Shown one piece after another: positions 1-64,000 of a stretch of 64,000 nucleotides of DNA. The DNA is from Obelidium mucronatum (taxonomy: Eukaryota; Chytridiomycota; Chytridiomycetes; Chytridiales; Chytriomycetaceae), in NCBI GenBank assembly GCA_025765595.1, contig JAIVFH010000049.1, forward strand, positions 62,001 to 126,000. Direction: 5' to 3'. The number at the start of each line of letters is the position of its first letter. The stretch's first letter is position 1. Under the pieces are notes generated by a model that worked only from the letters and a program-made list of their open reading frames with translations, made no database searches and was not told where the DNA came from. A program made the translations under genes and the position numbers.

Positions 1-1270
1 TCACCTTCATCTTTATGAATCTATTGGAAGGGAATGACGTCCATTTCCAAACAGACACCAAAGAACCAAGTGAGATGCACAAATGATGATTTTCACGATA
101 CGAAGCTGATTAATTAAGCAAATTTAATAAACAAATAGAAGGAGAGATGGGCGGACAGAATCGAACACAAGAAAGGATCAAAGTGGCTCGATGCTACTCA
201 ACTCAAGGAATAAAATAAGCACCCTCTTGTATCCTTCATCTTCTTGTACATTGTCAATGCTTCAAATTGCTTCTTTTTTGAAAAGAGTTGATCAAGGCTG
301 TTTTGTGCAAGTGGTGTAGAAACATCATGTATTCCAAGAACATTATGTTTGCCTGTTGCAATCAAGCGACATTATGCATAAATAAAAGAGGTTTTAAGAG
401 AATAATAATTCAATTCACTCACCTGATCGCGATACAATGATCCCCAAATCTTTAATGAATGAAATTTGTGAATACCGCCGAGTAGAAAGAATCACAAGCG
501 CTGTCGTTGTCGTCGGAGAATGACGACGATGCGGACACCAACACCTCCAGACTGAAGATTTGCCTGTTGTATCGAAGGCGAAAAGGCCTTCTTCCGTTCC
601 AAACAAGAGAGTTTTCCCGATGTACTCGGCGCATGTTATTCTGATGGCGATTCTGCATAATCGAGTGGCTTTGATTACCTTTGTTGAATGAATAAGAGAT
701 ATTAATTTACAAACACACCCCTCTCATTCTCTCAACTGGACGAGGCTCTTTTGTAGTGATTTCCGGTTTCCGGGCTAGGTGACATACTTGGTTGAGTACA
801 AGCAGAAGATGGTGTTGTTGAAGTGGGCTGTTGTTGCTGATGCGGCGACGGAGGTGGCATAGATAAATCGAAAAGTACAGGCGTCGCTGGGAAAGCCTTT
901 TTTTGACATACGGCAATTGCAAGCATCGTTGGCAACTCCCATGGCCTGGTATCAGATGTACACTACCACCACCACCGCCATCTTCGTCGTCATCATCGTC
1001 GTCAATATTGAAATTTTCGTTATTATCGTTTCCGAAAAATTCCAGTGTATCAAACACACCTCGTTGTCGTTTGGCTTCGGCCTTGGACTTTTTCGTTTCA
1101 GCTCGTTGGAGTCGCGATCGTTGAATCAGATTCTGGATAATACTCGGTTCTTGGTTTAAATGCGGGTATGGATTATGGTTTCGAATGAATGGATGCTGTT
1201 TTTTTGCAACAGAGTGAGTATTTTTCTGTTTTCTGAGAACATTCTACGCACACACACACACACACACACT

Positions 1271-1305
<35 letters not shown>

Positions 1306-2727
1306 AAACAAACAAACGAACAAGATAGAAAAAGCAGAATCACAGAACCGGGGGTCAAAACAAAGAAGACCCACCTTAATCAACTCTGCAGCCGACAATC
1401 GTTGCTCAGGATTCTTTTCTAAACAAATCCTCAAGAAATCTACGAAAGCCGGGGACCACGATTCCTCATTTTGTAAAACAGGACTATCGCGGTTCGCAAT
1501 CATGAATAAAACTCGCATCGGGCACATATCATACATTGGCGGTTGACATTCTGCCATTTCTATTGCTGAAATACCGAGTGACCAGATATCCGCCTTGTTT
1601 TTGGTTTTTTTGGTATCGTTTACTGGCAAAGAAAATACCCCCACCTTAGAGTCATAGGCTGTTCCCTGGTCATGGGTGGTGATCACTTCAGGTGCCATCC
1701 AATAGGGACTTCCAACAAACGTTTGTCTTTTCGTGAGAGTTTTCGTAAGCTGGGTGGCGACTCCAAAGTCGGCTAAGTTTAAGTGGAGGCACTGGTATGT
1801 TAGAAAAATTCAAAAAACAGTCATGCGCCACACCTAGTTTTACTCCTCCGTCCTCAGTTAGCAATATATTCCCGCATTTGATATCTCTGTGTATTTTCTG
1901 GCGGGAGTGGAGGAATGCAAGGCCCTAAAGCAACTATAACATGAACTTCCAACACACACAGCCTTTCTTCTTCCTTCTTTTGATTCTCTTACCATCAAAC
2001 ATTCCTTGATAACATACGATATCTCCTTCTCCTTCAAAGGACTACCAAGACCTTCAAGTTTTGTTCAAAAACCATTGGCCGTCAATTATTCGTGTAGATT
2101 CGAATTCTTAGCTCATTCACCTCTATAGCAAGACTCAACCGACCCGCCCCCACAGTACTCCATCGCGATCTGGTCGTAGATAGATTAGATGTCTCCCCTA
2201 AACCCCCTCCTCATAACTTTTGTACCCAAACATTCCTTTGCCCCTTCAACGGTCCCCATTTCAAAAAGCTGTCGTAGTAAGAAACGATATTTTCGTGTGA
2301 ACAGTCTCGCAGGAAATTTACTTCCTGCCGCACGCTGTCCAGGTTTTCGTGGGGTTCGAGTTTTATGATTTTGACAGCCGCGTATTTTTGGGTGTCTTTG
2401 AATTGAGCCTATTGTTTTTTGTTTGGGCATGAGAGAGAGTTTTGACTTTTGGGCAGAGGTGAGGGACAAACTCAACTCGAAAAACTTCCCCATAGCTTTA
2501 TATAGCAAAAAGATGAAAAAGAAAAAGTAAAAAGATCAAACGAGAATAAGAGAACATTATCATCTAGTCTTTTTTTTTTTTTGTATGGTCCCAACTTGCC
2601 TTCCGATTCCAATCCTTTCCAAAAGATTGAATATCTTTTCGGGGTCCTTTTCATTTTGCAGTTTCGTTCGTCCAGAAGCGGGGATGGATTCGGATTGTGC
2701 TGGCGAGAATGGGGATGCGGCGGCCAT
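1..2727 (-). CDS. MAP4K/GCK-like Ser/Thr protein kinase with C-terminal CNH domain (partial, 3' end beyond window)
   Basis: Multi-exon gene. Exon 1 (2600-2727) starts with [11 protein letters not shown] and leads into the N lobe. The glycine-rich loop IGIGSYGEVFR is completed by a 19-nt exon at 2477-2495. The next exon (from 2408) carries [11 protein letters not shown] with the beta-3 Lys, followed by [14 protein letters not shown]. The catalytic loop HRDIKCGN lies near 1870-1900, then MAPEV and [15 protein letters not shown] (1270-1698). An acidic/poly-Gln/Ser linker lies near 700-1110. The C-terminus has CNH signatures: [13 protein letters not shown] and LGIIVSRSG at 415-606, [11 protein letters not shown] and [12 protein letters not shown] at 230-360, and [14 protein letters not shown] at the window edge. 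This order is that of germinal-centre kinases, which activate MAPK cascades downstream of small GTPases. About 20 extra residues ([12 protein letters not shown] region) sit between APEV and ADIWSLG, which is unusual and could be a mis-called intron. Confidence 0.88.
1250..1303. repeat. (CA)n microsatellite in kinase-gene intron
   Basis: Two nearly pure CA tracts separated by short interruptions (CTCACG), inside the predicted intron that follows the kinase-domain exon ending AAELIK. ORFs running through it with His-Thr or Cys-Val repeats are artefacts. Confidence 0.9.
2477..2495 (-). other. 19-nt microexon of the kinase gene, encoding part of the glycine-rich loop
   Basis: The segment is preceded by AG and followed by GT on the minus strand. 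Joined to exon 1 (ending GGAAG at 2600) and exon 3 (starting at 2408) it restores S-Y-G-E-V-F-R in phase. Without it the ATP-binding loop is missing. The upstream intron then starts with GCAAGT (a GC-AG intron). Confidence 0.7.
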
Positions 2728-2762
2728 CAGGTTGGTTTGATGGGGAATGCAAAGCAGCTATT

Positions 2763-2806
2763 ATTATTTATTTATTTTTTGACACTTATTTATTTATTTT
2801 TTGACA
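2763..2806. repeat. 22-nt tandem duplication in AT-rich spacer
   Basis: Two consecutive copies of a TTATTTATTTATTTTTTGACAC unit, upstream of the kinase gene start. The surrounding spacer (2728-2996) shows no convincing gene. Confidence 0.75.
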
Positions 2807-2996
2807 CTTTTCACAACCCTAGTAGTATTATTAAATGCTCGAAAAACTAATTCAAGTAGCTCCATCTAAAATCGACGAGATCGGAGAATCTACACACCGT
2901 TGTGTCCACTAGAACAACAAGATCGACCTGACCGACTGGACTATTAGTGTTAGCAACGAGACACATCTAACAATGATAAACATCAAATAAACAGAA

Positions 2997-3251
2997 CTAA
3001 ACTCGTCGATTTTTAAAAGGAGAGTCTGATTCTGATTTTCGATGAAAAGAATCAAAAGATACAGAGTGACGCGTGACGGGAAGATCAGTTTGTGAGCGAG
3101 TGCCTTGTGTTTGAGCAAAGCCCTCGTATGTCGCGGCTGAATACTGCGGTGCTATTGTTCTTGTTATACCGATTGTGCATACATGCTTTCGGCCAGCTTG
3201 TCGCACCACTGTACGGCCCATGTTCAATGATTCAAGATGCTTGTTGATCAT
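2997..3251 (-). CDS. hypothetical small protein (84 aa)
   Basis: Single ATG-initiated ORF starting MINKHLESLNMGRTVV. No signal peptide, membrane segment or recognised motif is visible. It lies in the gap between the kinase start and the stop of the next minus-strand gene. The only support is ORF length in a compact genome; it may be part of a spliced gene or chance. Confidence 0.25.
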   Translation of the reverse strand: MINKHLESLNMGRTVVRQAGRKHVCTIGITRTIAPQYSAATYEGFAQTQGTRSQTDLPVTRHSVSFDSFHRKSESDSPFKNRRV

Positions 3252-3366
3252 TTTCTGCGTTCAATTGGTTCTGGTTGTGGAATGACGCTTTTTTATGGCT
3301 TGTGCTGTAATTCGTCTCTCAACTCCAGTTTTCTCGCAACTTCCACTTTATTTTGCAACCGTTTTT

Positions 3367-4028
3367 TTACACAAGATGCCACATGATTCCGACAGCCAAA
3401 GCTTGCTGCGTTTGGTAGCGCTATGAAATGACCAATTTAATCAGACCAATTTATCAAAAAATGTTGGGTGGCCCCAATTAAAAACCAATTTACCAGTGTG
3501 TCATTCGAATACGCATTAGGAGACTCTTCATGTTCGGACGCCTTGTTCTGAAGAGCTTTCAAAAGCATGTCGGCAATATTTTCAGGCCTATTAGCGAGTT
3601 CACGGAAGGTGTCAATCAGTGGAGAAATGTCTCCTTCTTCAACAGCCTGATCCAAGAGCTCCACTTGATCAGCAGGGAGGATACTGGGTGGAACGTAGCG
3701 GTATGCGATCTGGAGGTCTTTCAAAGGGGTACTGTCGGCAGGGAACTTGAAAGGAAAGCCTTCCTTTGCCGCAGCTCTCTGCTTGATTCGAACGAGCTTG
3801 GCCTGCGCCTCGGCGACCTTCATGGCGTCCCATTCTTCTTTGGTAGTCATAGCAAGGAGCATGGCTTCTTTCTTCTCCAGGAGCTCCATCTCGGAGCGGA
3901 GTTTTTGTATATCTGCTCGCAGACTTTCGATTTCACTGGGTGGCAGGCTGGGCAGTGGTTTGTCGGTATTGGCAACTGTATTAGAGTTGATCAGTGAATT
4001 GATCCCAAACTAGGCACTAACAATTCAT
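3367..4028 (-). CDS. hypothetical coiled-coil protein, about 195 aa
   Basis: Main exon 3494-3975 encodes a charged coiled coil (SEIESLRADIQKLRSEME, then KKEAMLLAMTTKEEWDAMK) and a helical C-terminal part (PADQVELLDQAVEEGDIS, RELANRPENIADMLLKAL). A 73-nt intron (3421-3493) joins it in phase to a last exon (3367-3420) ending AVGIMWHLV. Upstream, the acceptor CTAATACAG at 3976-3984 connects in frame to a proposed 7-nt first exon, ATGAATT (4022-4028), whose donor is GTTAGT. I do not recognise the family. The main exon is well supported; the tiny first exon is inferred from phase and splice signals only and overlaps sequence that is repeated near 5283. Confidence 0.6.
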
Positions 4029-4087
4029 TGGAGCAATCGAATGGGCGGAACGTTCTATCGTTTTTCAAATTGAACAAATTTGCACCA

Positions 4088-5223
4088 ATGAACTCCAGAT
4101 TGCGGTCACTCTGCTACAGTCGAGCTGTTATGCAGCACGGAGTCGAGCTGCTTGTGCTCTGTGGAGGGATCAGCGTTTCTTCAGTCCAGTGGCTCAAAAT
4201 TGAAAACCCCAACACGACGGCCACTGTAGATTGTGATGGCTATGTTGCTGGGAACTCTGCTGTATTCATTGATATCGCAGACTTCCAGCAACAAACTAGA
4301 AGGGACTGTGCTCTTGCATGCCTCTATCGGTGAGCCAGATCGATCGACAGCTCCAAAGTACTTACCAAACATTCACAAGCCTCACGGATGCTGTGTCTCG
4401 CCTCCAGGACATCAATAACCCCAACTCTCCGCGCACTTCTCAGGGATCGCTTGAGTATTTGGACGGCTATGCACCGGCACTTATCCCAGCCAATTTGGAT
4501 TTGGCTGCTATCAAAGAATTCAGTCGATCTGTAGGATGTAATGACGGCTACCACTCAGCCCTTCTTGTGCTGGAAGATTCCTTGTGTCACATTGACCGTA
4601 TTGTTTGCGTCTCTTTTGAGACTGTCAAGCTGGGAAAGTACTTTGACGTCATCGCTGATCACAACCCAACCTTTGAAGCTGATGTGAAATCATTGGCTGA
4701 CATCCCGCAACTAAATGAACCGGTTCCCAGCACGCCTGTGGTAGTGACAGATGCCTTTGCTCGTATTGCGGAGGGGTTTCGGAGCTTGGGAAGTTTTGCT
4801 CTGGCCATTGCCTCTGGTGATCCAGATTCCTTTTTGGATTATACAGATGCGTTTTTTCATGTGTGGGAGTTGTTCAGATCCTCGGGTGACAGTAGACCTA
4901 ATTTCACTCTGGAAATTTGCGATCGTACCACACCAGTCAAGAAATGGATGCAACGAAAGATTGAAATGGGTGCGGTCATTGAATACTTTGACTATAACTT
5001 GAAGCGACTTGGAAGAGACCCGACTGATACTGTTGGTGCAAACGTGGTCGTAAGATTTGCCAACAGAACAACATTGCGTGGCATTGCGTCGATGGATATG
5101 AACAACGGTTCTCCATTCAAGCTGCTTTTCAGATTTGAAATTGCAGAATGCTCTCCTGCCGATTTTAGTTGGGAGCACGTTTATCCTGCTGGATATTGGG
5201 GACTGACAGTCGACAAGAAGTAG
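4088..5223 (+). CDS. unknown-family 361-aa protein, tandem copy 1
   Basis: Two exons: 4088-4329 and 4380-5223, joined by a 50-nt GT-AG intron in phase 2 (CG|C). Exon 1 has a Cys-bearing start (SLCYSRAVMQHGVELLVLCGG) and ends CALACLYR. Exon 2 continues LTDAVSRLQDINN and ends GGY/WGLTVDKK-like. The C-terminal half is rich in aromatic and acidic residues (DFSWEHVYPAGYWG). It is closely similar to the next gene along its whole length and to a decayed copy at 29.8-30.6 kb. No known domain recognised. The decayed copy starts with a signal peptide, so this protein may also need an upstream exon to be secreted; none was identified. Confidence 0.75.
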
Positions 5224-5313
5224 TTGTTGGATTCGATGGAATATAAATAAATTCAGTACTGCCGTATTCTTTGATGCGGCTCATTGGAGCAATAATTGAA
5301 CAAATTTGCATCA

Positions 5314-6445
5314 ATGAAATCCAGATTGCAGACACTCTGCTACAGTCGAGCCGTAATGCAGCACGGTGTAGAGCTGCTTGTGCTCTGTGGCGGCATCAGC
5401 GTTTCTTCAGTCCAGTGGCTCAAAACTGAGAACCCCAACACGACGGCCATTGTGAATTGCGATGGTGTTGTTGCTGGAAACGCTGCTGTCTTCATTGATA
5501 TTGCAGACTTCCAGCAACAAACTAGAAGGGAGTGTGCTCTTGCATGCCTCTATCGGTGAGCCAGATCGATCGACAGCAGCAACTAACCAAACAATCACAA
5601 GCCTCACGGATGCTTTGTCCCGCCTCCAGGATATCAATAACCCCAACTCTCCGCGCACTTCTCAGGGATCGCTTGAGCATTTGGACGGCTACGCACCAGC
5701 ATCCATCCCAACCAATTTGGATTTAGCTGCTATCAAGGACTACAGCCGTACTGTAGGGTGCAATCACACGTACCAGACTGCTCTTCTTGCCTTGGAAGAA
5801 TCATTAACTCACATCGACCGGATTGTTCTTGCCTCTTTTGAAACTGTCAAGCTGGGCAAGTACTTTGACGTCATTGCGGATCACAACCCAACCTTTGAAG
5901 CTAATGTGAAATCATTGGCTGAAATCCCGCAACTTAATGTCGCCGTTCCGAACGCGCCTGTGGTAGTCACAGATGCCTTTGTCCGTATTGTGGAGGGGTT
6001 TCGCAGCTTGGGAAGTCTTGCGCTTGCTATTTCCTCTGATGATCCAGATTCATTTTTGGACTATGTGGATTCCTTTTTCCATGTGTGGGAGTTGTTTAGA
6101 TCCTCGGGGGATAGTAGACCTAATTTCACTCTGGAAATTTGCGATCGTACCACACCAGTCAAGAAATGGATGCAACGAAAAATCGAAATGGGTGCTGCTA
6201 TTGAATACTTTGACTATAACTTGAATTGGAATGGATATGACCCGACTGATACTGTTGGTGCAAACGTGGTTGTCAGATTTGCTAATAAGACGACTTTGAG
6301 GGGCATTGTGGCACTGAGCATGAACAAGGGTTATCCATTGAAGCTACTTTTCAGGTTTGAAATCGCAGAATGTTCTCCTGCTGATTTTAGTTGGGAGCAT
6401 GTTTATCCTGATGGATATGGGGGACTGACAGTCGACAAGAAGTAG
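5314..6445 (+). CDS. unknown-family 361-aa protein, tandem copy 2
   Basis: Same structure as copy 1: exon 1 5314-5555 (242 nt, identical in length), a 46-nt intron with branch motif CTAAC and acceptor ATCACAAG, and exon 2 5602-6445 (844 nt, identical in length). Residues are mostly conserved, including SVSSVQWLK, FETVKLGKYFDVIADHNP and TPVKKWMQRKIEMG. The 5' leader (CATTGGAGCAAT) and the 3' tail (AAATAAATTCAGTACTGCC) are also duplicated, which shows that the whole transcription unit was copied. Function unknown. Confidence 0.75.
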
Positions 6446-6539
6446 TTGTTGGATTCGGTGGAATATAAATAAATTCAGTACTGCCATATTCTTTGTTGCA
6501 GCTCTCATTTTGATTCGGAAACTATAAACCGTTTTTTTT

Positions 6540-8179
6540 TCATCTACTGATTTCTAAAAACCCAACCGTTGCAACAAAAAGTCCCGCAGGCGGAACCAAC
6601 AAAGCAATCCTCATCCTACCAACCACTTCCCGCAATGCCATCAAAACCCTCTTTTCACCTAGCCGCGTAATCACCATATTCCTCGCATTCACAGACAAAT
6701 CAGAACCCCCACTATTCCTCTCCAACAAAAACAATTCATCGGCTTCAACCGAATGCAACAACCCCCGCAGCGCCCTGTCAACAGCCTCACCAAGAAACCC
6801 AAGCGCCCTCCACTCATTCCAAACACTCACAAACCGCACCCCACCCACCTGCATCGCACTCAACTCACCCAAACTCCTCGCGACACTGATCCGTGCAAAC
6901 CCAGCGCATTCAAGAACTCTGAATCATCCGGTTTAGAACCCACATGAAAATCAACACGTTCTAAACCTGCCGCCGCTGCAGCTGCAGAACCCGTTGCTTT
7001 CAAAGCCCGGTAATATTTTAACGAATCATCACCACCAGGAATACTCAAAGAAACCAACGCCGTCTCAACAGCAGTATCCCTAATCGCGAATCCATAATGA
7101 TCCAATGTATACCGACTCCCCAAAAGCCCATACGATGTCGAAAACGCAGCATCCCCATGAACATCCTCCAACGCCGTGAATTGCACGCTCCGAGTTGTGT
7201 CATTGTAACTCCAAAGTAAGTTGGGTTTATTGTCGTGGTTCAACGTGTCTGCGTATGGGATCATCGCGGCTATGGGGGATCCATCAATGTCGAGAGAGAA
7301 CGTCCGGGATTGGACAGTGAGTCTTGCCCACTGGTAATCAAGAAACGAATGGCGTATGCAAAAGTCGTTGTTGGTATTGCTGGTGCTTGTTGTAGGGTCG
7401 CCAAGAAGAAGCGCGGTGCAAATGGACTTGTAGTCGGCTTGTAACTGATGCACCGGCTTTGTGTGGAACTCGTCAAAGAAATTGCTGCCGCTTTCTTTGA
7501 GAACATTCAAATCCTTTTCGGATGTGAAGGTTACTGGGATCGTTGGGTATGATTTGGGTAAGGATTCGATGTAGTGATACCAATAGGATTTCGTGCCAAG
7601 GCTTCGCTGCTCGAGAAGGAATAGCGCCAAAAAGAGATTGCCGGTTTCGTCCGTGTAATCTTTTGGAAGAGCTGCTTTAATTTGCCTGCCTATGGCTGAT
7701 TCAGCGGCCCTGAGTAAAATGAAAAAAAAATGATATCAGTTAGTCACATTACAAATTATGGACATTAATTTCTCTATTTACATTTTGGTAGTTATGATGA
7801 CTTGATCAGGGAGATCAAGTACCACAGAGCCTTTCTTGACCCCTTTACGTTTGCTGTGAAGACCTCGGTACGTACCCGATTCTCCAGACGTCACAAGCTT
7901 TGTTCTCCGGAAGGAAACCCCTTGTTCTTTCAACCAGGCTTCAAAGTCGGAGATATTGTTTCGTTTGTTTGAAGTAGTGCCAATCGTTGGATCCAAACCC
8001 GACATTTGAGTGGTGTTGTAAGGTGTGTCCGCGGTATCAAATGTTTGTCTCGGCGTTGGGGAGAGCAAGGATATTGCGAATTTGTGCGAGACTGGAGAAA
8101 CAGAAAGGTATCCCCCGAGCATGATGGCGAAAACGCCAATGATAAAGGACACTGAGGTGAGGGATGATGTTGGATGCAT
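6540..8179 (-). CDS. SET-domain lysine methyltransferase (RLSMT/SETD-like) with N-terminal membrane anchor
   Basis: Exon 1 starts MHPTSSLTSVSFIIGVFAIM, a signal-anchor-like segment, then enters the domain with ISDFEAWLKEQGVSF and the basic GVKKGSVVLDLPDQV typical of Rubisco-LSMT-like SET proteins. After an intron near 7710-7777 come LFLALFLLEQRSLGTKSYWYHYI, IPYADTLNHD (the (D/N)HxxxPN-like motif region) and LDHYGFAIRD. The C-terminal part (EADELFLLERN, REVVGRMRIALL) is in another frame after residues GLHGSVSRGVW. A GTGAGT donor at that point with one of several in-phase acceptors can connect them, but the exact exon end is undecided. Such enzymes methylate Lys on non-histone proteins; the substrate cannot be inferred. 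Confidence 0.75.
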
Positions 8180-8400
8180 TTTTGAACCCGAAATTATAGA
8201 TCAAGATAAATTTTGGAGATGGTTCAGTTTCTTTTTTGACTTCTAAAGTTCTTACAACAAAAACTTGTTTCATTATGTGTTGACATATGCATTACTGACT
8301 CTATATTCTTTCAACATCATAACAGGCGTTAACGGTTGTTTCTTCTGTGACATCGCGATCACTCAATGAATTTTGTAGCTCGCTTAATAATATCCATCAA

Positions 8401-8405
8401 TGTGT
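8401..8405. repeat. 5-bp target-site duplication, left copy
   Basis: TGTGT immediately before the left LTR; the same five bases follow the right LTR at 13634-13638. Confidence 0.9.
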
Positions 8406-8602
8406 TGTTATAATATGATAGCCGCTTATCATATTTATTGCATTACCAATGTGTGTTCAATAATAAAGAGGGGATTCTTTGGAGAAATAACGCGTTCTTC
8501 TAGAACTCAACGCCCACGTTCCCACTAAGTCACATAAGCCGTCGCTTAGACTAAAATGCCGATCTAACATGTTTATTTAATCACGCATAAAAGAAAATAA
8601 CA
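8406..8602 (+). repeat. left (5') LTR
   Basis: 197 bp with short terminal inverted repeats TGTTAT/ATAACA. It nearly matches the right LTR. Confidence 0.93.
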
Positions 8603-8603
8603 A

Positions 8604-8617
8604 GTTATGAGCCCAAA
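8604..8617 (+). promoter_or_regulatory. primer-binding site matching the internal anticodon arm of initiator tRNA-Met
   Basis: GTTATGAGCCC starts two bases after the LTR. It is complementary to the GGGCUCAUAAC anticodon loop of initiator tRNA-Met, the internal site used by Drosophila copia, rather than to a tRNA 3' end. Confidence 0.75.
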
Positions 8618-8620
8618 GGC

Positions 8621-9826
8621 ATGGTCTTTGGTGATTATGAAAGGGAACAAAGAAACACGGAAATGGCCGGCAACAAGGGGGAAGAATCAAACGCGACCGA
8701 TTCTAAACGAGTGATTCTTAATGAATCAAATTACCCAGTCTGGCAGAAGCTTACGCTTACGGAGATCGGTTCTCAAAATGCGAGAACATTGGAAGTTGAT
8801 TTCAAACCCTACGTCAATGTTTATCAACGACCAACGCCACCAAACACTTGGTTGAACAAGATGAAGCGACTTACCAAAGTAATCGATATCAGTCTTGGAA
8901 CGGGTGTTGGATCCAGTTCTGCTGCTTCGGCCGCTTCGGCTTCTGGAACAACAACGACAACTGGAACGGCAAAAACGGCTGCAGAGGTTTCTTTCGAAGA
9001 GTTCGAGCAATTGGAGAAAATCTGGCAAATCGAACAGAAACGCGAAAAGCAGGACGCTGACGATGTCAAGGAGACTTTGAAAGCGATCAACGGGGGCATG
9101 TCAAAGCGAATGCAGGCTGCCTACGCAAACTTCAACACACCTGCTACCCTATGGGCAGAGTTGAAACGTACCAAGGATCCGAAGAATCGAAAGCTCGATA
9201 CTTCAGCGGCTGACGATTACAAGACATTATCTATTCACATGAATCAATCGATTCCAGATTATTTGAAGCTTGTACGCGAAACGGAAGACGCTTGTACCGC
9301 ACAAGGCTTGAAAATTCATGAAGGATTTGAAGCGCAACGGGAAGTTTGTTTAAAGCTGGATCATCGTTTTGCGCAAGCGGTGATGAGTCTCAGCTGTACC
9401 GAATATAAAACGATTGAAGATCTTGAAAAGGTGATGATTAATCTTTGGGATGGTTATTGTCAAGCTCTTGGTCGAAACGCTCCTGGTGGTAAGTTAGCAC
9501 AAGTGACCATCAATGGAAATGGAAAACGCCCTGCAACAAATCAAAAGGGCGGAAACAACGGAAACGCAAAAAGGACTTATTCTGGAAAATTACCGAAATG
9601 TCCTAAGTGTCCGGGTTATCATAAGACGTCTTGGAGTTGCGAATCTTGCTGGAACTGTGGTTCTACACATCGTCGCACGGCTTGTCCTGAAAAGGGCAAA
9701 AAGAAAACGGGTTCTGCGAAGCATATTGATTCTTCAAACGCTCCTGTGATTAGTAACACTGCTATTGCAAGCGGTGGTTTAAAACACGTTGGATGGGTTC
9801 CATCTTCCGGTTTATTGAACGGTTGA
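8621..9826 (+). CDS. retrotransposon Gag-like protein (401 aa)
   Basis: Begins MVFGDYEREQRNTEMAGNKG. The central region resembles copia gag (NESNYPVWQKLTLTEI, TLSIHMNQSIPDYLKLV). The C-terminus carries Cys-rich nucleocapsid motifs (CPKCPGYHKTSWSCESC, then CWNCGSTHRRTAC). The second is a C-x2-C-x3-H-x4-C knuckle, one residue short of the canonical C-x2-C-x4-H-x4-C. The ORF ends 140 bp before pol, so gag and pol are separate here, whereas copia elements usually have a single ORF. Confidence 0.88.
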   Translation: MVFGDYEREQRNTEMAGNKGEESNATDSKRVILNESNYPVWQKLTLTEIGSQNARTLEVDFKPYVNVYQRPTPPNTWLNKMKRLTKVIDISLGTGVGSSSAASAASASGTTTTTGTAKTAAEVSFEEFEQLEKIWQIEQKREKQDADDVKETLKAINGGMSKRMQAAYANFNTPATLWAELKRTKDPKNRKLDTSAADDYKTLSIHMNQSIPDYLKLVRETEDACTAQGLKIHEGFEAQREVCLKLDHRFAQAVMSLSCTEYKTIEDLEKVMINLWDGYCQALGRNAPGGKLAQVTINGNGKRPATNQKGGNNGNAKRTYSGKLPKCPKCPGYHKTSWSCESCWNCGSTHRRTACPEKGKKKTGSAKHIDSSNAPVISNTAIASGGLKHVGWVPSSGLLNG

Positions 9827-9967
9827 ATCTGAAAATTCGCTTCTATTTTCTTGATTCTATTTCTTTTATTTATTTAATAATTGATTGTTATTTTTTGGAA
9901 TTTGTCTTACGCAGATGAATTTGTTTTATTTTATTTTAATAATAAGTGATTTGCCGTTGATCTCTCA

Positions 9968-12900
9968 ATGTCAAAAACGTATAAGGGTTATTTCGACCCC
10001 GGTTGCAACAAGACTCTGATTCCAGATTCTAGTTGGTTCGAGAGTTTTGTCGAGATCAAGACCCCGATTGGTCTTGCTGACAATAACTCGATTGTTGGTA
10101 CGCAGCAAGGTGTTGTTCACTTTGACATCAATGGTCAAATTGTGACTATACCTGATGCGATTTATTCGAAGTCGTGTTACGTTACGCTATTTTCGATCTT
10201 GGATCTATTGGCTGGGCGACCATCGTGGAAGTGTTCTATTGATCAAGAAGGCTCTCGCGCTGTTTTCTCTGATAGTCAAACAAAGAAAACTTTATTCACG
10301 GCTGTCCAAGGTCCAAATGGTTTAAAGGAACTTCAATTCAAGATAGTTCATCGTTTATTCGCGAATATTTCGAAAAGTCTACCGGCTTCTTCAGATATTA
10401 TTCATCAAAGATTTGGTCATCCCAACGCTATGCATCTTCGCAAGTTGATTCACTCAGATTCGATAAATTCAAATCAATTTAAATCTATCGCGATTCCGGA
10501 TATTTATCAAAGTGAATCTTGTGAGGCGGGAAAATTTAAACGCGCTAAAGTCGGATCCGAATCTCAATGGGTTGCGATTAAAGCTCTTGGTCCGGGTGAA
10601 ATGATTCATGTGGATATTACCGGAAAATTCAATACTGGATTTTATTATAATTCACACATGTATTATTATTTCTTGATAGTCGTGGATGATTTTTCTCGCT
10701 ATTCATTCCTTCGATTATTGAACAAGAAATCTGATGTGTTGGCGCAATTGTTAGTGGTGATGGCGCTTATTGAAGTAACCACTCAACGTCAACTTCGGTT
10801 TATTCGCATCGATAATGGCAAAATTGCAACAAGCGCAATTTTCACAAATCATTGCGACGTTCGCGGTATTACGGTTGAAACTATAGTGGTGGATTATCCA
10901 CATATGGATGCTGTTGCTGAGCGTACTATTGGTCACGTCAAGTCTATTGCGCGTACTATTCACGTTCATGGTCAATTCGTGAAGAATATCTGGGGATATT
11001 CATCAATTTCGGCTAATGATTTACGGAATTTGTGGCCAAATGGTCATAATAATTTGGAGTCACCTTGTATGTGGTATTTTTCGTGTAAACCGGAGATTCA
11101 GCACTTTCGTGTTTTCGGGTGCAAAGTTTCGGTGCCAATCTATAAGAAAGGCAGTGAAGGAGAGTTGTCCCCGGATGTAGCTACTAAAACGTATGTTGGA
11201 CCTCACTCACCTTCGATTATTCGGTGTATTGATAGTCATGGGTCTTTGAGTTATCATCGATTCCAAGATTGCTCTTTTCATGAAACGGTGTTTCCGCAAT
11301 TGATTTCAGTAGATGCTACTGATTCTCAATCGTCAACGCGTGAGTTTCCGGAGGATTCTCAAATTATGTCTGCAGATGAAGAACGGGACTTTAATTCAGA
11401 ACTCAATAATGCAGTTTCTGAAGTTATTAGTCTGAGAAAACGCAATTCTCTTGATAAAACGGATGGTATTGTCGATCTTTTGGTTCAGGGGGAGGAAAGT
11501 ACCAATGGAAAATCAGTAACACGTCAAACACGCTCTATGCGCAGCAAACGAGTGAAAATTGTTGAAAGTAATTCGGATTCGGATGAAGAGGATGAAGATT
11601 CATCATCGGATTTTGAAGATACTATCGATGAAGTTGGTAGTCGCGCGATGTTGACGCAATCGCTAAGTGTTTTACCTATATTTCCTGTTCCGGAAACGTT
11701 GGTTTATTCAATGAATGCGGTTTCTATTAAGGAAACTTCTATTGGTATGGATTGGGAGGGAACTATTCCAACGCGTCACGCAGATATTCGACGAACTCAA
11801 AATATCAAGGAATGGTTAGCCGCCGAAGAAGCGGAATTGAAGAATCTCGAAAATCATAATACTTATTGCAAGATTCCTGAGTCCGAAGTTCCTGAAGGTG
11901 CAGAGATTATTCCAACGATGGAAGTCTATGCTGTAAAGAACCATAAGGATCTACCACCGGACAAAGTCTTGAAATATAAAGCTCGAATTGTTTTGTCAAC
12001 ACATATTCACCAGTTATCAAGACTACAACGTTGAGATTTCTGATTGCAATGAGCACTTGGTTGGGAATTGGAATGTTCCTTGCTTGACGCGGTTGGTGCT
12101 TACTTGAATGGGGTGCTTGATGTTACTGTTTACGTCAGACCGCCTGCGTGCTATCCGAAGAAAAATGTCATTTGGCTTTTATTGAAAGGTCTTTACGGTT
12201 TGAAACAAGCGGGATTATTGTGGTATCTGAAATTATGCGATATCTTGAAATCTCTCGGTTATACTGCAAGTTATGCGGATCCATGTCTGTTTCAAAAATA
12301 CGCTAACGGATACTGGATTTGGATAGCGTTCTATGTCGACGATTTATTGATTTGCTGTCATGATTCAATTATCGAATTCGGTTATTGCGTCTTTGAAAGC
12401 GAAAGTTGACATTGTGTACAAGGCACTGAATATCACCTGGGTCTTGAAATTGAATACGCGTCTGATCGAAGCTATTCGTTTCTTCATCAGTCAAAATATG
12501 TTCAACGCGTCTTACGTCGATTCAGGATGGAAGCGTGTATGGGACTCAAACCCCTGATGGAAGTTAAAGCGAATTACAAACCTAAGAGGTACGACAAAGA
12601 ATCTTTGGATTTGACGAAGTTCGATTATAATTCGTTCATCAGAAGTTTAATGTATCCTTGCAATATCGCTCGATTTGATATTTCTGTCAGTGTTAGTTTG
12701 TGGGCTCGCGGTCTTGGAAATCCTACCGCCCACCATTGGGATGGTGCAAAACGCGTCTTAAGATATTTGAAGCACTCGTACGATATGGGGATAATTTATT
12801 ATCGCGCCCCGAATCCTATTCCCAAGCAGATTTATATTATCGGTTTAACGGATGCATCAGAACCTGACAGAGAAAGTGCGAAAGCTCAAACTGGATGGTT

Positions 12901-13255
12901 GTTTAAGTTTATGGGGAAGTCGCCTATTTCTTGGCGCTCCAATAAGCAAAAGTTGGTCACCGCAGACCAAACGGCCGCTGAACATGTCGCGTTCTACGAA
13001 GGTTCTCTCGAAGTACCTTACCTCTTGAATCTTTGCGAGGATTTGAAGATTGATATTGTGAAACCATTGTCGATGTTTAGCAATAATGAGGCTTTTGTGA
13101 AACGCGTTCGTGAGAACAAACACACTGAAGCTTCAAAATGGATGAATCGCAGATATTGGAAAGTTATGGAATTTTATTCGGAGAAAATCCTTGACTGTTC
13201 CCATATTCCGGGTAAACGCAACGAATCGGATATGTTGACAAAAGTGCCTTGTTAA
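9968..13255 (+). pseudogene. retrotransposon pol region, frameshifted and partly deleted
   Basis: The first open stretch (9968-12034) holds a protease-like start (YFDPGCNKTLIP, with DPG in place of D-S/T-G), a weakened integrase zinc finger (QRFGHPNAMHLRKL, later SESCEAGKFKR lacking one Cys) and an integrase core with its Asp, Asp and Glu positions (HVDITGKF, RIDNGK, DAVAERTIGHV). Frame is lost at the start of reverse transcriptase near 11995, with a segment missing before SPVIKTTTLR. It resumes at 12068-12409 with LYGLKQAG and FYVDDLLI, shifts again, and ends in RNase H-like sequence (12527-13255: TDASEPDRES, TAAEHVAFYEG). In that part a late Asp is replaced (SNNEAF). It cannot make a full Pol and would need helper proteins in trans. 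Confidence 0.88.
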
Positions 13256-13428
13256 AGTGTTATTTGTACAACATCGTCGCAACGGCGGAATGCAATACCT
13301 TCGGGTTATCCTGCGGCGAAACAACGGAAGATAAATTAGATGGTTGTTAATTATCTAATCGGTTTTTATTGGGTATGTTGTAATCTGATGGCTTTAATTG
13401 TAAAGATTACCAACAACGAATTATTGAA

Positions 13429-13437
13429 CAGGGGAAG
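13429..13437 (+). promoter_or_regulatory. polypurine tract of the retrotransposon
   Basis: CAGGGGAAG lies directly against the TGTTAT start of the right LTR, the expected plus-strand primer position. Confidence 0.75.
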
Positions 13438-13633
13438 TGTTATAATATGATAGCCGCTTATCATATTTATTGCATTACCAATGTGTGTTCAATAATAAAG
13501 AGGGGATTCTTTGGAGAAATAACGTGTTCTTCTAGAACTCAACGCCCACGTTCCTACTAGTCACATAAGCCGTCGCTTAGACTAAAATGCCGATCTAACA
13601 TGTTTATTTAATCACGCATAAAAGAAAATAACA
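13438..13633 (+). repeat. right (3') LTR
   Basis: 196 bp, colinear with the left LTR apart from CG to TG, CCA to CTA and one missing A. TGTGT follows it. Confidence 0.93.
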
Positions 13634-13638
13634 TGTGT

Positions 13639-14247
13639 CCCCCTTTCATTTTAATAGCCTGCTTGCTCTGAGCCCAACATGCGTTTGAGGCTTTTGAGCG
13701 ATTGGAAAAGGCAACACTGAACCCTATACCACACTTCAACAACGGCAATACCAAAAACTTGTGACTTTATTAACTATTGATTATCGGCTGTGTTTGGACA
13801 GATGTGTGGTGGTGTCATTTTCGCAGAATGATGTTCGCAGAATGATGTTCACACCACCAGTACAACTTGTGCTATGAAAAAGTAAATCAAGATATAATAA
13901 CTACTCAAAATAGCATTGTACAGTCCTGCAAAGACACTATGCAGGGCGGACAATGAAATGGACAGCAAAACAGGGTTATAATTTTAAGAAGTTCATTGAT
14001 CGAAGGTTATAGATAAGCAAGTCGACGACGATCGCCGCACCTGCCGGTAGCGTTGGCTGTGGGTGTCGCTTCAGGCAGGCGAATGGCCGCAGACGGTGGG
14101 CAGCATGGCTGGCACGTGGCAGGGCAGTGTGTGTGTTTTTGCAGAGCCAAGCACTTGCGGGTTGAGTGGTCGGGTGGCCAAGCATTTCATTCTTTCTTTC
14201 CAAAACTTTGACAGCCACCCTTTCCCCCAGCGCCAATTCAAAGCAAA
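13639..14247. other. intergenic region between retrotransposon and homeobox gene
   Basis: No coding region supported. It contains a direct repeat of CGCAGAATGATGTTC near 13822-13853. The long Arg-rich minus-strand ORF reaching into it is a GC-skew shadow. Confidence 0.5.
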
Positions 14248-15015
14248 ATGACGTCAACGGCCCTCGACGCCCTCGTTCTCGTTGCCGCGTCGCTGCTCGA
14301 TCTCGAGCGAGCAGCGCGCAAGCGCCCGGTGTTCGCCGCCGCTGCGCGCGTCGACGGCTTCGACGGCTTCGCCGACTTCGACGGCGGCTTCGACGACCGC
14401 CGCTCGTCCGTGTCGTCGGCGGCGTCGGTGTTCTCGGCGGCGCTGACGGGCGGCGACTCGGACGACGACGACGACGACGACGGCGACTCGGACGCCGACG
14501 CGCGCTCGCCCGCCGTGCCCACGCTGACCGCCTTCTCGTCGCCCGCCGCCTACCCGCAAGTCGCCCCGCCGCTTCGCCCGAAAAACTGTCGTGCGCGGGG
14601 CGCCGTACGGCGTCGCACGTGTGCGCCGGTGAGTGCGCGATCGAGTCAAAACATCGTGACTCACCCTGTCTTCTTTCTTTCTTTCTTGCTTCTAGTCCGT
14701 CGCCGCCTGCCTCCGCGCATGAAGAAGACGAAGAACTCGAAGACGCCAGTCCGCGTGCAACCGCTGCTGCTGCCGCATCGTCGATGCCACAAGTGATTGT
14801 GAACCCAACGATCGCGCCACCCTCTCCCGCCTCTCTCAAGTCAAGAGCAAACTTTACCCCTGATGTCTTGGATATTCTGACGTCTTGGCTCGTGGCCCAC
14901 AAACAAGATCCGTACCCGACTGTCGAGCAAAAGAGGGCTCTTGCTTCTACAGTGCGGCTTGAACATGAAGCAAGTCAACAACTGGTTCATTAACGCTCGC
15001 CGTCGACGCATTTGA
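14248..15015 (+). CDS. TALE-class homeodomain transcription factor, reading frame interrupted
   Basis: The first exon begins MTSTALDALVLVAASLLDLE and carries an acidic stretch (GGDSDDDDDDDGD) in very GC-rich DNA. A GTGAGT donor (about 14630) and a pyrimidine-rich acceptor (TTCTAG, about 14696) bound an intron. The homeodomain follows: SRANFTPDVLDILTSWLVAH then KQDPYPTVEQKRALAST, the three-residue-extended loop type, and finally KQVNNWFINARRRR. The last helix is one base out of frame with the first two: a single extra G in ACAGTGCGG near 14952 breaks it. The exon 1/2 phase also does not fit cleanly. This is either a sequencing/assembly indel or a decayed gene. Functional TALE proteins bind DNA and control development. 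Confidence 0.65.
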
Positions 15016-15250
15016 AAAAAAAAATGATGTGTAAGAATGCCTAGAATCCACGAGCCGAGCCGAACCTTTTCTTTCCTTGTTGTTTTTATTATTCACAACT
15101 GTCACCCCCTTGTCCCTTTCATTTTTATAGAAGTAACCAACCCTCTGTACATACAGCCCCCTGATTTTTATATCTGTTATATCTGTCCATAGTATTTAGC
15201 CATCCCCTCAGGGGAAATAAAACATTCAGTGATATTACGTAAGCCACACT

Positions 15251-16642
15251 CTACACTTGTTTTATTTCAACATAGATTTCACCGAGCTCAAACCGCCTTC
15301 GCACGTTGGACTTGATTCTTTCCACGAATGCTGAGTGGTTCAAAACAAGATTCTGTGCTGTTGTACTCTCCCCTTTAACATCGTACACAGTTTCCTCCTC
15401 ATCCTCAACGACAGAATCGGTAGAAACAATATCCATTGTTTCGACTTTTGAAAGCGACTCAACCGTCTCATCTGCCGCTAAACTGACTGTAACCACCAAG
15501 ACGCAGCACTCTTTCCCTTCTGTCAACATCCAAACTTTACATACCTCAACACCAACAACCACATTATTATCACTGAACCATCCACCACTGCCCGTCCTAA
15601 ACTCCTCCACAATCCCTTCCTTCAACACATCCACATCCACACCGTCAGGAACACTTTCCATAAGCACCATCATATACCGTTTCAACAGCCCTAAACTACT
15701 CATGAAAATAATAACACTGAATAGAATCGTGCACAAGGGATCCAGGATTGTCCATGTCGGTTGATACATCAATACCAGCGCCGCAATCAAGATTGAAATC
15801 GAGCCAAGCAGGTCTCCAACGATATGAATCATTGCAGCTTGGACGTTGAGATTGCTGCTGCTTTCAGTTCTCCTCCTGCTAATGGAATCCTGTGAATGGC
15901 TGGCTGCCGGTCTGGTATCGTCGTTGTCGATTTCTTGACGTGATTTCATTGATAATAATAAGCTGCTTGATTCATCGTTCTTGCTGTTATCAACGACAGA
16001 TTTGTTTTCTTCCTGTTGAAGTTCACTCGTATTTGGCGATTCAGATGAGGTCAGCGCAAGCGCCATAACTGCATTCGCAAAACAGCTAAAGAGAGCTCCT
16101 AAAGCCATTGCAGGAGCGTTTATTTCTTGTGATTGTTGAGGTGACTGGATTCTGTGGAATGCTTCTTCAATGAGATGATATATGAGGTTCCTAAAAAAAA
16201 AAACAAGTCACAAAACAATAGCAAATAGATATCAGTTGCAGTTCTCGGCCAGCAAAAAGATTTAAAAAAACAGTATGTAACCAAGTAAGAAGGAGAGACA
16301 TGAGAGCTCCAATGAGTTCTACTCGAGCAAATCCAAAGGTGTAATCTGTTTTTTAGCGTTTTTTTTGTTTAGGAAACAGCGCCCGTCCCCTCTTCTCTAA
16401 ATAAAAACTGCTACTACTCAACGTTTCGTTGCAGGCCAGGTTCCAATCTCAGCGGCTGCGATAGCGATGGCATATCCCAGCAAATCAGTAGACATGTGGA
16501 CAGCGTCAGACAGAATGGCTAAGCTGCCTGTCCAGAATGCAGCGCAGATTTCAACCAGAAAGAAGGCGAAGCATATGAGGCCTGCTTTGAGCAGCGGCGA
16601 TAGTGATGTGGGCTTGTGCCATGAGGTTGTTGAAGGTGCCAT
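15251..16642 (-). CDS. CDF-family zinc transporter, array member A (canonical metal site)
   Basis: The first exon (16418-16642) contains FAFFLVEICAAFWTGSLAI then LSDAVHMSTDLLGYAI, with HxxxD in TM II. The large exon (from about 16108) has AAMIHIVGDLLGSISILIA with the TM V HxxxD, then DPLCTILFSVIIF, and a cytoplasmic C-terminal domain (LLTEG-like KVWMLTEGKECCVL, ELGEIYVEIKQV). This 2-His/2-Asp set is the zinc-selective site of ZnT/Zrc1-like H+/Zn2+ antiporters. The TM IV-V loop is Ser/Asn/Asp-rich rather than His-rich. It is the first of four same-strand paralogues and is closest to member B. Confidence 0.9.
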
Positions 16643-16725
16643 AATTTTTCAAATAAAATATTTTAATGTTCCATAATAAATAAATATTGTTCATTCAAAA
16701 AAGGTTGCTTTAAGCAATGAAGTCT

Positions 16726-17250
16726 TTAAGAGCAAATGCTGTTGATTTTTTCCTTGAAGAAAACCTTCTGATAAAACAGCCTCGTCTTTGACTTCCAAAA
16801 CATCTGGATTGGAAAAAAAAGTGCAGCTTTCACTCCGATTCGTTTCAAGACAGAAATCATCTCCTGCGTGAATTCTGAATTCTGAATTACTATGTATGGT
16901 CGTCCATTGGAGAGAGAGGGTATGTTTCCATCATGAATTTGGACAGAGGTCTTGTAGTTGAACTTTCTGATTGTTTCCCATTCATCCGGCGTGAAGATTT
17001 CCGGTAATCTGATGCTGGTGAGTGGTTGAAAGCACCAGTCATTCTCCTTCAATTCCATCCTTCGCAGCAAAGCACATCGCCAATCGTTGGCCCACTCTTG
17101 TACTGAAAACTGAAATTGTAAAAACTGGAGGACAGTTTTTGTGCAATAGCCGTCCAGATACTTTCTACACGACGCAACCAAACTTTCTCTTTTCAAAATT
17201 GCGTTTTTTGTAAACGAGGAGCTGTGCTTGGGAAATTGGAGGAATTCTCA
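16726..17250 (-). pseudogene. unrecognised ORF between CDF genes A and B, possibly a gene remnant
   Basis: An open frame with no good ATG. It reads SLVASCRKYLDGYCTKTVLQ, RRMELKENDWCFQPL, FTPDEWETIRKFNYKTSVQI and ends KINSICS. A second frame just upstream (RTWEPALTKVLVSSAADVADF, about 17250-17330) would need a frameshift or an undetected intron to join. Protein-like composition suggests a genuine former or spliced gene; no family recognised. Confidence 0.3.
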
Positions 17251-17501
17251 ATATGGACCAGCCTTTCGAAAGTCGGCCACATCAGCTGCGGAAGAAACCA
17301 AGACTTTTGTCAGCGCGGGTTCCCAAGTACGACTGTTCAGTTGTCGAGTCCACGAGCAGAAACCAAACGAGAAGAGGATAAGTAATTTTGCAGTAATTTT
17401 GTTTTGAAAATAAATACAAATAGACACCTCAAACTCAATGGAATAAACCGTTAACTTCTGCAATTTATACTAAATTAATGTTGGAAACTCAGAGGAAAAC
17501 G

Positions 17502-19154
17502 TCATGAAGCCACTCGAATCTCGATACAAATCTCCTCAAACCCAAATTCACTCTTCAAGTACTCTCGTACAGAGTCCAAGATTTGATTATACCCATTTCG
17601 ATCTCCGTCCTCTTCTTGGTAAGTTACCAACTTGACAACTTCTTCTTCCGTCACATCCGTACTAGAATACATATCCACATCCCCAATGATCCCAAACCCT
17701 TCCTCTCGCCGCTTCTTGCCCGCTTTACCTTCCCCGCCTCTTCTGCCACCATCACCAAACTTTACAACACCAGACGAAACAACAACCCTTAAAATACAAC
17801 ACTCCTTACCCTGCGTCAAACTCCAACACCGCACCGCCTCCACCTCAACAACTCCAACAACATTCTCCACAACACCACATCTAACATCCTCTACATCCAC
17901 CCCAGAAGGACAAGTTTCCATCAGGATCATGATATACTGCTTCGCGAGGCCCAAGCTACTCACAAAAATAATAATGCTAAAGAGGATCGTGCACAACGGG
18001 TCAAGAACCGTCCATGATGGTTTAAACGTTAGGATCGTGGCGGCAATGAGAATCGAAATGGATCCAAGTAGGTCTCCGAGGATATGAATCATGGCGGCTT
18101 GTACGTTGATGTTGTTTTGGATGCTGCTGCTGCTGCTTGGATTATTGTTGTTCTTGACCTTGGTTGGAGTGAGATTGGATTCAATGTCGACTTCGGGTTC
18201 TGAACCAGATCCAAATAGAGTTGAAGTTTCTGGGTTGAATAACGTGAGTGTTGGGCTGCTTGGTTGTTGTTGTTGTTGCTTCATTTCTACGGATTCGGAG
18301 GTGGCAAGGATGTCATCATCACCGGATGAGAGGGTATTGTGGTGATGATGGTGGTGGTCGTGATCATGGTCGTGATGTGGGTCTTGAAGCATGAATGCCA
18401 TGAATGAGTTGGCTGCCACTCCAAACAAGGCACTGATGAGCATGGCTGGGGCATTTATCTCGGACGGTTCGTTGATTCTATGAAGCGCTTCTTGAATTAA
18501 TCCGAATACAAGGTTCCTGTATTGTTTTTGTTGTGAGCAACGGGGTGTGTGAACTTTGGTCGACGACTCGGTACGTACCATGTCAGAAACAAGGAAATAA
18601 GTGCTCCAATCAGTTCAACTCGAGCGAATCCAAATGTGTAACCTTAAAATAGAAAGAATTATAAGCAGAGAGTCAGGAGACGGACGGTGGAGGGTGGAGA
18701 AATCCCGCATGACGGTCACAAGGGGAGTTGGGAAATTTCATTGGTAACGGGCATCCGCGACTAAACTCGCTTCGAGTCTCAGCACATGGGGAATACAGCG
18801 ATTCCTTTCTTTCGATATTCCTTGTTGGAATCGCAACGCACTCTTCTTCTTCCGGAGAGCCACTTTCCCTGAACTCTCCCTTCATGTTTTTATGCAAGGG
18901 CCAACCAAGACGCATTCAAAAACTCCCATCACAAGATTTAGGAGAGACAATCAATACATACTTTTAGTTGCTGGCCAAGTTCCAATCTCAACGGCAGCGA
19001 TTGCCACACAATACCCAATAACATCTGTAAGCATGTGTACCGAGTCACTCAGGATAGCCAGGGATCCAGCCCACCATCCAGCCGCAAGCTCAACAAGAAA
19101 GAAGACGAAGCAAATGAGACCGGCTTTGATTAGCGGTAGCGTTGCCGGGGTCAT
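17502..19154 (-). CDS. CDF-family zinc transporter, array member B (canonical metal site, His-rich loop)
   Basis: Exon 1 begins MTPATLPLIKAGLICFVFFL with SGSLAILSDSVHMLTDVIGY-like TM II (HxxxD). The main exon carries the TM IV-V loop with PHHDHDHDHHHHHHNT, the His-rich cytosolic loop typical of zinc CDF proteins, and TM V AAMIHILGDLLGSISILIA (HxxxD). It continues DPLCTILFSIIIFVSSLGLA and a C-terminal domain (WSLTQGKECCILRVVV, EFGFEEICIEIRVAS). This is the most classical zinc exporter or vacuolar sequesterer of the array. Intron sites lie at about 18580 and 18640-18955. Confidence 0.92.
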
Positions 19155-19351
19155 TGATACAAGTTGAACAAAGGTTCAGCAAAGATTTTTGGGTTTGTTT
19201 TTATTTGGGATCACAGTTTCAGCTTGCGTGCCCACTTTACAGACGAATGCATGCACTGGTTTGTATAAATATCATCAAATCGAAATTTTAAGTATGGGTA
19301 ATAGAATAACTTGGGGGTTTTACTTGCATTATATTTTTCTTTTCCCCCTCA

Positions 19352-20528
19352 TCAAAACTCTCGAGTTCCCAGAATCTCTATAAATACTTCGCAAATCCCA
19401 TATTCCCTCTCTAAACACACTCTCACAAGATCCTTGATGGAATCATGGTATTCATGAACTGCTTCATGCATCTCCAATGATGACGTGCTGTCATTCACGT
19501 TGGCCATTTTCTCGACCGATATTTTCAAGAGACACACTTCGTGGCCTGGGGTGAGAGACCAGACTCGGATAAGATGAATTTTCGTTATGCAAGGTAGCGT
19601 TTGGATTAATTTGGATTGGATGGTTTCAATGCAAAGGTGTTTTGGGACAGCTGCAAAAAAAAAAGAAAAGGTGTGAGTTCAACCATAGCGTTTGAAAAAA
19701 AAAAAGACTCGTTTACCTTCCAAAATAATCAACAAATATTGCTCAACGAGCCCGAATGATGTGGCAAATGTGACCAAAGCGATAAGAATCGTGCAGATGG
19801 GATCCACAAGAGTGGATTCCGGGTAAAACATCATCAAAACAGAGGCAATAAGCAAGAGAACAGAGGAAATGGTATCAGTTATAGATGCAATAAATGCAGT
19901 ACGGATATTAATATTTGTGTGTGCATTCGTTGAAGGGCTTGGCGTGGCACTTGTTGTGGGAAGAAGCGGTGTGTCTTCTGACACGATTCCTTGATTCGAC
20001 TTTGCAGATGGAGAGAGCATAAATAGAGTCACTACGCTTCGAAAGAGAGCAAATAAAGCTACAGGAAGCATGATTCGAGCATTAACTGGCTGCGGTGATT
20101 TGAGGGCTGCCCATGATTGAACCAGCAATCCAGCAGCAAGAAACCTGAGAGGAGAGTTCTAAATCATCCAAAGTTTGATTTGCACAGAAATCTTACCAGT
20201 TTAGAAACACAGTGACCATACTTCCTAGCAGTTCCATTCTTGCAAATCCAAATGTGTGGGCTGGTAAACAAACGGTTAGAACACACCTCCACCCACCAAG
20301 ACACAAGAGAGCCTTCGGCCACTTACTGACTGTTGGACTCCACGCTCCCATATGTACAGCACCCCAGGAAATGGAGAATCCAAGCACAGATTGTAGAAGG
20401 TTAAAGGAGTCGGAGAGGATGGCAAGTGATCCCGACATCCATCCGGCAGCAAACTCCACAACAAAGAAGGCGAATCCAAAGGCTGCTACTCGAAACAAGA
20501 GCGATGCAGCGGCAATGTGTTGTGTCAT
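19352..20528 (-). CDS. CDF-family protein, array member C (metal ligands lost)
   Basis: Same fold order as A and B: exon 1 FAFFVVEFAAGWMSGSLAIL, SDSFNLLQSVLGFSI; middle exon TAFIASITDTISSVLLLIAS, DPICTILIALVTFATSFG; C-terminal CEVFIEILGTREF. The TM II HxxxD is replaced by NxxxS and the TM V HxxxD by AxxxD, leaving one of four ligands. There is no His-rich loop; the loop is short, with a dileucine-like EDTPLLP. The protein is intact otherwise. It may be a non-transporting partner, as ZnT6 and yeast Zrg17 partner an active CDF, or it may be decaying; that is inference. Confidence 0.82.
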
Positions 20529-20661
20529 TTATCTGCAGATTTGTCTCAAAGCGGCGCGTGCTGGAAAACTAAATATTAAATTATTGACTTGCAAAGTTCG
20601 ATTGGACACTCAGCCCGACAGGCAAATGTTTTTTTTATTTAATGCTGAAGCAATTTGGTCG

Positions 20662-21825
20662 CTATCGTGTATACCGCACTTGCACGTAACTCTCATGTAT
20701 CCCAAATGACGCCAGAGAATCCTTCACACCTTGCACAAGAAAATCATGATTGCTCCGCCAAGGAGTTTCAGTAGCGAGAGAGGCGCTTGTGATATCGTCA
20801 TGGTATATGTTTGGGGTTCCGGGAGAAAACTGTGGGCACTCTGCCAGCAGTTCCACGATACCGACCAACTTCCCTTGTGTTAACGTCCACACTTTCAGAG
20901 ATTTTACAGCTTTTACTGCAGGTACGGCAACAAGGGCCTCATTTATCGTGTCAATGCAAATGTTACTTGGGGAACCTAGAGAAGGAGAAGGTTACGCAAG
21001 AACAGAAAGAAAAAGAACCATACCTTCCATGAGAATATTCATATACTCCTCAATCAATCCAAATGTTGCAGCAAAAATAATGACTGCAACAAGAATAGTG
21101 CAGATGGGATCAATCAGGGTCCACTTTGGCTTAATCAACAGAATCACAGACGAAATGAGAATAAATATAGAACCCAGAAGATCTGCGTATGTTCGAACAA
21201 CGGCTGCAACAACATTAATGTTTTGATCGTCTTCTTCGTCTTCTCGAGAAACTTTTCCTTCTTCACCACTTTCCAGCCCAATATATGAAGCCCACGACGA
21301 AGCTGATTTCTGTAAGGCATACGTCATGCATAAACTTCGGAGGAACCCAAGAGTCGCTGTTGCCATCATAACTGGTGCATTAACTCCCACTGGGTGCTTG
21401 AGAACAATTGCAGCTTCAGCAAGTAACCCAATTGCCAGCCCCCTACGAGTTTGAGATAAAGTAAGAGAATCAATAAACCGAGTAAGATATCGATTGTTCC
21501 TTACCAGTTTAGGAGTATCCCGACCATTGCACCCACAAGTTCGACTCGCTGGAACCCAAAAGTGAATCCTAAACAACACTATAGTTTCAGGAACCACAAC
21601 CCCATGAATCCAGCCCATCCCAAGAACTCAACTGCTTGTTGCCTCCCATGCTCCAATCTCAACAGATGCAATGGCAATACTATATCCAACGACATCGACA
21701 AGCAAGTTCAATGAATCTGAGAGGATTGCAAGCGACCCCGAGTACCAGCCCGCCCCGAATTCAATCAGAAAGAATGTGAATGAGATTGATCCAGCCCGAA
21801 GCAGCGGTATAGAGGCTGGTATCAT
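20662..21825 (-). CDS. CDF-family protein, array member D (altered metal site)
   Basis: Start chosen at MIPASIPLLRAGSISFTFFL (21825), matching the starts of A-C. TM II reads SDSLNLLVDVVGYSIAIASV (NxxxD) and TM V reads AAVVRTYADLLGSIFILISS (RxxxD), so both His ligands are gone while both Asp remain. DPICTILVAVIIFAATFGL follows, and the short C-terminal domain ends YVQVRYTR. An N-D arrangement in TM II is seen in Mn-transporting SLC30A10, but the Arg in TM V makes ordinary transport doubtful. It is most similar to member C. Confidence 0.82.
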
Positions 21826-22214
21826 TAGACGAGGAGACAGGACGGTTAGCCGCCAATGAGGATTTTTGGATGAAAATGAAGGGGCACCATAGTATTTAAA
21901 AACGAACAACTTTCATGTTAGCACATTGCAAAAACGGATGCTATCGACGTACACCCCTGTGTAACGTAGTCGGGACCACGTCGGAACAATACAAAAAGAG
22001 GTGGTCGGGAAAATAGTTGCCTGGAAGAAGTACCGGTTTTTTAAGTATTTACTTATTTAAATAATGCCAAAATTATCAGCAAGATTATTGGAATATCAAT
22101 CGCATAGCTGTTTCTCATAACCATAATGTCATAGTCCATTTAGATATATCATGACTCTTACATTCAGCGCAATTAAAAGTTGCCGTTTTCAACAATGCAA
22201 CGGCTGAATAGAAC
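21826..22214. other. divergent intergenic region between CDF member D and NUDIX gene 1
   Basis: AT-rich, shared upstream region of a minus-strand and a plus-strand gene. No ORF, RNA gene or repeat recognised. Confidence 0.5.
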
Positions 22215-23141
22215 ATGGAAACGACTTTGATTGCTTCTACTCTGATTGTATCCGTGTTTCTCTTCACTTTTCATTCCCGAAACTCACTTCAGATTCAAAT
22301 GGCATCAACAACTCCATCCCTCATAACGACAGTCCGATCAAATCTTGCCAAGCATCCACATCCTGATTTAACCGAATTCAACAAATTAGAAAAGAAGTAA
22401 GGATACTTGTCAATTCAGGCGTGTTTATGTCTTGTCAACAGGAACAGAGCGGCGGTCTTAATCGCATTGGTCTGCGACGAAGCCAAGGACTCAGTTCACA
22501 TCCTTTTAAGCAGAAGAGCGCTTTCGCTAAGAACTCATGCTGGAGAGGTGGCGTTTCCTGGAGGTGTCTGACTTCGTCAAGTCATATCAATCTAACCAAA
22601 ACATCCAGGCCGAATGGACGAAATTGATCGCGACGCTCCAGAAACTGCCATCCGCGAAGCACACGAAGAAATTGGCCTACTTCCAGATTCATTGAAAGTG
22701 GCCTCAATACACGAGCCTGGGGTATCCTTACACAGACTACTCGTTGCACCTGTGTCTGCATTCATTGATCTTTCTCTCCTTGAATTTGCCGTTGTAAATC
22801 CATCCGTGTCGATTGCTGCAAACCTCGTTCGACACCTGCCTGTGAATCCGGATGAAGTGGAATCTGTGTTTGCAATTCCTTTGCAAGAATTCTTGAAACG
22901 CGAGAATCACGAGGAGCTGCATTTCGACGCAGATGACGGATCTGGTGGCGTTTGGAAGGCCCACAAATTTGACGTAGTGGATGAATGGGGAAGGGAGTAT
23001 AAAGTTTGGGGATTGACGGCACATATTCTTGTGGAGTTTGCAAGGATCGCTTTGGGCAGAGATCCAGAGTTTCCCCTGATTTCAAACGCGCAGAGGCCAA
23101 AGATTTTGAACAGAGCAGATAGAAGTACGAGGAGAGGATGA
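22215..23141 (+). CDS. NUDIX hydrolase, CoA-diphosphatase type (NUDT7/PCD1-like), copy 1
   Basis: Three exons (22215-22396, 22442-22563, 22609-23141) with two 45-nt introns. The N-terminal METTLIASTLIVSVFLFTF looks like a membrane or targeting segment; an internal Met (MASTTPSLITTV) is an alternative start. The CoA-pyrophosphatase signature HILLSRRALSLRTHAGEVAF plus FPGG precedes the NUDIX box, with MDEIDRDAPETAIREAHEEIGL, including REAHEEIGL. Near the C-terminus is the family's VWGLTAHILVEFARIALGR. Such enzymes hydrolyse CoA and CoA derivatives, often in peroxisomes or mitochondria. No C-terminal SKL-type signal is present (ends STRRG). Confidence 0.88.
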
Positions 23142-23182
23142 GCAGAAGCTAACTTATTTAATAATAAAAACGGAAGTTGAAT

Positions 23183-24083
23183 ATGACCACAATCGCTGCA
23201 GTCCTGAACAACTTAAAAAAGTATCGCGCCCCTGTTGGAAAACCCGACTTAACTTTGGCCGCCGGTCGGGAGTATGTCACCAACTTCTTTCAAATGTCAA
23301 AAGTCATTAACAAACAACTTGATTGCGATCACTCAGGCGTCAAGCAGGCGTTCTCATAGCTCTGATATTGGACTATTCCGACGATTCTGTTCACGTCATT
23401 TTGACGCTTCGCTCAAGTAGCCTCAGGACACATTCTGGAGATGTTGCCTTGCCAGGAGGTTACAAAGCTGCCGATACTTCGAACTTATATACCAAATATC
23501 TCAAAATCTTAATATTATCCAAATATTTAAGCATGCTGAACAGAAAATGGATGAAAGTGATGAATCAATAACAAGCACAGCTCTACGAGAAACTTCAGAA
23601 GAAATCAACCTACCGCCATCTGCCATTGATGTTATTTCAATCCACAAACCCGCTATCTCGATGCATAAAATAACGGTGACCCCAGTTTGTGGCGTGCTAT
23701 CAGAAAATATCTTTTTTCGAGAATTGGCAGAATCAAACCAACAGAACAACAGTGTCACACCAGACACCCTAACTTCACGTGTTTTATCAAAACTTCACGC
23801 AAACAAAGCCGAAGTCGAGTCCATATTCACTGCTCCTCTTCTTTTCTTCTTGAAGTCACGGAGTCATAGTGTGCAAGTCTTTTTTGGTATCAATGGGGAA
23901 GTCACACACAAGGCTCATCGATTTGAATACAAAGATGAATATGGGCGCGACTTTTTGATTTGGGGCCTCACGGCGTATATTTTGGTCGAAGTAGCACGCA
24001 TCGCGTTTGGGAGGGATCCAGATTTTGACACAATTAGTGCAGACGAATCGACCAAAGCTGTAGGAACATTGACGAAGGTCTAA
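23183..24083 (+). CDS. NUDIX hydrolase, CoA-diphosphatase type, copy 2 (degenerate NUDIX box, doubtful splice)
   Basis: Paralogue of the preceding gene. Exon 1 (from ATG 23183) ends at a GTATGT donor after LTLAAGRE; exon 2 carries RQAGVLIALILD and SSLRTHSGDVALPGG. The last exon has MDESDESITSTALRETSEEI then NL, so the Gly of the box (REUXEEXGU) is Asn, followed by LIWGLTAYILVEVARIAFGR. No GT-AG pair joins PGG to KMDESD in phase: the donor after PGG is phase 1 while the available acceptors are phase 0. It may be a pseudogene, use a non-canonical junction, or contain an indel. Confidence 0.65.
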
Positions 24084-24200
24084 TTCCCAGGAAGCAATCA
24101 TGCGGCGTTTTCTTGAAATTTATAAATACGTCAAATCACAAAATATAAATATTGTAAACGCCAAGCCCAAAAGCCAGTTGTGGAAAAAAAAAGAGGAAAA

Positions 24201-24906
24201 ATGCAAGTGATCACCTTTGTCGTTGCTGCCACCGTTGCCTTCGCCCAAAGCACGAGTTCCGAAGCGACCACTGCCGCTACCACTATCACCTGCCACCACC
24301 GCTTCGTCGGCGAACGGAACGGAAACTGCGACTGTCGCCGCCACCACTTTCCACGGTGTCTGCCGCTGCTGGAAACCCTGACATTGCCAGTGTCGTCGAG
24401 AATCTTCCAATCCTGCGGACTATCTTGTTTCATCAATGTAAGGCGCATTCGGATTGAGCGATTCTCCTAACCTTTGCGACATCAGCAATACCCTGAAGTT
24501 GTCGCTGCTGTTGGTGCTGCGACAGGAACCGCTGGCATAGACGGCGCCACCAAACTCGCCATTGAAACTATTTGTAGGAACGGTACTTTTGCTGATATTT
24601 ACGGAAACTGTATTAAGCGTGACTGCAACGTTACTGATGCAGACAAGTCTAACGTTTTGGTGAGTGTGGTGGAGATTTTCTTGACATCAACAACTCATTA
24701 TTCATTCACAGATCCGACTGGTTTCCGAAGCTTGTGCTGCTGTCGCCGCCTCTATTCCAACTGCAACCGCTTCTGCTACTGCCACGACCCTGGCCACGAC
24801 CACTGTTGCTGCCAAGACTGCTACAACAACCACTGTTGCCCAATCGAGCGCTTTCACTTCTGTTTTGGCCGCTGGTTGTGTTGCCGCTCTTGCCTTTTTT
24901 CTCTAA
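24201..24906 (+). CDS. CFEM-like GPI-anchored secreted protein (201 aa)
   Basis: Three exons, all phase 0: 24201-24437, 24486-24659 and 24712-24906. The N-terminal MQVITFVVAATVAFAQS is a signal peptide. The Cys-rich module contains SCGLSC, then ICRNGTFADIYGNCIKRDC, NVTDADKS and SEAC, matching the second half of the fungal CFEM spacing (C-x6-F-x5-C-x4-C-x3/4-D-xn-C). An Ala/Thr-rich stalk (TATASATATTLATTTVAAKT) and a hydrophobic tail (VLAAGCVAALAFFL) indicate a GPI anchor. CFEM proteins act at the fungal surface in heme/iron uptake or adhesion. The match is by pattern; the first half is atypical. Confidence 0.72.
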
Positions 24907-25115
24907 CCTGTAAGCTCTCTAATGGGGATTTTTGTTTGGATCGTCGCCGTCGTGTGTCATTGCTCGTTTGTTGAAGTATGAATAAATGCAGCTGCTGTAC
25001 CTTTTTTGTGGTTTCCAGGGACGTATCAATAACAAGCCGACCTTTAAGTATCAGTTTGTTTGTATGTCATGATTTTCGTCTGCCCCAAAAGCAATAAAAC
25101 AAAGCTTTCCACAAA

Positions 25116-26905
25116 AATGGATATGAAAGACCTGCGTATCCTCAAAGCGAGTCACCCGGCCCGGTACTTATGCGACGCAGTCAGATTTTGTAGATCAAAT
25201 GAAGAGAGTGTATAGCAGCACAGGGTGCGTTCCGGTCGTTTGCCAGTGGAATCATTAACGGCTTTGAGCAGCTTCATCAACCAGCCACCTCCCATGTTTT
25301 GTGGAACGGCTATCAGCTTATTCGATCTATACATGATGGTCACAGCAAAGGGAGGCTACGATAAGGTAATTCTCCATAGTGCTACTGTTGTTTACTTATT
25401 TGTTCTTCAAGATTGATCTTGAAGCCTGGCGGGAAATAGGAAGCAACCTTCTCTTGTCTCAGATTCCTGCACCTTCAGCTCGTGTCTTGAAAGCAATCTA
25501 TCATCAATACCTCCTCAACTTTGAACGAACAGTCAACTTCACCCAACTCATCCAGCAGGCAAAACCAGACATGCTACGAATCGAAAGGGCGCCAGAGCCT
25601 GCTCCTAAAAAGAAAAAGGAGGCAAAGGAACATGCACTGCCTCAGACTCAGGGTAACCCTGTCCTTAATGGTTCAATGAAAACATTAAACCTCAAAAACA
25701 GTTTTGCCACCAATGGCCCATTTGTATAAACCCGCCCATCCTCTTTTGGAGATTGCCGATTCTCCAGGAGACCTTGAAGTTGACGATTCTTCCGACCCAA
25801 ATCAGGATTACGATGTGGAGGCAATTCTAGGCCATGCAATTGACAAGGTACATGCATCAGCCTCATCAACTAAGCACTTGCACTGACCGTCCATTATTTA
25901 AATCAAGGTTCAAAAGAAGACCATGTATTATGTCAAATGGCTGGGCTATGCCAACAATCTCAATCAGTGGATTCCAGAAGGAAACTTCACAGTTCGGTGT
26001 TCTATACTACATTATTGATTATTAAATATCACAATAGGGAGACGTTTTATTGGCTGAATACAAGAAACGAATTAGCGACCGGAAAAAGGCAGATGCCGCA
26101 AAAGCGGCTGCCGTTGGAACATCCAGATTCCCAAAAACCAAAACCAAAAGCTGTGCCAGTTAACCATAGTCAGAGCGCAGTGAAAGAGAAGAAAGTTTCT
26201 GCTCTGCCCAGTGTTGGAACTCCGAGTGATGGAGTCAAAGCCGCTCCCGTTCCCCCGTCCTCAGGCGCCAGCTACAGTATCAACTGCAAATGTTCCAAAA
26301 AAGAGAGCAGCAAGCGCAACGGTGCCAGACGCGCCGATCACTGCCCCTACAACACAAAAACCTGTGCAAACCGCAACACACAAAGAAATTGTCGAACGCG
26401 TTGTGGAGCCGCCTCCGGCCAAGAAAGCGAAAACTAATACCGAAAATATTGCACCGTCAGCGACTGTCTTTCTTATAAAGCGGGAAGAATGGCCTTCTTG
26501 GTGTCATGGTATTTCGTCTTTTTATTAAAAATTAATTGGTCGCTTACTCACACACGAGCACAGAATCACTTGATTCGATTCCCCAAGATATTCTAGACTT
26601 GGACAATTGGGATGATTTAATTAGCCGACTAGTTAAAATCGACAACAAGGGTGATGAGATGAATCAAGTTGAGGATTTGTACAGAACTTCTCTGCTGTGG
26701 AAAGACGGGGTTTTGGCGCCGGAACCAAAGAAGCTTTTTATTCCGGCCGGGATTACCCGTCGCAAGTGCAAAGACAGGGTAACTATTGATAATCACCGTT
26801 ACCAAGCTGCGTTGTGATGTCCTAATTTGATTTCTACAGCTCATTGAGTACTTCTTCTCAGTCAGCAAGTTTTCGAGAGTTGTGCAACAACCTGTTCAAA
26901 AATAA
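25116..26905 (+). CDS. ARID + chromodomain + chromoshadow-like chromatin protein
   Basis: Exons can be joined in phase as follows. SDFVDQMKRVYSSTG and FINQPPPMFCGTAISLFDLY, YMMVTAKGGYDK, then DLEAWREIGSNLLLSQI and FERTVNF form an ARID DNA-binding domain (introns 25225-25271 and 25366-25411). A linker with a KKKKEAKEH patch follows, then YDVEAILGHAIDKV|QKKTMYYVKWLGY and NQWIPEGNF, a chromodomain with its aromatic cage positions (introns 25653-25701, 25848-25907, 25992-26037). DVLLAEYKKRISDRKKADAA is followed by a basic Pro/Ala-rich hinge. The C-terminus (LDNWDDLISRLVKID, YRTSLLWKDGVL, RKCKDRLIEYFFSVS) resembles an HP1 chromoshadow domain. The initiator exon and the splice sites of the hinge (about 26130-26275) are unresolved. 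It likely targets methylated histone H3 and AT-rich DNA. Confidence 0.8.
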
Positions 26906-26924
26906 TAAACTTACAATCCTAAAA

Positions 26925-27954
26925 ATGCCTCCAAAACGAGTTCTTCCTCCAGCAACCACCTGCCCCGTTGGAATGCCCTGATAAGCCCGGCGATGTCGAC
27001 GATGATTGTTGTACCGAAACAGAATATGTTGTCGAAGCGATATTATCGCACAAATTGGAAGCGGTGGGTGTGCTGCCTGCTTTCAGTTCGACTCTGATTT
27101 CTCTCTCTTTACATAGAGCCAAGCGCTCTATTTAGTTAAATGGCTTGGATTCACTAACAAGCAAAACAGCTGGATCTCGGAAGACTGCTTTGTCGTATGT
27201 TTGCAGAACAACCTGTTTCACTTTAAAACAATCCAATAGAACAACGTGCTTCTACGTGCTTACAAGAAAGATGTTTGGGAGGCACACCGAGGCAAACTTA
27301 ATATCAAGAAACGGAAGAGTACCGAGCCGTCAGATAGAACAGTACGATCGAGCAAAGTACCAAAAACCTCTGAGGTTGGAGAAAAAAGAGGACCGAGTTC
27401 GACATTCCCGACAACCGATCCAGAAAACACTGTAAAGAAAGACGTAGATATTATTGCGGATGATTTATCTACCGCGATATCGGATACCACTGCGGTTGTA
27501 ACGGCTTGTGAGATAATGGATGTGGCGATGCTACGCTCACAAGCTTGGACCGAAGAATACTTGATCCCATCAGAAATATTCGAGCTTGACTCATGGGATG
27601 ATTTTGTTGTGGAAGTGGGAAATATCGACAGTTGAGTCCCAATGGATTTGATCACCTTAAACCCGTTTCTTTTTATCGCTTCTCTAAAGCAACAAATAGA
27701 CAAGGTTGATCCAAAAAATATCATTCGCGAAAACTATAGAGTAACTCTGGTCTGGAAAAGTGGAATTTTGGATCCACAACTGAACAACAAGACAATCTTG
27801 TCATTGGCACAAGTGCGACTAAAATGCAAGGAACGAGTTGAGATTATATTTTATATTGACTGATAACGGGTGCATCTTGAATGCTGATTTCGCTGTTGAA
27901 CCACAGCTGCTTGACTTCTTTCTTAAGCATTGCCACTTCAAGCAACAACAATAA
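26925..27954 (+). CDS. HP1-like chromodomain + chromoshadow-like protein
   Basis: It starts 20 bp after the previous gene stops. A 15-nt coding first exon (26925-26939, MPPKR) joins through a 46-nt intron to PGDVDDDCCTETEYVVEAIL. The chromodomain continues after an intron with ALYLVKWLGFTNKQNSWI and SEDCF. A Lys/Ser/Thr-rich hinge leads to LDSWDDFVVEVGNID, and after an intron NKVDPKNIIRENYRVTLVW, LKCKER and LLDFFLKHCHF. The last two blocks align with the chromoshadow-like end of the upstream gene. There is no ARID. It is a canonical HP1-type heterochromatin reader by architecture and appears to be a tandem duplicate of the chromo-shadow part of its neighbour. Confidence 0.8.
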
Positions 27955-28087
27955 CCGTAGTATCCTTTTATCGCCTTGCTTATTTAAATGAATTTAGATT
28001 TTAAAGCACTGAAGCGTATCGTTGTTGTCATTAAACCACGTCATTTGTTTGGATTCCTTTTGTTTTTTCTTTTTCAGCAAAACAAAG

Positions 28088-29613
28088 ATGGCTTTTGCAA
28101 CAACGAAGCCACCGTCAACAACGCAGCACCAACAGCAAATCAACGACAGTCCGAAGGATAATGCGGTGAAAGGAGGCCACAGCAAAAACTTTTGGGTCCA
28201 CTTTGCTGCGGGCGGGTGAGTTGTGTGGCGATTCCTCAGCAGGGAATGATGTGTTCTAACATCTGTCCGAAATAGAATCGGCGGAACAGGTTAGCTCCTC
28301 TCCGTCAAAGGATTGCCGGAAGCGGTGCTGTGTTAAGACGAGGCGACTGACGAGTATGTTTTTAATAGTTGGAGCATCAGTTACATGTCCACTAGAAGTT
28401 GTCAAGACTCGAATGCAGGTTAGGCTTTTGAGGCGGAATGCTGTTGGCTTTTTCGATTTTGCTCTGTTTCCTTTCTGACACAACAAACAGTCTTCCCTAT
28501 ACTTGGCACCAGCCTCAAATATTCAAACTGCTTCAAAATATCCGTTTCTGCACCCGCTTCGGTCGATTGGTGATAATATCAAATCTGTCATCCATGGATT
28601 GAGGTTTGGATGGTGTTTTAGTATGTCTTTCAAATGTCCGGATGTCTGATGGTTCTGTGCAGAACTATTCGACAGCAAGAAGGGATATTTGCTCTCTGGA
28701 AAGGATTGGGTCCAAATCTGATTGGAGTTGTCCCCGCTAGGTGAGATCTGAAGGGGTTGTGTGTGGCATGGACCTTACCGTATGTCAATTTGTAGAGCCA
28801 TCTACTTTAGTGCTTATAACCACGGAAAACAATTCTACACGTCATTGAATGGTGGGAAAGAAAACTCGCTTGTGCATATGGCCTCGGCGGCAACAGCCGG
28901 TGTTTGCACAGCTCTAGGAACGAATCCAATTTGGCTCGTCAAGACGAGAATGCAATTGCAGAAGGACTCTGCAAGTGGAGGAAGTCCTGGTACTCATTAT
29001 AGAAATAGCATTCACTGTGTGCAGGAAGTTTTGAGGACTGAAGGGGTTCGTGGATTATATAAAGGATTAAGTGCCAGTTTCTTGGGTAAACCACTTTCGC
29101 ATATCTCGCTATCGATGTCGTCTTAAAACTTGAGAATTATTTCAGGATTGGCGGAAAGTAGTCTTCAATTTGTCCTCTATGAAGGATTCAAGAAGGAGCT
29201 CCTCCTTCATAAGAACACACAAGTTCAGCTAAATTCGGTGGACGGCCGCATGGGAACTCAACATCAACTAGGTGCGTGGAAGATGTTGATACATCATGAA
29301 TACTTCGCTGATCAAGATGTTCGTTCTCCTTTCTCTAGAATGGTATGATACTCTTGGGTCTGCTGCTGCTGCAAAATTAATCGCTGCCGTCCTGACGTAT
29401 CCACACGAAGTCTTGCGAACGCGTTTGAGGCAAGATTCAGGTCCAACGAGTCGATACACTGGTCTCCGACAAACAGCTGTCCTGATTTACAAGGAAGAAG
29501 GATTGGCTGGGTTATATGGAGGAATGACTGCACATTTAATGAGAGTGGTTCCCAATGCCATCATTCTTTTCGGAACAGTAGAATTTATCCTGGCTTTGAC
29601 GCAAGAGAAGTGA
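28088..29613 (+). CDS. RIM2: mitochondrial pyrimidine-nucleotide carrier (SLC25A33/36, Rim2-like)
   Basis: At least six exons. The N-terminal exon ends FWVHFAAGG; the next reads VGASVTCPLEVVKTRMQ, the first PxD/ExxK/R signature. The following exons carry QQEGIFALWKGLGPNLIGVV then PARAIYFSAYNHGKQF, TNPIWLVKTRMQLQ (second signature) and RGLYKGLSASFLG. The last exon has LTYPHEVLRTRLRQ (third signature) and GLYGGMTAHLMRVVPNAIIL. The W-K-G-L-G-P-N and P-A-R-A-I-Y-F motifs are characteristic of pyrimidine nucleotide carriers, which import dNTP/NTP for mitochondrial DNA and RNA synthesis. Exon ends are approximate. Confidence 0.88.
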
Positions 29614-29754
29614 CCAGGTCTGCGGAATGGGAAAAGAATTTGTTTTTTGTAATACATAAATTCGAGTCCCAGTCATACGGAAAGGAGAAACAGGCGACCA
29701 TACAAAAGGCATGGAACGCCAAAGTATAAAGGCAGGTATAAAGACTTATTTATT

Positions 29755-30595
29755 ATTCCCAAACAACGCTACTCTTCCCGCCATATCCAGCAGGATACAA
29801 GTGCTCCCAACCAAAATTGGGAGGAGAGCATTTGGCAATTTTGAACCACTAAAAACCGCCCCCATTTCTATCTTTCGCTCCATCCATTTCTTGATTGGTG
29901 TGGTATGATTGCAAATTTCCTCAGAAGAACTAAAGCAATGAACCCCCTCATATTACTCGCAAAGGCAGAAGTAACTACCACAAGAGTGTTGGGAACCGGG
30001 TCATTCAGCTGCGGGATGTCAGCCAAAGATTTCACACTGGCCTCAAAGTTTGAATTGGCATCACGAATAACGGCAAAGTACGCGAGAACAATGCATTCAA
30101 TGTAAAACAAAGACTCATCCAGCGCTAGAAGAGCAGTATGGTACGTATTATTGCCAAATCCAAAGTGGCAGGGGTGTCTGCCGGTTCATAGCCATCCAAG
30201 TACTCCAGCAATCCCTAGGAAGTGCGAAGACCGCTAGGGTTGCTGATATGCTGTAGGCGAGATAACGCATTGGTGAGGCTTTTGAGTGGTTGCCATCCAT
30301 CGATCCATCTCACCAATATAGCGAGGGCGCACTCTCGTCTGCTTTCTCAGTTGAAGTCTGCATAATCGATGATTGCAGCAACGTTTCCAGCCACAAAACC
30401 ATCGCAATCCACAGTAGACTTGTTCGGGGTCGAGCTGGCACTTAAACCTGCACAGAAAACCAGGCGTTCCATACCGTGCTGCATGACAGCTCGGGCGTAG
30501 CAAAGAGACTGCAGTCGAGATTTGTGACCTATCTCTGGCACAAGAAGAATAGACACGAGCAGAAATGCTACAGTTTTGATCTTATGCAATAACAT
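29755..30595 (-). pseudogene. decayed third copy of the 361-aa unknown family, with signal peptide
   Basis: The 5' part (30347-30595) starts MLLHKIKTVAFLLVSILLVP, a signal peptide, followed by the family sequence SRLQSLCYARAVMQHGMERL and VDCDGFVAGN. Later pieces in shifting frames match the family: FEASVKSLADIPQLNDPVPN (about 30000), a QSRNGW/KIEMG stretch (about 29880), and near 29785-29850 an ECSP...WEHLYPAGYG-like end. A central portion (the region equivalent to DPDSFLDYTDAFFHVWELF) is missing. It is broken by deletions and frameshifts and lies 10 kb from the tail of the SLC25 gene, on the opposite strand from the intact pair. Confidence 0.8.
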
Positions 30596-30687
30596 AGCTG
30601 CTCCTACAGCAAAAGAATGCCTCTACTTTCAATCGATCACCAAATCTGCAGATTAAGTTATCGACAGAATTTATTCTCATCTCTTCC

Positions 30688-33600
30688 TTAGAAAGGAATC
30701 CCATTTTGAATATTCTGGAAACGGTCGTACAAACGGCTGAGAAGAGAAATTGTTGTCAGAAAACAGTACACAAGAGGTACAGTATCGCACACACCTGAAT
30801 TTGTTCTCATGAGACTTCTGAATTTGCTGTAGCATGAATTCTGCCGCCTTTTTGTCATCCAAATCGAGCTGGAACTTGCTACGCAGCTTTTTGATAGTCG
30901 CCTCTCCCTTGAAACAAGGAAGACCTGATTCAAGCATCAACGCCACCATTTGAATAATCTCTTCTGCGTACGGTCTTATTTGCCCATTTAATTCATCAAA
31001 ACTCTCTTGCCAAAAATAAACTCACCGAAGGGACAAGAAAGTCTTGACAACAAGTTCGCTAAACAGTTTGTATGCATACGACGCGTCTCCGCCCATGAGC
31101 TCAATAAACTCAGTTGTAAGTTTGAACGGAGAAGCTTCAAATTCAATGCCTCCTGGCGCAATGTCCAAAATGAAGCCAAAGTCTTTCAAATGTATATCAG
31201 TAAAGTTGATGCAATTGAGGATTTTTTTTGGAATGCTTACCGATATGAACAGTATGACCGGTTTCGTCGAACATAATGTTGCCGTTATGTCTGTCTTTGA
31301 TGGAAATCAAGTACAAGACAACGGAGTAGGCCGCCAAACTTCTCACAAATGCCTCCTGTGCCTTTTTAAAAGCAAAAGAGTCCTTTGATCCGTACTTCTC
31401 AGCAAAGTAGCTATCGTTTACACTTTTAGATGAAGAACGAAAGAGCGATCCAAACTCACTTTGGCAGGCTATTGACTTTTTCTCGACCCATCATATCACG
31501 GGAAATGGAGTGTGGAATTACTTCGATCACACCACAACCACAATCGGTGGCAACAACGCGATATGGGTACAGATACACGTCCAATCCTGAGCGCTCGCAA
31601 ATGTTCTTGAAGATACTTATCATCTGAAGGGCAAGAACATCTTGTCTGCAGTCGTCTCCCACCTTGAAGATTGAAGATTGCCATGCAGTTTCAGAACCTT
31701 CTTCTTCGTCTTTTTTAACTTTGAAGGTTGCCATGAACGGAGCCTGCACCAGATTAAAACTAAAATCAACTCAAATGATGCCAAAAAAATGGCACGAACC
31801 TTGGCGTGCGACTGAAGTGGTCTACCGCTGTCCACGTCGATATCCAAGACAATTGACTCAGGGTTACTGGGCAAGTAAACGCCAACTTCGACTTTGATAT
31901 TTCTCATTTCTTCATCGATTTTCTTCTTCTTCTCGGCTTTGCTCTTTTGGATGTACGGCTTCAACTTGCCAGAAATACCAGTAACTTCGGCAAAAAATTT
32001 GAATTCACGCTCATAAAATTCGCGGTCGGTTCCAGACAACCCGTTAGTAATTTTGGTAATAATTTTATCCAATGTGGGCTTGATTGGGTCAGGCTGAGGT
32101 AAATAATTTTAGTGTTTAGTGTTACAGGTCAGCCAGAAAAGTACTCACATCCAATCTTTCCTCATGTTTTTTGATCTTCACAACAATAAACATGTTGGCA
32201 TTCATGTTCCAAATGATCTGATGCGCAAATAGTTGCGATGTTTTAGCAGTCTTTAGAATAAAGTGCTCCACGTATCCAGCCACATCGTTTCGCAAAGCTT
32301 GCACCATTTGAGGAATATAGAAAAACACTTTGTCAACGGGATGGAATTCCAGCACACGAAACGCGTATTGGAGAATCCATGGGTGATTGTACTGAGGGCT
32401 CAGATAAGATATTGCCGAAATGGGCGAGACTGGGCTCCAATACATCAGGAACTAGTCCATACAAATCAGTGATAATTCAAAACTATTTGGCGACACTCAC
32501 CCGCTGTTCGTTGGCATATCTTTGAAGGTTGGTTGACAACAACGGTGTGATTGCACCTGCATTCTCAATAGAAACGAGAGCATGTTGCAAAATCAAAGGT
32601 GCCAATTCAGACTCAATAGCTTCGGTACTGCCCATAAATCTACGCGGAAGGTTCAACGCGATGGCTGGGTGCACGAACCAAGCGACTTTGACAAAGTGAC
32701 TCCACTTCACCTAATTCCCAATTACGAAGTTAAAACCCAGCTCCTATTCAGAGAAGGAAAAGAAATACACGAGTACGGTACATCTTTAGCAGAAACGAAT
32801 GCCTCCCCTCCTTTTTCCCACAAGCCATAACGCGACAATTCATTATCCAATAAAAGCAGGATCAAGTTTTTAACATCCGTCAAATCTAGAAAAAAGTTCC
32901 GAAACAAGAGTTGTTAGAAGCTGTATCTTTTTTTTCACACAGAAACCGTACTGAGACGTACCTCTCTTGAATGGCTTGAAGTGGGAAAACAAACGATCAG
33001 GCAAAGTAGAAACCAAAGAATTGGCTTTTTCAATACTGAGCGCCTTGAAAGCGGCACGAACACTCTGAAGAGTCTTGTATTCCCCGTCCTGATAGTTACT
33101 CCACATTGGACTCAGACTGTACCACTTGAAAGCCAAAGTGAACAAAGACTCCAAAGAGAAAAGCCACTGTGGATCATTTTGGGACTCGAGTTCATTATTC
33201 GAGAGAACAGCGAGGTCAAGAAACGCGAAGACAGTTTTACGAAGCCCAGGAGTCAACCTGGAAACCAATTTTTTTTAAGAATTCTTTCAAAACAGCTCCC
33301 AATTAATGTTTCATACTTTGTCAAATTGAGCTTGGTTACTGCGACTTGAATAAACTTTGTGTAAATTTTAACGTGGTCCTTCTTGTGCCACAAAGTGGAC
33401 TTGAAACGACTCGCCAAGAATTGAATCCATTTGCAATGCACTAGAAGTGGTTCTTGAATGGCCTCAGGTTTTTTCGATGGAGTGTATGTCATTTTGTTCA
33501 TAAAAGGATCAGCAGACCTAGACGTGCAGCATTAAGACATGTAACCCCTAACTGTTTCTAAAATCCCCTTACTTTGTGTTGACAGCATATAATCCCTTTT

Positions 33601-36600
33601 TACTGTAAATCGTGGATTCCCACACTGCAGTCAATTCATACAACATTCGTGAATTCAAGTCTGGACGAGCAGACATTATGTAATTCCAAACTGGAATAGC
33701 CGTTTCAATGCTAGAAATGTTAAAAATCGACAGCGGAGTCCAGCACACGAGACGAACAAGCTCCTCGTCCAGTTTACTTTCAGAAACAATGTATGCGGCG
33801 CATCGCTGGAGAACCGGATTCAACTCCTTAATGAACACATGCACGCCCTTGTTTGTTGGAACGTTTCTGATTTCATCCTTGAAGAGGTCTGATGCACTCT
33901 TGTTTGAGACTGACAAAAAAGAGGTTAAAAAACATAAAAAACTGCATTATGATAAAGGCGCACCTTTAAACTGCGACAAAACTCGGACGACCCCCTTCAC
34001 TTCACCAATATACTTGGCCCTTGCATTCAAAGATTTAATGACATCATTCGCCACTTCCTCTCGAGAACAGAACTGGCTCAACAAGGAAATCACGTCAGAT
34101 CGATCGCCCAATAAGTCCGGATAGTTAATTTGGAGATCCAGCAAGTAACCTTGCAGGTTCAACGTAGTTTCGCTGAGCGAATGTCCCAAAGCGAGATTCA
34201 ACATGGTGGCACAGAGTTGTCTGTAATCTTTGGCGGCCAACGATTGTTCAATCTCATCCACAAAGTGAAGGTCAAATCCGAGTTTTGCCTTCAAGACGGA
34301 CTGCTCAACAAGGATCAGTACATCACCAGCCACACACTAAAAAAATCCACCAACCAATCTTTCGTCTAATACAAGTCTCTTTGAATCCAAATAAAGAACA
34401 ACGTCTAACATGAAGCAAATCAGTCCTTTATCCCACAATAAAGCGGGAACTGCATTGAGCAATCTAACACAGCAGCTCTGAGCAAAGGCTCTGACTTTTG
34501 GCAAGCGGTTCGCCCCACACTTTAGCAAAGACTTGAAAGTTTGTTGAATCGAAGCTTTTCCAATAGATTTCCCCTTCGTGTATGCGAACAGCACTTCTTC
34601 CCCGATCGCCTGGAGAAGGCTGAAAACCTCAGTTTCGTAGTATCTCTCTTCGCAAATATAATCAAGCAAAAATGACAGTGATCCCTTTCCGGCACGAAAT
34701 AATTCGATTTGGAGAACAGCCAAAAGGAATGCAGAAACGGGATTCGTTACGGTTTTGCTTTCCATCGAGCGAGAGTACAGAGCGGCAATAAGTGCGGTCT
34801 TGACTTTGCTGTAAACCTTTGTTTGCGGTCAGGTTAAGGCTGCTGCTCTAAAAAAAAGTTATCAACATACCTGATCGCCAATTTTAAGTCTTAAGACACT
34901 GTTTGACACCAAGTCAACTTCCAAACTACGAGTGTTTTTGCCCAATGTAAGAGTTGGTGTCTTGATAGCAATAGCCACAACAATAGGAATCCAGTCCTTT
35001 GGCCATGCAGATCGTGGCGCATACAAGTATGAAGTGATGATGATCCAAAAGTTTCTGAACAACAAGATCATTTCAGGGGTTGTTCCAATTTCAGGATGGA
35101 ATGTTGGAATTTCGCAAAGAGACTTGATAACGCTTGCAATGTTGAATAAGCCCTTGTCATTTGGTACTTCCTTTTATCCGTAGCAAAGAGAGTTAGTTTC
35201 CAAAAGGTTCCAAAGAATTTTGAAAACAACCAAGAGACTCAACTGCCGTAGAAACCAGAATCGAAACTCGTTCCACAAAAGTCTCCAAAAGCTTCTCCAA
35301 CAAAACCAGCGGAAAGGCAACCTTTGAAGCCAAAGCGCACTGAAACTGAAATTTAGGAATAACGTGGGGTTTAGCAAAAAAAAAAAATATAGATTAAAAA
35401 GACACAGAATACAAAATACAAATAAAACCTTCAAACGATCTCCCTTCATAATCGAAGTAGACAGAATCGGATAAATCTCCATCAGAACCTCGCGGTTCCC
35501 AGTCAACGCAACATATTCAAGGCTCTCCCACATTCCTCGAACATGAATACTATTACTACTATCGCCTTCGATGCGGCGAATGATGGCAGGGATTGCCACT
35601 TCCACAGTTTGGTTACGCGAAATAGCTGGAATCAGCCCTGTGATGGCAGCCACGCAGCTTTCATGAATCGCCACGGACCCCTGAGTAGATGATGACTGCA
35701 TTGTATTGATGAAAGTGAACAGGGTGGATTTCGCGATGGCTGGGCTGTCCAAAACCTTTACCCCACGAATTAAAAACAAGACAAAGAATTAAAAAAAATA
35801 CAACTGCATCAAGAAAAAATAAACAATACCAACCAACAAAGTTGCTTTCAGCATTGAAATGGAGCAGTTACGAATCACAGCAATATTAACATGTCCATTT
35901 CCAGAGAAAATCCTGGGGTTGACAATGTACCGAATGTAATAGTCAATAGCCTCCACAATCAACGTGGGCGTATTAAGCGCAATAAGCCCCAAAGCCTCCA
36001 ACGCAATGACGGCAATTTCCGTTCTTGGTGAGTCGAATTCGACGTGCTCTGCAGAAACAGTATCCAAGAAATCCTTGAGCATTGCAAACACTTCAACAGT
36101 ACCGACTCCCGAAACGGCACACAAGGCAAGTGACTTGAGCAAAATCGGCAAAATGGTAGAAACAACATCGTAGTCGGACGTGAAGAATGAAGACAGCGTT
36201 GTCCACGCTTTGGTTCCGGCTGTCAAGAAAACTTTCAATTCGGCGTCTGGAAGGGAGCCACTGCTGCCGCTGCGAGCAGAAGATTTCTGAACCAAGAGGG
36301 AATCCCAGAGCTCTTGGGCATTCTTTTTGTCAACAGCGAAATAACCCGCCAAGGTGTGGAATACGAGGCCAATCAACTCAGCAGTTGTTCCAGCACTTTC
36401 CTGGATAGAAGTAGCACTGTCGATTGATGGAGAAGATTCATTGTTCACAAGCTTTGTGAGAGAGCCTGCGACGGCTGGAAGCAGCTTCACAGCAAATGGG
36501 CGATGCATATCAGAATTGCTCTCGGCGACAGCACTGAAAACAGCATGCGCAATGGCAGCGACACTTTTATCTCCTATTGTGTTTTAAAATAAAAAGTAGA

Positions 36601-37283
36601 TCATATTTAAGAACCAGAGCCCCAGAAACTTGATGTGAATCCTAACCTGTGATTTGAACAACATAATGTTCTACACTGGCCCAAACAACTGCCAGCACCC
36701 GATCACAGCACTTTGGGGATTGCGCAGCAGCAAGAATCAATTTTTTGATGATGCTATTGATGAATTGACAGAAGTCGCTTTCTGTTGGATAGGAGGTCGA
36801 TATGAATAAAAAATGAAGCACTCAAGTGTCAAAACCCCGCACCAATCGATCCAGCTGAAACTGTTTTGCCGTTTTCCGGCAAATCTCGCACAAGATCAAT
36901 GCAGAATTTAACAGCGGAAGCATCGAGAATGTCTCCGTCTCTTTTGGCCGCCAGATGATAGTCGAGCACTGCAACCAACCCTTGCATATCCTAATCACAA
37001 TAAGCACCCAACTGTAAGGCCCCCAAAAGGAAAGAAAAAAAAAGACCGCCCCCGTCTCATTTACCAAGTACCCAAACACCCGATCACCAGCCCGAACCTG
37101 TTGGCTGAACAACGAGTAGTCCAAATCCCCATTCGAATCAAGCAAGGACCCCACACACAAGTGCAGCAGCTGATTCTCTGAATTCTTGTTGTTTTCTTTC
37201 TGGAGATTTGAAAGCGCAGCTGCGGTTTTTGCGGCTTCGCTTACAATGCCGTTTAATGTGAAGCTCAGCGATCTGAGTCCCAT
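30688..37283 (-). CDS. STT4: phosphatidylinositol 4-kinase III alpha (STT4/PI4KA)
   Basis: About 6.6 kb, many exons. It starts MGLRSLSFTLNGIVSEAAKT (37283). A long helical N-terminal scaffold follows (for example 35789-36508 and 34337-34765). The catalytic domain near the 3' end shows APFMATFKVK, FKVGDDCRQDVLALQMISIF, YPYRVVATDCGCGVIEVIP, then KDRHNGNIMFDETGHTVHI, D-F-G-F, and ILDIAPGGIEFEASPFKLTT with FIELMGGDASYAYKLF. The C-terminus (LMLESGLPCFKGEATIKKLR, ending RFQNIQNGIPF) is the terminal signature of type III PI 4-kinases. It makes PI4P at the plasma membrane with Efr3/Ypp1 partners. Individual exon borders not all traced. Confidence 0.92.
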
Positions 37284-37319
37284 TTTTTTTTTCGTTGGAA
37301 TAAAAATATTACAGTAGGC

Positions 37320-37914
37320 ATGGCAGACTTTACAGATTACGAGAGTTTCCGGTGAGAGAGACAGAGAAGGGTGGATATGGAAAGTTACATACTCATGATT
37401 CGTGCTATCAGACCGTCCATGCAGCGCGAGGAGGTGTTTGAGTGGTTCCAGCGGAAGCTAAATAGACCAGCCGAAGCATTTGACGTGTATAAAGTCGCCA
37501 AAGAATTCTATCAGCTCGGCGCTTATTCGCGCGCGTTATTATGTCTTCAGCAATATGTATGTCTTTTTTCAATTGTTGTTGTTTGACTCGGATCCATGGT
37601 AACGATGTTGGGGGCCGCTTTTAAGGTTACAATGCCTGGATCGGCTTTAGCTGGAAGACATTTATTAGCGTATTGTTATTTGAACTTGAATGAAACTGAA
37701 CGCGCATTACGTGAATTCAAGAAATGTGTGAAGGGTGAGAGCGGATGTCAAAACGTAAACACATACAAAATATCATGAAACTCTTTTTTTTTTCTTCAAA
37801 AAACTAGACGGATATTATGAAGATTGGCAACTTGTTGTTGAACTAACGATCGAAATGGAGGAAAAGAGAAAGAATGAGATTCCGATTGTTGGAGCAGAGG
37901 AAGTTGTTGTTTAA
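37320..37914 (+). CDS. small TPR-like protein (about 128 aa)
   Basis: Four exons. Exon 1 (37320-37351) encodes MADFTDYESFR and splices over 60 nt to PSMQREEVFEWFQRKLNR, then AEAFDVYKVAKEFYQLGAYS and RALLCLQQY. The third exon, from 37626, gives VTMPGSALAGRHLLAYCYLN and LNETERALREFKKCVK. The last exon is DGYYEDWQLVVELTIEMEEK. Helix pairs with A-x-x-Y/L-G-x-Y/N-x-x-A-L patterns indicate about two tetratricopeptide-like repeats. The family was not identified. Its ATG is 36 bp from the divergent STT4 ATG. Confidence 0.7.
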
Positions 37915-37986
37915 ACCAATCTCGGATCTTTTTTTATTTATTTAAAACATCAAATAAGAATTGATAATACAGAGAGCCTTTTTTTT

Positions 37987-39056
37987 TTAATCACTGGGTT
38001 CAGGTTCTTGTGGCTCTTGACACGTTCCACGAACGCCAACCGCAGACGAAGCTGTTGTTGACACTAGGGGGTTTCAAAGTTGCGATTTTTCAACAAAAAA
38101 AATCGAAGTTTTGTTGGCAAGAAAACTCAGTTTTTTTGGAGAAATCGGTCAAAAAAAACCGATTTCTCTGATTTCGTCAAAAAACTGAGTTTTTTTTTGC
38201 CCAAACTACAAAATAGGATGAGCTCCGCCTAATTCATATGACACAGCCCTTTTCTTTATTTAGTTTGATATATAAAGATCTACGAAAACAATCCTGATGG
38301 TGTCGACTGTCTTTTGGGATACTAACCTTGATGTAGTTGAAGCAGCATGTTCTCTCTGAGCGGTACAGTATTCCGAAACAGCCAGGATATTGCAATCAGC
38401 TGCAATCAATAGTGGCTACTGCCAAATTGTTAGTGCTTGTCAGTAAAAAGTCCTCCTGTCCCCTGCCATTCAATGCAATCTTGCCGACCAACACATAGCC
38501 TTACTCTTCTGTAACTTTCTAATTTCGAAGTAGATGTGCACTAAATTGCTCTCACAGGTGGCATGTGCTTGAGGGAAGGATATAGGGTCTTTAACTTTGA
38601 AACCCCTCTCCTGAAAAACATAAAAAAACTCAGTTTTTATTTTCATTTTTTGAAGTTTTGTTGGCAAGATTTCGAACGAGAAATCGGAAAAAATCGGTCA
38701 ACTTTGAAACCCCCTACTGCCTCGGATGATTCCACACATACAAGGCCTTTGTAACACACGGGAGATTTCGGCCATCCATCACCACAAGGTCCATTGACCA
38801 GACTATATTTCCGAACTACTTTAATAACTTTCAAGTGTTTGACTACTTTCATGACGCGATGGAAGCCTTTTGGCGGATCTGAAGCTGCTGCTGCTCTTGT
38901 CGTCGTCGTCGTTGTTTGATGCGATTTATTATCATCGATCGATTGTGTTGGAGAGGTTGGCGGTGGCGGAACTGGATTGGCGTGTACAAGCGGCGCGATC
39001 ACGATCATCATCATCATCAAGATGATGACTATTATATTAGGTGAAAACAGGCGCAT
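37987..39056 (-). pseudogene. secreted Cys-containing protein gene interrupted by a TA-flanked element
   Basis: The 5' part (38717-39056) starts MRLFSPNIIVIILMMMMIVI, a signal peptide, then has a Pro/Thr-rich region (NPVPPPPTSPTQ), KGFHRVMKVVKHLKVIKVVR, and CGDGWPKSPVCYKGLVC. At residue pair A-V the coding DNA meets a 648-bp inverted-repeat element at a TA. Beyond it the same frame continues for 26 codons with one more Cys (GTCQEPQEPEPSD) to a TAA at 37987. Removing the element and one TA leaves an open frame, so the insertion looks recent. Read through as it stands, the protein would end inside the element. No family recognised; a small secreted protein. Confidence 0.72.
38067..38714. mobile_element. 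648-bp MITE-like element with inverted repeats and TA target duplication
   Basis: The ends are GGGGGTTTCAAAGTTG and its exact reverse complement, followed by looser matching (GATTTTT). TA dinucleotides flank both ends (38065-38066 and 38715-38716), the target duplication typical of Tc1/mariner elements. Inside are several inverted copies of an AAAACTCAGTTTTT motif, a strong hairpin at about 38130-38200, and an extra terminal-like AACTTTGAAACCCC at 38592-38605. There is no transposase ORF, so it would be non-autonomous. Confidence 0.75.
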
Positions 39057-39270
39057 TAATTCCCGAAAGGCTTTCCTAATATGATATCCAATTTGCAAAG
39101 TTTTTTTTTAAGTGATTGTGCGAATCCTACTTTCATTTTTTTTTGACGAAACCTGCCTTCCAAAGTTCGTGTTGTGTGTGTTTTGTGTTTTGATGACAAT
39201 TTCCTCTCAAAACTAAATAGTTTATTTTTAACAATAATAATAATAAATCAACATTAAAGATACGGTGCAA

Positions 39271-39787
39271 TCAAACAGTTATGGCGGAGTGAAGGGTTGG
39301 GGTTGAGTCGGATTGGGTGGGGGTATAATATGGTGTGTGACTATGATGATGGGAGTGAGAAGCGTATGAAGAATGATGCGAGTAGTAGGAGTGATAGTTG
39401 GAATCATGGCCACGTCTCACAATTCCATCTGAGTCGTCAGTCTCTGATGACTGGTCAGTTGTATTATCTTCAGCCGAGGTGTCGGCTTTTGTGATGGTGG
39501 TTGAAGCAACCTGGGTAGTTGGGGTTGCAGTTGGTGTTGGAGTAGAGTTTGTAAAGTCAGTAGTAGATGCAGTGAAAGGAGCTGTTGCCTCTGGAGTGGG
39601 AGTGGGAGTTACGGCTTTTGGAGTTTCGCGTTTCAAGAGAACAGCGGCAGGAATAGCAGACACGAGACTCGCAAAGAGAGAAAGCACAATGACTTTGGGA
39701 ATAAATGTCTGTCATGGTTTGTGTTCAGTGAGTTTGAGTTCAGTGGGAAACTGCATGCAAGGAAGAAGCTGTTGAGTTACTTACCAT
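39271..39787 (-). CDS. secreted Thr-rich protein with His/Tyr-rich tail (about 147 aa)
   Basis: The first coding exon is just ATG (39785-39787), followed by GTAAGT; a 76-nt intron (39709-39784) leads in phase 0 to TFIPKVIVLSLFASLVSAIP, giving a signal peptide. A Thr/Pro-rich segment follows with N-glycosylation sites (FTNSTP, EDNTTDQS). Dibasic sites LLKRE and IVRRGHDS resemble Kex2 processing sites. The C-terminal peptide after the second is rich in His, Tyr and Ser (NYHSYYSHHSSYASHSHHHS). Likely a cell-surface or secreted protein; His clusters could bind metal. Family not recognised. Confidence 0.68.
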
Positions 39788-40081
39788 GGCAACTGATTAT
39801 CAAGCACGCGTTTGTTTTATAATGAAAGCAAAAGTTGCAAATGTGCCGCGATTATATACGATTTCCTGCCTGTCAAACCTGTCAAGGGAAAAAAATCACC
39901 GAAAACACAACACACGACACATGCAGAACACACCATCGATAAGAATGAAAATTGAATTCAGACTGTTTTTTTATTGTGCAGAGCGTTTTAAACGTCAAAT
40001 ACAAAAACCACACACGTTCATTACGCACCATCCCAAGTCAGTCGAATCCCCCGCCGAATATGAAATTGTTTCTTTGTGTTT

Positions 40082-41573
40082 TTAATCATCACCAAATATA
40101 TCTTCATCCATATTCTCGTCTCCACCCTTCTCTACCCCGACTTCCATACTCTTTGCAATGACACCTGGTCCAGCACCTCCATCAACACCATCCTTCCACC
40201 GCAGCCAACTCATTCTAGGACCCGTCACAGCACGCTCACTTAATTTGAAACCAAAAACTCGTGGAACATAAACTCGGTAGTTTGGTAAACGAGGCGGTAA
40301 ATTTGGTTGCGGATCATCTGCTTCTTGTTGGTTGGGAGTATTTGAGGATGTTCGAGTTGTAGATGGGGGTGTAATGACGGGCGGTACAAGGTTGGGGTAC
40401 GTGTTGTATAGAAGGTGTGGGAAAGTGGTTCCAAAGAAGGCGCCGTCAATGTTTTGGAATTTGGCCTATCGGAAGTTGAGGTTAAGCGGCACAAGGTAAA
40501 AAGAAGATAACAAAACATATATATAAAAAAAGAGAATATACCGCCTGCGGCCGGGTAGAAACCCGCCTACGGCGGAGACCCGCCTGCGGCGGTTGGGGAT
40601 CCCACCTTTGGTGGAGGAAAAAAAGAATAATACCTCTCGAGGATGATACAAATCACAACAGCGAACACAAAACATTTTGACAGTATCTACACTGGGTTGA
40701 TCACTTCGTCCACAAGGCAGAACAGGGGCGCCACCACAACCTTCGCGAGGACAAGCACCAAATTCAGCTTCCGCAAGCCGATCGGCCATGACACCAAGAC
40801 CCCCTTTTGTCAAAAGAAAACGCTGATGAATGAGCCCATAAAGCATTTCCGCACTGGATTCAATCAACGAGAGTTGGGCCGGGGTTGGTTGCGGGTCTAG
40901 TTCCAAATCGAGAATCATGTCCAGAGCTTCATTGTATAACAGCACCAGCGTGTTTAATCCAGTGAGATTGAAATCGTCCTTGATGAATTCTTCCGGGACT
41001 TCAATAAAGAACTCGTGGCCTATTCCCAAAGCAATGTAGTGCAAAGTGTCAATTTACAGCAACGCGCGCACCGACACACAGCGTACCCGGCAGGGAGCAG
41101 TACCAGTAGATCCACGAGACTGCCGACGACTCTGAGCTTCCCGAGCTTGATTCTGAGTCTGTGCAAGCGTCGATTAGCGCGTTGCGGCCCGCACGGACAA
41201 GCGGCAAACCTTCGACAAACTCGTCTTCTTCTTCCTCGTCGTCGTCGTCGTCGCCGGCGGCGTCGCCGCCGAGGCCGCCGAAGATGTCGTTGTTGTTGCT
41301 GTTGGCGTTGCTGTTTTGGCTGCTGGCCGCCCGCGCGCCGCCGCCGCCGCCGCCGGCCCACCGCAGGCTTCCGCTTCCGGCGTTGCCGCTTCCGCTTCCG
41401 GCAGCCGACAGCGTCTTTGCGGATGCGCCAGTGTTCGCAGTTGCCGTGGCGCTCGACGCCGCCGCAGCGACAAGAAGTTCGAAGCCGCTGGCCGCCGCGC
41501 GGCGTTTGGCGGCGCGTCCGAAGAAGTCGCCGCCGGCGAGCGGCGCGGTTGGCGTCGTAGGCGCTGGCGACAT
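40082..41573 (-). CDS. CKB1: casein kinase 2 regulatory (beta) subunit with long acidic N-terminal extension
   Basis: Three exons. Exon 1 (start 41573) is a low-complexity extension of roughly 140 residues with poly-Ala, Gly and Asn tracts and an acidic DDDDDEEEEDEF run. It then enters the family at SWIYWYCSLPG. Exon 2 gives HEFFIEVPEEFIKDDFNLTG, IHQRFLLTKGGLGVMADRL, and the zinc finger ACPREGCGGAPVLPCG with MFCVRCCDLYHPRE. After a 168-nt intron (40466-40633) exon 3 reads AKFQNIDGAFFGTTFPHLLY and VPRVFGFKLSERA. These are the dimerisation zinc finger and the holoenzyme contacts of CK2 beta. Typical family members have only a few residues before SWI, so the extension is unusual. Confidence 0.92.
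40541..40614. repeat. cluster of four short GC-rich palindromes inside the CK2-beta intron
   Basis: CCGCCTGCGG (40541), CCCGCCTACGGCGG (40562), CCCGCCTGCGGCGG (40579) and CCCACCTTTGGTGG (40601), spaced about 17-22 bp apart in an otherwise AT-rich intron. Confidence 0.7.
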
Positions 41574-41760
41574 TTTAAATGGGACTAAAGTAAAATAAAA
41601 TAATAAATAATAAAATAAAGTAATAAGAATAAAAAAGTAACTAGTAGTATAAATACGCAAATGCACTCTTTCCCTGCCACATCCTTCCAACCTGCTTCAA
41701 CTTCTTTTCTTTTTTTTTCTTTCAATCTTTGCCACCTTTATTCCAAAGAAAGCTTGCAAA

Positions 41761-42790
41761 ATGTCAAATGCCACCACGACAACCACAGACAACGTAACGC
41801 CAATCGCTTCCACTGTCGCTCTACCAATCATTGTCTGTGCCTTCTTGGGCGGTCTGGCATGCGAGAATGCAATCCGGGGAATCTGGTTGTCAATATGTCA
41901 GATCCGAGAGAACCCAAACCAGAACCTATCAGCAAAGATCATCCTCTGCTGCAACATTGTCATTGTGATTGATGTTGTGATATACCAATGGTCGAATGCT
42001 TCCGTTGAATCCACTTGCTATGTCGTTAGTCTGCTGGGAGAAGCCTTTTACCATCTGTTTATGGTCATCTTTGGTATTACTCAATTTCAAGCCCCAACAT
42101 CTTTTCATAACAACTGCATATCATACGATCATTATCATTTAGGTGGCTATCTTCTGTTCAAAACTTGGATGGCACTCAACAAACGGCCAGTCTTCTTTAT
42201 TTTTGCTTCTGTTCTGTTGGTAAACCGAATTGCCTGGGCAGCTGCAGAATCATACTTGTCGTACGGATCTTGGAATAGTGATTCAGAAGCTTGCGAGTGG
42301 CATTCAAATGTCACACTCATGACGGGGTAAGTGTTTTGTGTTGAAAGACAGTCATCCTTGAACTAAAAAAAACCTTTCTTTTTTTTTCTTTTGGCAGAGT
42401 CTATTTATCTGACATTCTGATTGACTTGCTATCTACCGTTACAATGCTGGTCGAAAGTCGAAAGTTCAAAGAGACAGAGTTTCAACCCCTGTTTCATGTT
42501 CTCATCAGTGAAAATTGTTGGTTCTCCGAATATCTCTCTCTCCCACATAACAACTAAATAACTCTTTTGTTTTTTGCTTTTTAGTGGTCCGTTCTGCTTG
42601 TAGTCTGTGCATGGCGACATTTGGATTCATTGTGACGTGGAAACGTGAAGCTCAGCTCGTTCAATTCATATTCTATAGCGTGCAAACATATTTCGTAGGC
42701 CATTTACTGAATAGCGAGCACTACTGGTTTGCGCGAAGGAATGCGGCGATTCCAGATACATATAAAGGGGATAACAGTATGGGTGTGTGA
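41761..42790 (+). CDS. multipass membrane protein, possible 7TM (unknown family)
   Basis: Four exons. The N-terminus MSNATTTTTDNVTPIASTVA has potential N-glycosylation sites. Hydrophobic segments include ALPIIVCAFLGGLACENAI, KIILCCNIVIVIDVVIY, VSLLGEAFYHLFMVIFG, GYLLFKTWMAL, FFIFASVLLVNRIAWAA, VYLSDILIDLLSTVTML and SACSLCMATFGFIVTW. Introns end in phase at FG|GYLLF, TG|VYLSD and before VRSACS. Cys in VESTCYVV and SEACEWHSN could pair outside the membrane. Topology suggests six to seven helices; no known receptor family recognised. Confidence 0.72.
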
Positions 42791-42882
42791 AAAGTTTTTT
42801 TTTTCAAGCCAAAAATCCAACCTCTACGTTTCTCTTTATTTATTTTCGACTGTGTCTATAGAACAAAAACAAAGCTTTTTTT

Positions 42883-43372
42883 TTAAATGATATCTACATA
42901 TCCAACCTGAAAGCTGCCAGGCAAGAACGGTTTAAACATTAAACAACACTCCCCTTCTGGCACACGAACCAATCTGTCATACGGTGCAAGAGAAGCAAGC
43001 AAATAACATCGACAACAATTATGTGCGACAATTTGTTCAGGTCTCAAGTTGGCCCTCAACAATGGAAGGATTCGATGCGTTTTAACAACCGGAGCAAAGG
43101 GCTCGAGCTGAAGGAGATCGAAATCACCCAGAGTGCTCTTTCGGTGCAGAGCATTATATTCAAGCAACTCATGGGGTCGGGTCGCTAGGCTGACAGAAAA
43201 AAAGTTCAAGAAGGTAACTTTTTGTAACATTAAAAAAGTAACCAGTATCATATGGCCTTATGCGAAGAGGTTTGAGGACAGCGATTCTTTTAGTCATCTT
43301 AGAACAAGTTGCGAATTGAAAATATGCACTTGTCAGAAGCAAAGCAATTCCAAAAATAGAACCAAAACACAC
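42883..43372 (-). CDS. hypothetical membrane-anchored protein
   Basis: The 5' piece contains IFGIALLLTSAYFQFATCSK, a membrane segment, then MTKRIAVLKPLRIRPYDT. A GTTACT donor and an acceptor at CAGCCTAG join it in phase to TRPHELLEYNALHRKSTLGD, then FDLLQLEPFAPVVKTHRILP, NLRPEQIVAHNCCRCYLLAS and a C-terminus ending QVGYVDII. The first exon is probably missing: the piece begins at a possible acceptor (GGATTACAG) rather than an ATG. No family recognised. Confidence 0.45.
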
Positions 43373-43418
43373 TGTAATCCCTCAAAAATCCCACCCGTTC
43401 AGCTCCAAGCATCACTAT

Positions 43419-44124
43419 ATGCAACTGGCAGGCAAGTCAATCTCAAGGTTTATACCTGAATTCTTGGTTCCAAGACCTTCTGCCGCCACCACCGTGACGA
43501 ACCGTAAAAACAGCGATCCCTCCACACTAGAACGAGCAAGTTTACTCACCACTCCTTCGAAAACACCAGGGCTCTACAGAATCAACCAAGGGAAGGTGTT
43601 GGTGTTGTTGGGAAACCAGTGAAACCGCCTCGGATCCATTGATCCGCGTCTGTAAAGGCTGTAAAGACCCAGACTTGCAATGGATCCACCAAGTCGTGCG
43701 TCAATAGTTTTATCACTGCGTTACCAACGAGTCCGGCGGTGCTCCCGCGGCCACAGATGGATGAGAATGGAAATGCTGTTATGATTCAAGCTTTGGCTGT
43801 TGGAGAACCGGATATAATAATGGGCCATGGGTTAGCAGCATTCGATTTTGACGTTGGAATACTACACGCAGCAGCAGCAGCAGCACTGCTCAGCCAACAA
43901 CTTTCAGGTGCACCCGTTGCAATGACCCTTATACCGTGATTGAAACTGAAATCCCACGATTCAAAGTCGTTTCACAAGACCCACATTTGCGATCTGCGTT
44001 TCTCGTCATGTTTGTTTGTATGGTGATTATCACAACGTGTTCGATTTCGATTTTGCAAGATCATTGGGGGACAGACCGATTGATATTTGACTTTCAGTGT
44101 TGTAGTAGCAAAGAGGATGAGTAG
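43419..44124 (+). pseudogene. RINGv/MARCH-like membrane E3 ligase, incomplete
   Basis: The middle part reads VCKGCKDPDLQWIHQ, like the WVHQxC half of a RINGv finger. After a Pro/Ala-rich stretch (43739-43935), FRCTRCNDPYTVIETEIP supplies the final C-x2-C-x3-Y. SAFLVMFVCMVIITTCSISI then forms a membrane segment, as in MARCH5-type ligases. The full C4HC3 ligand set is not found and the pieces lie in different frames. Introns, for example with an acceptor TTTCAG before TGCACC, may explain part of this. Treated as a possible degenerate locus. Confidence 0.4.
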
Positions 44125-44438
44125 CAGGCGGTAGTAGTATTGGTGGTGGTGGTGGCGTGCGGATCAAGTTACACACGACAGTTTTTTCGGGATTGATTTT
44201 AGGTGGTTAGCTGGTGGTTTGCTGTCGAGACTTGTTGGATGATTTGGGTTCACGCAGGTGGGAGGATGAATCGGAAGGTTATAGGAGTTTCTTAAAGTTT
44301 CTTGTCCGGTTTTGGAACATCCATGAATTTTTTTTTCGAACTCCGCGAAAAAAACACTTGTTTTTCCCCTGCCCGCCCAACCAGAGGGTGAACAAAAAAA
44401 ATCGCAAAAGAACAATAATACAAACCAACTCTCAAAAC
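44125..44438. other. intergenic region upstream of the MFSD5-like gene
   Basis: Contains poly-A/T runs and a short (GGT)n tract near 44140. No gene supported. Confidence 0.45.
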
Positions 44439-46146
44439 ATGATTGTGTCAATCTTCTTTGGTTTGTTGGTGCTCTACGGAGCTCTTCACAAGACGGTTGT
44501 ATGGACAAGCCAAAGCACGGACAAAGCACAGGCGGTCACATCTCCAGAGTTTACCGCGTTTTCCCGCCAGTATCTTGTCATTTACCTTGCTGCCATGTTG
44601 GCTGACTGGCTTCAAGGGCCTTACGTGTGAGTTTCTGGGTCGCGTTGCATGTTCTGTTAGTACTGACTAGTTTATCTTCCACCCACTCGCACCCACGCAC
44701 ACACACACACTCACCTACTCCACGAAAAGCTATCGACTATATGAAACTTACGGCTACACTGTTGACCAAATTGCAATTCTCTTTGTCGCCGGGTTCGGCT
44801 CCTCAATGGTGATGGGAACTGTGGTTGGATCCCTCGCAGACACGTGTGGACGAAGAAACTCGTGTCTCTTGTTTTGCGTTCTCTATTTTTTCTCGTGTTT
44901 GACAAAGCACAGTCCCAGCTTTGCGGTTTTGATGGTTGGACGCGTTTTGGGTGGGATTGCGACTTCTATTCTTTATGCCGCGTTTGAGGTAGATGATTTT
45001 TCGGCCAGCTGCCCGCTTGCTATCTTTTATTTTACTTCTTTGTTTTGCTAAAAGTTTGGGTGTTTATCAGGCTTGGCTGGTTACTGAATCTCACACTCGT
45101 CACTTTCACGAAACTCAACTTGGTTCGATTTTTGCTTCCGCCACCACCGGAAACGGAATCGTTGCTATTGCATCTGGTGTGATTGCCAGCGCTGCCAACG
45201 ACATGTGGGGTGTTGTTGCCCCATTTGACGTGTCGGTATGTTGAACCGTTTTTTTTATCCAACAAAACAGTCGAGAAAACTTCAATTGAATTCAATTGTT
45301 GACAGGCTTTTGTCCTTGCTGCAACTGCAATCGCCATTTTGTTTCTCTGGAACGAAAACTATGGCGACAAGTCTGCCGCCACATCTCTGTTGGGCAACTT
45401 CAAGTTTGGAGAAGCATACAAGCGCATGATTGCCGACAAGAAAATCTTGGCGTTGGGAGTATCTCAATCTCTCTATGAATCTGCAATGTACATATTTGTT
45501 TTTCTCTGGACGCCGACTCTGGAGCACTTGACGAGGGAAGCAAGAACAATTAAGCATGGATGGATCTTTGCCTGTTTTATGGTTTGCTGTATGGTGGGCA
45601 GTGAAGTCTTTTCGCTCTTGATTTCTACGTATTCGTTGAATGTGGAGGAGTTTTCGTATCATATCTTTGCGTTTGCGAGTGTTGCGTTTATGATTCCGGT
45701 GATTTCGACGCAGTATTATACTTGTTTGGTTTCGTTTTTGGTGTTTGAGATTTGCTGTGGGCTTTGTAAGTTGACTGTCTCTTTTTTTTCAGTGTGCTCC
45801 AAGTGATAACCCGTTTTTTTTTTTTTTTCTGTTTTCAGACTGGCCAGTGATGGGAACTCTCCGTGGAAAATACATCCCCGATGATGTTCGATGCACGACC
45901 ATGACAATGTTTCGTATCCCACTCAATTTGATTGTGGTTGCAGTTCTTACAAACTTGAAGAACATGGACCATGCGGTAGTATGGATGATGTGTGCTGCAA
46001 TGCTTTTGGTTTCTGCCTTTGTTCAGTTTTACACGTTGAATTACAATGCGCCTTCTTCTTCTGGAAAGACGTATGCGCCTTTGGAATCGATGGGGAACTG
46101 TGGTAGTGAAGAAGATTTGGAAATGCTTGGTGGAAAGTCAAACTAA
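44439..46146 (+). CDS. molybdate-anion transporter, MFSD5 type
   Basis: Six exons by frame. Start MIVSIFFGLLVLYGALHKTV, then YLVIYLAAMLADWLQGPYV|YRLYETYGY, the GPYxYxLYxxYG motif characteristic of the MFSD5 family. Next come AGFGSSMVMGTVVGSLADTC and GRR with KHSPSFAVLMVGRVLGGIAT, an MFS motif A-like loop. Later helices include ASGVIASAANDM, YESAMYIFVFLWTPTLEH, FACFMVCCMVGSEVFSLLIS and YWPVMGTLRGKYIPDDVRCT. In algae and animals these proteins import molybdate for the molybdenum cofactor. The last exon follows a T-rich intron ending CAG at about 45840. Confidence 0.9.
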
Positions 46147-46323
46147 AAGTTTTTTTATTATGATTATTTAAAATAACGCGTTTTAATTGGTGAATATAGA
46201 AGATTTTGTTGATGGGGGTTAATTTAATTTTTGAGTTTTTTTTTTTTTTTTTTATTCACCAAGCGCGGCTTCTTGTGGGGTGTGAATTAGTGATTTACAT
46301 AGTTGAGGTGATGACAATCTTTG

Positions 46324-47168
46324 ATGGCGCAAACGAACCACCACCACCCATCCCTTCTTGAGTTGAAGCTGCAGGGACAAACTTTCAATCCAATTCTTCA
46401 AAACACGCTTGGAGTGGTGAGTGGGGGTTTCATATGGAAAATTTTTTCAAGCCTCTGCCACCAAGTTCCAACCCTCTTGTTTTGAAAGGACCCAAACTTA
46501 TTAGCTGCGCGCATCAGCACTCTCAACAAGGAGGTGGGCCCCAAATTCCCAAAATTAACAGTGGTTCAAGTTCTGGTGACGTTTACACCCGTTTTGGTGG
46601 CTGGAATATACTGTTACATTCAATACACGTCATCACTTAACGCGCCACCCCCTTCAGTGACAGAAAATGTCCCCCAATGCATATTTTACGATAACACCAT
46701 GCAAGGATCATACTATACAGCACCCTGCCTTCCCGAGAGTCAATCGCAAGCTTTCAAGAACATGCAAAACGCGGCTATAGTAGCAGCAGTCACAATGAGT
46801 TTGATTTCATTTGGGTTTTGGAGACTCTCGATTTGGAAGCAGCGGGCTGGAGAAGTGGTTCTCAGACGCGTTTTGGAGGAATTTAACGCTTGTGATGGGG
46901 TTGTTGGGTTGTGTTGGTCGTGTGAGGCAAAGACTGAATTGATTGGGTCGAAAAGGGGGCGTGGTCCTATTCGATATGTGAGTTTCGGAAAATTCTTTTG
47001 TTTTTGAAAATTGTGTCGTACAGCGCGGTATTTGACGTTTTTGCAATACAGTATGTATACTTGCGTGCTTCTGGAGAGCAAGTCCCACCCCAAACGCTCT
47101 TTGCTAGTGCGAATACGATTGAAGCAGACAATAGCAAAGGATGCGTGGCTCTCAATGTGTCGTCTTGA
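46324..47168 (+). CDS. two-TM unknown family, member 1
   Basis: Exon 1 (MAQTNHHHPSLLELKLQGQT, ending NTLGV) joins in phase 0, through an intron with donor GTGAGT and acceptor TTGAAAG, to DPNLLAARISTLNKEVGPKF. TM1 is VVQVLVTFTPVLVAGIYCYI; a short outside loop has QCIFYD and TAPCLPES; TM2 is AAIVAAVTMSLISFGFWRLS. The cytosolic part has VLRRVLEEFNACDGVVGLCW then SCEAKTELIG. The last exon, after PIRY, is YVYLRASGEQ and ends with a Ser/Ala region. N-terminal LLELKL..F, two helices, and an E-F-N-x-x-D...GL-x-W-S motif recur in the genes at 49653 and 53064. No known family recognised. Confidence 0.75.
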
Positions 47169-47203
47169 AGAAAAAATAGATTTAAGTTGGGTACAGAAAT
47201 CTT

Positions 47204-49610
47204 TTATTTCCCGCTTGGATACAATTCTTTCCACATTTTAATGACTTGAGGAATCGTCATTTCCCCAAGATTTTGATCCTTTTTCGAATTGCTGTCGGCA
47301 TTCATTCGCAACGAGACGGTTCCATTCTCCAGTTCCCTGCGTCCAACAACAACTACAAAATTATACCGAGCCACCCAAGCATCTCGAACTCTTTTCCCCA
47401 GCGTTTGATCAACATCATGAGTTCTGGTATCAACATAAAAGAACCCACCACCCCCATCCCCTGCCTCAATCCCCGTAAAAACCCCTTCCCCTCCCTCCCC
47501 AATTCTCTTCTTCACAACCTCAGCATCCCACCCGAAACCCGCACACTTCAACGCCTCACCCACTGCTTTCGCATACTCCACAACATCCCCCTCCATCGCC
47601 GCAGGAATAACAACCGCCTGTCTCGGACTAATCCAAAACGGCCATCTCCCCGCATAATGCTCCATCAAAATCCCCATCATCCTCTCAACACTACCCAACG
47701 CGGCGCGATGAATCATCACCGGCGTCGCATGCGTTCCAGCCTCAGTCACATAGTGCAACCCGAACCGTTGCGGGAGTTGGAAATCCAATTGCACAGTCGC
47801 CGTCTGATGGCTCCTGCCGATCGCGTCCTTCACCATGATATCGATTTTCGGGCCGTAAAAGGCTCCATCGCCTGGTTTGATTGTGTATGGGGTTTTGGTT
47901 GCTTCCAGTGCGTTTTTGAGCGCGGATTCAGCGAGATCCCATTGCGCGATGGAGCCAATGTATTTCTCTGTCGGTCGCGTGCTGAGTGCGAGGGTGTAGT
48001 TTGGGAATTGGAGGGCCGTGTAGATTTTTGAGATTAGCTGGAGGGTGTTGCTGATTTCGGATTGGATCTGGGAGGGTGTGCAGAATATGTGGGCGTCGTC
48101 TTGGTGGAATTTTCGGACTCGTGTGAGACCAGAGAGGGCTCCTGAGGCTTCGTTTCTGGTTCCCAAGGGTGGGAGGGAAAGGAAAAAGTGAGATTGGTTG
48201 GAAAAATCATTAAAAAAAATAAAGAACTTGGGCTTTTACCGGTGAAGGGGCGAAAATTCGGCTAGTCGAACAGGGAGCTCGCGGTAAGAGTAACTCTTGT
48301 TTGCGAAAACAAGGCAATGACCGGGACAGTTCATTGGCTTCAAACCATATTCTTCTTCTAGCTCTATTTGATGTTCATGACCATGATTACATCCAATGTG
48401 ACTGCTTTCAGGAGTATCAGGTTTCGATTCCACACTTGATTCGGGAACAGATGATCCCCCATTGACCAAAAACATGTCGTCCTTGTAATTTTCCCAATGC
48501 CCACTGGTGACCCATAATTCCTTGTTGAACACCAATGGTGTCACAACTTCATGGTATCCGTCCTTTCGATACTCTCGCCGCACAAAGTCCATCAAACGAT
48601 TCGCAATTCGAGTTCCATGGGGTAACATGAAGGCGCTTCCAGGACTCATTGGATGCATTGCAAACAGTTGCTGTTGTTTCCCAATAACTCTATGGTCTCG
48701 CTGAAGAGCATCTTCTTGGTCAGCTATCCATTCTGTAAGCTGTTTTGATCGAGGGAATGTGATTCCATAGACTCGAGTCAACGGAGATGTGGTTGCCGTT
48801 GTTAATGAAGGACTCAAAGTTGCCGACGCGGTTCGAAGGAGTTTTGTTGCCGACAATAAGCCAGTGTGTGGTAAATGAGGTCCACGACATAGATCAATAA
48901 AGTCACCACACTTGTACAGAGTGATTTCTGCTGTTTCAGGGATCTTTGCCAAAAGCGCTAATTTGAGAGGAGAATATGCAAATAGATCCTGGGCTTCAGA
49001 CCGAGATACAACAAGGCGCTCGAACCGAGATTTAGTTGCAGCAAGGGTTTTCATGAGTTTTGTGACAGCTTCGAGATCAGAGTTTGATGCATGATAGACT
49101 TTTGTTGAATCAGAGGCGAGAGAATGAATCTGGCTCTTGATGTGATTCAAGTTCAAGACAGACTCGGGATGATGGATGGACAGCTTCTTGGACCAGTTGT
49201 CGAGTTGCGACTCAACCAGGTGTTTTCCGTTCTTCACCAGCAGCCCGTCGTAGAAGAAGCCCCCGCCCACCGTTCCCTGCATTTGAAGCGGCGGGCCGTC
49301 GTCCAGCAGCACATCGTCGCCAAAGTGCGCTTCGAGGGCCCATCCCTGCGCGTTTCAGTCGGTTAAACACTCGCTGCGCAGCGCCACGCCGACCCACCAG
49401 CAGATGCGCGCCCGAGTGCCAGTACGCACTGCGCGCAGCGTCGTCCGCGCCGCTGAACGCCGCTGCCAGCGCTGCCGCTGAGACGCCGGGCGCCGCCGCC
49501 GCAGCGTCGCCCGGACCGGCGGCGCGCGCCGCGCACAGCTGCGTCCACACGCCGAGGCGGTGGCGCCCCGCGAGAGTCGCCAGCCGCCGCTTGAACTCGC
49601 GAACAAACAT
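47204..49610 (-). CDS. threonyl-tRNA synthetase, mitochondrial type
   Basis: Three exons. Start MFVREFKRRLATLAGRHRLG is Arg-rich without acidic residues, like a mitochondrial presequence. SAYWHSGAHLL joins in phase over a 52-nt intron to GWALEAHFGDDVLLDDGPPL, the second additional (SAD/editing) domain, with DFIDLCRGPHLPHTG. The class II core has MNCPGHCLVFANKSYSYREL, then R|NEASGALSGLTRVRKFHQDD (motif 2, junction in phase over the intron at about 48170), and HRAALGSVERMMGILMEHYA (motif 3). Zinc ligands Cys, His and His are present (NCPGHC, DDAHIF, MIHRA). The anticodon domain ends VIKMWKELYPSGK. No TGS domain precedes the SAD domain. Confidence 0.92.
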
Positions 49611-49652
49611 CGGATTTCGGATTTTCGCTCTTTTGGAAAATCAGATTATCAG

Positions 49653-50712
49653 ATGGGCCAAACCCCTTCGTTCCCCGACGAGCCCGCACTGCTGCTCGTG
49701 CTGCGAGTCGAGGGCTTCCAGTTTGCGAAGGACTCCACGCAAACACGGGTATGCTCCCTCTCTTTCCCTCAGGCTCTAAAAGCTAAAGATATTCACAGCT
49801 GCACCCGGAAACCGCCAAAGCGCGTTTTGAAACAATCAGAACCTCTCTTTGCGAACCAATCAAGCTAATAAACAGTCATGAGGCTTATTGGACATTTGGA
49901 TCATGTATTGGCCTGATTGCCGGTTTGATCCACCATCTCTTGTCAATCAACAGTGCGGAATACAACAAACCAGCCCCCGCTGACGCCCCAATGTGCCAAT
50001 ACTATGATAAATCCACGCGATCATATCGAAATCAGCTATGTCTATCGCCGGAGGCTGAAGATATCATGAATCGTGTCAAAATAGTCTGGATGGTTACTGG
50101 CGGCCTCACGCTTGTCCTTGTACTCATTGTCAAGTTCATTCACAGCAAGAAAAAAAAGACTGTTCTTCTTGAGCTTCCGAAAATTATTGGAGAGTTTAAT
50201 AGGCTTGATAGTCCTGCCGGATTAATTTGGAGCACTGAAACTAGGATCGAAACTACTGGATTCGGAAACTCACGTCGACACCACACTAGACATGTAAGCA
50301 GTTTTTTTTTCGTCTCCATGTATAACTAACTGGGCAAGATCAGTTTGTTCTATTGAGAGATCTATCTGTTGCACCGGGAATACACGGGCAACCATACCCC
50401 AATATGGTCCAACAAAGTCCCCCACCTCCTTTCAGCCAATACCAACAATCTCCAAACATCATGGGACAACCTTACCAGCCTCAATACAACATGATGGTTG
50501 GACAACCATCACCATTCCCAGGATCGCAGCAATACCCTTACCCGCATCCAGCAGCACCACCACCAGGACACCCTCAAATGCAATTCATGCAGCAACCTAT
50601 GCAATATTCTAATAATAACGCGCCATATCCCGAAAACACTCAATTTCAATTCCAACAGCCGCAATACCCAGCCCCGAATACCAACCCCCCGCCATACTCA
50701 TTTATCAAATAG
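49653..50712 (+). CDS. two-TM unknown family, member 2 (Pro/Gln-rich tail)
   Basis: Exon 1 reads MGQTPSFPDEPALLLVLRVE, GFQFAKDSTQTR. A GTATGC donor and TTCACAG acceptor join it to LHPETAKARFETIRTSLCEP. TM1 is YWTFGSCIGLIAGLIHHLLS; the loop has MCQYYDKS and NQLCLSPE; TM2 is IVWMVTGGLTLVLVLIVKFI followed by HSKKKK. The cytosolic motif is LLELPKIIGEFNRLDSPAGL then IWSTETRIE. The last exon starts FVLLRDLSVAPG and carries a long tail rich in Pro, Gln and Tyr (QPYPNMVQQSPPPPFSQY). It has the same layout as members 1 and 3. Its ATG is 42 bp from the divergent threonyl-tRNA synthetase ATG. Confidence 0.75.
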
Positions 50713-50811
50713 AATATTTTCCAGCTTTATTATGTATACAAGGATCTGACTAGAATTGCATCTTCTATAATAATAAAGTAGGGAGGGGTGGAAGAAAAAT
50801 TCTATTGAAGA

Positions 50812-52956
50812 ATGCTCGCAATGACCTCCTCGGACTCCACACCCTTGAGTCTTGTGTCGCATCGCCTCGAAATCAGTGATACCGGCCACCGCGGAACCAT
50901 TCGATATGAAGGAGAAATCGACGGCAAAAGTTGGCTTGGCGTTGAGTGGGATGATCCATCTCGGTAAGAACAACTTGATATTTACTGTGTGATCCTAAAA
51001 AAAAAACGGCATCGGATAACACAGCGGCAAACACAGCGGCCAAGATCCGAAAAACGCTGCAGTATACCTATTCAAAGTCTCGGTTCCGAATTCGGCGTCC
51101 TTTATACGCGCTGATTCCTCAAAAGTATTACTGGCGAGGACATTTTTGAGTGCAGTGCGAGAACGCTACGTGGAGGATAATTCTGAAGAACTTAAAGTGA
51201 ATCAAAATGTCAAGAGTTCGGGTCTGAAAACTCGTAGACCGAATGAAGATGTTGAGGTGGAAATGGTTGGCTGGGAGAAGGTGAGGACGAGAATTCACAT
51301 GCTTTTTTTAAACCTCGTATCTGAAAACGACTTATTCTTTTATTTTGGTAGATGAGGCAAAAACTCAGCTCGCTTAAAGGGATTACGATATTGGGGTTAG
51401 CAGGGATGCAGATTGGATGGGTGGACCAGACTCTAAAAAGGATACAGCAACAACACGCCAATACAGACTCATCAGGCACGATTGAAGCAGACCAATCACC
51501 AAACGCCATCCAACAGACATTTCCTCTCGTCCAAGACTTGGATTTAAGTCGAAACCTATTTCAGACTTGGGAAGATGTGGCTCGAATCACGATCCAACTA
51601 CCCCACTTGGAATCCCTTCGCCTAAACAGCAATCGACTCGTATTTGACCACTCGGTCACATTGGATCCGGTGGGTAGTCTTTTAACCGCCGGATTCGGGA
51701 ACTTGAAAATCTTGGCCTTGAATTCAACCAATATTTGTTGGGATGATGTTGAACGACTTGCGCCCCATATCCCACATATCGAGGCTCTGTTTCTCGGATT
51801 CAATAACATGGCATCGCTTGGGGATGCAAAGTATCCACCGTCCACTGACGTTAAACTCAATGAAGATCTTCAACAACGACAGCAACCCCCTTTATTCCCC
51901 AACCTAACAGCATTTCATTTGGACCAAAACAACCTCTCCTCATGGCCCCAAATCTGCCGCCTTGTATCCACCCACATGCCCCGTCTCACCACTCTCAACC
52001 TCAGCAACAACAAAATCACGGACATCACTACACCGCTACAACTACAAATTGAAACCATCTTCCCACACCTAACAACTCTGAACTTGACATGCAACAGAAT
52101 CAATTCATACACTTCGATACACACACTCAACTCGTTCCCAGTGTTGGTTGACATTCGCGTGAGAGATAACCCATGTCTGTTGCTCCACCCGCCTACTCAA
52201 ATCCCTGCGGCCGCCACCGCCGCAGATCGCGACTCGACCGCCACTATAACGACGACGACGACAGCATCGCACATTTCTCGAAGCGATGAAATCACAGCCC
52301 GACTCGCGAAAGCAACGCGAATCAATGGGAAAGTGATTTCCCAACGTGACCGGTCCGATGCCGAGTTGTATTATTTGGGGAAAGTTGCGCAATGGGTGCA
52401 TGTGTTGCGTACCAGTACCAGTGCTGCTGGTACTATCAACTCTGCTTCTGTGTCAGCACCCGGTGGCACTGATGAAGCCGCGGCTGCAGCAGCAGCAGCA
52501 GTAGCAATGACACAGAGGGAATCCGCGATTCAACAACTTGTGCAAGAGTTCCATCCGCGGTACAAGGAGCTTTGCGGGATCCACGGGGAACCAGAGGTGG
52601 CGCCTGCCAGTGTCACGAGCAACGCGTTGAAGGACCGACTTGTGGTGCTTGTGTTTTGTTTGATTGAAGGACAAGAAGTGGGGGCGGCGGCGGCGGGTGA
52701 TGTCAAGAAGAGGGTGGAGAAGAAGGTTCCCTTGACAATGACGTTGAGGGCGTTACGTGCGCTTGTGGGGAGAGTTCTTGGGGTTAAAGGGGGTGGGTTC
52801 CGGATGCGTGGGGTGTCGGGGGTGGTTGAGGCGAAAGAAAGGGGTCCTGGAGGTGGTGCTGGTGGTGTTATTGGGACTGTTGAGTTGGACGAGGAGATGA
52901 GGGAGGTTGGGTATTTTGATTTCGTCAATGGTGACGAGATTCACGTGTTTGTGTAA
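50812..52956 (+). CDS. tubulin-folding cofactor E (TBCE)
   Basis: Start ATG 50812 or 50821. The N-terminal CAP-Gly domain reads RGTIRYEGEIDGKSWLGVEW then DDPSR; after an intron, GKHSGQDPKNAAVYLFKVSV and NSASFIRADSSKV. A further intron near 51280-51350 leads to MRQKLSSLKGITILGLAGMQ. Leucine-rich repeats follow (FPLVQDLDLSRNLFQTWEDV, LESLRLNSNRLVF, LTTLNLSNNKITDI, LTTLNLTCNRINSY). The C-terminal ubiquitin-like domain ends YFDFVNGDEIHVFV. This CAP-Gly/LRR/UBL order defines TBCE, which assembles alpha/beta-tubulin dimers. Poly-Ala and Gly-rich insertions lie in the C-terminal third. Confidence 0.92.
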
Positions 52957-52963
52957 GCGAACC

Positions 52964-52964
<1 letters not shown>

Positions 52965-53020
<56 letters not shown>
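52965..53020. repeat. A56 homopolymer between convergent genes
   Basis: An uninterrupted run of A starts 8 bases after the TBCE stop codon, in the 107-bp gap before the stop of the opposing two-TM gene. Confidence 0.9.
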
Positions 53021-53022
<2 letters not shown>

Positions 53023-53063
53023 CTGTTGATAAATAAATATGAGAGGTTTGTATTCTTTTTTTT

Positions 53064-53832
53064 TCACAAATGCACTGCACTGGAATTCTTTTTTTCCAAA
53101 ATTAAATCACGTAATGCGGATTCATCTTGTGCGTTAATGTCAAGACGTGTGGCGTCTGCTCCTGTATCTGTATCGTGTGACGCGATTGTTGCGAGACTTT
53201 TTCCAGCCCAGTACATGCTATCCTCAGCCCCCGTACAAGCCGAGAGGCGCACGAACTATGTGAAAGGCATGTGGAATTTAACTCTGTATAAGCAAGAAAG
53301 AAAAAAAAAAGTTTTTTTTTAGGAAACACTTTACATGCTTAAATACACGACTCCCATCCGCCTTCTTTTCATAACTCCACGTGATGCCTTCCAACTCTTC
53401 ATCGAGATTAAATTTTTGCAATGTTGAAATGAGGGCTGCCTCAGCCTTTGCGAGTTCCAACGTGTTTCGCTTCCATATAACAAGGTGAAAAAGAAATGAT
53501 ACGGCCACACCGCCTATTGCAGCGTTTCGAACATTCATGAGAGTGTTATTGTTACGAGCGCCGCCAGCAGCAGCGGTATTAGTATCAGTGACGCTGTTGA
53601 TACAATCTGTGATTCCTTGCAAACAACTGGTAGAGTCCAACGAAGGAGAAGTCGATGCACCACGAGGAAACAATTCAATGATTATGTAAATGAGACTGAT
53701 GATGGATGGGATCATGATGACCATGTATTTGTAGATTTGGTGGTGTGGGAAGAGAGGGATGACATTGTCGTTCAATGTTTGGACGCGTTCGTCAACGAGG
53801 GATTGTTCAATCTAATACATTTGTTTTTTTTT

Positions 53833-53863
<31 letters not shown>

Positions 53864-53976
53864 GGAGGTTTGGAGTGAGCAAGGGTGAGTAATCAACAAT
53901 CACATACTTTTCCGTCTAGATCGCTGTGCATGACTTTGAAACTGGTTTGATCCAGTTTGAGTTCAAGAAGGAACAT
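53064..53976 (-). CDS. two-TM unknown family, member 3
   Basis: Exon 1 is MFLLELKLDQTSFKVMHSDL, DGK. The next exon, in phase, is IEQSLVDERVQTLNDNVIPL. TM1 is YMVIMIPSIISLIYIIIEL; the loop has SCLQGITDCINS; TM2 is NAAIGGVAVSFLFHLVIWKR. The motif is LISTLQKFNLDEELEGITWS then YEKKADG. After KH and an intron of about 86 nt with acceptor CACATAG, the last exon is FVRLSACTGAEDSMYWAGKS and ends NSSAVHL. Introns fall at the same places as in members 1 and 2. The first intron contains a T19/G23 homopolymer junction. Function unknown. Confidence 0.75.
53824..53865. repeat. T19-G23 homopolymer junction inside an intron
   Basis: 19 T (53824-53842) directly followed by 23 G (53843-53865). On the sense strand of the two-TM gene this is a poly-C then poly-A run 15-20 nt before the acceptor. 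Confidence 0.9.
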
Positions 53977-54434
53977 TTGAATGGGAGTAGAGGGTGGGGC
54001 AGTACTCGGGCTTCGCCACGTCGGTCACTGTTTGGTCAAGTTGTCTGTTTTTCCCTTATTTGGAGCGAGTAATTGTCAGTTTGAGGGGACTCCAAAAGTA
54101 AATAAAAATCAATACAAAAGTGACTTCAAGACCAGCAACTCGTTTTATGCCGATTCCTGCCTTGTTGATTGCCACTACTTTTTGAAATCCGCACGGACTA
54201 AGACCGGCGCCGTCATTCCCGAGCGTGCGCGATCTGGGGGGGTTTTGATGAAGGTGCAAATCCGGGCTTGAAACGACGCTGCTGTTTGTTTGGTTTATAC
54301 GGAAAAAATATATCACAATTGAAACAAAATCTCTAGCAATACTATATTTCAATGCGGATAAATGAGATTGAAAAAGACAGAAAAAACCGTATTCATAGAA
54401 AACTAAAAAACGCCTTCTTTTTTTTTTTTTTTCT
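53977..54434. other. intergenic region, no gene supported
   Basis: Divergent/convergent spacer between the third two-TM gene start and the secreted PAN-like gene end. Short ORFs on both strands overlap each other and show no motif. Confidence 0.4.
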
Positions 54435-55073
54435 TTAGTAACGAAGAATTCCAGCCCAGTACTTGTCACTGAACCCAACCTTGGGACCCTTCAAGTAACA
54501 TTGGTTGTTTACAGAAACACCAATATGACAACCTCCGTCTTCAAGACAGCGGTACATGCAATCCGCCTGGTTCTGGTTCGGAATCGCCCTCAAATCAAAG
54601 TCATATGGGAAATCGTACCCATCCATGTACCCATTCCACCACTGATGGTCCTTGTTTCTGAAAACAATTCCATTGGGCGCGGACATGGTCTTTTTGGGAC
54701 TCTTGGCATAGCATCTCCCCGTCTCACCAGACCATGTGAAGAAACGCAAGTTGATGCTGTTCACCCAAGACCCGCACGCTTGAATATCCTTGCCTACGTC
54801 GCCGCTGAAGGGGAAGTCGCGAGATGTAACGTCCCAGCCCCACCAGTCACTGTTTCTTGTTGCGTAGATGCTGAGAATGGCTTGGACGCCTTCTGTGGTA
54901 GCGTTTGAGTTGGCGGTAGCGGCATTTGGAAGAGTGTTGATCTCAAGGACAGTGGGTGCGGCTGCGGGGACGACCCCCTTTTTAGCAGCGGCTGGAGCTA
55001 CTGGGGCAGCGGAGACTGCAGTGATGGTGCTGCATACAGCTGCAATTGCAAGAGCCGGGACGTTGAAAATCAT
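54435..55073 (-). CDS. secreted PAN/Apple-like protein (212 aa)
   Basis: Single exon. Signal peptide MIFNVPALAIAAVCSTITAV ends at SA-APV, then an Ala/Pro/Thr-rich linker. The C-terminal 140 residues contain WWGWDVTSRDFPFSGDVGKD followed by C-x(21)-C spacing (ACGSW..GRCYAKSPKK). A second unit follows, DGYDFPYDFDLRAIPNQNQA, D-C-x3-C-x5-C (DCMYRCLEDGGCHIGV) and NNQCYLKGP. The second unit matches PAN/Apple domains, where a Cys-linked helix packs on a sheet ending C-[FYW]-L-K. Likely binds protein or carbohydrate outside the cell or in the wall. Confidence 0.75.
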   Translation of the reverse strand: MIFNVPALAIAAVCSTITAVSAAPVAPAAAKKGVVPAAAPTVLEINTLPNAATANSNATTEGVQAILSIYATRNSDWWGWDVTSRDFPFSGDVGKDIQACGSWVNSINLRFFTWSGETGRCYAKSPKKTMSAPNGIVFRNKDHQWWNGYMDGYDFPYDFDLRAIPNQNQADCMYRCLEDGGCHIGVSVNNQCYLKGPKVGFSDKYWAGILRY

Positions 55074-55657
55074 TTTAGTGTTTTTTCAATTTCAGCTTGA
55101 GGTTTAAATACCCAAAAATTCGATGAATAAATTTTTTTTGCATGGCTTGGGTGGCAGTGCCAAACGACGCTTTGAAAGGACTCTATCATCGGCGTGGCTG
55201 TGTCAAATCAACGAGTACCAAATTAAATTTTTTTGGCAGTCTTTTCCATTGCTATTGGTGGATGTTCTTTGCTAGACCAGGTGAGAGGGTAGTGTCTGTA
55301 TTTATGAAAATATCTCCTTGATCAGGGGTTTAATTTGCTCCTCATTATCCTCCTGCTCGTCGTTCGAATTTGGATAAAAAAAGCAGAGGGAAGGCTGCGG
55401 TCATCCTCCGATTAAATTTTTTTCTTCTGCGCGCCAATGCCCACAGCCACAAAAAAAGAATCTTTTGAATCTTGCAGTTATTCGTCTTGTCGATGAATCA
55501 ATCGATTTCTCCAGAAGGCGCTTGGTTGATGGGTGGTTGGAGATATTAATTCATTCTTCGTGCGATGAAAACTCACCCGATGCCACACTTATTCAAAAAC
55601 AAAACCCCGGAATCAATAATAGACTTCTTATTTTTGAGATGGAGAAAAACACACAAG
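55074..55657. other. intergenic region, about 580 bp, no gene supported
   Basis: AT-rich with several poly-T runs. ORFs on the plus strand run into the antisense of SDHAF2 and are rejected. Confidence 0.45.
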
Positions 55658-56254
55658 CTAATTTCTGTCCAGTTCAGGCATACGCAGAATATCCTTTCTC
55701 TTGTTTTTGGAATGTTCCACCAAATCGGCCCAGAATCCAAACGCTTCCACTTCAGGTGGGGTTGGTTTCGCCTGTGTGACCCAATAGTAGATATCCCAGT
55801 CGTTCTGTTTTTTGTTGGAAAACCAAACCATGTTATTATTCATCTATCCAATACAATACAAAAAAAGCAAACAAACCTCTTCCAACAACGAATCCAACTG
55901 CTCCAACTCCAACGCACTCATCCCAGCCAATCTCGTTTTGTCCACAAACGTTGACAAGAGCAAATCCGCCTCCAAAATCCCTCTCTTTCGCACACTCCAC
56001 AGCAGTCTTGCCCGCTTATTGTCCAATGGTTCATTCTGTGGGCGAATGGGCTTTGGGATTTTGATTGTGAATTCGATGCGGTCGCCTTGGTCGTCCGATG
56101 TTGGCGGGGTTCTGGCCCATTCTTCTGAGAAAGTGGACTTCGTTGTTGCTGATGATGATGAGTAGCGGACTTTAAATGCCTTGCTGCTATGGCATGCAAT
56201 GGGATTGAGGAGTCTGGCTGTGCAAGAAGACGTGGGTTTGATGAAGCGAATCAT
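55658..56254 (-). CDS. SDH5: succinate dehydrogenase assembly factor 2 (SDHAF2/Sdh5)
   Basis: Start MIRFIKPTSSCTARLLNPIA with a Ser/Arg-rich mitochondrial presequence (KAFKVRYSSSSATTKST). The conserved core is LDNKRARLLWSVRKRGILEA then DLLLSTFVDK and MSALELEQLDSLLEE. Across an intron, NDWDIYYWVTQAKPTPPEVE completes the family motif (RKRG-x-LE-x-D-x-LL ... DWDIYYW). The protein promotes covalent flavinylation of succinate dehydrogenase. It ends MPELDRN. Confidence 0.92.
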
Positions 56255-56351
56255 TGTTTTCAAGTATTTTTTTATTGGCAAAAAGAAGTTCCGAGATCCT
56301 TGACGTTTCCAGAACGAAAAACAGAAAGGGAGACAAAGCAAAAAAAAACTC

Positions 56352-58823
56352 ATGTCGTCTGTCCATTGTTACTTTTGCGGCGGAGTTTCTTGCAAATACG
56401 AAAACTATAAACTATGGACACGCGATGAAGCCCATCCCAACGCAATCGACGGGCTTTATTCTACATGGTAGTGCACAACATTTGGGGGGACACAGATACA
56501 TCAAAGTGACTTTAAAAAACTTTAAACAAGGATCACACCCTCGATTCTAGCTATGCAAAGGCCATCGACGCGTTTGATGAACGAGTATAATCTAATCACG
56601 GTGTTCAAAGAAGCAGGAATCAAATCTATATTCAATCTACAGATTGCAAATGAACATTCTAATTGTGGAGATGGAATCGATCCACGATGTGGGAGTTCTG
56701 GCTTTAGTTATGTCCCAGAAGATTGGATGAACGAAGGGATTTCACATTATGGATTCGGATGGTTCGTCAAGGAAAAAAAATGCGCGACGCAACTTTTTTT
56801 ATGAGAGACTCAATTTCATTTTATCGTGTTTAGGGCGGATATGGATGTTCCTGAAAAGAGCTATATGCTTCAAATTGTTCAAGTTATGGCACACGATTTG
56901 GATATCTTGAATGGGAAAGTCGCGGTTCATTGCCATGCTGGACTTGGTAATTGCATACATAAAAAAGGCTGAATGAATTGATGCTGAATATTCAAATAAG
57001 GAAGAACCGGACTGACGATTGCTTGTTATCTTGTTTACGCTCAAAACAAAACTCCACACGAAGTACGTATCCCTTCCAAAGAAAGAAATTCATTGTATCC
57101 TTAACCATACCATACATATTTAAACTATAGGCGATTCGATTTGTACGACATGCACGGTATTTGTTGTAGTTGATTTATTAATTCGATGCATGGTTTTGAC
57201 ACAAAAAAAAACAGGCCTAAGTCAGTCCAAACAGCAAAACAACAGGCTTTTGTCCACCAATTTAAAGATTACCTTATAACCCTTAACGCAATCTACCCAA
57301 TCACGATATCGCGACCCTTTTTCAGTCCTCACAAGGACCCAGCGATAAGGATCAGCGAAGATCAAGAAATATCTTCTTCATATGCTACAATGGATTCTGT
57401 TTCGATTGCTAGCAGCTCTTTGGTCGCTACGCCAACCAAAATCGTGAACATAATCGTCAAGCCGATTACATTCCACGAAATGATGGAAAACCAGCGGTTG
57501 TTCTTACACGGAATGGAATTGAGGTCTTTATGGAATGTACCAAAGGTATGACTTGTTGGTCCTTGGGTGGGAATTTCATGTGTTCGTTGCTCACTCGGGC
57601 GAAAAAAAACCTGCAGATTGTTCATGTTCTCACAAAACAACTCAAATCAATTCTCTTATCATCTTCATCATTGTCACTTTCGAATCACTTGGAATCTTCA
57701 AACTACATGTGTCAACGGATATCTTCTTTCCAGTACAACTCAAAAATTGATTCTGATATGTTGAATTTGATGCGGGAAATTAATTTCGGGAATTGGAGTG
57801 TCGGCAAGAATCCTCATTCGGAAGAAATTTCAACGCAGCAAAAGGAGAATTTGAGTGGTGGTGGTGTGGCGACTTGTTGGGAAGAGCTGGAGGAAGAAAT
57901 GGAAATGGAGACTGGATATCACCTGAACAAAACAAGGCGGAACTCTTTGAATTTGGGTCAAATATCATTGCTGATTGACTTGTTGCTATTCTGGATTTCC
58001 CAGTTGAAGGTTTTTATTAAAAACAAAACTCCTTCTCTTTTATGTCAGTTTTCCAAATGATGTGAATATAAATAGGACCCATTCCTCTCTGATAAGCTAG
58101 TGCACGCTATTATTAGAATCTGTGAATCTGATCCACTACCGACTATTCATAAAGCTCTTTCAGCAGTGGAAGTCTTGGACAAGCAAGTGTACTGGACGTT
58201 AAATGTATTTATGGATATGTATCGCCATGTATGTTGTGATTGAAAATGATGAAAGCAATATTTTAATTCGCCTTTTTTTTTTTTTTTTTTTGGAAAGTTG
58301 TCCCCAGAAACTGCAACTACGGAATCACTGCATCGAATAGCAACACTACTGACATCTCATAGAAAATCAAACATCCCTACTGTAGTCCAGGCAAACGGTG
58401 CACTTTTGCCAAGAATATCCAACACAGCGCAGAAGCATTCCACACCAGCCAATGATTTTGAATCGACGGAACGACCCAGAACAGAATCTGAGAACGCCAA
58501 CGCGCTGCCTAAACTTACTCGGAAACCCGAGGACACTGGAAGGAAAAGAGTAGCATCAGAACCACCGCCATTACTGTCCAGCGCAGCTGCGCCACTAGCG
58601 CACAAAGCACCTGGAAACAAGGGATTCGATCTGTTTAGTGGCTTAATCAGTGGAAATCATCTGTCGCCATCGTCTGTGTGGGGAATTACACGCTTCTTGC
58701 AGGTACGGTTTTTGTGCCACCAAAAGCAAACTCAAACAGCGAATGCTATTTTTGTAGATGATAATTGAAAACGTTGAAATCGAAGAAGAAACGAGACCAA
58801 TATTTAAGATAAATAATAAATAA
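56352..58823 (+). CDS. PTPDC1/CDC14-like dual-specificity phosphatase
   Basis: Many short exons. The first (MSSVHCYFCGGVSCKYENYK, LWTRDEAHPNAIDGLYSTW) splices into ITPSILAMQRPSTRLMNEYN, then FKEAGIKSIFNLQIANEHSN, GFSYVPEDWMNEGISHYGFG and VAVHCHAGL|GRTGLTIACYLVYA. The last has the CX5R P-loop (HCHAGLGRT) with the preceding His. AIRFVRHARPKSVQTAKQQA follows. The C-terminal half is Ser/Thr-rich and unstructured; the last exon is MIIENVEIEEETRPIFK. The Cys-rich start and the sequence order match PTPDC1, a phosphatase connected with centrosomes and cilium length in animals. Exon ends in 57.0-58.3 kb are approximate. Confidence 0.88.
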
Positions 58824-58835
58824 CTCTGAATAATT

Positions 58836-60170
58836 ATGTTTCCGCTCGAAATACAACTTCAAATCTTCGAGGCCCTTGCCAAAGACACATCGACGACAAT
58901 CCATCAAATCCAGCATTTACTTTATGCTTCGCCGCTTCTTCTCCGTCGAATAACTCAGTCTCACCAGCACTTGCTGCAACCCTTTGTTTTGTCACGGTTA
59001 AACTTGACACTTGATTTACTCCTTGTCAGAGTGCTTAATGGCAACCCAACTCTTCTTTCAAAAAACGGAATTGTTGTCAAGATCGACTGGTGGCATCTCT
59101 TGCGGCTGTCCCAGCAGGACCTTTTGTGTGAACGCTGTTTCCAAACATCGCCCGCAGTTGGTTGTGATGGGGCCATCCAAGCATCCGCGTTCGAATCAAA
59201 GAACTTGCAAATCAAAGTTTATTCCACTTTGTTGCAGCCTGTTTCGTGGAAGCGGGACTGGGCAGTGTGTCCTCCATGTTGTTTTCGACAACTGGACACA
59301 GCTGGTTGCTTGAAGGATGCACGGAAAGCAAAAGCGGCTGCTGCTATTGAACCAATTACGATTTTGGATTTATCAGCTAGCAAGAACCAGGAGGATTCAT
59401 TGTTTAATGTTGCGGAATCAACTACTTCGAGGGTTGTTCAAGAATGGAGGGACCGAGCGGTTGCGCGGAAGAAACAACGCACTGCTCTAAGAAATGAACA
59501 AAAATCAGAGCGAAGAAGGTGGGGAGGTGGGGGAGTGTCGGGTTGGAGTTTTGGCTTGGAAGATGAGGTTGACAATGAGGACTCCGATGATGAGGACGAT
59601 AGTGGCTTTGATTTTGGGGACCAGGAGCCAAAAGAATTGCCGTCGGAAATTTCTCTGCTGGTCCATCCTGTTGCATCAGCAGTTGAGGGGGACAGCGTCA
59701 GTTGTTCCCATCCGAACCACACGAATTTATCAGCTATACTCTCCAAAAAGTGTGACGGGTGTGGACACCGATTCTGCCGAACTTGCATCAATAGTATTGA
59801 TGCTTGTGAAAGCTGTAATGCACAGTTATGTTTGGGCTGTTTTCCCCCACCTCTGAACTTCTTCCAGAATTCTGCATTCAATAGCGAGAATGTTGCTTTA
59901 TATGCGGATATTGATCGATGCAATCGAAAAGACCGTGTTCTGGAGCTGTCTTTTGGCGGCACATCATCAGTTGGGAGGCTATTGAAATGTTCCTCTTGTA
60001 ATGCACCGGCCTGCGCGGGATGTGGGGATTTAGAAGATTGGATGCTTAAAGTTTCAGGGTATGGAGGGAGTGACGGTGGCGGCGCCCGAAGAGAGCAGGA
60101 CTTTATATGCGTTGATTGCCGTGACTGCAAGAGCCGCATGAACTTTGACTACTCTTCTTGGTGGGATTAG
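58836..60170 (+). CDS. F-box-like, Cys-rich zinc-binding protein (444 aa)
   Basis: Single exon. It opens with an F-box-like stretch (MFPLEIQLQIFEALAKDTST, LLYASPLLLRRITQ). CERCFQTSPAVGC and CPPCC follow; the centre has a basic coiled segment (RVVQEWRDRAVARKKQRTAL) and an acidic run (EVDNEDSDDEDDSGFDFGD). The C-terminal third has about ten C-x2-C pairs, including KKCDGCGHRFCRTCINSIDA, CESCNAQLCLGCF, LLKCSSCNAPACAGCG and ICVDCRDC. Such architecture fits a ubiquitin-ligase adaptor with zinc fingers, but the specific family was not recognised. It starts 12 bp after the stop of the phosphatase gene. Confidence 0.75.
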   Translation: MFPLEIQLQIFEALAKDTSTTIHQIQHLLYASPLLLRRITQSHQHLLQPFVLSRLNLTLDLLLVRVLNGNPTLLSKNGIVVKIDWWHLLRLSQQDLLCERCFQTSPAVGCDGAIQASAFESKNLQIKVYSTLLQPVSWKRDWAVCPPCCFRQLDTAGCLKDARKAKAAAAIEPITILDLSASKNQEDSLFNVAESTTSRVVQEWRDRAVARKKQRTALRNEQKSERRRWGGGGVSGWSFGLEDEVDNEDSDDEDDSGFDFGDQEPKELPSEISLLVHPVASAVEGDSVSCSHPNHTNLSAILSKKCDGCGHRFCRTCINSIDACESCNAQLCLGCFPPPLNFFQNSAFNSENVALYADIDRCNRKDRVLELSFGGTSSVGRLLKCSSCNAPACAGCGDLEDWMLKVSGYGGSDGGGARREQDFICVDCRDCKSRMNFDYSSWWD

Positions 60171-60231
60171 TTTTATTAATTGGGCTTCCTCATTTCAACA
60201 TGTTGTTTGTAAAAATATATTTCGTTGTTCG

Positions 60232-60960
60232 TTATTTGCGCGATTTAGAGTTTGTGACTGCCAAGAGACCGGACAGATCGATTCCACTCCCTTCTTGCTC
60301 CTGCTTGAAACTAACCATCATATCTTTAAATGCTGAAAAGTCGCCAATTGTCGCCATCATATCAAATACATCTCCCTCAAGTTGCTCCGGTCGTGATCTA
60401 AATCGTTTTCAACAATCCAAAAAGGACAACGAATATTATTCACCTCAACATATTCAAGAATTCAGACATAGTGAAATCCGGTATCTCCGCACGAAGCTTT
60501 TTTTCAATATAGGCTTCGACTTTCACATTCTATGAATCGGTCAATTGACTGTATCTCTGCAAACCTCGAAGGACTTACATAAGCACTGAAAATATCCATA
60601 TAAATGAGTTTGTTTTCATCTTCAGTCGTGGAAAAGTGTTTGCAGTTTGATTCCATAAACTTGTTTTGAAAGTCAACAAACGCATCATCTTCAATATTTG
60701 TCGTGTTAGATACTATCCCTCGCGCCCGCAGCCCAAGTCATATTCCATAAAATATTGGCATGCATACCCATTAAAAGATCCTCGAGGGTCCCTACAATCA
60801 AGTCAAACAATTCATCTTCCCGTGTCACTCCAACTCCACCATCGACGAAGTCTTCTCCATCGTCGTCACCCCAGTCCATATCATTTGAAGTCTGAATCGT
60901 ACTCGAAATATCAACAATATTCTTTGAATTCAGTAGAGACGATCGAATCGTGGCAGCCAT
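60232..60960 (-). CDS. ARL2-binding protein (BART/ARL2BP)
   Basis: Four exons by frame. Start MAATIRSSLLNSKNIVDISS, an acidic stretch (MDWGDDDGEDFVDGG), then FDLIVGTLEDLLMG. Next come FQNKFMESNCKHFSTTEDEN then KLIYMDIFSAYV, followed by VEAYIEKKLRAEIPDFTMSE and FLNMLR. The last exon is FDMMATIGDFSAFKDMMVSF, KQEQEGSGIDLSGLLAV. These match the helical BART domain, including the D-F-x-x-F-K and the ending G-x-x-LDLS-GL. It is an effector of ARL2/ARL3 GTPases, with roles in cilia and mitochondria. Confidence 0.88.
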
Positions 60961-61138
60961 TTTTATTTTAGATATTTTTCATTGCTCAACCAAAGTGACA
61001 AATTCCCTCAAATTCCACTCATTCAACCTCTGAGTTTGTCGACATTTTATTCACGGTGCTGGAGTCTGCAAACAATAGTTGCCGAGACCACACAGCCCAT
61101 TTCAAAATACAACACCAAGAACCAAAACCTAAACACTC

Positions 61139-61452
61139 CTAAACTTCCCATACACGCACAATTAGTCGCTTTCTCTGATACCTTACTGCCACCATGGCCC
61201 TAGAGCTGAAGCCTACAATTCCATGCAACGCGAAGACAACAAATGTGGCATCTGTCAAACTTCGGTGTTCAAAGACATTAACACCGCCCAAGACCAGCTT
61301 CAATTGCGTGATAGTCATTAGCAAGGTCGGAATGATCAACTTGGCCAAGGAATCCAGCAAAGAAGATAAAAGCAAAGAATACAAGAAGAGTCAGACATGT
61401 TACAATGTTTTTAAGAATACAGGCTATTTTGCGTGTTCCAACAAATTCCTCA
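61139..61452 (-). pseudogene. partial inverted copy of a MARCH-like membrane region
   Basis: Minus-strand frames read FVGTRKIACILKNIVTCLTL then LVFFAFIFFAGFLGQ, shifting to AKLIIPTLLMTITQLKLVLG and FALHGIVGFSSRAMVAVRYQ. The order matches the two membrane helices of the adjacent plus-strand MARCH gene (ILTFSTLVLFAGFLAKFF and LTAGLALVGLLGASSSVAG). No RINGv finger is present. It begins about 20 bp from the start of the intact gene, so the two are head to head. A spliced but RING-less gene is an alternative. Confidence 0.45.
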
Positions 61453-61468
61453 TTATAAATTGGACAAC

Positions 61469-62529
61469 ATGAGCAAGAACCACCTTCAGGAACACATTCT
61501 GGAAGAGGAAGAGTGGGAGTACTGGGAGGGCTTCAACTTCAAGGGATCTGAACGATCCGAGACCGAAAATGTCAATCATGAAGCAGAGGGGCTTGTGTCA
61601 TCCCCATCCATTCTGCATCAGAGTGATGAATCCAAGCATTCAAGTCAGTCCCCTCCTCTACCAACACTCGAAACCAACCAGCAGCAACAGCAGAAGCAGA
61701 AACAGAACAGAGACCAAGATCAACATCGCACTTGCAGAATCTGTTTCTGCAGTGAAGACTCCGAAGATGATGATGGCAATCAAGAGCCTCTTGACAATGA
61801 TCCCGCTATTGATTTGGGTCGCCTCATTTCTCCCTGTAAATGCAAAGGGTCAATGAAATACGTGCATTTGAGTTGTCTAAACGAGTGGCGAAAGGTTCAT
61901 ATCCGCCCCAACTTTATTCTCTTATTGACCCCCCCAACAATCAGGTTACCGCAAACAACAACTCCTTCTTCAAATGTGATCAATGCAACTACGAATACCA
62001 CTTTGAACGCACAAAATGGGCTCACGTGCTCAGAAACAACCTCCTCATCACTTTTCTTGCGATCCTTACATTCTCAACTTTGGTCCTCTTTGCGGGATTT
62101 CTGGCCAAATTCTTCATTTGGGCTTTTTTAAGAGGATCGATCGCAGAGCTGATGCAGATTTCCGCGGATGATTTGGAGGATGACTTTGATGTTCTTGTGC
62201 ATCGGTTTTTGACGGATGAAACGTTGCTTTCTTGGTACCATGTGAATTGGGTGCATTTGACGGCGGGATTGGCTCTGGTGGGGCTTTTAGGCGCTTCGTC
62301 TTCAGTGGCTGGAGTTGGGCTCTATCGGGTTACAGCAATGCGGAGGGCGGTGCGAGTGCAAAATGACGGGTTGGGAGGAGCATTAACAGTAGTAACTATA
62401 ATCATTGGATGCTTGAAAGCATTGTGGTGGGTGTACAATAGTTCACGAATGGTTTGTATGAAGAGTTTGGAAATGATGGAGCAACGAATATTGGACATTG
62501 ACGAAGACGTTGAAGATGCTAAAATCTGA
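61469..62529 (+). CDS. RINGv (MARCH-type) membrane E3 ubiquitin ligase
   Basis: The first exon starts MSKNHLQEHILEEEEWEYWE, has a poly-Gln/Lys stretch, and then the RINGv finger: CRICFCSEDSEDDDG, ISPCKCKGSMKYVHLSCLNE, WRK. A 50-nt intron (about 61890-61941) joins in phase 0 to VTANNNSFFKCDQCNYEYHF. The complete C4HC3 ligand set is present. TM helices ITFLAILTFSTLVLFAGFLA and HLTAGLALVGLLGASSSVAG follow, with a cytosolic C-terminus ending DIDEDVEDAKI. Such ligases ubiquitinate membrane proteins in the ER or endosomes. Confidence 0.88.
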
Positions 62530-62657
62530 ATCAAATGTATATCCGCAGTTACCTTTGCCTTGTATTCTTAAAAAGTAAAAACATCATATGTTGTGAAATA
62601 TGGAGAAGATTAACCTTACGGAATATTGTCAAATACTCTCTCTACCGTCTCTCTTCG

Positions 62658-63539
62658 ATGAACGAAACATCCTCCACAATACAGTGGCAAGATCAAATTG
62701 CGATAGAAATGGGATATTCTATTATGTCAGCTGTGGCTGGCCAATTTCTGGTGTACTCAATCTACATGTACTTCACGACGCACGAACTCAAAGAGATCAA
62801 ACGCCCTTTCAACATTCTCATGTTTTTGGGGACTATTTCTGGAGTATTTGTAGGCTATGGCTTTGCTGAAAGTGTTAAGCTCGACCACTATCGCGGAACC
62901 ACCAAAGTGGAAATCATGGAAATAGTGGGTCTTGCGGGTGCTGAACTGATGTACATTCTAGTTTCCTGGATCCGATCGTCTGATCTCATGAAAAGAAATA
63001 ACCCCGCGTCTTTCAGATTCATGAATGTGTTTGTGAAAATATCGCCATTGGTTTTCAGTCTTCCTGGAGTTGCCAAGTTACTGCAGGACTATGGTCCTAC
63101 CGTTTGGGTGCAGAAATTCAAGCTTTTGGTGACTATTGCTACGTTCATGGCTGCTGGGGCCACGGCATTGTGCGACACGATATTCTTGAACTGTTTCATT
63201 CGGTTTCTTTTGAAAAGTAAGGAAGCCTTGGATACCATCGAAAGAGATTTCACTATCATATCTGAGCATGGAGTGTTTTGTTCACTCTGCATTTATGCCG
63301 GTGGGATAGTGTTTGTGACTTGTATTCTGATTGGAGAAGCCAGTGAATTTTACAATCTGGTCACCAGCTTCGTCTACATTTCATTGTTGGCATGTATGTC
63401 ATCGTTGTTGATGATGAAAGTACGGCTGGAATACTATCGAAAGCCCCAAACAAATTCATTTCATCAAGAACTTGAAGTTCTTACCGAGACATCGTCCGCT
63501 GGGGGAAAAAAGAAGAATCACAAAACGGAATTTGCATAG
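62658..63539 (+). CDS. 7TM-like membrane protein, tandem member 1
   Basis: Intronless, start MNETSSTIQWQDQIAIEMGY with an N-glycosylation site. About seven hydrophobic helices: IMSAVAGQFLVYSIYMYF, ILMFLGTISGVFVGYGFA, IVGLAGAELMYILVSWI, ISPLVFSLPGVAKLL, LLVTIATFMAAGATALCDTI, SLCIYAGGIVFVTCILIG and LVTSFVYISLLACMSSLLMM. The cytosolic tail is basic (GGKKKNHKTEFA). A second copy begins 270 bp downstream. The topology resembles a receptor, but no known GPCR class signature was recognised. Confidence 0.72.
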   Translation: MNETSSTIQWQDQIAIEMGYSIMSAVAGQFLVYSIYMYFTTHELKEIKRPFNILMFLGTISGVFVGYGFAESVKLDHYRGTTKVEIMEIVGLAGAELMYILVSWIRSSDLMKRNNPASFRFMNVFVKISPLVFSLPGVAKLLQDYGPTVWVQKFKLLVTIATFMAAGATALCDTIFLNCFIRFLLKSKEALDTIERDFTIISEHGVFCSLCIYAGGIVFVTCILIGEASEFYNLVTSFVYISLLACMSSLLMMKVRLEYYRKPQTNSFHQELEVLTETSSAGGKKKNHKTEFA

Positions 63540-63808
63540 CTTCATTGACATAACATAGTAAGCAAAACTCTTGAGATAGTTTTGACTGCATATTTTGAAC
63601 TCTGGGGGTAAGGGCTTCAAGAAACCAGAAAGAGAAAAAAATAAAAAATAAAAGAAAAAAAAAGAAAAAGAAAAAAAACACGATACAAAGTTGAAATTTA
63701 TTGATTGGATGTTTCCACCATACATTGTGCATTGGTTTTTTTTCTTTTAGATTTTGAGATGATTTGCAATTACTGTTTTTCTGAGATTTACACCAGCCCC
63801 TGCCTGCA

Positions 63809-64000
63809 ATGCCCGCCCAGTTCAGAAATACAACGTCCAATGATATTTGGCAAGACCAAGTCGCGATTCACGTTGGATATACTGTGACAGCTCTGCTGAT
63901 ACTCCAGTTCCTTGGTTACTGCATCTACGCGTTATCCTCAAGGCCGGACTTTAAAGAACTCAAACGCCCCTTCAACACTTTGATGCTTTTCGGAACAATA
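63809..64000 (+). CDS. 7TM-like membrane protein, tandem member 2 (partial, cut by window end)
   Basis: ATG 63809 opens MPAQFRNTTSNDIWQDQVAI, HVGYTVTALLILQFLGYCIY, then DFKELKRPFNTLMLFGTI. It aligns closely with the start of the preceding gene (WQDQIAIEMGY, HELKEIKRPFNILMFLGTI). The rest lies beyond the window. Confidence 0.75.
   Translation, partial: MPAQFRNTTSNDIWQDQVAIHVGYTVTALLILQFLGYCIYALSSRPDFKELKRPFNTLMLFGTI

Follow-up and report, generated by a model that had tools for sequence, protein, structure and literature searches.

What does a CDF protein do once the residues that grip the metal have been lost? The question is raised by Obelidium mucronatum (Chytriomycetaceae), in which four CDF genes, here called A to D, lie head-to-tail on one strand, two of them with the canonical HxxxD motif altered in both TM II and TM V. 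We analyzed a window of 64,000 nucleotides that contains this array (the window, below), together with related proteins. Are C and D failing copies of their neighbors, transporters of another ion, or proteins with a function of their own?

A tandem array of four CDF genes

The array covers 6.6 kb of the minus strand (15251-21825), with intergenic gaps of 133, 197, and 859 bases. The gene models confirmed the four tandem CDF genes of the initial annotation, along with its residues and coordinates (Table 1). All four products are CDF proteins by their scores against PF01545 (Cation_efflux), which range from 103.4 to 140.9 bits (C, 103.4; D, 105) compared with the Pfam cutoff of 26.6, and the Pfam search of C and D returned no domain beyond the CDF one. 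Introns are GT-AG throughout in A, B, C, and D. The models of C and D are 100% identical over their full lengths to the deposited O. mucronatum proteins P0019 and P0001, respectively. A DNA search found no second copy of the array in the assembly, the only other matches being two of 110 to 120 bases (73 to 74%).

The gene models agreed with the earlier reading that A and B keep HxxxD in both TM II and TM V and that B has a His-rich loop, which is the IV-V loop and contains DPHHDHDHDHHHHHHN. They also agreed, as did the alignment, with the patterns that had been read for C (NxxxS/AxxxD) and D (NxxxD/RxxxD). Could an alternative exon restore the His ligands, a check that the initial annotation had named? 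This is excluded for C and D because both motifs lie inside exons and the introns of these genes are just 48 to 66 bases long. AlphaFold2 models of C and D predicted a complete CDF fold, with six TM helices and a ferredoxin-like cytosolic domain, and the best matches in structural searches with these models were human ZnT structures.

Table 1. Positions in the window of the CDF genes and of the motifs discussed in the text
Feature	Position	Strand	Details
Gene A (CDF)	15251..16642	-	exons 16642-16423, 16345-16282, 16190-15251; 407 aa
A, HxxxD, TM II	16498-16484	-	H49xxxD53
A, HxxxD, TM V	15826-15812	-	H217xxxD221
Gene B (CDF)	17502..19154	-	exons 19154-18962, 18642-18579, 18516-17502; 423 aa
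B, HxxxD, TM II	19037-19023	-	H40xxxD44
B, HxxxD, TM V	18086-18072	-	H230xxxD234
Gene C (His-less CDF)	19352..20528	-	exons 20528-20327, 20260-20197, 20144-19717, 19650-19352; 330 aa
C, NLLQS replacing HxxxD, TM II	20388..20402	-	N43xxxS47
C, LFRSV, TM IV	20033..20047	-	lineage Arg124
C, EDTPLL (ExxxLL), IV-V loop	19961..19978	-	
C, ASITD replacing HxxxD, TM V	19874..19888	-	A175xxxD179
Gene D (His-less CDF)	20662..21825	-	exons 21825-21633, 21568-21505, 21442-21024, 20975-20662; 329 aa
D, NLLVD replacing HxxxD, TM II	21694..21708	-	N40xxxD44
D, FLRSL, TM IV	21331..21345	-	lineage Arg121
D, RTYAD replacing HxxxD, TM V	21181..21195	-	R169xxxD173

A His-less lineage with residues of its own

C and D are not alone in lacking both His residues. 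The same contig carries a third paralogue of this type, E (TxxxD/NxxxD), 138 kb from the array, and Podochytrium has an orthologue of C, P0020 (SxxxS/SxxxD), that is 56% identical to C over 283 residues. Among 169 aligned CDF rows, made up of the listed top matches of our searches plus O. mucronatum's own genes rather than a random sample, the ligand pattern was H/D/H/D in 160, HDED in 3, and HDSD in 1; both His residues were missing in the remaining 5, namely, C, D, E, the second copy of E, and P0020. The combination seen in functional Zn-CDFs, (H/D)xxxD in TM II with HxxxD in TM V, is present in A and B and absent from C, D, and E. C, D, E, and P0020 have nevertheless retained most of the other conserved residues.

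The His-less proteins also share residues that other CDFs lack. An Asn in TM III and an Arg in TM IV were found in 4 of 4 distinct members of the lineage and in none of the 164 other CDF rows. The TM V Asp and a TM I Glu are likewise retained in all four, and the TM II motif is preceded by an acid, Asp in three members and Glu in E. A simple charge balance, with one Arg per site Asp, was dropped as an account of the Arg because further acids adjacent to the site have been retained and E pairs two Asp residues with a single Arg. The III-IV loop of C, D, and E is short and without His runs. An ExxxLL motif occurs in the IV-V loop of C, P0020, and also A, and is absent from D and E. An intron following TM VI is present in C, D, and E and absent from A and B; we do not use it as proof of kinship because L023, a more distant paralogue of the same genome, seems to have one at this place too in a rough model (the automatic models of L014, L015, L016, and L023 are all rough). 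Elsewhere in the assembly, further CDF matches lie on C99 and C108 and at C91:58471, and other own paralogues were labeled by eye as ZnT9-like, Msc2/ZnT7-like, and Mn-type.

Do these proteins have a common origin? The His-less members formed one clade (support, 99/96) in a tree from which the columns of the ligands and of the TM IV Arg had been removed, and again (99/95) after further removal of one long row and the column of the TM III Asn. Topology tests against alternatives were borderline (P values of 0.057 and 0.050), and without E the P value was 0.27. Sequence comparison suggests that C, D, and E form one old lineage and not a set of isolated decayed copies. The nearest group consists of the A/B-type CDFs of the Chytriomycetaceae (A, B, P0002 to P0004, and P0047 to P0050; 100/100 together), which have the same fold and most of the conserved residues but are HDHD in 9 of 9 cases and lack both the Asn of TM III and the Arg of TM IV. 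We rejected a recent duplication of A or B as the source of C and D because identities to A and B are low: local values are 27% for A-C, 38% for A-D, and 32% for B-C, and D-B identity is 40% over all aligned residues (best piece, 51% over 131 residues). The highest identity of D to any protein was 45%, to an HDHD protein of Chytriomyces. Since the search with D did not list P0020, although the two align, and the third search (7996 candidates scored) gave the best 120 of 1281 matches, these searches do not show that Rhizoclosmatium or Chytriomyces lacks His-less members. The third paralogue, the grouping into one lineage, and the common Asn and Arg had no place in the initial annotation.

Because no allele of the array was found, selection was measured by comparing E with its second copy, which lies on another contig and is probably allelic. 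The pair differs by 16 synonymous changes at 243 sites and 15 nonsynonymous changes at 807 sites (dN/dS, 0.27; Fisher P = 7e-4). E is under purifying selection, with a ratio above the 0 to 0.16 of four comparison pairs. When neutral drift of the C core was simulated to an amino acid identity of 0.60 or 0.54, both frames were open in 0 of 300 pairs at each level.

Proposed partner subunits and competing explanations

C and D are probably partners or regulators rather than pumps, since their lineage has been maintained, the metal-gripping residues have been lost, and a buried Arg and Asn are shared. On this combined evidence we hold with moderate confidence that the lineage consists of maintained, nontransporting CDFs, which most likely act as partner subunits in the manner of ZnT6 and Zrg17. 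The initial annotation had inferred dedicated nontransporting partners; that part gains some support from the site-less C orthologue in another genus, the purifying selection on E, and the exclusion of an alternative exon. Both precedents are CDFs described as heterodimer partners without a full metal site (PMC7949119, PMC10932157, PMC1868760), and heterodimers of this kind are said to occur in plants too (PMC7949119). ZnT6 (SLC30A6) is the partner of ZnT5, and its cluster is described as containing metazoan sequences only (PMC1868760). In contrast to ZnT6, the chytrid clade lacks both His residues and carries the distinctive Asn (TM III) and Arg (TM IV); it clustered with HDHD CDFs of chytrids in a tree that did not contain ZnT5, ZnT6, Msc2, or Zrg17, and ZnT6 was outside the alignment as well. 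Zrg17, the yeast partner of Msc2, is likewise a CDF from a fungus, and its TM V departs from the usual motif (TxxxS/T) (PMC1868760, PMC10932157). Its cluster is described as limited to Ascomycetes, distant from Zn-CDFs, and endowed with a His-rich III-IV loop (PMC1868760), whereas that loop is without His runs in C, D, and E.

How might such a partner work? C and D would not transport Zn2+ and would dimerize with an active paralogue, for which B or A is the obvious candidate, using TM III/VI and the cytosolic domain that they retain. They could then set the stability, location, or activity of the active protomer, as ZnT6 does for ZnT5, and in C the conserved ExxxLL could send the resulting complex to an internal membrane. 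The position of C and D next to A and B is a weak argument for partnership because no other CDF match was found near E on its contig and the B-like and C-like genes of Podochytrium are on different contigs. In ZnT8, TM IV belongs to the moving bundle and TM III to the static half, so the TM IV Arg and TM III Asn may hold the protomer in one state. A more specific and speculative proposal, which we consider rather unlikely, is that chytrids evolved a class of plugged CDF of their own: the invariant Arg and Asn would replace the metal site and fasten TM IV/V, which move, to TM III/VI, which stay still. The locked protomer would then serve a mixed CDF dimer as the half that needs no metal, either as an obligate or as a regulatory subunit.

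Alternatively, C, D, and E could themselves be metal-free regulators or sensors, working as homodimers that detect metal or some other ligand through the cytosolic domain. The predicted cytosolic domain of both C and D, the conserved lineage-specific residues, the distance of E from A to D, and the putative status of any partner are consistent with this idea. However, the Pfam search gave no extra domain in C or D, the cytosolic domain of CDFs is described in the literature as serving dimerization, and a metal-binding motif within it is hypothetical. We regard this explanation as unlikely.

Less likely again is that some or all of these proteins still transport through a rebuilt site, carrying a harder cation (Mn2+, Mg2+, or Ca2+) or protons. 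The TM II NxxxD of D is that of the Mn2+ transporter SLC30A10 (ZnT10) (PMC10932157), also a structural match; the T/D/N/D side chains of E are all of the oxygen type, and the acids described above have been kept. However, ZnT10 retains HxxxD in TM V (PMC10932157), where D has RxxxD, and the TM II Asp is gone from both C and P0020, which carry different residues at two of four ligand positions. Neither DxxxD in TM V, as in Mn-CDFs, nor the full ZnT10 combination (NxxxD in TM II with HxxxD in TM V) was found in C, D, or E; D has the NxxxD half, and C and E fit neither pattern. The altered metal choice once proposed for D is unlikely because one ligand position holds an Arg and TM IV holds another. 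E keeps both Asp residues along with polar residues and may still bind metal.

It is very unlikely that C, D, and E are dominant-negatives whose dead dimers reduce CDF activity under metal shortage. They share fold and dimer parts with the active paralogues, and the tight tandem order would permit joint regulation, but the regulatory basis is hypothetical and a search for a Zap1-type element, with one mismatch allowed, gave no match in the array; the rest of the window had 5, where 1.9 would be expected and 3 of 100 shuffles reached 5. The least probable explanation is that C, D, and E are degenerating copies heading to loss: the His-less rows do sit on long branches (C-P0020 path, 1.19; D and E also long) and dN/dS is 0.44 in the cytosolic part of E, where changes are few, but the frames are open, the introns are GT-AG, C and D match the deposited models exactly, the orthologue has the same loss, E is under purifying selection, and new residues are held in common.

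Significance for the CDF family

Site-less CDFs are already known from animals (ZnT6) and yeasts (Zrg17). Judged from titles and the openings of abstracts, the open-access literature searched yielded no report of this His-less chytrid lineage. What is new is that a basal fungal group seems to have a separate lineage of its own, represented in a single genome by three or more paralogues. Its signature, N-W in TM III with an Arg in TM IV, provides a simple way to find further members. The array, in which diverged and probably nontransporting protomers lie beside active ones, would offer a route to asking why CDFs dimerize and what an inactive protomer contributes.

A tandem CDF array with ligand loss in C and D

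The four CDF genes lie head to tail and are transcribed in the order D-C-B-A, with intergenic gaps of 133 (D-C), 197 (C-B), and 859 (B-A) bases; the array occurs once in the 48.3-Mb assembly. All four products exceeded the Pfam cut-off, and those of C and D match deposited Obelidium mucronatum (Chytriomycetaceae) proteins exactly. A and B carry HxxxD in both TM II and TM V, and the IV-V loop of B is His-rich. The corresponding motifs are NxxxS and AxxxD in C and NxxxD and RxxxD in D. The initial annotation, which had described four CDFs with ligand loss in C and D, proved exact in both coordinates and motif residues. It named as a possible refutation an alternative exon that restores the ligands, but the introns of C and D (48-66 bases) are too short to hold one.

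Both introns of A and the first intron of D start with GTT. Although A keeps H/D/H/D (HDHD) at its ligand positions, its branch is far longer than that of B (1.09 versus 0.22). Between A and B lie a 173-codon open frame, which may be a gene or a chance occurrence and has no Pfam match above the cut-off, and a stretch of ~119 bases that matches contigs C301 and C5 at 73-74% and is perhaps a dispersed repeat. Two adjoining NUDIX-type frames, the first at the Pfam cut-off and the second under it, apparently form another tandem pair. A KN-type homeobox match, under the cut-off, spans 25 of the 40 profile positions within one frame and may be interrupted by an intron or a break.

Positions of the features discussed (C49, contig JAIVFH010000049.1)
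Feature	Reference	Position	Strand
Window	C49	62001-126000	+
KN-type homeobox match	window	14166-14993	+
CDF array A-D	window	15251-21825	-
173-codon open frame	window	16726-17247	-
Possible dispersed repeat	window	17261-17379	
NUDIX-type frame 1	window	22596-23141	+
NUDIX-type frame 2	window	23421-24083	+
Region collinear with C422	C49	212831-237042	
E	C49	222287-223556	
Segment absent from C422	C49	225016-228054	
Site of that absence	C422	about 12160	

A His-less lineage

A Pfam search of the genome returned 45 matches, in which genes are split by introns, and single-protein searches with C and D found no locus beyond these. Our tally of His-less paralogues covers the matches other than those on C99, C108, and C91:58471. 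It adds E, on the same contig 138 kb from D, in which both His residues are absent (TxxxD and NxxxD). Querying a protein database with C recovered P0020 from Podochytrium sp. JEL0797 (SxxxS and SxxxD), with 56% identity over 283 residues, well above its 39% identity with D. For the same genus pair, B and the database protein P0002 are 63% identical over aligned residues.

The alignment comprised 169 rows, of which 159 were database proteins and the rest came from this genome (A-D, both copies of E, and four other paralogues). The ligand pattern was HDHD in 160, HDED in 3, and HDSD in 1; the remaining five were C, D, both copies of E, and P0020. Apart from the tree described below, two features unite the four distinct His-less members: an Asn preceding the TM III Trp (C88, D85, E90, and P0020 87) and, in TM IV, an Arg (C124, D121, E126, and P0020 125), each found in 0 of the 164 other rows. 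They also lack an Arg that 35 of 36 comparison rows carry close to the end of TM III. The history of the lineage therefore goes beyond mere decay, with new polar residues fixed in common.

We built a midpoint-rooted tree from 41 rows selected among the 169, omitting the four ligand columns and that of the TM IV Arg. The five His-less rows grouped together (support 99/96). They fall within a group of 14 rows (100/100), in which the nine others are all HDHD and come from Obelidium, Podochytrium, Rhizoclosmatium, and Chytriomyces, genera of the Chytriomycetaceae. Additionally omitting the database protein P0022 and the TM III Asn column left the clade at 99/95. Some results count against this grouping. 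Forcing D into the A/B group cost 9.1 log units (AU P = 0.057), and forcing C and E there without D cost 9.4 (P = 0.050). When E was omitted, the C-D-P0020 group had support of 93/86, and D with A/B was not rejected (P = 0.27). In addition, the highest identity of D is to an HDHD protein (P0048, 45%). Long branches also come into play here.

Maintenance of the lineage

The second copy of E, on C422, differs at 15 of 350 residues. This pair is best interpreted as allelic, since C422 is collinear with C49 in two blocks of 95.7 and 96.4% DNA identity. A segment of ~3 kb, flanked by 70-76% identical repeats, is absent from the otherwise collinear C422, a pattern as after unequal exchange. Several CDF loci occur as near-identical pairs on two contigs (C302/C1, C170/C20, C134/C12, C412/C40, and C422/C49), which suggests that the assembly partly represents two haplotypes.

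Comparison of the E copies gave 16 synonymous changes over 243 sites and 15 nonsynonymous changes over 807 (dN/dS 0.27; Fisher P = 7e-4), with ratios of 0.17 in the transmembrane and 0.44 in the cytosolic part. The ligand positions, Asn, and Arg were untouched. Four other CDF pairs of this genome were treated as alleles and compared over matched cores instead of whole genes, leaving out a single exon in one pair; their uncorrected ratios were 0, 0.12, 0.16, and 0, from 3 to 16 changes each. E is therefore constrained, though somewhat less than these CDFs. When neutral drift of the C core was simulated to a protein identity of 0.60 or 0.54, both frames were open in 0 of 300 pairs at each level. 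At the level of sequence, the His-less lineage has evidently been maintained, the codon-level measure applying to E only.

Proposed working

The IV-V loops of C and P0020, otherwise dissimilar, share an acidic dileucine-type motif (EDTPLL and EHTPLL), of a type that can serve as a sorting signal; the loop of A carries ESSSLL, and those of D and E are without such a motif. The lineage has lost the metal site and kept the fold. We infer that C and D would act as non-transporting protomers, each pairing with an active CDF. According to PMC7949119, ZnT6, in which part of the site is missing, is an auxiliary protomer of ZnT5, with pairing probably via the cytosolic domain. A 2007 paper found Zrg17-like proteins only in Ascomycetes and ZnT6-like proteins only in metazoans (PMC1868760). 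In ZnT8, the cytosolic domain, TM III, and TM VI form the static part of the dimer, while TM IV/V swing (PMC7428307). In the His-less proteins, the Asn of TM III and the Arg of TM IV may couple the mobile bundle to this static portion. Alternatively, the His-less proteins may serve as sensors, or E may transport a harder ion. The ligand loss is real, and our data support a distinct His-less CDF lineage, with a mechanism that, from precedent, would be that of non-transporting partners.
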